Notes under the pieces: generated by a model
Seen by the model: the letters and a program-made list of their open reading frames with translations, nothing else
What the model was told of the DNA's origin: nothing
Databases searched by the model: none
Translations under genes and position numbers: made by a program
Part shown: in pieces, positions 1 through 27,829 of the stretch
How the letters are laid out: the number at the start of each line of letters is the position of its first letter
How positions within the stretch are numbered: the stretch's first letter is position 1
IMG/VR virus record: IMGVR_UViG_3300027759_000351
Span: 1 to 27,829 of that record
Source: a virus
DNA: 27,829 bases
Strand: one strand, 5' to 3'

Positions 1-1623
1 CCAGTAGACCGTATAGATTTCTCTAATGATTCTGCAGCAGCACCATCAAGAGGTCCATTAAGTTCAGCAAGATATGATTTAGCAGCAACAGGAAACTCTA
101 ATTATGGTTGGTTTAGTGGTGGTAAAGTAGCAGCAGTAATAGTATCAAGAATAGACCGTATAGATTTCTCTAATGATTCTGCAACAGCATCACCAAGAGG
201 TTCATTAAGTTCCGCAAGACAGGGATTAACAGCAACAGGAAACTCTAACTATGGATGGTTTGGTGGTGGTGCTCCAGGACCAATATCAACAGTAGACCGT
301 ATAGATTTCTCTAATGATTACGTGCAGGCATCAGTAAGAGGTCCATTAAGTTCGGTAAGAAATAATTTAGCAGCAACAGGAAACTCTAACTATGGTTGGT
401 TTGGTGGTGGTGTTATTCCAGGACCAACGACAACAGCAAGAGTAGACCGTATAGATTTCTCTAATGATTCTTCAACAGCATCAATTAGAGGTCCATTAAG
501 TACTCCAGCAGGAAGATCTTTTTTATCAGCAACAGGAAACTCTAACTATGGTTGGTTTGGTGGTGGTTCTACTCCAGCAGCAGTAGCAGTATCAACAGTA
601 GACCGTATAGATTTCTCAAATGACTCTACAACAGCATCAATTAGAGGTCCATTAAGTGTTGCAAAACAAGCATCGGGTGGTGCAGTATCAGGGCAAGCAA
701 AAGGACCAGCAATTAAACTGCAAAAAGCAGGGAATTATGGTTGGTTTGGTGGTGGAAGAACTGCAGCACCAGCATACGTATCAACAGTAGACCGCATAGA
801 CTTCTCTAATGATTCTGCAACAGCATCAGTTAGAGGTTCATTGAGTGCAGCAAGGGGGTATTTAGAAGCAACAGGAAATACAAATTTTGGTTGGTTTGGT
901 GGTGGTATTGGGGGGGGACCCGTAAATTTTTCAAGAGTAGACCGCATAGATTATGCAAATGATTCTGCGTCAGTAACAATTAGAGGACCATTAACTCAAG
1001 CAAGAAATACTCTTGCCGCAACTGGAAATAGTAATTATGGATGGTATGGTGGGGGTGCAACTCCAGCAGCAGTAGCAACTATAGACCGCATAGATTTTTC
1101 TAATGACGCAACAACAGCATCATTGAGAGGTTCATTAAATGCCTCAAGATACTCACTGGCAGCATCGGCAGCAGCAAATGCCAACTATGGATGGTTTGGT
1201 GGTGGTAGACTACCTGCATACACTGCAGCAGTAAGTCGCGTTGATTTCACTAATGATAGTATTTTGGCAATAACAAGAGGATCATTATCAGCAGCAAGGG
1301 GATATTTAGCAGCAGCAGGAAACTCAAACTTTGGTTGGTTTGGTGGTGGAATTAGTACGGGACCCGTAAATTATTCAACTGTGGATCGCATAAATTATAA
1401 TAACGATTCTGTCACAGCATTATTAAGGGGTCCATTAACACAGCAGAGAAACTCTTTATCTGCAACAGCAAGCAATGACTATGGATGGTTCAGTGCCGGA
1501 GGAACTCCTGCACCAGTAGTGACAGTGGACCGTATAAATTTCGCAAATGATTCTGTATCAGCATCAGTAAGAGGTTCAGTATCTCTTGCAAGAAGTGGAC
1601 CAGCATCAGCATCTAATAAATAA
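1..1623 (+). CDS. Kelch-like repeat protein A, probable virion adhesin/tail fibre (5' partial)
   Basis: The frame is open from base 1 and is already inside a repeat, so the true start lies outside the window; an ATG at 322 is only an internal Met. The 540 visible residues hold the tail of one unit followed by ten units of about 45 residues with the pattern NYGWFGGG, a variable stretch, TVDRIDFSND, then RGPLSSARY. The GG pair, aromatic residues and spacing fit a kelch beta-propeller blade. One unit boundary near bases 660-735 carries an insert ending in LQKAGN in place of TGNSN. Counting back from the C terminus, that boundary is in the same place as in the two complete paralogues (3082-5034 and 6785-9001), so about two units plus an N-terminal region are missing here. 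Role as receptor-binding fibre is inference from repeat architecture and neighbours. Confidence 0.85.
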   Translation, partial: PVDRIDFSNDSAAAPSRGPLSSARYDLAATGNSNYGWFSGGKVAAVIVSRIDRIDFSNDSATASPRGSLSSARQGLTATGNSNYGWFGGGAPGPISTVDRIDFSNDYVQASVRGPLSSVRNNLAATGNSNYGWFGGGVIPGPTTTARVDRIDFSNDSSTASIRGPLSTPAGRSFLSATGNSNYGWFGGGSTPAAVAVSTVDRIDFSNDSTTASIRGPLSVAKQASGGAVSGQAKGPAIKLQKAGNYGWFGGGRTAAPAYVSTVDRIDFSNDSATASVRGSLSAARGYLEATGNTNFGWFGGGIGGGPVNFSRVDRIDYANDSASVTIRGPLTQARNTLAATGNSNYGWYGGGATPAAVATIDRIDFSNDATTASLRGSLNASRYSLAASAAANANYGWFGGGRLPAYTAAVSRVDFTNDSILAITRGSLSAARGYLAAAGNSNFGWFGGGISTGPVNYSTVDRINYNNDSVTALLRGPLTQQRNSLSATASNDYGWFSAGGTPAPVVTVDRINFANDSVSASVRGSVSLARSGPASASNK

Positions 1624-1642
1624 AGCAACTACATTATTACTG

Positions 1643-2254
1643 ATGAAGCAGAATATTATTATTGTTGATAATTTCTATGAGAATCCATATGAAGTTCGTC
1701 AATATGCACTAAATCTTGAATACCCACAACCACAAGACGGTTATACTTATCCAGGTAGAAACTCAAAAGGAACTTTTTACAATCAAGAGATTCACGATAA
1801 GTTTGAAAACCTAATTGGAAGACATTTAGTTCCTGCTGATTGTGGTAATCACGGAGATTTTAGATTATCATTAGAAGTAGATACATTCCAACAAGATATT
1901 CATATTGACCCAATCTGGGAATGGGGTTGTGTTCTTTATATGAATCTTCCTCACCAGTGTATTGATGAGGCAGGAACATCTTTCTGGAAACATAAGAAAC
2001 TGGGATGGGAAAAATGCCCTGAAAGAGAAGAGGCATCTTGGTTTGGTTATACTTCTTACGATGAAATCCGTGATAGTATCATCTATGGTGATGGACTTGA
2101 CCGTTCCAAGTGGGAGAGATACTGTCTTGCGAATATGAGGTATAATAGAGCAGTCATCTTTGACCCAAAACTCTGGCATTCGCACGGAGCAAACTTTGGA
2201 GATAGTTTAGAAAATGGTAGATTAGTTCAATTGTTCTTCTTTAATAATGCATAA
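1643..2254 (+). CDS. DUF6445-like protein with 2OG-Fe(II) oxygenase-type residues
   Basis: A 203-residue protein opening MKQNIIIVDNFYENPYEVR, a start typical of DUF6445-like proteins. I chose the ATG at 1643 because an upstream in-frame ATG at 1586 lies inside the preceding gene and would add non-family residues. An HID motif (H87, D89), a distal HSHG (H179/H181) and R193 are arranged like the HxD...H...R set of double-stranded beta-helix 2OG-Fe(II) dioxygenases, so it may hydroxylate a protein or small molecule. It sits between the first adhesin gene and the sulfotransferase gene, which it overlaps by 8 bases. An AATAAATA sequence at its upstream edge resembles a weak late promoter. Substrate unknown; family call from memory of the N-terminal pattern. 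Confidence 0.75.
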   Translation: MKQNIIIVDNFYENPYEVRQYALNLEYPQPQDGYTYPGRNSKGTFYNQEIHDKFENLIGRHLVPADCGNHGDFRLSLEVDTFQQDIHIDPIWEWGCVLYMNLPHQCIDEAGTSFWKHKKLGWEKCPEREEASWFGYTSYDEIRDSIIYGDGLDRSKWERYCLANMRYNRAVIFDPKLWHSHGANFGDSLENGRLVQLFFFNNA

Positions 2255-3077
2255 GACTTATTTTTTTGAAAGTGGATTACCTCGTTCTGGTTCTACATTA
2301 CTTTCTGCAATTTTAAATCAAAATCCAGACATTCACTGTGGTGCAATCTCTCCTGTGCTGGAGATTATGTACTATACAGAGCAATACTTTGAGGGGTCAG
2401 AGCAAGCACTTGCATATCCAAAACCAGTACAGCATCATAAAATTATTTCAAGTGTGATTGATAATTATTATAGTGATATTGATAAACCAATTGTAGTAGA
2501 TAAATGCCGTGCGTGGCCCAATAATGTTGACCGACTACAAGAATACATCACAAAGACACCAAAGATTCTGTGCCCCGTAAGAGATGTGGTGGAGATTCTT
2601 GCATCTTTTATTCAAATGATTCATCGCAATTCCAATCAGGTTTCTTTTGTGGATAAGGCACTGAAAGATAAGGGATACACACCCACAGACGATAATCGTT
2701 GTGATTATCTAATGTGCCCCGAAGGTATTGTAGACCAGTCTATGTATGCCTTTGGAGAGGGGTTCAGGAAGGGTTGTGAGAGGTATATGCATATGATTGA
2801 GTATAATGACTTGGTGAACCGTCCAGAAGACACTATGCATAAGGTTTATAAGTTTTTAGAGATTCCCGAATACAAACACGACTTCGGTAATGTAAGTCAT
2901 AAATACCGTGAGAGAGATAATGAGATTTACGGATTGAGTGATATGCACGAAGTTCGTAAGCAGGTGAAAAGAACTTCCAAAAGACCTGAAGAAGTTTTGA
3001 GTGATTATGTATTGAATAAGTATTCTGGTATGGAATTTTGGAGAAAGGCAAAACAACCCATCAGTTTGTTTATCTAA
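2247..3077 (+). CDS. Sulfotransferase family protein
   Basis: A 276-residue protein beginning MHKTYFFESGLPRSGSTLL. The LPRSGSTLL loop (residues 11-19) is the 5'-phosphosulfate-binding loop of PAPS-dependent sulfotransferases, and CPVRDVVEILASF (about 109-121) matches the second motif, with Arg and Ser contacting the 3'-phosphate. The expected reaction is transfer of sulfate from PAPS to a hydroxyl or amine acceptor. The start overlaps the preceding stop (ATGCATAA), which suggests translational coupling. It lies between two giant adhesin genes and upstream of a glycosyltransferase, so a glycan or fibre acceptor is plausible, but that is inference. Length is normal for the family; no signal peptide or membrane segment is seen. 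Confidence 0.85.
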   Translation: MHKTYFFESGLPRSGSTLLSAILNQNPDIHCGAISPVLEIMYYTEQYFEGSEQALAYPKPVQHHKIISSVIDNYYSDIDKPIVVDKCRAWPNNVDRLQEYITKTPKILCPVRDVVEILASFIQMIHRNSNQVSFVDKALKDKGYTPTDDNRCDYLMCPEGIVDQSMYAFGEGFRKGCERYMHMIEYNDLVNRPEDTMHKVYKFLEIPEYKHDFGNVSHKYRERDNEIYGLSDMHEVRKQVKRTSKRPEEVLSDYVLNKYSGMEFWRKAKQPISLFI

Positions 3078-3081
3078 GTAA

Positions 3082-5034
3082 ATGACAATCAATAATAACA
3101 ATATATTTGGAGCATTTACACTTGGAGAAGTTCGTAGTGGACGACTGACTGGTGAGTGGTTGAATAAAGAATCCGTTGCGAACTATGGTTGGTTTGGTGG
3201 TGGTTATGCTCCAGCAGCAGTTCGTTCAACAGTAGACCGTATAGATTTTTCTAATGATTCTTCTACTGCATCTGTTAGAGGTTCATTAAGTTCAGCAAGA
3301 ACTAGTCTGTTTTCGACAGGAAACTCTAACTATGGTTGGTTTGGTGGTGGTCGTCTTCCAGCACAAGCATCAACAGTAGACCGCATAGATTTCTCTAATG
3401 ATTCTTCAACAGCATCAGTTCGTGGTCCATTAAATTCATCAAAAAATAATTTAGCAGCAACAGCAAACTCTAACTATGGTTGGTTTGGTGGTGGTAGTAA
3501 TGTTGTTCTTCCACTTACAGTATCATCAACAGTAGACCGTATAGATTTCTCTAATGATTTCTCAACAGCATCAGTTAGAGGTCTATTAAGTTTAGCAAGA
3601 TGTGCTTTATCAGCAACAGGAAACTCTAATTATGGTTGGTTTGGTGGTGGTATTTCTACAACACCAGCAACAGTTTCGATAGTAGACCGTATAGATTTCT
3701 CTAATGATTTTTCAACAGCATCACCAAGAGGTCCATTAAGTTTAGCAAGATATAATCCAGCAGCAACAGGAAACTCTAATTATGGTTGGTTTGGTGGTGG
3801 TAGTACTGCAACACCATCCCAACTATCAACAGTAGACCGTATAGATTTATCTAATGATTCTTCAACCGCATCAGTAAGAAGTCCATTAAGTTCAGGAAGA
3901 TATTCTTTAGCAGCAACAGGAAACTCTAATTATGGTTGGTTTGGTGGTGGCACTACTTCGCCACCATTGGTATCATTCTCAACAGTAGACCGTATAGATT
4001 TCTCAAATGATTCTGTATCAGTATCTGTTAGAGGTCCATTAAGTTCGGCAAGATATTTCTTAGCAGCAACCTCAGGAGTTCTCAATATTCGCAGACAAAA
4101 AGCAGGGAATTATGGTTGGTTTGGTGGTGGTACTGCTTCACCATTAATTTATTCGAGAGTAGATCGTATAGATTTTTCTAATGATTCTGTAACTTTATCA
4201 ATAAGAGGTACATTAAATGCCCCAGCAGGAAGATATTCTTTAGCAGCAACAGGAAACTCTAACTATGGTTGGTTTGGTGGTGGAAGATTGCCAACAACAT
4301 CAACAGTAGACCGTATAGATTTCTCTAATGATTCTTCCACAGCATCACCAAGAGGTCCATTAAGTTCAGCAAGATATAATTTGGCAGCAACAGCAAACTC
4401 TAATTATGGTTGGTTTGGTGGAGGTTATGTATCCCCACCAACTTCTCCAAGATGTATAACACTAGTAGACCGCATAGATTTCTCAAATGATTCTGTGTCA
4501 ACATCACCAAGAGGTCTATTAAGTGTTGCTGCGGGAAGATCTAACGTGGGGGCAACAGGAAACTCTAATTATGGTTGGTTTGGTGGTGGCGCTAATCCAA
4601 CAAGTAATGAAAATACCTCAATATCAACAGTAGACCGTATAGATTTTTCAAATGATTCTGCAACGGCGTCCCAAAGAACCAATTTATCAGATGTGAGAAG
4701 TTTTGTAGCAGCAACAGGAAACTCTAACTATGGTTGGTTTGGTGGGGGTGCTGTGAACAACTCATCAAAATCTACAACCACAATAGTAGACCGTATAGAT
4801 TTTTCGAATGATTCTATTCCAGTATTAGTTAGAAGTCCATTAACTATAGCAAGGAATTATGGGACAGCAACAGGAAACTCTAACTATGGTTGGTGGGCAG
4901 GGACTCCCACTATTCCTAATAATGCAATAGTAGAGCGCATAAATTTTGCAAATGATTTGGTATCTACAACAACAAGAGGTCCATTGAGTGCTGGAAGGTA
5001 TTCTTTAGCAGCAACCTCCAACACTAACAAATAA
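3082..5034 (+). CDS. Kelch-like repeat protein B, probable virion adhesin/tail fibre
   Basis: A complete 650-residue paralogue of the neighbouring repeat proteins. After a short 30-residue N terminus (MTINNNNIFGAFTLGEVRSG...) come twelve kelch-like units, each opening at NYGWFGGG and closing at RGPLSSARYxLAATGNS. Between units 6 and 7 the usual GNSN is replaced by a longer linker ending in RRQKAGN, splitting the array 6+6; this is compatible with two six-bladed beta-propellers in tandem. The last unit is degenerate (NYGWWAGTP) and the protein ends SNTNK, like a closing blade. Only the stretch directly after GWFGGG varies strongly between units (RLPAQ, SNVVLPLTV, ISTTPATV and so on), as expected of exposed binding loops on a constant scaffold. 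Virion location and receptor role are inferred. Confidence 0.88.
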   Translation: MTINNNNIFGAFTLGEVRSGRLTGEWLNKESVANYGWFGGGYAPAAVRSTVDRIDFSNDSSTASVRGSLSSARTSLFSTGNSNYGWFGGGRLPAQASTVDRIDFSNDSSTASVRGPLNSSKNNLAATANSNYGWFGGGSNVVLPLTVSSTVDRIDFSNDFSTASVRGLLSLARCALSATGNSNYGWFGGGISTTPATVSIVDRIDFSNDFSTASPRGPLSLARYNPAATGNSNYGWFGGGSTATPSQLSTVDRIDLSNDSSTASVRSPLSSGRYSLAATGNSNYGWFGGGTTSPPLVSFSTVDRIDFSNDSVSVSVRGPLSSARYFLAATSGVLNIRRQKAGNYGWFGGGTASPLIYSRVDRIDFSNDSVTLSIRGTLNAPAGRYSLAATGNSNYGWFGGGRLPTTSTVDRIDFSNDSSTASPRGPLSSARYNLAATANSNYGWFGGGYVSPPTSPRCITLVDRIDFSNDSVSTSPRGLLSVAAGRSNVGATGNSNYGWFGGGANPTSNENTSISTVDRIDFSNDSATASQRTNLSDVRSFVAATGNSNYGWFGGGAVNNSSKSTTTIVDRIDFSNDSIPVLVRSPLTIARNYGTATGNSNYGWWAGTPTIPNNAIVERINFANDLVSTTTRGPLSAGRYSLAATSNTNK

Positions 5035-5039
5035 ACATT

Positions 5040-6773
5040 ATGAAATCAGGAGCAAGTGAAAGTTCTTATTTTTTTCTTGAAGAATATTATAAGTTTCCAG
5101 AAAACATTATAGTTTCTCATTTACCACAAGAACTTCAACAATCAAATAAACCAGTCAAAGTATTATGGTCGCAACATTCTTACGACCAACCAGTATATCT
5201 TAACTTTGATTTTTCAATCTGTGATTTAATTGTCTCTCCATCTAACTGGTGTAGAGAACAGTTCATTAAGTATCATCATATTCCCGAAAATAAAATCGTC
5301 ACAATTCCAACAGGAGTATCAAAGCAATTCACATATTCATCAAGAAAATCAAAGACATTCATCTATACTTCCATACCTTATAAAGGTCTTGAAGTTCTTG
5401 CAAAAATCATTCCTCATATTCCAGAGGCAACATTTAAGATTTTTTCTGCGATGAATCTTTATGATATTGAAGAAGACCCATATACCGAACTTTATGAGTA
5501 TCTCAAATCACTTCCAAATGTAATCTACTCACCAGCAGTAGACCAAGCAGAACTGATAGAGCACTTACAAGATGCTGCATTCTTTATACATCCTAATATC
5601 TGGGAAGAAACATTCTGTGTTTCTCTTGCAGAAGCAATGTCTTGTGGATGCTTTCCAATTCTTACAGATATTGGAGCACTTCCAGAAGTTTCTAATGAGA
5701 TTGCGAATATTGTTCCGATGGAAGGTACAAGAACTTCCACTGGATATAAAGTTTCTGATAACTTCCTAAATAACTTTATAGATGCCTGTAAATCTGCATT
5801 ATATTTTTTTGATACTGATAGGCAGTACTACGACCAAATTTCACAATCTGTTTCACATTATGCTACTGAAACTTATGATTGGAAAAAAATTGCAAACGTT
5901 TGGAAACAAACATTAGAACCATTTAGTAAACAAACTATGACTGAAAATTGTAACCAACTGCAAATTATTTCCCCAGAGGAAGCAGTAAATAACGAAGAAT
6001 ATTTAAAACAAGCATTTCAAGAAGTGCTTCGTTGGGAAGATGCAGACAAAGAACTCGCACAAGGAAGAACCAATTTCCAGATTGAAAAGTTCTTTCTGTT
6101 AGAGCAATACACAGTTCCTGCAGCATTCCAGGCAGCAATTAAGAATCGTCGTATTCTTGCCGAAGGTTATATGCAGAAACTGATTGAGATGAAGGAGAAA
6201 GTTCGTGAGTTTGAGTATCGTTGGAAAGATAAGAATACTGATGAACCCGTAGAGTGGCACACTTCCGGACCGAATGGTGGTTCAACAAAACTTTACTGGC
6301 ACGATTTGGATTCAATTTCAACTCAAAACTATTTGAAGTCTTGTGAGTTGGAGATTCGTGACCGTATTCAGCAAATGAACTTCTTTGATAAGATGATTAA
6401 TAAACTGATTGAACTGAATGGTGGTAAGACAGTCACCAAAGAACAGTTTGAGAATGAGGACCATATCTATTGGGAACGTCGTTTTGCAGAGCAATCTCTG
6501 GATGAAATGGTAAGTTCTAAGACTGGTATTAGTATCGGTAATCTTCACTCTATGAGAAGAGGAACTGCACCCACACTAATCAGTGAGGATACAAACCGAA
6601 TCAAGAATGGTTATGGTGCTCTTGCTGATGCAATTAATGACCCCGATAAGTTCTTGAATACACTGCAAGAGAAAGTTCTTCGTGGTATTGAAGAAGTGAC
6701 GAATACTGATTTAGGTTTGCTTGCACCTGGAGCAGAACAACATCAACAACTTTTAGAATCCAGAAACTCATAA
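5040..6773 (+). CDS. Glycosyltransferase (GT4-like) fused to a C-terminal domain of unknown function
   Basis: A 577-residue protein in two parts. Residues about 40-290 resemble the C-terminal half of GT-B fold, GT4-type glycosyltransferases: a PSNW segment, TIPTGV, then EETFCVSLAEAMSCGCFP with the E190-x7-E198 nucleotide-sugar motif, followed by GALPEV. The N-terminal acceptor domain is short compared with ordinary GT4 enzymes. Residues 300-577, starting at an in-frame Met (base 5937), are unrelated to glycosyltransferases, mostly helical and charged, and end in GLLAPGAEQHQQLLESRNS; I do not recognise this domain. It may tether the enzyme to virion proteins or be a once separate gene now fused. 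Six bases separate it from adhesin gene B, and an AAGGAG ribosome site for the next gene overlaps its stop. Sugar donor and acceptor cannot be read from sequence. Confidence 0.8.
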   Translation: MKSGASESSYFFLEEYYKFPENIIVSHLPQELQQSNKPVKVLWSQHSYDQPVYLNFDFSICDLIVSPSNWCREQFIKYHHIPENKIVTIPTGVSKQFTYSSRKSKTFIYTSIPYKGLEVLAKIIPHIPEATFKIFSAMNLYDIEEDPYTELYEYLKSLPNVIYSPAVDQAELIEHLQDAAFFIHPNIWEETFCVSLAEAMSCGCFPILTDIGALPEVSNEIANIVPMEGTRTSTGYKVSDNFLNNFIDACKSALYFFDTDRQYYDQISQSVSHYATETYDWKKIANVWKQTLEPFSKQTMTENCNQLQIISPEEAVNNEEYLKQAFQEVLRWEDADKELAQGRTNFQIEKFFLLEQYTVPAAFQAAIKNRRILAEGYMQKLIEMKEKVREFEYRWKDKNTDEPVEWHTSGPNGGSTKLYWHDLDSISTQNYLKSCELEIRDRIQQMNFFDKMINKLIELNGGKTVTKEQFENEDHIYWERRFAEQSLDEMVSSKTGISIGNLHSMRRGTAPTLISEDTNRIKNGYGALADAINDPDKFLNTLQEKVLRGIEEVTNTDLGLLAPGAEQHQQLLESRNS

Positions 6774-6784
6774 GGAGAAAGTAG

Positions 6785-9001
6785 ATGCCAGCAGGAGACG
6801 TATTTGGTCTTGATGGAATTTTTCTAAACAAATCAAATCCCATTACGGTTTCTGCTGTAGACATTAATTCTACTGCTGCTGGTGCTGGTATTACTGTTGT
6901 GAGTGGAGTTTTAAATGCTGCTGCTGGTATTGCGACTCTTACACTTTCAACTGCTGCTGGTCTTTCTACGACACCTTTTTATGTGGGTGCAAAGATTGCA
7001 GTTTCTGGTCTTTCTGTTTCTGGTGTAGCACATACTGGATATAATGGAAACTTTGTAGTCACAGGATTTGCAGGAACTACAACAGTTTCCTATGCGACTA
7101 CTGGTTATGTTGGTGGTGTGACTGCTGGTATTACCACAACTGGTAGAGTAATATTAGTGACTGATACGCAAGTCACAAATACTACTTGGAGTAGTGCTCA
7201 AACTCACGGTTGGTTAGGTGGTGGTAGAGCAGGTTCTCCGGTAGCAACAGTATCAACAGTAGAACGTATAGATTTCTCAAATGATACTGCAACTGCAAAT
7301 ATTAGAGGTTCATTGAGTTCGGCAAGATATAGAATGGGTGCAACAGGAAACTCTAACTATGGTTGGTTTGCTGGTGGTGGTCCGGCTAGTCCGTCAACAG
7401 TAGATCGTATAGATTTCTCTAATGATTCTTCAACAGCATCACCAAGAGGTCCATTAAGTTTAGGAAGACAACGTTTAGCAGCAACAGGAAACTCAAACTT
7501 TGGTTGGTTTGGTGGTGGATTTGCTCCAGCAACAGTTTCGATAGTAAATCGTATAGATTTCTCTAATGATTCTGGAACAGCATCACCAAGAGGTCCATTA
7601 AGTGCAATAAGAGAAAATTTATCAGCAACAGGAAACTCTAATTATGGTTGGTTCGGTGGAGGATCTCCAGGACCATTATCAACAGTAGACCGTATAGATT
7701 TCTCGAATGATGCTGCAACCGCATCAGTTCGTGGTCCATTAAGTTTAGCAAGAATTGCTTTATCAGCAACAGCAAACTCTAATTATGGTTGGTTTGGTGG
7801 TGGTGCAATACCAGGTCCTATATTTTATTCTATAATAAATCGAATTGATTTCTCTAATGATTCTGCAACAGCATCTGTAAGAGGTCCATTAAGTGCTGCA
7901 AAAGCATATCTAGCAGCAACAGGAAACTCTAATTATGGTTGGTTCGGTGGAGGATCTCCAGGACCATTATCAACAGTAGACCGCATAGATTTCTCTAATG
8001 ATTCTTCTACGGCATCAGTAAGAGGTCCATTAAGTGCAGGAAGAGGATACTTGGGAGCAACATCAGGACAGGCAAGGTCTTCAAGTATTCGTCTACAAAA
8101 AGCAGGGAATTTTGGTTGGTTTGGTGGAGGAGGTATTCCACAAGTAGCAACAGTAGATCGTATAGATTTCTCAAATGATTCGAGAACAGCATTAGTTAGA
8201 GGTTCGTTATCTCAAGCAAGATGGTTTTTAGCAGCAACAGGAAACTCTAATTATGGTTGGTTTGGTGGTGGTAATACTCCAACATCAGTGGCAACAGTAG
8301 ACCGTGTAGATTTTTCTAATGATTCTCCTGCTGGAGCATCACCAAGAGGTCCATTAAGTTCTGCAAGATATGGTTTAGCAGCAACAGGAAACTCTAACTA
8401 TGGTTGGTTTGGTGGTGGAAGAGGTGGTACTCCAATAGCAACTGTAGCAACAGTAGACCGTATCAATTTCGCAAATGATGCAATAACAACATCACCAAGA
8501 GGTCCTTTAAGTTCAGCAAGATATAATTTAGCAGCAACAGGAAACTCTAACTATGGTTGGTTTGGTGGTGGATATATTATATCTCCTCTCCCTGCAGTTA
8601 GAGCAACAGTAGACCGTATAGATTTCTCAAATGATTCGGTATCAGCATCACCAAGAAGTCCATTAAGTTCAGCAAGATATCGTTTAGGAGCAACAGGAAA
8701 TTCCAACTATGGTTGGTTTGGTGGTGGTAGCACTGGAGCACTATCAGCAACAGTAGACCGTATAGATTTCTCTAATGACTCTGTATCAGCAATTGCTAGA
8801 GGTTCATTATCTCAAGCAAAACAATCTTTAGCAGCAACAGGAAACTCTAATTATGGTTGGTTTGGTGGTGGTTCTATTCCAGCAACAACAGCAACAGTAG
8901 ACCGCGTAGATTTCTCTAATGACTCTGTAGCAACATCACCAAGAGGAGCATTGAGTTCAGCAAGAGGTGGTCCAGGAGCAACATCAAACACCCCAACATA
9001 A
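6785..9001 (+). CDS. Kelch-like repeat protein C with N-terminal virion-type domain
   Basis: A 738-residue adhesin paralogue with a strong ribosome site (AAGGAG, 7 bases before the ATG). Residues 1 to about 135 form a distinct Gly/Ala/Thr/Val-rich beta domain (MPAGDVFGLDGIFLNKSNP...) not found in protein B, perhaps the virion attachment domain. Twelve kelch-like units follow, from HGWLGGG to a C-terminal SNTPT. As in B, an insert (SGQARSSSIRLQKAGN) lies exactly between units 6 and 7, giving 6+6. Units 4 and 6 share the same variable loop (SPGPLSTV) with almost identical DNA, evidence of recent copying between units. Late-gene position and fibre role are inferred; structure prediction would decide whether it forms two propellers. 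Confidence 0.88.
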   Translation: MPAGDVFGLDGIFLNKSNPITVSAVDINSTAAGAGITVVSGVLNAAAGIATLTLSTAAGLSTTPFYVGAKIAVSGLSVSGVAHTGYNGNFVVTGFAGTTTVSYATTGYVGGVTAGITTTGRVILVTDTQVTNTTWSSAQTHGWLGGGRAGSPVATVSTVERIDFSNDTATANIRGSLSSARYRMGATGNSNYGWFAGGGPASPSTVDRIDFSNDSSTASPRGPLSLGRQRLAATGNSNFGWFGGGFAPATVSIVNRIDFSNDSGTASPRGPLSAIRENLSATGNSNYGWFGGGSPGPLSTVDRIDFSNDAATASVRGPLSLARIALSATANSNYGWFGGGAIPGPIFYSIINRIDFSNDSATASVRGPLSAAKAYLAATGNSNYGWFGGGSPGPLSTVDRIDFSNDSSTASVRGPLSAGRGYLGATSGQARSSSIRLQKAGNFGWFGGGGIPQVATVDRIDFSNDSRTALVRGSLSQARWFLAATGNSNYGWFGGGNTPTSVATVDRVDFSNDSPAGASPRGPLSSARYGLAATGNSNYGWFGGGRGGTPIATVATVDRINFANDAITTSPRGPLSSARYNLAATGNSNYGWFGGGYIISPLPAVRATVDRIDFSNDSVSASPRSPLSSARYRLGATGNSNYGWFGGGSTGALSATVDRIDFSNDSVSAIARGSLSQAKQSLAATGNSNYGWFGGGSIPATTATVDRVDFSNDSVATSPRGALSSARGGPGATSNTPT

Positions 9002-9004
9002 ATA
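8997..9004 (+). promoter_or_regulatory. Possible T4-type late promoter (CATAAATA)
   Basis: CATAAATA, one mismatch from TATAAATA, lies 21 bases before the ATG of the 2OG oxygenase gene. The spacing equals that of better matches elsewhere in the window. Weak on its own because it overlaps the preceding stop codon. Confidence 0.35.
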
Positions 9005-9025
9005 CTTCAAACTACATTATTCTTT

Positions 9026-9676
9026 ATGAATTTATTATCAAAAGTTTTGATTGCACCAAAAGTCATTAGTCAAGAAGGTATTGATGCACTGGTAAATCAT
9101 ATGAAAACTTCCAAGACAGAAGACCTTTCAGTATTTGACCCAGACAAATCCAATCAGACACGAGGAACTGAATGGATTACTGATAAGAGAACAAGAGATA
9201 CTCAAATTGCACCAATTGAACCTGTATTTCCACAGGTCAACGAACTGATACATCATATTGTAAAGCAAGTCATCAATCCTTTTTATCAGTTTGAAGTTGA
9301 TAGTAGTGAAGTTCCACAACTTCTTTGTTATGATGTAGGAGGACACTACCAACCTCATATTGATGGTGAAGGTATATGGACTGCACCAGACCAAACACAA
9401 CTGTGGAGAAAGACAGTAGACCGTGATTTGTCTATGGTCTTATATCTGAATGATGGTTTTGAGGGTGGAGATTTTGTATTTCCAGACCTTCATATTCGTG
9501 TTCGTCCTGAACCTGGACTTCTGGTATGCTTTCCTTCCAATCGGTATTATCGTCACGGTGTTGAACCAGTCACCAAAGGAAACCGATATTCTATGGTGAC
9601 TTGGATGACAGTCAAAGGATTTGAGAGTATGGAAACACAATCTAATAATCTCAAATCTAAATATGGTGTATGCTAA
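9026..9676 (+). CDS. 2OG-Fe(II) oxygenase, prolyl 4-hydroxylase type
   Basis: A 216-residue protein with the full catalytic set of the P4H-alpha family: YQPHID (H111, D113) and RHGVEPVTKGNRYSMVTW (H177 for iron, R187 for 2-oxoglutarate), plus the conserved DLSMVLYLND and GGDFVFPD strands between them. Known family chemistry is hydroxylation of a prolyl or other residue using O2 and 2-oxoglutarate; such proteins are common in T4-like cyanophages beside tail genes. It follows adhesin C by 24 bases. The variable loops of the adhesins are rich in Pro, Gly, Ala, Ser and Thr (TPAAVA, IPGPTTT), which makes them candidate substrates, but that is speculation. Length and start (MNLLSKVLIAPKVIS) fit the family. 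Confidence 0.88.
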   Translation: MNLLSKVLIAPKVISQEGIDALVNHMKTSKTEDLSVFDPDKSNQTRGTEWITDKRTRDTQIAPIEPVFPQVNELIHHIVKQVINPFYQFEVDSSEVPQLLCYDVGGHYQPHIDGEGIWTAPDQTQLWRKTVDRDLSMVLYLNDGFEGGDFVFPDLHIRVRPEPGLLVCFPSNRYYRHGVEPVTKGNRYSMVTWMTVKGFESMETQSNNLKSKYGVC

Positions 9677-9682
9677 GAAACG

Positions 9683-10240
9683 ATGATTACTTATACTTGG
9701 GGAATTTATAAATTGGACTGTGCTCCATCAGAAAATGGATTAATTGATGTCGTGAAGATTGTTCATTGGAGACTTGCAGGAGTAGATGAGAATGGAGTAT
9801 CGGCATCAATCGATAATTCTTATCCTCTTCCTTCACAAATTCCAGAAGCATTTACTGACTATTCAACTCTTACTGAAGAAACTGTGATAGGATGGTTAGA
9901 AAGTAACCTTGATGTTGGATATTTACAAACAGTTATTGCAAATGAGATTGCAAGTAAGTATAATCCTCCTATTACACCACTACCTCTTCCTTGGGTGGAG
10001 GTAGGAGAACCTGTTTCTGTTGAAGAATCTGCAGTAGTAACTGAAGAAGAACCAGTAACTGAAGAACCAGTACTAGAAGTTATTGAAGAACCAGTAGTAA
10101 CTGAAGAACCCACACCCACAGAACCAACATTAGAAGAAATGATTGCTGATGGTTATAATCCTGATGCACGAGATGGTGATGGAGATGGAATGGTTCAGGA
10201 CGCAACACAGTGGGAAAGACCTATTGTCACTGAAGTATAA
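9683..10240 (+). CDS. Probable virion protein with DUF7936-like N-terminal domain and EF-hand-like loop
   Basis: A 185-residue protein. Residues 1 to about 110 (MITYTWGIYKLDCAP..., VHWRLAGVDENG, LTEETVIGWLES) resemble a small domain common in T4-like cyanophage tail-region proteins. Residues 115-145 are a low-complexity acidic run built from variations on VTEEPV. The C terminus has DARDGDGDGMVQDATQWERP, where alternating Asp/Gly resembles a calcium-binding EF-hand loop followed by a short conserved tail seen in other phage virion proteins. It is the last gene of the adhesin block and ends two bases before the convergent bilin reductase gene, with no obvious terminator between them. Calcium binding is inferred from the DxDxDG spacing; function unknown. 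Confidence 0.75.
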   Translation: MITYTWGIYKLDCAPSENGLIDVVKIVHWRLAGVDENGVSASIDNSYPLPSQIPEAFTDYSTLTEETVIGWLESNLDVGYLQTVIANEIASKYNPPITPLPLPWVEVGEPVSVEESAVVTEEEPVTEEPVLEVIEEPVVTEEPTPTEPTLEEMIADGYNPDARDGDGDGMVQDATQWERPIVTEV

Positions 10241-10242
10241 AT

Positions 10243-10866
10243 TTAATTAAATAAAAATTCTTGAATATATCTTTCAGTAAAATCTTTATTAAAATAAGAC
10301 TTTAAAATACCAAAAGCAGGATCATTTGATGACATATAACGATTAAAGTTATTGTGTTCGTCCTCAAATGATTGTTTTTTGGCAACAGAATTATATAAAC
10401 ATTTTTTATATTGATGCAAATAACATTTAATCATAATTTGATATTCATTATAAAAACATTCATTACCTTTTCTTATCCATAATTTATTAGTAAAATACTT
10501 ATTCAAGTCATAAAATTTAGATGTAGTTGTTTTTTTATCAGGAAACATTTCAATATAAGGAAAGTAATTCTCATTCTCATTAACAGGATGAAAGTCTATA
10601 GCACCAAAATACTTCTTATTACCAATCTTTAAATACTCTGTTCCAAATATTGGAGTATCATAACAATAGTCTGGATAGATTACTAAAGTTTCTGCTTGAA
10701 ACTTATTTTCAACATTTAATTCACATAGTCTTATAGATCTACAATGATTTGATTTAAATACATAAGACTTTAAGTTTGCAGCACCATTTGTAAATGATTC
10801 ATCTAACCACTCTGGAAGTTCTATTGAAGTTAAATTCAAAAACTCTCCAAGAACATTTTTTAACAT
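10243..10866 (-). CDS. Ferredoxin-dependent bilin reductase (PebS/PebA/PcyA family), divergent
   Basis: The only minus-strand gene. I chose the ATG at 10866 (207 residues), not the upstream GTG at 10926, because a consensus promoter overlaps that extension and places transcription start near 10888. Family features: YVFKSNHCRSIRL, LVIYPDYCYDTPIFG, FNRYMSSNDPAFGILKSYF and the C-terminal ERYIQEFLF, matching the order and spacing of ferredoxin-dependent bilin reductases, which reduce biliverdin to phycobilins. D182 (SNDPAFG) corresponds to the second catalytic Asp of PebS. In the DLPxFGxD motif, however, the final Asp is Glu (E77), and the residue 17 earlier (His in PcyA, Asn in PebS/PebA) is Thr60. 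It is also shorter than the usual 230-250 residues. So the product could be a reductase with altered specificity or a decaying gene. No heme oxygenase gene is in the window. Confidence 0.78.
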   Translation of the reverse strand: MLKNVLGEFLNLTSIELPEWLDESFTNGAANLKSYVFKSNHCRSIRLCELNVENKFQAETLVIYPDYCYDTPIFGTEYLKIGNKKYFGAIDFHPVNENENYFPYIEMFPDKKTTTSKFYDLNKYFTNKLWIRKGNECFYNEYQIMIKCYLHQYKKCLYNSVAKKQSFEDEHNNFNRYMSSNDPAFGILKSYFNKDFTERYIQEFLFN

Positions 10867-10894
10867 ACAATTTATCTTCAAACCCAACAGAGTG

Positions 10895-10923
10895 ATTTTA
10901 GACAGGTTTTGATATCTTGTCAA
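10895..10923 (-). promoter_or_regulatory. Sigma70-type promoter of the bilin reductase gene
   Basis: On the minus strand TTGACA (10923-10918), a 17-base spacer and TAAAAT (10900-10895) form a near-consensus promoter. Predicted start near 10888 gives a leader of about 22 bases to the ATG at 10866. Its -35 box is three bases from an oppositely oriented -35 box. Confidence 0.75.
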
Positions 10924-10926
10924 CAC

Positions 10927-10955
10927 TTGACACCTAAAAGTCTTTGATGTATGAT
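10927..10955 (+). promoter_or_regulatory. Sigma70-type promoter of a predicted small RNA
   Basis: TTGACA (10927-10932), a 17-base spacer and TATGAT (10950-10955) give a near-consensus plus-strand promoter with a predicted start near 10962, exactly where the first hairpin of the small RNA begins. Back to back with the minus-strand promoter: TGTCAA-CAC-TTGACA is a perfect inverted repeat that could also be an operator. Confidence 0.75.
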
Positions 10956-10961
10956 GTATAA

Positions 10962-11058
10962 GTCTTCACAACTTTGTATCTTTGAGTTGTAAGACCCGTC
11001 CTTGTGGTGGTGGACGGATTTTAAGGTGGAACACGGGGGGCATTTGCCCCCTTTTTTT
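10962..11058 (+). ncRNA. Predicted small RNA of about 95 nt
   Basis: No ORF with a plausible ribosome site lies between the promoter at 10927-10955 and the terminator. The transcript would fold into three hairpins: GTCTT-c-ACAACT (10962-10973) with AGTTGT-AAGAC (10985-10995); CCGTCC (10996-11001) with GGACGG (11012-11017); and the terminator GGGGGC/GCCCCC followed by seven T (11036-11058). Between the second and third is an unpaired stretch TTTTAAGGTGGAACAC. Marine cyanobacteria have abundant small RNAs of this size (Yfr family), but I cannot assign it to any. It is divergent from the bilin reductase gene and may share regulation with it. Confidence 0.65.
11036..11058 (+). terminator. Rho-independent terminator of the small RNA
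   Basis: GGGGGC-ATTT-GCCCCC stem of 6 GC pairs followed by TTTTTTT. It insulates the next gene, whose own -10 box starts five bases further on. Confidence 0.9.
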
Positions 11059-11059
11059 C

Positions 11060-11082
11060 TGCTATGATTACGGAGTAGTCAA
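11060..11082 (+). promoter_or_regulatory. Extended -10 promoter P1 of the CobT-like gene
   Basis: TGC-TATGAT (11060-11068) followed by tacGGAGTAGTCAA. There is no good -35 box. The block after the -10 box is shared with promoters at 13306, 23245 and 25564. The ATG is 28 bases beyond the -10 box. Confidence 0.7.
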
Positions 11083-11095
11083 AAGTACCCCCCCA

Positions 11096-13258
11096 ATGTC
11101 GGTTAATCTGGAAGTTAAAGGAATGCTGGCTAAATGCCTTGCGATGGAAAATATTATCATTGAGCACAGAAAAGTCCCAACTGCTATGTTTGATGTGGAC
11201 CGTCGTATTCTCACTTTACCGACTTGGGACCGCGCAAGTGATGTAGTGTACACACTTTTAGTCGCACATGAAGTAGGCCATAGTCTCGCAACTCCTAACA
11301 TTGACTGGACTATTGATTACCCAGAAGTCCCCAAAGATTTTATGAATGTCTTGGAAGATGTTCGGGTAGAAAAACTAATGAAGAAAAAGTATGCTGGTCT
11401 TTCCAGAACTTTCTTCAATGGTTATAACGAACTCAATAGTGATGATTTTTTCTCCACAAAAGAAGAAAATCTTGATGAATTATCTTTCATTGACCGTATC
11501 AATCTTTATTACAAGATTGGAGCATTTCATAATATTGCTTTTAACGATGATGAAGAGCAGTTCCTAACTCGTGCTGGTCAAACCGAAACTTTTGATGAGG
11601 TGCTACAACTTGCTCGTGAGATTGTAGAGTTTGTGAAATACAAACGTCAAAAGGTAAATAACCTTCCTGAAAATGATATGGAGCAATCTTCTAGTCCTGG
11701 TGGTGAGGAAGTAGAAACTCCCAAACCCAATCAAGGTTCTGGTAGTGATACTCAAAACGACCAAGAAGGTGAGGGTCAAGATGAAGGTGAAGGTGGGGGT
11801 CAAGATGAAGGTGAAGGAGGTGAACTTTCTAAATCTATGGAAGCACCAGAAGGTGGTGGAAATGGTGTTGACCCAAGCAATCAGCACAGAGAAAGTAATG
11901 AATTGGAGTCCAAAACTTCAAAGTCTTTTGATGAAAAATCCAAAGACCTTGTAGATAGGTATTCTCAGGAAACCAACTATGTGGAACTTCCTGAAATGAT
12001 TCTTGAGAATATGATTATTCCTAATGAGTTCATTCACAGTAAAGCAAAGGAAGAGTATTCTAGGAATGATGTGAATAAGGATTACTTTGCTCTTGCTTGT
12101 AAAGAGTATGCTACTTACAAGAAATCAGCAGAGAAAGAAGTATCTTATCTGGTAAAAGAGTTTGAATGTAAGAAGTCTGCCGACCAATATGCTCGTGCCT
12201 CTACTGCCCGTACAGGGGTTCTAGACACGCAGAAACTTCATACCTATAAGTTCAACGAGGACTTGTTTAAGAAGGTCTCTGTGGTCCCTGATGGTAAGAA
12301 TCACGGTCTAATCTTTATTCTGGATTGGTCTGGTTCTATGAATAACTTTATTCTAGATGCTTATAAGCAACTGTTGAATTTGGTTTGGTTCTGCCGTAAG
12401 GTGAATATTCCTTTTGAGGTTTATGCTTTTACTTTGGAATGTAATTCTTATATGGAAGTACAGCCAAATCATCCTCTTACTTATAAGAAAGTAGCAGGTG
12501 TTATCGCACCAGAAGCATCATTCCGTTTGATGAACTTTTTCACCAGCAAAACGAATAATCGTGTTCTAGAAGAGCAACTCAAGAATATCTGGACTGCTTG
12601 TTATGCTTATCAATGTCATAGGGGTTTTGTTCCTCGTCATCTTGAACTCTCTGGTTCTCCTATTGGTGAAAGCATTATGGCTCTTCATTCTTTGATTCCT
12701 GATTTTCAGGCAAAGAATAAACTTCAAAAGGTTAATGTAGTCTTCTTGACTGATGGTGAAGGATACCAAAATGCTGTAACCAAAGAGAATAAAGGTCACT
12801 ATGATGATACTTATATTGGTATGACGAAATACAACAAAACTTCTATTCGTGATCGCAAAAGTGGTCGTGTCTATCGTAGTTTTGATTACAATAGTTTCTC
12901 CCAATATGCTAAAATCCTTCTGGAAACGGTCAAAGATAGGTTCCCTACTGTAAATCTTATCAACTTCCGTATCACTCCTGGTCGTGATTTCCAAAACTGC
13001 TACCGTTGGTATGGTAATGGGTATGATAATTATGAGAGTGCTAAAGCAGAGTACAGGAAGAACCACTGTATCAGTTTCAACAATACTGGTTTTGACCAAT
13101 TCCATGTGATTGCTGCTACTTCTCTTGCACAAGATGAGGAGTTCTCTGTTCCAGAGAATGCGACAAAAGCACAGATTAAATCATCATTCGTTAAACTTCT
13201 AGGTAAGAAAAAGACCAACAAAAAACTCTTGGGTTCTTTTGTTGACCTGATTGCCTAG
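11096..13258 (+). CDS. CobT-like VWA-domain protein with HEVGH motif
   Basis: A 720-residue protein. I place the start at the ATG at 11096; the frame is open upstream but that part overlaps the terminator and promoter. An HEVGH motif (residues 58-62) in a zinc-metallopeptidase-like N-terminal region is followed by an acidic Gly/Glu/Asp/Gln linker (about 215-270) and a C-terminal von Willebrand A domain with the MIDAS motif D410-W-S412-G-S414. This order is that of CobT-like proteins, the partner of CobS-type AAA ATPases in cobaltochelatase-like complexes. The CobS-like gene follows directly, and the two have similar promoters. In phages such pairs are not accompanied by the large CobN subunit, so the client is unknown; a chaperone-like or B12-related role is possible. 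Confidence 0.85.
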   Translation: MSVNLEVKGMLAKCLAMENIIIEHRKVPTAMFDVDRRILTLPTWDRASDVVYTLLVAHEVGHSLATPNIDWTIDYPEVPKDFMNVLEDVRVEKLMKKKYAGLSRTFFNGYNELNSDDFFSTKEENLDELSFIDRINLYYKIGAFHNIAFNDDEEQFLTRAGQTETFDEVLQLAREIVEFVKYKRQKVNNLPENDMEQSSSPGGEEVETPKPNQGSGSDTQNDQEGEGQDEGEGGGQDEGEGGELSKSMEAPEGGGNGVDPSNQHRESNELESKTSKSFDEKSKDLVDRYSQETNYVELPEMILENMIIPNEFIHSKAKEEYSRNDVNKDYFALACKEYATYKKSAEKEVSYLVKEFECKKSADQYARASTARTGVLDTQKLHTYKFNEDLFKKVSVVPDGKNHGLIFILDWSGSMNNFILDAYKQLLNLVWFCRKVNIPFEVYAFTLECNSYMEVQPNHPLTYKKVAGVIAPEASFRLMNFFTSKTNNRVLEEQLKNIWTACYAYQCHRGFVPRHLELSGSPIGESIMALHSLIPDFQAKNKLQKVNVVFLTDGEGYQNAVTKENKGHYDDTYIGMTKYNKTSIRDRKSGRVYRSFDYNSFSQYAKILLETVKDRFPTVNLINFRITPGRDFQNCYRWYGNGYDNYESAKAEYRKNHCISFNNTGFDQFHVIAATSLAQDEEFSVPENATKAQIKSSFVKLLGKKKTNKKLLGSFVDLIA

Positions 13259-13269
13259 ACCACTTCACG

Positions 13270-13290
13270 GGGTGTCCCAAGGGCACCCCA
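13270..13290 (+). terminator. Intergenic GC-rich hairpin, possible terminator
   Basis: GGGGTG-T-CCC-AA-GGG-CACCCC forms a very stable hairpin just after the CobT-like stop codon. It has no T run, so it may be an attenuator or RNA-stability element rather than a classical terminator. Confidence 0.5.
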
Positions 13291-13305
13291 AACCACCCCA
13301 ATCCC

Positions 13306-13328
13306 TGCTATAATTACGGAGTAATCAA
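13306..13328 (+). promoter_or_regulatory. Extended -10 promoter P2 of the CobS-like gene
   Basis: CACCCCAATCC just upstream, then TGC-TATAAT (13306-13314) and tacGGAGTAATCAA. It is almost identical to P3 at 23245 over both the upstream and downstream blocks. ATG follows 24 bases after the -10 box. Confidence 0.75.
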
Positions 13329-13337
13329 CCAAACACC

Positions 13338-14432
13338 ATGACTGACCAAGCACTAATTATCTTGAAAGAAAAATTCGGCACTGAATTTGGTGCTGATGCT
13401 GTGAAAGAAGTAGCAGCACAACTGAATACTTCTTATGCTACTCTTTCCAAATATCTTAACCAGTATAAGGTTAGTCGTGGTAAATGGAACCTGGAAGCAA
13501 CCGTCCAAGAACTAGAAGATACTTACAATTCTTCTGCTGTTGAGAGTGTTCCTACTATGTCTGCTGTTGTTCAAAATCTTATTCCAAATAAAGATGATAC
13601 CTTCGTCAGCTTTGGTAACTTTACTGATGTTAAAAAGGTTGTTCAATCTCGGTTGTTTTATCCTACCTTCATTACTGGTCTCTCTGGTAATGGTAAAACT
13701 TTTGGGGTGGAGCAATCTTGTGCCCAACTTGGTCGGGAACTTATTCGTGTGAATATCACGATTGAAACCGATGAAGATGATTTGATTGGTGGATTTAGGC
13801 TTGTCAACGGAGAAACTGTGTGGCATAATGGTCCTGTGGTTGAAGCAATGGAACGGGGTGCTATTCTTCTCCTTGATGAGATTGACTTGGCATCTAATAA
13901 GATTATGTGTCTTCAATCTGTTCTGGAAGGTAAAGGTGTCTTCCTGAAAAAGATTGGTGTACACGTTGCTCCCAAAGCAGGTTTCAACGTCTTTGCGACT
14001 GCGAACACCAAAGGTAAGGGTAGTGATGATGGTCGTTTTATAGGCACTAACGTGTTGAATGAAGCATTCCTGGAACGTTTCCCAATTACCTTTGAGCAAC
14101 AGTATCCTACGATTTCTATTGAGACCAAAATCTTGACAAATGTTGCTCAATCACTTAAAATTCCTATGATCGGTGAGCACACCGATTTCATCAAGCACCT
14201 GTGTAATTGGTCTGACATTATTCGTAAGACCTTTGCTGATGGTGGTATTGATGAAGTGATTTCTACTCGTCGTCTGGTTCATATCATCAAAGCATATTCT
14301 ATCTTTGGTAAGAAAGACAAAGCACTCAAAGTTTGTCTGAATCGTTTTGATGACGAAACGAAAGCAACATTTGTAGAACTCTACGACAAAATTGACGCAG
14401 AGTTTCAACAAAACAACACAGAAGAGGGTTAA
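13338..14432 (+). CDS. cobS: CobS-like AAA+ ATPase
   Basis: A 364-residue MoxR/CobS-type AAA+ protein, one of the conserved genes of T4-like cyanophages. Walker A GLSGNGKT (114-121), Walker B LLLDE (177-181), and the CobS signature FATANTKGKG...GRFIGTNVLNEAFLERFP (about 219-249) with sensor Asn and a Glu-Arg-Phe end are all visible. Residues 1-60 look like a small helix-turn-helix-like domain (VAAQLNTSYATLSKYLNQYK). In bacteria CobS with CobT powers cobalt insertion into the corrin ring; the phage role is not established. Its neighbour upstream is the CobT-like VWA gene. A hairpin spans its stop codon. Confidence 0.88.
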   Translation: MTDQALIILKEKFGTEFGADAVKEVAAQLNTSYATLSKYLNQYKVSRGKWNLEATVQELEDTYNSSAVESVPTMSAVVQNLIPNKDDTFVSFGNFTDVKKVVQSRLFYPTFITGLSGNGKTFGVEQSCAQLGRELIRVNITIETDEDDLIGGFRLVNGETVWHNGPVVEAMERGAILLLDEIDLASNKIMCLQSVLEGKGVFLKKIGVHVAPKAGFNVFATANTKGKGSDDGRFIGTNVLNEAFLERFPITFEQQYPTISIETKILTNVAQSLKIPMIGEHTDFIKHLCNWSDIIRKTFADGGIDEVISTRRLVHIIKAYSIFGKKDKALKVCLNRFDDETKATFVELYDKIDAEFQQNNTEEG

Positions 14433-14446
14433 TCCCCTTTTCTGTG
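14417..14446 (+). terminator. Hairpin across the end of the CobS-like gene
   Basis: CACAGAA (14417-14423) pairs with TTCTGTG (14440-14446), with an inner GGG/CCC stem. The stop codon lies in the loop. No T run follows, so the termination role is tentative. Confidence 0.5.
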
Positions 14447-14480
14447 ATATATAGAACAACCTTTGCCGATTTTTCTTCCT

Positions 14481-14615
14481 ATGACACAACTTTTTCTAGA
14501 TAAGGACGCAGATACAATCTACGATGAACTTCACGAAGGATATGTTGAAGATAATCAAGAGGAGGAATATAGAGAGGATAGAATGGACCAAATGATTTCA
14601 AGGTATGGGTACTGA
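14481..14615 (+). CDS. Small acidic protein of unknown function
   Basis: 44 residues, MTQLFLDKDADTIYDELHEGY..., with a Glu/Asp-rich second half (EDNQEEEYREDRMDQ). No known domain. It starts 48 bases after the CobS-like stop and is followed one base later by another small gene, so the two are probably cotranscribed. Supported by gene packing and amino-acid composition typical of phage small proteins; too short for a firm call. Confidence 0.55.
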   Translation: MTQLFLDKDADTIYDELHEGYVEDNQEEEYREDRMDQMISRYGY

Positions 14616-14616
14616 T

Positions 14617-14772
14617 ATGACAGACACAAACATTGTTAATCAGGAAACAAGACAGTCTATTAAAAAAAGAGAAAATTTTGAGGAATTTGCCAAATATCTT
14701 GGTTTAGATTACGATGACTACATTGCTTTTTACGAAGAAAAAGTCATTGACTTTGACGATTACTCAAAGTAA
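14617..14772 (+). CDS. Small acidic protein of unknown function
   Basis: 51 residues, MTDTNIVNQETRQSIKKREN followed by an aromatic and acidic segment (YLGLDYDDYIAFYEEKVIDFDDY). It begins one base after the previous stop and ends seven bases before a terminator hairpin, consistent with being the last gene of the CobS transcript. I do not recognise the family. Confidence 0.6.
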   Translation: MTDTNIVNQETRQSIKKRENFEEFAKYLGLDYDDYIAFYEEKVIDFDDYSK

Positions 14773-14778
14773 AATGTA

Positions 14779-14799
14779 AGAGGGAACTTTCCCTCTTTA
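14779..14799 (+). terminator. Rho-independent terminator
   Basis: AGAGGGA-ACTT-TCCCTCT, a 7-bp stem followed by a short T-rich tail (TTAT), just before tRNA-Arg. Confidence 0.7.
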
Positions 14800-14800
14800 T

Positions 14801-14873
14801 GGGGCAGCAGCATGACGGATCATGCACCATCCTTCTAAGATGTACGATATAGGTTCAAATCCTATCTGCCCTG
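14801..14873 (+). tRNA. tRNA-Arg (TCT)
   Basis: Acceptor GGGGCAG/CTGCCCT, D-stem GCAT/ATGC, anticodon loop CTTCTAA with TCT at 14834-14836, T-arm ATAGG-TTCAAAT-CCTAT, discriminator G. No CCA is encoded. It stands apart from the main tRNA cluster, next to an HNH endonuclease gene. Confidence 0.88.
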
Positions 14874-14893
14874 CTTGTTTAAAACTATTATCT

Positions 14894-14901
14894 TATAAAT
14901 A
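14894..14901 (+). promoter_or_regulatory. T4-type late promoter (TATAAATA)
   Basis: An exact TATAAATA, 27 bases before the HNH endonuclease ATG. Known as the late -10 element recognised by the phage sigma factor gp55 in T4-like phages. Confidence 0.65.
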
Positions 14902-14928
14902 GATTAGAAAGTTTTATTCTATCCATAA

Positions 14929-15288
14929 ATGTCATCACAAACTTGTTCCAAATGCCAAATTTCTTTGAATGAAGAAACAGGGTATAAAAAAGGAAAAAGA
15001 TTTCAATCTTTATGTCGCACTTGCTTTAATGCTTATTGTATTGATAGGTGGATAAAACGAAAGAAAGATGCCATCTCCTATAAAGGAGGCAAATGCATTC
15101 GTTGTGATTACGATAAATTTTATGGTGCGTTGGAATTTCACCACACAGATCCAAATCAAAAAGATGTGGATTGGCAAAAAATGAGACTTCGTTCTTGGGA
15201 TGCCATTACCAAAGAATTGGATAAATGTATATGTGTATGTGCCAACTGTCATCGTGAATTACATCACGAAATACTCAACCTGTTATAA
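14929..15288 (+). CDS. HNH endonuclease, probable free-standing homing type
   Basis: 119 residues. Two CxxC pairs at the N terminus (CSKCQ, CRTC) form a zinc-binding knuckle, a third pair CIRC opens the HNH fold, and FHHTDPNQKD followed by CVCANCHRELHHE completes the beta-beta-alpha-metal motif with its catalytic His and distal His. Such small HNH proteins are common in cyanophages as free-standing homing endonucleases or intron remnants. It lies directly downstream of tRNA-Arg and an exact late promoter. No intron or interrupted gene is visible around it. The stop overlaps the next ATG (TAATG). Confidence 0.82.
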   Translation: MSSQTCSKCQISLNEETGYKKGKRFQSLCRTCFNAYCIDRWIKRKKDAISYKGGKCIRCDYDKFYGALEFHHTDPNQKDVDWQKMRLRSWDAITKELDKCICVCANCHRELHHEILNLL

Positions 15289-15458
15289 TGCTTATGACCA
15301 CTGACGGATACATTAGTAGTGATAGAATGTGGGCAGCAGTGCCCTGGTATAGTAAAAGGTATGTTTCCATTTATAATGGTGAACAGATTTGTACTCATAA
15401 CAGTCTTGAAACAGCAAAGAAATTTATTCAAAAGGAAACTCGTAGAAAAAATGATTAG
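15288..15458 (+). CDS. Small protein of unknown function
   Basis: 56 residues, or 54 from the second Met at 15294 (MTTDGYISSDRMWAAVPWYSKR...). Not recognised. It is coupled to the HNH gene through TAATG and overlaps the next gene through ATGATTAG at its stop. Rich in aromatic and Lys/Arg residues, ending KFIQKETRRKND. A TGTTATAAT sequence at its start resembles an extended -10 box, but transcription from it would begin after both ATGs, so I do not rely on it. Confidence 0.6.
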   Translation: MLMTTDGYISSDRMWAAVPWYSKRYVSIYNGEQICTHNSLETAKKFIQKETRRKND

Positions 15459-15714
15459 TGTAATTGAAACCTTTCAACAAGATGGAAATGACATCTATGT
15501 TCGTGGTATTGTGGAAGATGTGATTGAGATTTATCCAGCAACATTACAAGACCCACCAGAATATGGTCCTGCTCTTTGTGAAGCAAGTTTTGTGCTGGAT
15601 GAAGGTGAAATTGTCCCCGAAGGTGATGATGCTTTGCTTGATTATCTTAATGAACTTTATCTTGATTGGAGAATTATAGATAATAGTGATTATAATCACG
15701 AATTTACTGAATGA
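15451..15714 (+). CDS. Small acidic protein of unknown function
   Basis: 87 residues starting MISVIETFQQDGNDIYVRGIVEDVIEIYPATLQDPPEYGPALCEASF. I chose the ATG at 15451, which overlaps the previous stop by eight bases; the longer open frame upstream runs inside the previous gene. The protein is acidic and predicted to be beta-rich, with an all-acidic helix at the end. It overlaps the next gene by ATGA. Unknown family, probably part of the tiny-gene early operon. Confidence 0.7.
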   Translation: MISVIETFQQDGNDIYVRGIVEDVIEIYPATLQDPPEYGPALCEASFVLDEGEIVPEGDDALLDYLNELYLDWRIIDNSDYNHEFTE

Positions 15715-15953
15715 CTTCCTACTATTTTTGGTTTGGGATTTTTATATTTTTTGGATACTTAATCGTAACTGATAATAGTATTTCTTATGCTTTCGCATTA
15801 GTATTAAATCTCATAAAATTCCAATACGAAAAACAAAAGTGGTGGTTATTGAATAATCCACGCAACATTATAGTTCGTTGGATGATGTATAGAAACTCTA
15901 TGAGAATGGCAGAGGAACTTATGAAAGAGTTTGTCGAAAAGGAAAAAAAGTGA
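15711..15953 (+). CDS. Small single-pass membrane protein
   Basis: 80 residues with one hydrophobic helix (about 4-37: YYFWFGIFIFFGYLIV... and AFALVLNLI) followed by a basic and amphipathic tail (RNIIVRWMMYRNSMRMAEELMKEFVEKEKK). It is ATGA-coupled to the preceding gene. Unknown function; placement in the host membrane is inferred from hydrophobicity only. Confidence 0.7.
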   Translation: MTSYYFWFGIFIFFGYLIVTDNSISYAFALVLNLIKFQYEKQKWWLLNNPRNIIVRWMMYRNSMRMAEELMKEFVEKEKK

Positions 15954-15985
15954 TATAATTAGTATTGTGTTTATTCACGAACATT

Positions 15986-16216
15986 ATGTCTCGCACAAAT
16001 CGCAATCTTGACGGAATGCATCGTTACGCACTTCGTTTTCCTCATACCTTTAACGAAATTAAACAGTTGGATGGAATTTTACACGAAGAAGACTTGGAGG
16101 GTCTTCCAGTTTCTGGATTAAATCATATGAAATCAAGGGAGCACAACTTACCTACAGCATGGGATGATAGAGTTGTAAGTGGGTATTATCAAGAAGATTA
16201 TGAAACAGACACCTAA
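15986..16216 (+). CDS. Small protein of unknown function
   Basis: 76 residues beginning MSRTNRNLDGMHRYALRFPHTFNEIKQLDGILHEEDLEGLPVSG and ending in an acidic tail. The ATG at 15986 is preferred over a GTG at 15965 because a TGA-TATAAT extended -10-like box (15950-15958) lies upstream. The RTNRNLDGMHRYALRFPHTFNE stretch looks like a conserved small cyanophage protein, but I cannot name a family. A strong hairpin follows 12 bases after the stop. Confidence 0.68.
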   Translation: MSRTNRNLDGMHRYALRFPHTFNEIKQLDGILHEEDLEGLPVSGLNHMKSREHNLPTAWDDRVVSGYYQEDYETDT

Positions 16217-16228
16217 TTGAGTGTCCTT

Positions 16229-16263
16229 CACCTCTTCCCGTTTTCGGGAGGGGGTGTTATACT
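16229..16263 (+). promoter_or_regulatory. Hairpin (terminator-like) overlapping an extended -10 promoter
   Basis: A 12-bp stem counting G-T pairs with loop TTTT (16229-16256, core CCCG-TTTT-CGGG) ends the previous transcript and runs directly into TGT-TATACT (16255-16263), an extended -10 box for the next gene at 16288. Confidence 0.6.
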
Positions 16264-16287
16264 ACAGAGAGAACACCAGGAGAACCT

Positions 16288-16395
16288 ATGACTGAAAAAT
16301 ACTTGACCCATGAGGAAATGTTAGAAATAGCAGCACAACGAGAAGCAGCAAACGAACAAGAAGAAGAAACAACCGAAGAAGATGAAACCAAATGA
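16288..16395 (+). CDS. Small Glu-rich protein of unknown function
   Basis: 35 residues, MTEKYLTHEEMLEIAAQREA then a nearly all-acidic tail ending EEDETK. A good ribosome site, AGGAG (16278-16282), lies five bases before the ATG, and the gene is ATGA-coupled to the next, so it is probably real despite its size. Likely a single amphipathic helix. Confidence 0.65.
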   Translation: MTEKYLTHEEMLEIAAQREAANEQEEETTEEDETK

Positions 16396-16634
16396 AAAAG
16401 AAAGAACAAACGATTGAATTTCCCCACGCACAGTTTCCAATTCTTATTGTTCATAATGATGGAAAAGAAATGAAAGACATTAGAAAGTGTTATTTTCAAA
16501 ATATGCATTATGCTGAAAAATATATTGTCAAATCCAATTTTAAACAAAAAGATTATCAATTATTCGTTAAACCTGGAACAAATGTGGAAATTATGGTCTC
16601 TGGCACTGGGAGAAAAAGCAAGCAAAAAAAATAA
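16392..16634 (+). CDS. Small basic protein of unknown function
   Basis: 80 residues, MKKKEQTIEFPHAQFPILIVHNDGKEMKDIRKCYFQNMHYAEKYI... ending GTGRKSKQKK. ATGA-coupled to the upstream gene. Beta-rich with basic ends; no recognised domain. Its last 53 bases overlap the next gene in another frame. Confidence 0.68.
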   Translation: MKKKEQTIEFPHAQFPILIVHNDGKEMKDIRKCYFQNMHYAEKYIVKSNFKQKDYQLFVKPGTNVEIMVSGTGRKSKQKK

Positions 16635-16788
16635 TGAAGCAGATTGTGTTGCGGTCCTTCGTACTGTTATTTTTCTAACTTATCTTGCTACAAATATCTT
16701 TATCATTGCTGGTGTTGTAAAACATTGGAATGATGAAACCAAAATTTACATTCAAATTGATGGAGCTAAAATTGGAAAACCTTTATGA
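16582..16788 (+). CDS. Small membrane protein of unknown function
   Basis: 68 residues from the ATG at 16582: MWKLWSLALGEKASKKNNEADCVAVLRTVIFLTYLATNIFIIAGVVKHWN. One clear transmembrane helix lies at about 27-46. The MWKLW...ALG opening and the VLRT-FLTYL-TN-FI-AGV-HW pattern recall a small membrane protein I associate with cyanophages, not functionally assigned. Overlaps both neighbours in other frames, which is unusual in length (53 and 59 bases) but common in this gene train. Confidence 0.7.
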   Translation: MWKLWSLALGEKASKKNNEADCVAVLRTVIFLTYLATNIFIIAGVVKHWNDETKIYIQIDGAKIGKPL

Positions 16789-16978
16789 TGATGGTGCGTT
16801 TTATGTGGAACAATCTAATTGGAAAACTTGGAAAAGTTTTGATAAGGACGGGAACGCACTTGTTACTTCACTCGCACAAGAGACTTGTGTTGCCGCCACT
16901 CGTTACTATCTCAAGGGAAAACAGGAAGGTTGGGGAGAAACCAAAACTTACTCTGGTAAAGTAGATGGTAAATTATGA
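16730..16978 (+). CDS. Small protein of unknown function
   Basis: Up to 82 residues. The start is uncertain: ATGs at 16730, 16733 and 16760 are all in frame, and the recognisable part begins at about LENLYDDGAFYVEQSNWKTWKSFDKDGNALVTSLAQETC. One C-terminal segment (AATRYYLKGKQEGWGE) looks like an amphipathic helix. ATGA-coupled to the next gene. Not recognised. Confidence 0.65.
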   Translation: MMKPKFTFKLMELKLENLYDDGAFYVEQSNWKTWKSFDKDGNALVTSLAQETCVAATRYYLKGKQEGWGETKTYSGKVDGKL

Positions 16979-17112
16979 GTGATACTGACCCTACTGCTCC
17001 TTGGTACGAATTTTTATCCTACTGCCGTTGTTGTGAGAGTCTAGATAGACCAGTAAGTATTGGTAGTTTTATGAGATACAGAGCATATCTTAGGGAGATA
17101 GGAATATTATGA
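16975..17112 (+). CDS. Small Cys-rich protein of unknown function
   Basis: 45 residues, MSDTDPTAPWYEFLSYCRCCESLDRPVSIGSFMRYRAYLREIGIL. CRCC could bind a metal, but there is no second ligand pair. Coupled by ATGA overlaps to both neighbours, which is the main support for its reality. Confidence 0.62.
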   Translation: MSDTDPTAPWYEFLSYCRCCESLDRPVSIGSFMRYRAYLREIGIL

Positions 17113-17393
17113 AAATGTTTAATTGGTTTAATAGAATTGTTAAAGAATATGAGAAACCTGAAAATTATGAATTTTTAGTTACTGATACTAATGGAGATAA
17201 ACATAGTCTTGTTGGACTATGTGCTTCACTTGCAAAAGAAGTTTTAAAACTGGAAAAACGCATCATAAAACTGGAAGAAGAAAATGTGGAGACTGCAAAT
17301 GCTTTGTATGAAGTTGAGAACAGACTACAAGCAAAGATTGACAATATCCATCCAGTGGTTTATAATCTCAAAAACACTAATTGGGATCAGTAA
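17109..17393 (+). CDS. Small coiled-coil protein of unknown function
   Basis: 94 residues. An N-terminal part (MKMFNWFNRIVKEYEKPENYEFLVTDTNG) is followed by a long predicted coiled coil with Leu/Ile heptads (about 37-82, including EVLKLEKRIIKLEEENVETANALYEVENRL). ATGA-coupled to the previous gene and immediately followed by the next (stop TAA, ATG). Probably oligomeric; function unknown. Confidence 0.72.
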   Translation: MKMFNWFNRIVKEYEKPENYEFLVTDTNGDKHSLVGLCASLAKEVLKLEKRIIKLEEENVETANALYEVENRLQAKIDNIHPVVYNLKNTNWDQ

Positions 17394-17642
17394 ATGACGA
17401 CAGCAAAACAAGCAAAGGATGAGTTTTTATACCCAACTCCTCCCATCAATCCAGATGCAGATGTAAGTTTTCTGGATATTGCAACAATCAATAATCTGAA
17501 TAATTTTACACATCATGTTAGTTATTTGACTAATATGGCAATTGGTGGTAAGATGAGACCAAATGATGCTTTTGATGAAATTAAAAAACTTTATAAGGCA
17601 ATGAAACAATCTCATAAGACATTGAAAGGTTCTTGGTTCTGA
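17394..17642 (+). CDS. Small protein of unknown function
   Basis: 82 residues, MTTAKQAKDEFLYPTPPINPDADVSFLDIATINNLNNFTHHVSYLTN..., mostly helical after residue 25. It starts one base after the previous stop and its own stop overlaps the next ATG (TGATG). No recognised family. Confidence 0.7.
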   Translation: MTTAKQAKDEFLYPTPPINPDADVSFLDIATINNLNNFTHHVSYLTNMAIGGKMRPNDAFDEIKKLYKAMKQSHKTLKGSWF

Positions 17643-17806
17643 TGGAAGACTCACTTAAGATTGTGGAACAACCTGATGGAAGTTTCCAAATGGAATGGGA
17701 CAAGGACGACCAGAAGTGGAACTGGTTAAACGGCAAGACTTCTGCCGAAATTTCTGCTATAGTAGAACAAGCAATCCAAGATAGACTGAACCAAAATGAC
17801 TCTTGA
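17642..17806 (+). CDS. Small acidic protein of unknown function
   Basis: 54 residues, MEDSLKIVEQPDGSFQMEWDKDDQKWNWLNGKTSAEISAIVEQAIQ... The first half looks like a beta hairpin rich in Trp and Asp, the second a helix. Coupled to both neighbours (TGATG upstream, 11-base overlap downstream). Confidence 0.68.
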   Translation: MEDSLKIVEQPDGSFQMEWDKDDQKWNWLNGKTSAEISAIVEQAIQDRLNQNDS

Positions 17807-18362
17807 TTATCAAAAGGTATGGAACACGATGAATGAACTTGAGATGGTGACATCCAAGATTTGTTCTGCCCGTGAAATTCTAGATAGTGCTGTTGATAGA
17901 CTTCAAGAGCACCAGTATGATAAAGCAGAAACTCTTTTGTATGCTGCGGACGAATTCCTTCAGTATTATCTTGAAGACTTTGATAGGAAGTTCAAACTTG
18001 CCTGGAAAGAAACTGTAACTAAAATCAATCAAGAAGAGACTGATGATTGTATGCCACCTTGGGGTCACAGTGATTTGGAATATCTTTCTAAACTACCCCC
18101 AGAAGAACCTAAGCAAGATAAAGTAGTCAAGTGGCAACTTCCTGTAGAAGAAGTGGAGAATGGTGATACTGGAGAAACTGAATACTTTATCACCTTCCCA
18201 GATGACTTATTGGAAGCAGCAAATCTTGTAGTAAATGATGAGGTAGAGTGGGTGGATAATAATGATGGTAGTTTTCTTCTGCGAAAACTTCCTAAAACTT
18301 ATAATGGAATGATTACTACAGGATATACTGTGAGTGCCGATGGTTACTGGATTGAAAATTGA
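17796..18362 (+). CDS. Two-part protein with C-terminal AbrB/MazE-like domain
   Basis: 188 residues. The N-terminal half (about 1-85) is helical (MTLDYQKVWNTMNELEMVTSKICSAREILDSAVDRLQ...), and the C-terminal part (about 120-175) has the swapped-hairpin pattern YFITFPDDLLEAANLVVNDEVEWVDNNDGSFLLRK of AbrB/SpoVT/MazE-type DNA-binding domains. Such domains bind DNA as dimers, so it may be a transcriptional regulator of phage or host genes. No toxin gene is adjacent, so an antitoxin role is unlikely. The stop TGA overlaps a TTG start of the next gene. Confidence 0.75.
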   Translation: MTLDYQKVWNTMNELEMVTSKICSAREILDSAVDRLQEHQYDKAETLLYAADEFLQYYLEDFDRKFKLAWKETVTKINQEETDDCMPPWGHSDLEYLSKLPPEEPKQDKVVKWQLPVEEVENGDTGETEYFITFPDDLLEAANLVVNDEVEWVDNNDGSFLLRKLPKTYNGMITTGYTVSADGYWIEN

Positions 18363-18538
18363 GAACTATCCAAACCTGTGGTGGATTTGATGGTGAAGTT
18401 TATAATATCACCGTTGCATTTGAGAAGCAAGCAATTACCTTAGATGGACTTTCTAAGGATGATGTATTAGAAATAAAGTCCTGTATTGACTGTATGTTAT
18501 TTGAGGAGGAAAACGATGGCACTATCACAATCGGTTGA
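18359..18538 (+). CDS. Small protein with TTG start, unknown function
   Basis: 59 residues from TTG at 18359, overlapping the previous stop as TTGA: RTIQTCGGFDGEVYNITVAF followed by EKQAITLDGLSKDDVLEIKSCIDCMLFEE and ending GTITIG. No ATG start is available early in the frame, but the composition is protein-like, it fills an otherwise empty 150 bases, and it overlaps the next gene by 23 bases. Moderate support only. Confidence 0.55.
   Translation: MRTIQTCGGFDGEVYNITVAFEKQAITLDGLSKDDVLEIKSCIDCMLFEEENDGTITIG
18503..18509 (+). promoter_or_regulatory. Strong ribosome binding site deciding the start at 18516
   Basis: GAGGAGG lies six bases before the ATG at 18516 and decides that start over an in-frame ATG at 18486. 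Confidence 0.8.
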
Positions 18539-18740
18539 AGAAAATTTAAAAGATGCAGAACAATCTTTGAGAGCAGCACTTGCCTTTGCTGCACGACAAG
18601 AACGTCCCATAGTAATTTCAGTGATTTCTGATTTGATTAGTCGTATTGAATCAGTTCAAAATCATGATAAACTTCTAGATAAACTGGAGAGTCGTAAATT
18701 TGGTGACACCGGATTCTTTGGAACTATATTTGGGGAATAA
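18516..18740 (+). CDS. Small helical protein of unknown function
   Basis: 74 residues, MALSQSVEENLKDAEQSLRAALAFAARQERPIVISVISDLISRIES... ending in a Gly/Phe-rich tail (FGDTGFFGTIFGE). The strong GAGGAGG site fixes the start. Mostly two helices; the glycine-phenylalanine tail recurs in small phage proteins but I cannot name a family. Two bases separate it from the next gene. Confidence 0.75.
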   Translation: MALSQSVEENLKDAEQSLRAALAFAARQERPIVISVISDLISRIESVQNHDKLLDKLESRKFGDTGFFGTIFGE

Positions 18741-18742
18741 CT

Positions 18743-19102
18743 ATGACTGAACCTAACGAATTTGGTAAGGCAATGCAAGAGTGGTGGGATTCTGATGAAT
18801 GTAAACAAATTGAAAAAGAAAATGAAGAGGCAAAGCAACGAGCAGTAGGTAAGTACTTTATGCTCTCCGAGTCTGATAAACTTGATATGGTCCAGGCAAT
18901 CTGCTATATTATGTGTAAGGCAGAGAAAGAAGGAACCAGTCACAGAGGACTGCAAGATGCTCTAGGAATCTATCCAACTGGTTTCTGGGTGGACCATCTT
19001 ATGGAGGTTCATAATGCCTTGTGGTCATATTATCACGATAAAAAACAAAAAGAAGAATTAGAAAAAGATATAAAAAACTTACAAGACTTTATGGAAACCT
19101 GA
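18743..19102 (+). CDS. Protein of unknown function
   Basis: 119 residues: charged N terminus (MTEPNEFGKAMQEWWDSDECKQIEKENEEAKQRA), a middle segment SDKLDMVQAICYIMCKAEKEGTSHRGLQDALGIYPTGFWVDHLMEVHNAL, and a coiled-coil end (KKQKEELEKDIKNLQDFMET). The middle segment looks like a conserved cyanophage protein of unassigned function. Last member of the tightly packed gene train. Confidence 0.74.
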   Translation: MTEPNEFGKAMQEWWDSDECKQIEKENEEAKQRAVGKYFMLSESDKLDMVQAICYIMCKAEKEGTSHRGLQDALGIYPTGFWVDHLMEVHNALWSYYHDKKQKEELEKDIKNLQDFMET

Positions 19103-19160
19103 AGATATTCTTAAGAGGATGGCATATACCTAGATATTGTGTTAGGATTACAACACATAT

Positions 19161-19331
19161 ATGGAAAACCCTATGGAATTAAGCACCGAAGAATGGAAAG
19201 AATTGGTAGCACTGAAAGAAGCAATTAATTACAATCCAGCATCAGTTCATCCACAGAAGATGGAACTATTCACAGAACTTCTTGTAAGGTCTTGGAGTGA
19301 AAGAACAGAAGTTATGACCTTTGATAAATAA
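19161..19331 (+). CDS. Small protein of unknown function
   Basis: 56 residues, MENPMELSTEEWKELVALKEAINYNPASVHPQKMELFTELLVRSWSERTEVMTFDK, with a helical arrangement. It is separated from the upstream gene by 58 bases in which I see no clear promoter. Its stop codon lies in the loop of a terminator hairpin. Confidence 0.7.
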   Translation: MENPMELSTEEWKELVALKEAINYNPASVHPQKMELFTELLVRSWSERTEVMTFDK

Positions 19332-19345
19332 TCAAAGGTCTTTCT
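19316..19345 (+). terminator. Rho-independent terminator
   Basis: GACCTTTGAT-AAATA-ATCAAAGGTC, a perfect 10-bp stem followed by TTTCT. It includes the stop codon and a GATAAATA late-promoter-like sequence. Confidence 0.82.
19323..19330 (+). promoter_or_regulatory. Possible late promoter (GATAAATA) inside the terminator
   Basis: GATAAATA, one mismatch to TATAAATA, 23 bases before the ATG at 19354, matching the spacing of exact late boxes at 21499 and 24654. Confidence 0.45.
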
Positions 19346-19353
19346 GTATCTAA

Positions 19354-20043
19354 ATGATTTCTGAAGCAAGTAAGAGAGAAAAGATAGCAAATGCTGTTCT
19401 TGGTGCAACATTTGCATTAAGTGCGGCACAATCTCCTAAAGACTTTGTAAGAACAGGAAATATTGAAAGTCCTGGTGCTGCTCTGATGCAAACTTGGGGA
19501 AGAAAAAGAGGAGAAGCAGAAAGAAATCTAGATAGTGGTAGAGTTTCACATCCAGCAAGAAATAAAAAAATGAAGAAAACACTTAAAGAGTTTTTGGAAG
19601 AAGCATACCTTTACGAGATGCGTAAAGAAGATAAAGTCAAGGGGAAGCCAAAAACTCCTATGTATTTGGCAAGAACTTCGGGAAGTGTGAAAAAAACTCC
19701 AGAAGGTAAGTGGAAATTGGAGAAAATCCAACACGAGAGACCTAATCCAGATGCAGTGATAGGAAGAAGGCGTCAAGGAATGACACCTACACCTGGAGAT
19801 GCTCCACATCCAGGATGGGGAAGTGAGAGAGAGCAACTTCGCAGACATCCCCAAGGAGGTGGTGGAAGTGGTGCTAAAGACAATAAACCAGGTGAACTTC
19901 GTGGTAAGAAGAAAGTTCCAGGGGCAAAGGTAGAACGCAATTGGAATACCGATGGTCCAAGTCCACAAATGAAAGTGGGTTGGGCAAAATCAGCTAGAGC
20001 GAACAAAGGGAAGGATATTTTCAAAAAAAAATCAACACTATAA
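19354..20043 (+). CDS. Putative capsid-internal basic protein with internal capsid-targeting-like motif
   Basis: 229 residues, strongly basic, rich in Gly, Pro, Lys and Arg. The N terminus MISEASKREKIANAVLGATF contains I-S-E before A, and an inner segment from Met73 (base 19570), MKKTLKEFLEEAYLYE, looks like the capsid-targeting leader of T4 internal proteins. So either the true start is at 19570, or a 72-residue extension has been joined in front of the leader. The late-promoter-like box 23 bases before 19354 favours the longer form. The rest is low in predicted order and could bind DNA. Four bases separate it from the next gene of the same class. Function unknown; packaging into the capsid is inferred. 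Confidence 0.65.
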   Translation: MISEASKREKIANAVLGATFALSAAQSPKDFVRTGNIESPGAALMQTWGRKRGEAERNLDSGRVSHPARNKKMKKTLKEFLEEAYLYEMRKEDKVKGKPKTPMYLARTSGSVKKTPEGKWKLEKIQHERPNPDAVIGRRRQGMTPTPGDAPHPGWGSEREQLRRHPQGGGGSGAKDNKPGELRGKKKVPGAKVERNWNTDGPSPQMKVGWAKSARANKGKDIFKKKSTL

Positions 20044-20047
20044 TAGA

Positions 20048-21196
20048 ATGAAAACCTTTCAAGAGTTTATTACCGAAGCAAAGAAGTGCTGGCCTGGTTA
20101 TAAGAAAAAAGGCACCAAAAAACTATTTGGAAAGACGTATAATAATTGTGTAAAAGAAGGTAAAGTAGAGTGGGATAATCCAAAGAGACCTTTATCGTCT
20201 GGATTAACTCCAAGAGAAAAGAATAGAGCAAAAAGGATTTCTACTGGTGTGGAAAATCCAGATAGAATTCCAAGTGAAAGAGATTTGGAAAGATATGGGA
20301 AGTTAAAGATTGCTCACGATGATGAGAAAGGAAAGAAGGTTTCAAGAGGTAAGAGGCACGAGTTTAAAATAATAACTAATTGGGAAGGAAATCAATTAGA
20401 AACTGAAGGACAACAAGCAAGAGCATTTAAAGACCATAAAAATATTAAAAATCTAAAAGAACCAAAGGAAAGTTTTGAATATGAACTAGAAGAAAGTTCA
20501 ACTGGTGAAAGAAGTAGAGGACGAGCTACTTTAGGTCGTGCTGGAAATAAGATGGACCGAGGAGAAAGGTCTGTTGCTGCAATTGCAAAGAAAGCAGGAT
20601 TAAAAGGAACTGGTAAGTATTCCACTAAAGATTTGAGAACGAGAGCAAGAGATTATACAACTTATGATAGTGATGATGATATGGATGATATTGGAAGCAC
20701 AAAACAAGACCATTTCATTCGCACATATTCATCAGCAAGAAAGGCAGCAAAGGCTGAAAGACTTATTACTAAAATAAAACCAGCAGGAAGAAATGCATCT
20801 GGAATGACTAAACTTAAAACTTCACCTTCAAGTGAAAGTGTGAGAAAAGTAAAAGATTTGAAGAAGCAAATGACTAAAACAGGTGCTTCTAAAACTGGAA
20901 GAGTTCATACTGTAGATATTATGCACCGAGATGGTGATGTTGGTAAAGGTGATAGAAACCAACAGATGGAAAGAGGTAGAAACTTTATTCAAGCAATCAA
21001 AGATACTCCAAAACACTTGGAGAAAGCAGGAGCAAAGAAAGGTGATACTGTAATTGGAAAACCAACAGCAGTTATGCCTGGTGAAGATAAGAAAACTGGT
21101 GAAGCAAAACGAGCAAAGTTATATGGAAAGATTTTCGGTAAGAGAAGTAGTAAAAAATCCAATAAAACAGGATTGATGGTTGGGAAGGTAGATTAA
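20048..21196 (+). CDS. Putative capsid-targeted internal protein
   Basis: 382 residues. The N terminus MKTFQEFITEA is nearly the same as the MKTYQEFIAEA leader of T4 internal proteins IPII/IPIII, which is cut by prohead protease gp21 after Ile/Leu-x-Glu; the predicted cut here is ITE before A. A second segment CWPGYKKKGTKKLFGKTYNNCVKE follows, a motif I associate with cyanophage proteins. A further LEE-S site occurs near residue 150. The body is very basic (many Lys/Arg, Gly, Ser), suiting a DNA-associated protein carried in the head and perhaps injected. It overlaps the next gene through TAATGA-type coupling. No enzyme motif is recognised. Confidence 0.72.
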   Translation: MKTFQEFITEAKKCWPGYKKKGTKKLFGKTYNNCVKEGKVEWDNPKRPLSSGLTPREKNRAKRISTGVENPDRIPSERDLERYGKLKIAHDDEKGKKVSRGKRHEFKIITNWEGNQLETEGQQARAFKDHKNIKNLKEPKESFEYELEESSTGERSRGRATLGRAGNKMDRGERSVAAIAKKAGLKGTGKYSTKDLRTRARDYTTYDSDDDMDDIGSTKQDHFIRTYSSARKAAKAERLITKIKPAGRNASGMTKLKTSPSSESVRKVKDLKKQMTKTGASKTGRVHTVDIMHRDGDVGKGDRNQQMERGRNFIQAIKDTPKHLEKAGAKKGDTVIGKPTAVMPGEDKKTGEAKRAKLYGKIFGKRSSKKSNKTGLMVGKVD

Positions 21197-21495
21197 TGAA
21201 AACATTTAGAGAGTTTTTATACGAGGCATCTGCAACACAGAGATTGAAAATTGCAACAGCAAAGTTAATTGCAAAAAATCCAAAGAATTCTGTATATAAA
21301 ACTCTATTGAATAGAATTAAGGAAAGGCAAGCACCACTATATCCAGAGTATCCAGGAAGAGAATCTGCCAGAAAAGATAAGACCCTAATTCCATCTGGAA
21401 GAACATCAAGTTTTCCAGAACTTGAAGGAATATCTACAAGAACTAAAAATCCCAAGAAGTTAAGAAAACAAAGAGCATTAGGTGAGTTATCATAA
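21196..21495 (+). CDS. Putative capsid-targeted small basic protein
   Basis: 99 residues. MKTFREFLYEASATQR carries the same leader type, with predicted cleavage LYE before A at residue 10. The remainder is a basic helix (KIATAKLIAKNPKNSVYKTLLNRI) and a C-terminal TKNPKKLRKQRALGEL segment that recurs in the protein at 24686-25501. The start overlaps the previous stop by one base. Likely packaged with its neighbours; function unknown. Confidence 0.72.
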   Translation: MKTFREFLYEASATQRLKIATAKLIAKNPKNSVYKTLLNRIKERQAPLYPEYPGRESARKDKTLIPSGRTSSFPELEGISTRTKNPKKLRKQRALGELS

Positions 21496-21498
21496 ATA

Positions 21499-21506
21499 TA
21501 TAAATA
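21499..21506 (+). promoter_or_regulatory. T4-type late promoter (TATAAATA)
   Basis: Exact TATAAATA in an AT-rich run, 22 bases before the ATG at 21528. Confidence 0.7.
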
Positions 21507-21527
21507 AATACAAAACCATTTGTAGCA

Positions 21528-22100
21528 ATGAACTCACAAGAACTTAACAATCTTCACGAAGCTTATTTGGATGTCTACACAGATATTGATGAAGAGAGAG
21601 CAGAAGGTGTAAGACCTTATAAAGCAGGACCATCTCAAGCAGAAGTTAGAGCAGACGCAAAAAAATCAGAAAAAGCAAAAAAAGATAAAGATAAAGATAA
21701 AGCAGGTTATGGTCCTGAAGACAAGTTTAAGGATTGGAAACTTACTTCAACTCCAAGCACTGTCAATAAGAAAGGAGAAACGATTTCACAAAGAATGGAT
21801 AAAGAGGCACCATACAAGACAAGACCATTCTCTCCATTATTCACAAAACAGGGAAGTCGTACTGCTTCTGCTGTAACTAGAGCAACTGAAGGACCAGGTG
21901 AACCACAATCAGTTACAATGCCTAGAATGAAGTCAAAACCATCAAGAGAAATCGTTAGAAAAAATCTAAACAATTCTTATGATCTCTATGATGTAATCCT
22001 TTCATATCTTCTTGATGAAGGTTATGCTGATACTTTTGAAAGTGCAGAAGCAATTATGGTGAATATGAGTGAAGAGTGGAGAGAAAGCATCATCGGTTAA
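21528..22100 (+). CDS. Putative capsid-targeted protein with C-terminal DLYD/WRES module
   Basis: 190 residues starting MNSQELNNLHEAYLDVY, where LHE before A fits the gp21 site at position 12. The middle is Lys-rich and low complexity (KKDKDKDKAGYG). The last 40 residues, YDLYDVILSYLLDEGYADTF...MVNMSEEWRESI, form a helical module shared with the proteins at 22604 and 24686. An exact late promoter stands upstream and a strong terminator follows. This combination of late expression, leader and terminal module suggests a virion protein; the function of the module is not known to me. Confidence 0.72.
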   Translation: MNSQELNNLHEAYLDVYTDIDEERAEGVRPYKAGPSQAEVRADAKKSEKAKKDKDKDKAGYGPEDKFKDWKLTSTPSTVNKKGETISQRMDKEAPYKTRPFSPLFTKQGSRTASAVTRATEGPGEPQSVTMPRMKSKPSREIVRKNLNNSYDLYDVILSYLLDEGYADTFESAEAIMVNMSEEWRESIIG

Positions 22101-22121
22101 TACCACTTTCCAAACCGGCAC

Positions 22122-22146
22122 AAGACCCCACCAAGGGGTCTTTTTT
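22122..22146 (+). terminator. Rho-independent terminator
   Basis: AAGACCCC-ACCAA-GGGGTCTT with an immediate run of T. Stops the transcript of the 21528 gene; the next promoter begins within two bases. Confidence 0.92.
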
Positions 22147-22147
22147 A

Positions 22148-22156
22148 TGCTATGAT
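22148..22156 (+). promoter_or_regulatory. Extended -10 promoter of the DUF6717-like gene
   Basis: TGC-TATGAT, with an upstream CCACTTTCC...GGCACA element as at 23200 and 25516. It lacks the GGTAATCA block found at 23245 and 25564. ATG lies 21 bases downstream. Confidence 0.65.
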
Positions 22157-22176
22157 ATTGGAAAGACAACATTCTT

Positions 22177-22584
22177 ATGGAACTCACAATCGTTGCTTAC
22201 AAACTTGAAGATGGACTGTGGGCATTTGACCATCCTTATAACAATACAGTTCAAGAACTACTCCTAAACGGAACTGAAGAAGCAATTGACGAGCACTTTT
22301 ATTTTGGAACTGGACGACACGCAGTTGAAAAGGACCAAATGGAAATCATTTTGAATACAGAAGAACCTGATGATTATGATACTCTGCTTGTAAAAGAAGT
22401 TGGTGATGATGATGGAACGACTTATACTGATACAACACTTTGTTCTCCTGTGTGGTTGTGTAACTGGAACCAAGGATACTTTGGATTTGTGCCCGAAGAA
22501 CTTTATGTAAAAGTGCGTCCAATCAATAAGGGTTTGGAATCATTCGTGAAAAATACAGGTATGCGAGGTTTTTTGACTAAATAA
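22177..22584 (+). CDS. DUF6717-like protein
   Basis: 135 residues, MELTIVAYKLEDGLWAFDHPYNNTVQELLLNGTEEAIDEHFYFGTG... with WLCNWNQGYFGFVPEELYVKVRPINKGLESF near the end. The pattern of a short beta-sheet start, a WAFDH segment and an acidic middle recalls DUF6717, a family found in cyanobacteria and their phages; the call is from memory and moderate. It has its own extended -10 promoter, so it may be expressed early, unlike the late genes on both sides. Confidence 0.6.
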   Translation: MELTIVAYKLEDGLWAFDHPYNNTVQELLLNGTEEAIDEHFYFGTGRHAVEKDQMEIILNTEEPDDYDTLLVKEVGDDDGTTYTDTTLCSPVWLCNWNQGYFGFVPEELYVKVRPINKGLESFVKNTGMRGFLTK

Positions 22585-22603
22585 CTAAAAAGTATTTGTA
22601 AAG

Positions 22604-23197
22604 ATGAACTCACAAGAACTTCGTAGTCTTCAAGAAGCATATTTGGAAGTTGTTATGGGTGAAGAAAAGAGAACATTTCCATTTGAAAAAGTAAAAAATC
22701 AAATTAATAAAAAAGAACAACAAAGAAATCAAATTAGCAAGGATGAAAAAGAAGGTTTAATATCTTCAAGAAGAGCATTAGTAAAAAAAGCGGAAATGAG
22801 AAGACATTATGGACATATGCAGCATCATTTTGATAAAGCAAAAAAAGAAAGACAAGATATTAATGTTGAGAGAAGGTCTCCAACATTTTATGGAAAAGAT
22901 AAACAAAAAATGACTAAAACTCAAAGAGAACAAGTAGACCTCTACGACATCATTCTCTCACACCTTCTTGATGAAGGTTATGCTGAAACTCAAGAACAAG
23001 CAGAAGTCATTATGGTGAATATGAGTGAAGAGTGGAGAGAAAGTATTATGGAAGGAAATGTATCAAAAAAACAACAAAAAAAAGACGCAAAAACTAGAGA
23101 AAAATGGTATGGTGAAAAATCAATAGAACGTGGTACTGATAGGTTTTCTCAACTTCAAAAAAAAGCAATTGAATCTGGAAAGACTAAACTTTTTTGA
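22604..23197 (+). CDS. Putative capsid-targeted protein with C-terminal DLYD/WRES module
   Basis: 197 residues starting MNSQELRSLQEAYLEVVMGEEK, with LQE before A at position 11-12 as predicted prohead-protease site; the leader is nearly the same as in the 21528 protein. The centre is Lys/Gln/Glu-rich (KVKNQINKKEQQRNQISKDEKEG). A DLYDIILSHLLDEGYAETQ...MVNMSEEWRESIME module (about 112-151) is nearly identical at DNA level to the one in the 24686 gene, and a basic tail follows. A CTAAATA box upstream is only a weak late-promoter match. Confidence 0.7.
   Translation: MNSQELRSLQEAYLEVVMGEEKRTFPFEKVKNQINKKEQQRNQISKDEKEGLISSRRALVKKAEMRRHYGHMQHHFDKAKKERQDINVERRSPTFYGKDKQKMTKTQREQVDLYDIILSHLLDEGYAETQEQAEVIMVNMSEEWRESIMEGNVSKKQQKKDAKTREKWYGEKSIERGTDRFSQLQKKAIESGKTKLF
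22937..23058 (+). repeat. Direct repeat, copy 1 (DLYD/WRES coding module)
   Basis: About 120 bases encoding the DLYDIILSHLLDEGYA...WRESI module are nearly identical to 25180-25301. A more distant version lies at 21980-22095. The DNA-level identity suggests recent duplication or recombination. Confidence 0.8.
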
Positions 23198-23244
23198 ACC
23201 ACTTCCTGAACTGGCACAAGGTCCTCCCCAAGCACCCCAATCCG

Positions 23245-23267
23245 TGTTATGATTACAAGGTAATCAA
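23245..23267 (+). promoter_or_regulatory. Extended -10 promoter P3 of the first KTSC-like gene
   Basis: CACCCCAATCC, then TGT-TATGAT (23245-23253) and tacAAGGTAATCAA. An upstream CCACTTCCTGAACTGGCAC element is shared with the promoter at 25564. Predicted start near 23260. Confidence 0.75.
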
Positions 23268-23282
23268 ATGAATGGGGCACGA

Positions 23283-23513
23283 ATGGAAGTTCTTGAGATT
23301 AGCACCTCTGGTGCGATTGCTAAACTTTCTTTTAATGACGAAGACAACACTGTTGGTGTTGCGTACACTTACAAACCTGATAAGTTTTATGTCTTCAAGT
23401 GTGATAGTATTGAAGGTTTCAAAGGCAAACTTCGCAACACGTTTAATGCTGGAGAAAGTGTTGGTAAGATGATTTCTCAAATGAAGAAAGATGGTGTCCT
23501 TGTGACTGTCTAA
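23283..23513 (+). CDS. KTSC-like small protein, paralogue 1
   Basis: 76 residues from the ATG at 23283, MEVLEISTSGAIAKLSFNDEDNTVGVAYTYKPDKFYVFKC..., the same length as the paralogue at 25605, which lacks the alternative upstream ATG at 23268; that decides the start. Beta-rich with FxVFKCD and a closing K-D-G-V-L-V-T segment, resembling the KTSC family of small domains. Own promoter P3; tRNA-Met follows 15 bases after the stop with no terminator, so it is probably cotranscribed. Function unknown. Confidence 0.75.
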   Translation: MEVLEISTSGAIAKLSFNDEDNTVGVAYTYKPDKFYVFKCDSIEGFKGKLRNTFNAGESVGKMISQMKKDGVLVTV

Positions 23514-23528
23514 ATCTTTATTTTTTCT

Positions 23529-23600
23529 GCTCGTTTAGCAATCTAGGAATGCAATCGTCTCATAAACGATAGAAGGTCGGGGCAGAACCGACAACGAGCA
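23529..23600 (+). tRNA. tRNA-Met (CAT) with unusual T-loop
   Basis: Acceptor GCTCGTT/AACGAGC, D-arm with GG in the loop, anticodon stem ATCGT/ACGAT with loop CTCATAA, T-stem GTCGG/CCGAC. The T-loop is GGCAGAA rather than TTCRANY. All stems pair perfectly. Could be elongator, initiator or lysidine-type Ile; cannot be told from sequence. Confidence 0.75.
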
Positions 23601-23602
23601 TC

Positions 23603-23680
23603 GCCGTGGTTCAAAACTTTAGATAAGAGCAGTGGGGCACTTATCAAAAAGATTTGATTTGGATTCACAACCACACGGCA
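23603..23680 (+). ncRNA. Repeated structured element next to a tRNA, copy 1
   Basis: 78 bases from GCCGTGGTTCAAAAC to CCACACGGCA, starting two bases after tRNA-Met. The ends pair (GCCGTG/CACGGC), and the centre is an imperfect hairpin around the loop CAGTGGGGC. The second copy is at 27017-27095, two or three bases after tRNA-Tyr. Most differences fall in the central stem. No protein reading frame. Class unknown. Confidence 0.7.
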
Positions 23681-23683
23681 CAC

Positions 23684-23712
23684 TTGACTATTGTGATTCT
23701 TTGAGTTATGAT
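23684..23712 (+). promoter_or_regulatory. Sigma70-type promoter of tRNA-Leu
   Basis: TTGACT (23684-23689), 17-base spacer, TATGAT (23707-23712). Predicted start near 23719, six bases before tRNA-Leu. Confidence 0.7.
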
Positions 23713-23724
23713 AGTCTTATACAC

Positions 23725-23797
23725 GGGCGTGTAGTCCAGCGGCAGAGACAGGGCGCTTAAAACGCCTACAGGGTCGGTTCGAATCCGACCACGCCTA
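23725..23797 (+). tRNA. tRNA-Leu (TAA) with a short variable loop
   Basis: 73 bases. Acceptor GGGCGTG/CACGCCT, anticodon stem GGGCG/CGCCT with loop CTTAAAA (anticodon TAA), T-arm GTCGG-TTCGAAT-CCGAC, discriminator A. The variable loop is only five bases (ACAGG), unlike the long arm of ordinary leucine tRNAs, so charging with Leu is not certain. Confidence 0.82.
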
Positions 23798-23818
23798 TTA
23801 TATAATAAAAAAAGTTAT

Positions 23819-24658
23819 ATGAAACAGTTTCCATTAAAGACGGCCTTAAGATATCCCGGAGGCAAGAGCAAAGCACTCAAAACACTTGCTCCTTGGTTTC
23901 CTAGTGATTTCAAAGAGTTCCGTGAACCCTTCTTGGGTGGTGGAAGTATTTCTTTAATGGTTTCACAGAACTACCCAAAAGTTCCTATCTGGGTCAACGA
24001 CAAGTATTTTTACTTGTATAACTTTTGGGTTCAACTTCGTGATAATGGACAAGTTCTCAAAGATAAACTAAGAGCAATCAAAGAAGATGTGAATGGTGAT
24101 GATAACGCACACCAAGAACTCTTTGATGATTACTCTCATACGATTGGTAATCTTGAACCATTAGAACAAGCAGTTGCGTTCTTTGTAATGAATAAGTGTT
24201 CTTATTCTGGTCTTACAGAGAACTCAACATTTTCAGTTCAAGCATCACGGTCCAACTTCTCATTAGTTGGTATTGATAAACTTCCTAGGTATTCTTATAT
24301 CATTAAGGACTGGAAGATTACAAACATTGACTATGAAGAAGTAATGAACGCAGAGGGTGATGATGTGTTTGTATTTCTTGACCCACCTTATGATATTAAG
24401 GATTTCCTTTATGGAACTGGAAGAAAACTTCACTCATCATTCTCTCACGAAAGATTTGCTGATGATGTGGATAAATGCCCTCATCGTTTTATGATTACTT
24501 ACAATCTTAATGATTGGATATTAAGTCGTTATAAAGAGTATAATATAGATGAATGGAAGTTGAGGTATTCTATGGTTCATCGTGGTGAGAAAGGAACACA
24601 AGATAATGTGAAAACCGAGTTGCTGATTACGAATTATAAACTTGATACAGTTTTATAA
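23819..24658 (+). CDS. dam: DNA adenine N6-methyltransferase (Dam/D12 class)
   Basis: 279 residues with the D12-class motif order: RYPGGKSK near the N terminus, PFLGGGS (37-43) for S-adenosylmethionine binding, and DPPY (188-191) as catalytic motif. Typical sister genes methylate adenine in GATC and protect phage DNA from restriction or affect replication timing; the site recognised is not known. It stands between tRNA-Leu and the capsid-protein gene at 24686. An exact late promoter for that gene overlaps its stop codon. Length normal for the family; the ATG at 23819 has no strong ribosome site but fits the family N terminus. Confidence 0.88.
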   Translation: MKQFPLKTALRYPGGKSKALKTLAPWFPSDFKEFREPFLGGGSISLMVSQNYPKVPIWVNDKYFYLYNFWVQLRDNGQVLKDKLRAIKEDVNGDDNAHQELFDDYSHTIGNLEPLEQAVAFFVMNKCSYSGLTENSTFSVQASRSNFSLVGIDKLPRYSYIIKDWKITNIDYEEVMNAEGDDVFVFLDPPYDIKDFLYGTGRKLHSSFSHERFADDVDKCPHRFMITYNLNDWILSRYKEYNIDEWKLRYSMVHRGEKGTQDNVKTELLITNYKLDTVL

Positions 24659-24661
24659 ATA
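24654..24661 (+). promoter_or_regulatory. T4-type late promoter (TATAAATA)
   Basis: Exact TATAAATA overlapping the methyltransferase stop, 24 bases before the ATG at 24686. Confidence 0.7.
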
Positions 24662-24685
24662 CTTTGATAGAACTGTAAAAAGCAA

Positions 24686-25501
24686 ATGAATTATAGGGAC
24701 TTACAAAACATTTCAAATCTTTCTCAAGAAATTTTAATTGAGGGAGCAAATGAAGACCACAACGTGCTGAACCGTTGGCCTTATACTTCTCCTTATCTTC
24801 AAGAATCAACTGAACTTGATGAAGGTGCTTCGGAAGACGTTGCTGCTAGATCCGAAAAACTTGCAAACCAAAGAAAGGGACAAACCCCCCAAAGAAAAGC
24901 AATGTATAAGGGACTTGCACTTAACGCAAGAATTCGTGCTTCTGGAGGAAATCCTGGAGATAAACCACAGGGACATCCTTTAAGAAAAGCATCTAATAGA
25001 CCTATTCGCCCCCACGATAGTGAGTATGGTAGATCTGGTTTAACTCAATCTGAAAGAGATGAAAGAAGAGATATAGATGCCGCAACTCATGGTGAGTATA
25101 GTGATGGTCCTGGAACAAAAACCAAAAATCCCAAAAAACTCCGTAAGCAAAAAGCGATGGGAGAGATTGGTGAAAGTTATGACCTTTACGACATCATTCT
25201 CTCACATCTTCTTGATGAAGGATATGCTGAAACACAAGAACAAGCAGAAGTCATTATGGTGAATATGAGTGAAGATTGGAGGGAAAGTATTGTGGAAGGA
25301 ATGAAACCACTTCCTGTGGGTAAAATGATTAAGCAGGCTGCAAGGCATAGCAACCCAGAACAAGTTACAAAAATGGCCAAGGTTGCAGATACTCATAATC
25401 CTAACAAGTCCCAAAGAAAAGAGGACGATAATAGAAGAGAAGGTGGTCGTAAAAGAGAAGCAGGAAGACCTAGGAGAAATGAACTTCAAGATAATTGGTA
25501 A
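24686..25501 (+). CDS. Putative capsid-targeted protein with DLYD/WRES module
   Basis: 271 residues. The N terminus MNYRDLQNISNLSQEILIEGANE has LIE before G (about residue 20), and further sites YLQE-S and LDE-G follow within 50 residues, so it may be cut several times by the prohead protease. A basic segment TKNPKKLRKQKAMGEI (about 146-160) recurs in the 21196 protein, and the DLYDIILSHLLDEGYA...WRESI module (about 166-205) in the 22604 protein; a basic tail follows. It seems a mosaic of modules used by its neighbours. Preceded by an exact late promoter. Function unknown. Confidence 0.7.
   Translation: MNYRDLQNISNLSQEILIEGANEDHNVLNRWPYTSPYLQESTELDEGASEDVAARSEKLANQRKGQTPQRKAMYKGLALNARIRASGGNPGDKPQGHPLRKASNRPIRPHDSEYGRSGLTQSERDERRDIDAATHGEYSDGPGTKTKNPKKLRKQKAMGEIGESYDLYDIILSHLLDEGYAETQEQAEVIMVNMSEDWRESIVEGMKPLPVGKMIKQAARHSNPEQVTKMAKVADTHNPNKSQRKEDDNRREGGRKREAGRPRRNELQDNW
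25180..25301 (+). repeat. Direct repeat, copy 2 (DLYD/WRES coding module)
   Basis: Second copy of the module described at 22937-23058, differing by scattered, mainly synonymous changes. Both are followed within about 300-500 bases by a KTSC-like gene with a shared promoter, so the duplicated unit may include both. Confidence 0.8.
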
Positions 25502-25563
25502 ATTAAAATCTTGAATACCACTTCCTGAACTGGCACATCCTCCTTGTCAAGACCCAGACTCCG

Positions 25564-25585
25564 TGATATGATACAGAGGTAATCA
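25564..25585 (+). promoter_or_regulatory. Extended -10 promoter P4 of the second KTSC-like gene
   Basis: TTGTCA (25544-25549), 17 bases, then TGA-TATGAT (25564-25572) and acaGAGGTAATCA. It shares CCACTTCCTGAACTGGCAC upstream and the GGTAATCA block with P3. The ATG is 33 bases after the -10 box. Confidence 0.78.
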
Positions 25586-25604
25586 GACAAATCTCTCTCT
25601 CGTA

Positions 25605-25835
25605 ATGGAAGTTCTGGAAATTTCAAATTCTTCTGCAATCGCAAAGATTTCATTCAACTCTGAAGATAATGAAGTCGGGGTGGCATATACTTATAAACCG
25701 GATAAGTTTTATGTCTTTAAGTGTGATGACCTAGTTTCAGTTCAAGACCAGATTAAAGTTGCTGATAGTGTTGGTAAACTAATCTCTGACCTCAAAAAAG
25801 ACGGAACTCTGGTAGCTATCTCTACATCTGTATAA
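25605..25835 (+). CDS. KTSC-like small protein, paralogue 2
   Basis: 76 residues, MEVLEISNSSAIAKISFNSEDNEVGVAYTYKPDKFYVFKC..., clearly the paralogue of the protein at 23283: residues 1-45 are nearly the same, the rest diverges. Small beta-rich KTSC-like domain; such domains are found singly in many phages and bacteria, with no assigned function. Its promoter is nearly that of the paralogue. The two copies suggest either dosage or specialised partners. Confidence 0.75.
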   Translation: MEVLEISNSSAIAKISFNSEDNEVGVAYTYKPDKFYVFKCDDLVSVQDQIKVADSVGKLISDLKKDGTLVAISTSV

Positions 25836-25907
25836 ATTATCTTTAATTCTGATAATTTGACAAAACTCTAAAAAACTGTTATATATAATATACACAACAT
25901 TCAAACA

Positions 25908-26006
25908 ATGACTAATCTCCATTCACAACCTAAGAGTGATTATCCGATGAACCGCTGGTTTATTGGAGAAACCCTCTTGGTTGCGAATATGATAAGTCAA
26001 AGTTAA
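25908..26006 (+). CDS. Possible 32-residue peptide
   Basis: ATG at 25908: MTNLHSQPKSDYPMNRWFIG followed by a hydrophobic stretch ETLLVANMISQS. A TATATATAAT-type -10 region stands at 25879-25890 and a strong terminator follows at 26031, so a short separate transcript of about 170 bases is likely whether or not the peptide is made. No ribosome site is seen. Not recognised. Confidence 0.45.
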   Translation: MTNLHSQPKSDYPMNRWFIGETLLVANMISQS

Positions 26007-26030
26007 AAGACAAATCATAATCAGCAATTA

Positions 26031-26065
26031 AGAGGGAGAATCCAAAAGGTTCCCCCTCTTTTTTT
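26031..26065 (+). terminator. Rho-independent terminator
   Basis: AGAGGG pairs with CCCTCT, with inner GAA/TTC and CC/GG pairs and loop AAAA, then TTTTTTT. Confidence 0.9.
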
Positions 26066-26075
26066 ATGCCTTGTG

Positions 26076-26130
26076 CCAGTTGAGCAACTGGTCGTATGAT
26101 TTTCCGCCAGGGTCCAAACTCTGGTATATT
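26076..26130 (+). promoter_or_regulatory. Hairpins and extended -10 promoter before tRNA-Lys
   Basis: A palindrome CCAGTTG-AG-CAACTGG (26076-26091) and a second hairpin CCAGGG/CTCTGG precede TGG-TATATT (26122-26130), a possible extended -10 box for the tRNA cluster starting at 26194. The palindrome includes the reverse complement of the ACTGGCACAAG element found before other promoters. No gene is seen from 26066 to 26193. Confidence 0.5.
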
Positions 26131-26193
26131 GATTGGGTGGTGAGGGAAGCAGTCCTCAAAGAACCTTGAAAACTGAATATTTACCATATTATT

Positions 26194-26265
26194 GAGTTCG
26201 TAATTCAATGGTAGAATAACGCCCTTTTAAGGCGAAGGTTGTGGGTTCGAGTCCCACCGAACTCA
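26194..26265 (+). tRNA. tRNA-Lys (TTT)
   Basis: Acceptor GAGTTCG/CGAACTC, D-stem ATTC/GAAT, anticodon loop CTTTTAA, T-arm GTGGG-TTCGAGT-CCCAC, discriminator A. No CCA encoded. Confidence 0.9.
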
Positions 26266-26285
26266 TTGGTTAAGTATTATACTTG

Positions 26286-26293
26286 TATAAATA
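26286..26293 (+). promoter_or_regulatory. T4-type late promoter (TATAAATA)
   Basis: Exact TATAAATA 23 bases before the homing endonuclease ATG at 26316. Confidence 0.68.
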
Positions 26294-26315
26294 AGTTAGA
26301 TACTTAACCAAAATA

Positions 26316-26909
26316 ATGGAAAACAAATCAAAATATCATAAACGTTATGATTGGTCTCTTATTCAAAAGGACCATAATGATGGTATGACTTGGGAGAAAC
26401 TCCAAAATAAATATGGAGTCACATCTGCTACACTATGCAAAGCAAAACAACGAGGTGATTTTGTTTCCAGAAATAAAAGTCAGGCACGCAAACTTGCGCC
26501 AAGCCACCCACTAACTGAGGAAACAAAGAAAAAAATCTCTATTGCTAGAAAAAACTATCTGAAAGAAAATCCAGATAAAGTTCCTTATAAACTTAATCAT
26601 TATTCGAAAGGACAATCTTACCCAGAAAGTTATTTTGAAAAGTGGTTATTAGATAAAGGAGTTTCTTTTATTTCGGAGCAACCAGTATCAATTTATAGTA
26701 TTGATTTCCGTATCGGAGATATTGCTCTTGAAATAGATGGAGAACAGCATTATGTGGATGAAAGGATAGTTAAGTCTAACTTTTATAGAGATGAATATCT
26801 AAAATCATTAGGTATTGAAACTATTAGAGTTAGATGGGCACATTATCAAAAACTTTCGGATGAAGACAAAAAAGATTATTTGAATAATCTTTATTCTCAT
26901 TTGACCTAG
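26316..26909 (+). CDS. Homing endonuclease, Vsr/DUF559-like with NUMOD3 motif
   Basis: 197 residues. A helix-turn-helix-like N terminus (about 12-45, including MTWEKLQNKYGVTSATLCKAKQ) is followed by a NUMOD3 DNA-binding segment (HPLTEETKKKISIARKNYLKENP, about 64-86) and a PD-(D/E)xK-type nuclease core: ESYFEKWLL, D130 in YSIDF, ALEIDGEQHY (E139, E143, H145) and RDEYLKSLGIETIRVRW. This arrangement is that of Vsr-like homing endonucleases known from T4-like phages. It is free-standing, inserted between tRNA-Lys and tRNA-Tyr with its own late promoter. No intron boundary is visible; it probably cuts related phages near this locus. Confidence 0.82.
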   Translation: MENKSKYHKRYDWSLIQKDHNDGMTWEKLQNKYGVTSATLCKAKQRGDFVSRNKSQARKLAPSHPLTEETKKKISIARKNYLKENPDKVPYKLNHYSKGQSYPESYFEKWLLDKGVSFISEQPVSIYSIDFRIGDIALEIDGEQHYVDERIVKSNFYRDEYLKSLGIETIRVRWAHYQKLSDEDKKDYLNNLYSHLT

Positions 26910-26931
26910 AAAGTCATTAAACTTATCTATT

Positions 26932-27013
26932 GGGAGAGTGTCCGAGTGGTTAATGGAAGCGGTCTGTAAAATCGTTGGCTCAGCCTTCACAAGTTCAAAT
27001 CTTGTCTCTCCCA
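26932..27013 (+). tRNA. tRNA-Tyr (GTA)
   Basis: 82 bases, acceptor GGGAGAG/CTCTCCC, anticodon loop CTGTAAA, long variable arm as expected for bacterial-type tyrosine tRNA, T-arm ACAAG-TTCAAAT-CTTGT, discriminator A. Confidence 0.9.
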
Positions 27014-27016
27014 CTT

Positions 27017-27095
27017 GCCGTGGTTCAAAACTCTTTGATAAGTCCAGTGGGGCACTTATCAAAGAGTTTTGATTTAGATTCACGACCACACGGCA
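27017..27095 (+). ncRNA. Repeated structured element next to a tRNA, copy 2
   Basis: 79 bases, same ends as copy 1 at 23603. Including the preceding T, TGCCGTG pairs with CACGGCA (7 bp), and an 18-bp perfect stem (27026-27043 with 27054-27071) encloses a 10-base loop CCAGTGGGGC. Three bases separate it from tRNA-Tyr and five from tRNA-Asp. Alternative small hairpins can form in each arm because both halves contain TCAAA/TTTGA. Confidence 0.72.
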
Positions 27096-27100
27096 TATTT

Positions 27101-27172
27101 GGCTCTATAATGAAGTGGTTATCATACTTCTCTGTCTAAGAAGAATCACGAGTTCGAATCTCGTTAGAGTCG
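27101..27172 (+). tRNA. tRNA-Asp (GTC)
   Basis: Acceptor GGCTCTA/TAGAGTC, D-stem ATGA/TCAT, anticodon stem CTTCT/AGAAG with loop CTGTCTA, T-arm ACGAG-TTCGAAT-CTCGT, discriminator G. Confidence 0.88.
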
Positions 27173-27220
27173 TTGCTGATTTGCGCTGGAGCTGATAATC
27201 CAGAATGCCGTCAGCATCAA

Positions 27221-27292
27221 GTTCCTGTCGTCTAATGGTTAGGACGATGCCCTTTCAAGGCATAAACGAGGGTTCAAATCCCTTCAGGAATA
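27221..27292 (+). tRNA. tRNA-Glu (TTC)
   Basis: Acceptor GTTCCTG/CAGGAAT, D-stem GTC/GAC, anticodon stem ATGCC/GGCAT with loop CTTTCAA, T-arm GAGGG-TTCAAAT-CCCTT, discriminator A. Confidence 0.9.
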
Positions 27293-27296
27293 CCAA

Positions 27297-27372
27297 CCGA
27301 ATGTCGCCTAACTTGGTCATGGCACCTGCTTTGGGAGCAGGAATAATCTCAGTTCAAATCTGAGCATTCGGA
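27297..27372 (+). tRNA. tRNA-Pro (TGG)
   Basis: Acceptor CCGAATG/CATTCGG, D-stem GCC/GGC, anticodon stem CCTGC/GCAGG with loop TTTGGGA, T-arm CTCAG-TTCAAAT-CTGAG, discriminator A. Confidence 0.9.
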
Positions 27373-27396
27373 TCGGAGATTTATCTCCAAACTTAT

Positions 27397-27470
27397 GGGA
27401 ACATAGCTCCAATTGGTAGAGCACTTGTTTGAAGAACAAGGTGTTATCGGTTCAAATCCGATTGTTCCCA
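27397..27470 (+). tRNA. tRNA-Phe (GAA)
   Basis: Acceptor GGGAACA/TGTTCCC, anticodon stem CTTGT/ACAAG with loop TTGAAGA, T-arm ATCGG-TTCAAAT-CCGAT, discriminator A. Confidence 0.9.
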
Positions 27471-27516
27471 TAAGAGGGCGGAAGCAACACACCTCTCTAA
27501 AAACGGGTTGGAGGTT

Positions 27517-27536
27517 GCAAGTTTCCATAAACTTGC
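27517..27536 (+). other. Intergenic hairpin between tRNA-Phe and tRNA-Ile
   Basis: GCAAGTTT-CCAT-AAACTTGC, perfect 8-bp stem without T run. Probably a processing or stability structure of the tRNA precursor, not a terminator. Confidence 0.6.
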
Positions 27537-27540
27537 CTAG

Positions 27541-27614
27541 TGGAATGTAGCTCAGTTGGTTAGAGTGCTGTCCTGATAAGACAGATGTCGTGAGTTCAAA
27601 TCTCACCATTCCAA
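27541..27614 (+). tRNA. tRNA-Ile (GAT)
   Basis: Acceptor TGGAATG/CATTCCA, D-arm GCTCAGTTGGTTAGAGT, anticodon stem CTGTC/GACAG with loop CTGATAA, T-arm GTGAG-TTCAAAT-CTCAC, discriminator A. Confidence 0.88.
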
Positions 27615-27616
27615 TT

Positions 27617-27632
27617 GTTGCCTTCGGGCAAC
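27617..27632 (+). other. Intergenic UUCG hairpin between tRNA-Ile and tRNA-Ser
   Basis: GTTGCC-TTCG-GGCAAC, a 6-bp stem capped by a UUCG tetraloop; a second small hairpin AACCC/GGGTT follows. Likely part of the tRNA precursor. Confidence 0.6.
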
Positions 27633-27665
27633 ATAAAACCCTTATGGGTTGCTTCAAGACAACAT

Positions 27666-27753
27666 AGAAAGGTGACCGAGAGGCTTAAGGTAGAAGTTTG
27701 CTAAACTTCCGAGGGGAAAAACCCCTCCGAGGGTTCGAATCCCTCCCTTTCTG
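27666..27753 (+). tRNA. tRNA-Ser (GCT)
   Basis: 88 bases, acceptor AGAAAGG/CCTTTCT, anticodon stem GAAGT/ACTTC with loop TTGCTAA, long variable arm (GAGGGG/CCCCTC), T-arm GAGGG-TTCGAAT-CCCTC, discriminator G. Confidence 0.9.
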
Positions 27754-27755
27754 CT

Positions 27756-27827
27756 GGCAGTATAGTTCAGTGATAGAACAGAAGATTCATACCCTTCTCG
27801 TCGGTGGTTTGATTCCATCTACTGCCA
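27756..27827 (+). tRNA. tRNA-Met (CAT)
   Basis: Acceptor GGCAGTA/TACTGCC, D-stem GTTC/GAAC, anticodon stem GAAGA/CCTTC with one A-C mismatch next to loop TTCATAC, T-arm GGTGG-TTTGATT-CCATC, discriminator A. The T-loop has T at position 56 in place of C. Could instead be a lysidine-modified Ile tRNA. Confidence 0.8.
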
Positions 27828-27829
27828 CT

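Follow-up and report, generated by a model that had tools for sequence, protein, structure and literature searches.

The kelch propellers that have been solved or designed, namely the KEAP1/KLHL-type domains (1zgk, 2vpj) and the SAKe proteins (7onc, 8pjr), consist of six four-stranded blades of ~50 amino acids (aa) that close into a ring. In KEAP1-type closure, the final strand of the domain joins blade 1. Kelch proteins have also been noted in phages. In the jumbo phage vB_PcaM_CBB, a T4-related myophage, kelch-type propeller proteins are given as CBB_550, 552, and 554, and mass spectrometry detected CBB_552 in the virion (PMC5259590), which shows that virions of T4-related phages can include kelch proteins. 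For the T4-like cyanophage P-HM2, a kelch repeat gene is mentioned as strain-specific only, with neither a unit count nor a structure (PMC3037559). Closer to the proteins described here are the protein family PHROG 19111 and the arrays of Synechococcus phage S-SKS1, which are annotated as hypothetical; neither PHROGs nor the S-SKS1 record states a fold or function.

Here we analyzed a window of 27,829 nt (positions 1 to 27,829 of the virus record IMGVR_UViG_3300027759_000351) that carries three repeat proteins, A, B, and C, on the plus strand. These arrays come from a marine T4-like phage, and they are best explained as strings of six-bladed kelch-type propellers that serve as virion adhesins, a reading to which, taken as a whole, we assign a probability of about 0.82.

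Repeat units and linkers of proteins A, B, and C

Units were defined by splitting the proteins at [NHD][YF]GW. By this definition, protein B (positions 3082–5034, 650 aa) and protein C (6785–9001, 738 aa) have 12 units each, of 47–55 aa apart from the linker unit. A reading of the sequence alone (the sequence-only reading) had obtained exactly twelve units in both by counting NYGWFGGG; the number stands with the relaxed motif but not with the literal string, of which B has 11 copies and C has 8, and the variants HGWLGGG, NYGWFAGG, NFGWFGGG, and NYGWWAGT are needed to reach twelve. The QKAGN insert was found once in each of A, B, and C and only at the junction between units 6 and 7, in agreement with what that reading had said of B and C.

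Protein A (1–1623) is cut at its 5′ end and holds ten complete units and one partial unit. Four complete units and the partial one precede the insert (SGQAKGPAIKLQKAG, 688–732) and six follow it, which places the insert six units from the C-terminus as had been claimed. All complete A-type orthologues in related loci (9 of 9) have 12 units. If protein A likewise has 12, base 1 lies in unit 2, the position proposed earlier, and the cut protein comprises partial unit 2, units 3–6, the linker, and units 7–12. The last six (733–1611) would form propeller 2 of protein A, judging by the unit split and the model of B.

In protein B, an N-terminal segment with the N-terminal motif of the family (IFGAFTLGEVRSGRLTGEW, 3082–3180) has low predicted confidence and is proposed to be an attachment segment. 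It is followed by predicted propeller 1 (residues 34–332, 3181–4077, delimited by alignment of the predicted structure), the inter-propeller linker SGVLNIRRQKAG (residues 331–342, 4072–4107, from the unit split and a dip in pLDDT), and predicted propeller 2 (residues 343–647, 4108–5022). Protein C begins with a region of its own of 140 aa (6785–7204) that had no match in Pfam or PHROG, and continues with units 1–6 (7205–8068), the linker SGQARSSSIRLQKAG (residues 427–441, 8063–8107), and units 7–12 (8108–8992); by the unit split and homology to B, each six would again be one propeller. Between and after the arrays, also on the plus strand, lie genes for a DUF6445 protein (1643–2254), a sulfotransferase (2247–3077), a GT4-type glycosyltransferase with an extra C-terminal domain (5040–6773), and a 2OG-Fe(II) oxygenase (9026–9676), all of which are conserved neighbors of arrays.

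Predicted fold and ring closure

Full-length protein B was modeled with AlphaFold2 from 35 aligned sequences, giving a mean pLDDT of 74.9, a pTM of 0.51, and about four strands per unit; pLDDT fell below 50 only at the N-terminus, in linker residues 334–341, and in the last three residues. Since the pTM is only 0.51, this model leaves the mutual placement of the two propellers unset. Residues 34–332 superposed with VIA-align on the designed six-fold kelch protein SAKe6BE (7onc; Z 41.5, rmsd 1.7, 280 residues aligned) and on the KEAP1 kelch domain (1zgk; Z 40.1). The second half, folded alone from an alignment of 77 propeller relatives, reached a pLDDT of 91.7 and a pTM of 0.91 and matched 7onc with Z 39.6 over 278 residues. 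Foldseek agreed with the kelch match for both models (propeller 2 versus 8pjr, TMt 0.91), and in a viral structure library the closest entries were a fragment from S-SKS1 and further kelch-like proteins of phages. By sequence, a profile built from diverse propellers gave a weak match in the PDB to the kelch domain of KLHL12 (E 7e-4, covering about four blades), whereas a profile from the narrower alignment alone retrieved no kelch chain among PDB sequences. The sequence-only reading had predicted two six-bladed propellers in tandem and had named structure prediction of B as the check; a closed six-bladed ring was obtained in each half, and the KLHL12 profile match and the six-unit counts in relatives (below) support the same prediction.

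The units have the size of kelch blades (~50 aa, 37–59 aa inside the rings) with about four predicted strands each, and the predicted models form closed six-blade rings that superpose on solved kelch domains. Across 1,716 units, the glycine pair of kelch strand B is represented by GGG at unit positions 6–8 (64%, 89%, and 91% conserved), and position 22 is Tyr or Phe in 97%, but the conserved Trp that the kelch consensus has about six residues further on is absent from these units. Many kelch repeats depart from the consensus. Pfam cut-offs for kelch families were not reached, with Kelch_3 at E 0.087 for protein A and a best score, in a relative, of 23.4 bits against a cut-off of 50; we therefore file the arrays under the kelch-type fold and under no Pfam kelch family. 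PHROG 19111 matches A, B, and C over most of its profile (E 2.8e-98, 1.2e-119, and 3.5e-144, respectively). Pfam matches of the arrays to FAM183, DUF5816, and Circovir2_Orf4 were rejected as composition or repeat artefacts, because no stretch passes the limit alone and because the structural match points to kelch.

The B model also suggests how each ring closes. Its first strand, in the YGWFGGG segment, corresponds to kelch strand B and its last, in the LAAT segment, to strand A, so blade 1 should receive its missing strand from the end of unit 6, and the ranges of B that aligned to kelch structures begin and end in line with closure of the KEAP1 type. Prediction and comparison thus show one unit as one four-stranded blade and six units as a closed ring. 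Within a modeled ring, a short GNSN turn leads from strand A to strand B; at the 6/7 junction the two strands sit in different propellers, which is why a longer linker is required at that very point. Among wider relatives, the same holds at each sixth junction, and the linker there often carries a cap, for example AANGLPQ, which also terminates the whole protein. Based on these predicted models, we are nearly certain of the structural part, that the arrays are strings of closed six-bladed kelch-type β-propellers.

Unit numbers among relatives

A unit profile was run on the array open reading frames (ORFs) of 49 loci from a first scan and of loci from further scans, with stretches taken from the same genomes and from named phage records added. 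Complete ORFs were clustered at 90% identity, leaving 103 non-redundant ORFs, of which 94 have exact multiples of six units, although assembly collapse could be hidden in some short contigs of this count. By unit number, the clusters comprise 6 (12 clusters), 12 (41), 18 (12), 24 (12), 30 (10), and 36 units (7). Propeller number thus varies from one to six across relatives, in whole sixes each time. Unit starts inside a six are 37–59 aa apart (mean 48.6, n = 1350) and those across sixth junctions 51–102 aa (mean 70.6, n = 176); spacings of at least 61 aa, our threshold for a long junction, were found at 155 of 176 sixth junctions and nowhere inside a six. This regularity goes far beyond chance, though no simple p-value is claimed because relatives are not independent.

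Each of the nine exceptions was examined individually and is frame-broken, cut, or divergent with units missed by the profile. Five are pieces of S-SKS1 genes that either have a broken frame (9+3 and 3+9 units) or are truncated close to the end of the record; the one at locus L075 has a frame break in the last propeller, inside unit 17; and the one at locus L080 has 24 units and a fragment past a frame break. The remaining two are divergent AG-345-L05 proteins, which by eye read as 6+6+6 and 6+lectin+6. The lectin, a Laminin_G_3 domain (E 2.3e-20), lies between two sixes, at a propeller boundary. An ORF counted as a regular six-unit one, L080:7333, is the other side of the L080 frame break.

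The linker between the propellers had been described as fixed, which is true of its position. Its structure is not fixed in the B model (residues 334–341, with pLDDT below 50), its sequence is not, as QKAGN is confined to the subgroup that holds A, B, and C, and neither is its length, given the spread of sixth-junction spacings in relatives.

Variation of blades and propellers

Among the 1,716 units, the variable positions are 9–14, with most of the insertions and deletions, and 37–42, which correspond to the B-C and D-A loops; in a kelch propeller these two loops share one face. The A-B and C-D turns are the conserved ones. Within one gene, units of different number share exact DNA tracts of 70–121 nt in 13 cases, and in 6 cases such tracts are common to different genes of the same contig, a pattern that fits recombinational exchange of blades as far as sequence can tell; we relied on long exact tracts because a nearest-unit test is weak for units so short and alike. 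At the level of whole rings, the arrays L101 (six propellers, 36 units) and L104 (five propellers, 30 units) share 90% identity in propeller 1, 82% between propeller 5 of L101 and propeller 4 of L104, and 89% between propeller 6 of L101 and propeller 5 of L104. By these identities, the difference between them is one whole propeller, with turnover in the middle. Blade exchange combined with gain and loss of whole propellers would diversify the binding faces and leave the six-blade rule intact.

Genomic context and proposed function

Of nine relatives tested, seven carry the T4-like major capsid protein Gp23 and four a photosystem reaction-centre gene, the latter identifying several relatives as cyanophages. 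The gene order array, DUF6445, sulfotransferase, array, glycosyltransferase, array, 2OG oxygenase is found again, unchanged or in variant form, in clades whose arrays have 6 to 36 units. A gene of this neighbor set ends within 150 nt upstream of the array in 62 of the 88 cases with enough flank. The neighboring glycosyltransferase, sulfotransferase, and 2OG-oxygenase probably decorate the arrays or the surface that these meet, and they could instead modify host molecules and not the arrays. A scan of genome contigs with two short patterns, which distant relatives could escape, found no cellular relatives of the arrays.

We propose that the arrays are virion adhesins, that is, multi-propeller host-binding proteins. 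The N-terminal motif (consensus RGVFSLGDVYERQLSGVW), which among the ORFs of the studied loci was found in array proteins only, would anchor the protein to the tail or fiber region of the virion, and the propellers would project outward. The hypervariable loop face would then bind host-surface ligands, with avidity from several propellers. Location in the virion is suggested by the structural gene neighbors in a 213-kb relative (G001), in which the array cluster lies downstream, on the same strand, of large ORFs whose matches are to virion structural and baseplate families; binding of host ligands is suggested by the variable loops on one face and by the lectin insertion in one relative. On this evidence, we consider the adhesin role of the arrays somewhat favored. 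Beyond it, two to three arrays could be made together with dedicated decorating hydroxylases, glycosyltransferases, and a sulfotransferase as a modular surface system whose binding faces are rewritten by combinatorial recombination of near-identical blades and whole propellers, with the six-blade folding constraint strictly kept, a possibility that we hold only tentatively.

The alternative that survives best accepts the propellers and makes the proteins intracellular scaffolds, or secreted substrates or assembly sites of the neighboring enzymes, for example in remodeling of the host surface. Kelch domains are common protein-binding scaffolds, and the arrays are tied more closely to enzyme genes than to structural genes, with a neighbor-set gene starting within 150 nt downstream of 70 of the 91 arrays with enough flank. 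Set against these points are the virion structural and baseplate families upstream in G001, the lectin domain inserted in one array, and the detection of a kelch protein in CBB virions by mass spectrometry (PMC5259590). We regard such a scaffold or substrate role as unlikely, though a serious contender to the adhesin role.

Alternatives to the fold itself fare much worse. Near-identical tandem repeats are often solenoids and the pTM of full-length B is modest, so the units might be read as a fibrous rod or open solenoid in which the 6/7 insert is a mere hinge, but the confident model of the single propeller and its closed-ring alignments (Z about 39–41) disagree, and a solenoid offers no cause for counts quantized in sixes; this reading is very improbable. 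It is just as improbable that the six-unit rule merely reflects inheritance from a single ancestor and is uninformative on folding. Many relatives are indeed orthologous and non-independent, but counts shift between one and six propellers in whole multiples of six each time, the end propellers of L101 and L104 are 82–90% identical around a whole middle propeller that differs, and blades swap positions without a change in count. Least probable of all is a single 12-bladed ring in B and C, even though blade numbers from 4 to 12 have been recorded for natural propellers (PMC3797127), as unit counts of 6, 18, 24, 30, and 36 occur among relatives, each sixth junction carrying a linker, and each half of B is predicted as a closed six-blade ring with an end-to-end KEAP1-type match.

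The above analyses suggest that closed six-bladed propellers are the building blocks of this array family. The fold itself is already known, and searches of the open-access literature yielded no account of phage proteins with kelch arrays in tandem. What is new, as far as that literature shows, is the strict six-unit quantization over one to six tandem propellers, and also the conservation, in marine T4-like phages, of a locus that links the arrays to enzyme genes. In these genes the folding unit can be read from sequence, since repeats are quantized in sixes and linkers mark the ring borders, which gives the designed self-assembling kelch proteins a counterpart in nature and offers a clean setting in which to study how repeats recombine when rings have to close. 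Should the arrays be virion adhesins, marine T4-like phages would have in them a large receptor-binding system, so far unannotated, with modification enzymes linked to it.

Comparison with known systems

Compared with the KEAP1/KLHL-type and SAKe propellers, the arrays share the six-blade architecture, the start and end strands agree, and the predicted structures align with Z 38–41 over ~280 residues; the blades of an array are near-identical, as in SAKe. Unlike these proteins, the arrays are phage-borne, comprise one to six tandem rings at 14–20% identity to them, and have no BTB domain, no canonical kelch Trp, and no score above the Pfam kelch cut-offs. The kelch proteins of CBB, likened here by description, share the kelch-type propeller and the T4-related myophage background, whereas the accessible portion of the report describes no tandem multi-propeller array or six-unit rule for them (PMC5259590). 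The kelch repeat gene of P-HM2 is likewise compared by its description (PMC3037559). PHROG 19111 and the S-SKS1 arrays belong to the same family as A, B, and C, and S-SKS1 has B-like and C-like genes of 12 units that are interrupted by frame breaks and adjoined by a sulfotransferase and a glycosyltransferase as in the locus described here.

Modification enzymes between array genes

Across clades, the array genes alternate with a conserved set of modification enzymes, namely a DUF6445 protein, a sulfotransferase, a GT4-type glycosyltransferase and a 2OG-Fe(II) oxygenase (window 1643–3077, 5040–6773 and 9026–9676; also L069, L073, L077, L105 and other loci of related phages). Clades with longer arrays additionally have a diverged second copy of the DUF6445 gene, along with another glycosyltransferase-like gene (L077:11802–12455). 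The window glycosyltransferase (5040–6773) carries a fused C-terminal domain, ~280 aa long, for which no Pfam match was found. In the related locus L020, two genes (L020:7843–9363 and 9391–10227) take the place of this one: the counterpart of the domain is a gene of its own, and the first gene of the pair, judged by eye, looks to bear a methyltransferase domain instead.

Variation among array proteins

Proteins of the C type have a conserved 140-aa N-terminal region (window 6785–7204) that is missing in array proteins A and B and gave no family match. Elsewhere, recognizable domains accompany the units: a Laminin_G_3 concanavalin-type lectin domain lies between two six-unit propellers in L069:24894–27641, and the N-terminal half of a six-unit protein (L053:5224–7014) holds TIG and He_PIG immunoglobulin-like domains. 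In the isolate Synechococcus phage S-SKS1, frame breaks split both 12-unit array genes (L068:1657–3416 and 4343–6192) into 9+3 and 3+9 units, which could reflect either sequencing errors or true inactivation. The record also contains a third array, located at its end.

Other open reading frames

Window ORFs 21528–22100, 22604–23197 and 24686–25501 start alike (MNSQEL or MNYRDL) and share the paralogous segment YDxYDxILSxLLDEGYAxTxExAExIMVNMSEEWRESI. A Dam-type adenine methyltransferase (23819–24658) matched TIGR00571 with an E-value of 1.2e-26, under the cut-off of that model. Two further ORFs (20048–21196 and 21196–21495) open with MKTFxEFxxEA, a start that may resemble the leader by which internal head proteins of T4 are targeted to the capsid.

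Follow-up and report, generated by a model that had tools for sequence, protein, structure and literature searches.

The closest described counterparts of the proteins discussed here are the internal proteins of phage T4. In T4 IPIII, mutational work has shown that leader residues 4 and 7 are needed for targeting, and residues 8 and 10 for processing (PMC9026906); Ip1-3, which have only the leader in common, inhibit GmrSD enzymes, a different one in each case (PMC12373910). T4 also packages in its head the ADP-ribosyltransferase Alt, whose propeptides at both ends are cut by gp21, and in the giant phages phiKZ and SPN3US the ejected head proteins include many that a gp21-like protease has cut after E (PMC9026906). 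Packaged effector enzymes are known, too, as polyvalent head-packaged effectors (PMC9503650). None of this is new in itself: the capsid targeting sequence (CTS) is established for T-even phages, and effectors packaged in the head have been described. We found no description of a leader-based cargo system in cyanophages: a full-text search for 'capsid targeting sequence' together with 'cyanophage', with subscription papers outside its reach, returned only the T4 head review PMC9026906. For the abundant T4-like cyanophages, virion proteomes yield lists that offer no means of separating injected cargo from contamination. The virion-associated regulatory proteins of S-CREM2, S-SCSM1 and S-CRM01 (SAM hydrolase, APH/ChoK-like kinase and NMNAT-like proteins) bear leaders and are of the same kind as the proteins below; the accessible parts of the papers that describe them give no leader or packaging mechanism, and leave carry-over open.

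A locus for six leader-bearing proteins

We analysed a 27.8 kb fragment of a freshwater T4-like cyanophage, an IMG/VR record (hereafter the window, meaning the whole of this stretch). Sequence inspection located six plus-strand ORFs, P1 to P6, with the motifs that a preliminary description had assigned to them. We interpret these genes, with a probability of about 0.8, as encoding late-expressed head cargo that is trimmed by gp21 and co-injected with the DNA: a set resembling the T4 internal proteins but richer in leaders and far richer in cargoes. Neither gp21 nor gp23 lies within the 27.8 kb; for these we turned to relatives, of which 31 IMG/VR loci are the nearest and the freshwater phage S-SRM01 is the nearest isolate that we found.

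The resemblance to the T4 internal proteins extends to a late promoter, a mosaic locus, a conserved leader before unrelated mature parts, an origin in gp21-bearing T4-like phages and, for P1-P3, basic bodies. The differences are that here there are three leader families, that the bodies are larger and built of several modules, that one of these (MSEEW) recurs, and that enzymes carry the tag too. In Pfam and PHROGs, the mature parts have no sequence homology to T4 internal proteins, and the six bodies match neither a function nor an anti-defence protein; none resembles a known anti-restriction protein. Homology to the mature parts does not define the family, because the T4 internal proteins are not related to one another outside the leader (PMC12373910). 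As with Alt, the tagged cargo includes enzymes that would be packaged in the head, but no ADP-ribosyltransferase domain is detectable in the window proteins with Pfam or PHROGs. Alt is not known to have a CTS of the MKTF type. The ejection proteins of giant phages and the polyvalent effectors differ in phage group, cleavage motif and propeptides.

P1, P2 and P3 carry a T4-like leader

P2 (20048-21196; 382 residues, strongly basic) begins with the type I leader MKTFQEFITE/A (20048-20077; the slash marks the predicted cut), which is followed by a CWPGYKKKG module, a KVEWDNPK module and a conserved basic domain (20495-21193, residues 150-382) that starts after ELEE/SS. The start of P3 (21196-21495; 99 residues, basic) overlaps the P2 stop, and its leader is MKTFREFLYE/A. 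The CTS of T4 IPI, IPII and IPIII has the same register: a hydrophobic residue at 4, F7, a hydrophobic residue at 8, E10 and then A. The likeness to the IPII/IPIII leader that was first noticed in P2 thus holds at all four residues mapped in IPIII, for P3 as well as P2, with A or G after the cut. The T4 internal-protein profile phrog_2667 ('internal head protein') matches only the first 20-23 residues, and weakly; for P2 residues 1-20, E=0.013. Across 14 aligned P2 homologues, the core of the leader is invariant, an insert varies from 0 to about 220 residues, and the conserved domain begins at ELEE/SS. Mean confidence in a structure model of P2 is 59, although 138 residues of the conserved domain have pLDDT values of 70-90; a fold search with this low-confidence model returned no solved relative, its sole match being an S-SRM01 protein. 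S-SRM01 itself encodes two tandem P2 homologues (L323:22315-24158) that start MKTFQ[EQ]FQESA: F4 and F7 are kept and the LxE cut site is lost.

In P1 (19354-20043; 229 residues), the tag MKKTLKEFLEE/A (19570-19602, residues 73-83) is preceded by a 72-residue extension and followed by a basic body of the MRKEDKVKGK family; relative to the T4 CTS register it is internal and shifted by one residue. The extension starts with MISE/A, which in relatives is MLSE/G or MLNE/A, and in other relatives, such as L011, L012, L018 and L020, the tag is N-terminal. Promoter position indicates that the tag of P1 is truly internal, as had been proposed: the late promoter core ATAAATA (19324-19330) lies 30 nt before 19354, whereas in relatives that lack the extension it lies 25-31 nt before the tag itself. 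Both forms of P1 thus have ATAAATA 25-31 nt before their start, and this spacing is conserved in 15 of 16 relatives examined (the element is missing in L005). A P1 start at 19570 was considered and rejected, since the conserved promoter speaks against it.

All six proteins had been described as basic; this is so for P1, P2 and P3 (net charge about +20, +41 and +14) and not for P4, P5 and P6 (-2, +8 and +1). The basic P1-P3 could bind DNA.

P4, P5 and P6 carry two other leader families

The claim of T4-like leaders throughout the set also divides at P3: P4 and P5 share one separate leader family and P6 represents another, so that these three proteins, which lack the T4 CTS, are not assigned by sequence to the T4 internal-protein family. 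The type II leader of P4 and P5 is M[DN]S[KQ]ELxxLxEAY. P4 (21528-22100; 190 residues) consists of MNSQELNNLHE/A, an xDEERAxGVxPY body and a C-terminal MSEEW module (21975-22097). P5 (22604-23197; 197 residues) has MNSQELRSLQE/A, a body, an MSEEW module (22934-23053), IME/G and a second short body. P6 (24686-25501; 271 residues) has a type III leader, MNYxDLQNISxLSQxILxE/[AGS], which here reads MNYRDLQNISNLSQEILIE/G...RWPYTSPYLQE/S (its start ending SQEILIE/G); a body, an MSEEW module (25175-25297), IVE/G and a second body follow. Nine homologous type III leaders precede bodies that differ. In both families, sequence comparison suggests that the leaders behave alike, in that the leader stays constant, bodies are swapped and one body may stand behind different leaders.

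The MSEEW module (phrog_3708; about 42 residues) occurs in 113 distinct contexts across the loci analysed. It is either terminal, ending SIIG, or internal, ending SIxE before a new body, and it is possibly a second targeting or packing element.

Candidate cleavage sites and the capsid protein of relatives

Candidate prohead-protease sites, [LI]xE[AG], are present in all six proteins: they total 12, against 1.6 expected from composition-preserving shuffles (p<=5e-4), while the count in the 21 other window proteins, 7 against an expected 4.9, shows no excess. For P4-P6, the surplus is owed partly to the C-terminal module LLDEG...MSEEWRESIxEG, the E-G of which may have a structural role. The residue before the cut (the P1 residue of the cleavage site) falls at 8-20 in 6/6 proteins when protein P1 is read from 19570, in at most three of the six in every one of 20,000 composition-preserving shuffles, and in 0/21 of the other window proteins.

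The proposal that these sites be compared with that of the major capsid protein was followed in a close relative, contig G003, which encodes a P2 homologue with 78% identity together with both gp21 and gp23. G003 gp23 has SGSFLTE/AVPT at residue 57, a site of the same kind; the corresponding sites are GLLTE/A in S-CREM2 and SFLAE/A in S-SCSM1. The site proposed in P1-P3 is therefore the one that phages of this lineage would be expected to have in their capsid protein. Leader contigs contain gp23 in 5/16 cases versus 0/7 for contigs with a Q10 control tag, but these contigs are too fragmentary for the difference to be weighed.

Late promoters precede the tagged genes

Besides the element before P1, the window has three T4-type ATAAATA cores at 21492-21510 (24-36 nt before P4), the variant CTAAATA at 22577-22583 (27 nt before P5) and ATAAATA at 24655-24661 (31 nt before P6), all on the plus strand. 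We infer from these elements that the six genes are expressed late, from promoters that serve single genes or an operon. In relatives, ATAAATA lies upstream of 79/81 type II genes (98%), nearly always at 26-35 nt, versus 108/585 other ORFs of the same loci (18%). It stands 30-36 nt upstream of every one of the nine type III genes, [ACT]TAAATA precedes 53/83 type I genes versus 135/549 other ORFs, and most of the cargo genes tested in S-CREM2 and S-SCSM1 have a late promoter. Given this association, the exchanged unit seems to be promoter, tag and body together.

Tags and bodies in related viruses

A scan of IMG/VR found the type I tag in at least 120 stretches; complete scans with control tags found 19 for Q10, 14 for D10 and 50 for L7. 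Among the matches listed, the tag is at or near the ORF start in 83 of 85 proteins examined, the body is net positive in 68 of 77 complete proteins, and the 83 proteins with the tag at the ORF start form 44 body clusters. These bodies include an NMNAT with a zeta-toxin-like kinase, GNAT, DPBB/RlpA, DUF5661, DUF6267 and a 5'-deoxyribonucleotidase-like protein. The type II leader had at least 120 matches.

The mosaic character attributed to the set is borne out by the alignment of P2 homologues, by the body clusters and by the comparison of type III leaders: leaders are constant and bodies are exchanged, even between close relatives at one locus. A KV[EP]W body follows type I leaders in P2, L002, L007 and L018 and a type II leader in L195; the ERAxGVxPY body of P4, which has a type II leader in the window, has a type III leader in L008, L009, L018 and L140.

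We asked whether protease sites also mark the junctions between bodies. With a narrow window at BLAST boundaries, a conserved [LIVM]xE was present in 71/1439 pairs (4.9%) versus 13.8% in controls, and a second narrow-window count (27/822 versus 9.4%) was again below its controls. As alignments begin a few residues before the junction, the window was widened, and the count became 41/214 versus 5.5% (p=2e-12); this choice was post hoc, for which reason the polyprotein idea is kept as a speculative reading.

Some individual proteins may be mentioned here. One tagged protein of 426 residues (L061:11230-12507, IMG/VR) has a cytidylyltransferase-like domain fused to a zeta-toxin-like AAA kinase, and similar proteins occur in L068 and L096. 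L065:3736-4149 has a weak match to RNA 2'-phosphotransferase. Inspection by eye suggested ADP-ribosyltransferase-like folds in L078, L112 and L074, which a search did not confirm.

Leader-bearing proteins in cyanophage virions

Leader-bearing proteins have been detected in virions of four related phages: S-CREM2, S-SCSM1, S-SM1 and S-CRM01. For S-CREM2, published mass spectrometry identified 52 virion proteins (PMC10665884). Of its 219 proteins, the five with the strict register M..h..Fh.E are all virion proteins, versus 47/214 of the others (p=6e-4): a SAM hydrolase, an APH-like kinase, a cytidylyltransferase and two unknowns. The pattern M..[FYL]..F[LI].E, derived from T4 and the window alone, gives 4/4 (p=0.003). 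When the motif may lie at any position within the first 30 residues, the result is 6/7 (p=8e-4), but this looser pattern was itself shaped on the S-CREM2 data. Several of the leader-bearing virion proteins are represented by many peptides; the authors note that carry-over is possible after CsCl purification (PMC10665884).

The GenBank record of S-SCSM1 marks 48 virion proteins (the paper says 45), which include a type I NMNAT (gp91) and a type II protein (gp89). One of its two strict type I proteins, gp30, is encoded near the head genes and is unmarked; leader proteins are so few in this phage that the type I test on its own is not significant here (p=0.31). Degradation of a core protein in the head might account for the absence of gp30 from the virion list. 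The cytidylyltransferase of S-SM1, which starts MKKFSAFLNE/A, was reported in virions (PMC3037559), as was the kinase of S-CRM01, which starts MISFDQFLSE (PMC10665884). By leader family, type II thus has one virion-detected example (S-SCSM1 gp89) and type III has none. We found no report of a cleaved N terminus in accessible cyanophage data.

Two other virion proteins have sequences of this sort. S-CREM2 gp12 (L052:7704-10313), which is Cas9-like, has RFASFMAE/A near its N terminus, at about residue 18-19, and this suggests a putative head-packaged nuclease. S-SCSM1 gp93 (L319:6626-6835) is a basic protein of 69 residues with a C-terminal tag-like sequence, KKRTFKEFLEYIE.

A proposed route into the host, and its alternatives

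We propose that each cassette would be transcribed late from a T4-type promoter, singly or as an operon; that the tag, N-terminal or (in P1) internal, would send the protein into the prohead core; that a gp21-type protease would cut after [LI]xE and so release the body; and that the bodies would remain amid the packaged DNA and accompany it into the cyanobacterium. Beyond the T4 scheme, this route would involve at least three tag families, a large choice of exchangeable bodies and the MSEEW module, which recurs. Head targeting and cleavage, which the preliminary description had predicted, are well supported, though indirectly, by the CTS residues, the late promoters, the capsid-protein site of a relative, the virion proteins of relatives and the mosaic bodies behind constant leaders; for the six window proteins themselves both steps are predicted by analogy. 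Injection, and a role of the window bodies in host takeover or against host defences, are more speculative.

The leader-bearing proteins might instead be components of the prohead scaffold or core, like T4 gp67 and gp68, that are used in assembly and then degraded, with no injection. One such protein is indeed encoded near head genes, close to gp21 in G003 (MKSFKQFISESVNIAGDF) and in S-SCSM1 as gp30, which is unmarked in virions; yet a scaffold is difficult to reconcile with bodies that are enzymes (NMNAT, GNAT, DPBB, 5'-deoxyribonucleotidase-like, SAM hydrolase, kinase), that vary between close relatives at one locus and several of which are found in virions with many peptides. We regard this explanation as unlikely. 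Slightly less probable still is that the proteins are external or tail-associated accessories, docked by an amphipathic N-terminal helix that no protease cleaves. Virion presence by itself does not locate a protein, the S-SRM01 homologues retain F4 and F7 without a cleavage site, and the residue after E10 is E, Q, D or F in some S-CREM2 leaders, all of which would suit an uncut helix; the preference for E at position 10 (at least 120 for E, 19 for Q, 14 for D) and a capsid-protein site of matching sequence point rather to the prohead protease. Finally, the bodies are of low complexity and rich in E and K, and the MSEEW module supplies part of the site count, so the motif could arise incidentally from such disordered sequence, or reflect shared ancestry of one gene family. 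This is very improbable: composition-preserving shuffles yield just 1.6 sites, the leader is common to 44 body clusters among the matches listed, and the Q10, D10 and L7 controls are rarer.

If the cargo reading of the six genes is right, the tag would explain why a SAM hydrolase, a kinase, a nucleotidyltransferase and a Cas9-like protein are found in virions. The tags recur on several dozen unrelated proteins from related viruses of aquatic habitats, and so may reveal what is injected; for any phage of this type, tag and late promoter in the sequence would serve to predict the injected proteins, and tagged cargo would point to undescribed host defences. Tentatively, and at less than even odds, we extend this to aquatic T4-like phages in general: at least three interchangeable head-address tags, each with its own late promoter, might form a code that can be read from sequence and serve to load dozens of unrelated effectors, some of them short bodies joined by protease sites, such that one gene would give several injected peptides.

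Other features of the window

The window also encodes a peptidase (phrog_459), a CobS/MoxR-type ATPase, a D12 adenine methyltransferase, eleven tRNAs and three long proteins (322-1623, 3082-5034 and 6785-9001) composed of NYGWFGGGxxPxxxSTVDRIDFSNDSxTASxRGPLSxAR repeats, which are probably tail fibres or adhesins. The adenine methyltransferase adjoins the cassettes and is compatible with a role against restriction; we give it little weight because such enzymes are common in these phages. A candidate ORF of 227 residues with a GTG start (10243-10926, minus strand) is oriented opposite to the adjoining genes. After the P5 and P6 cassettes come two small paralogous ORFs (23268-23513 and 25605-25835; MEVLEISxSxAIAKxSFN), as if they had been duplicated along with them.
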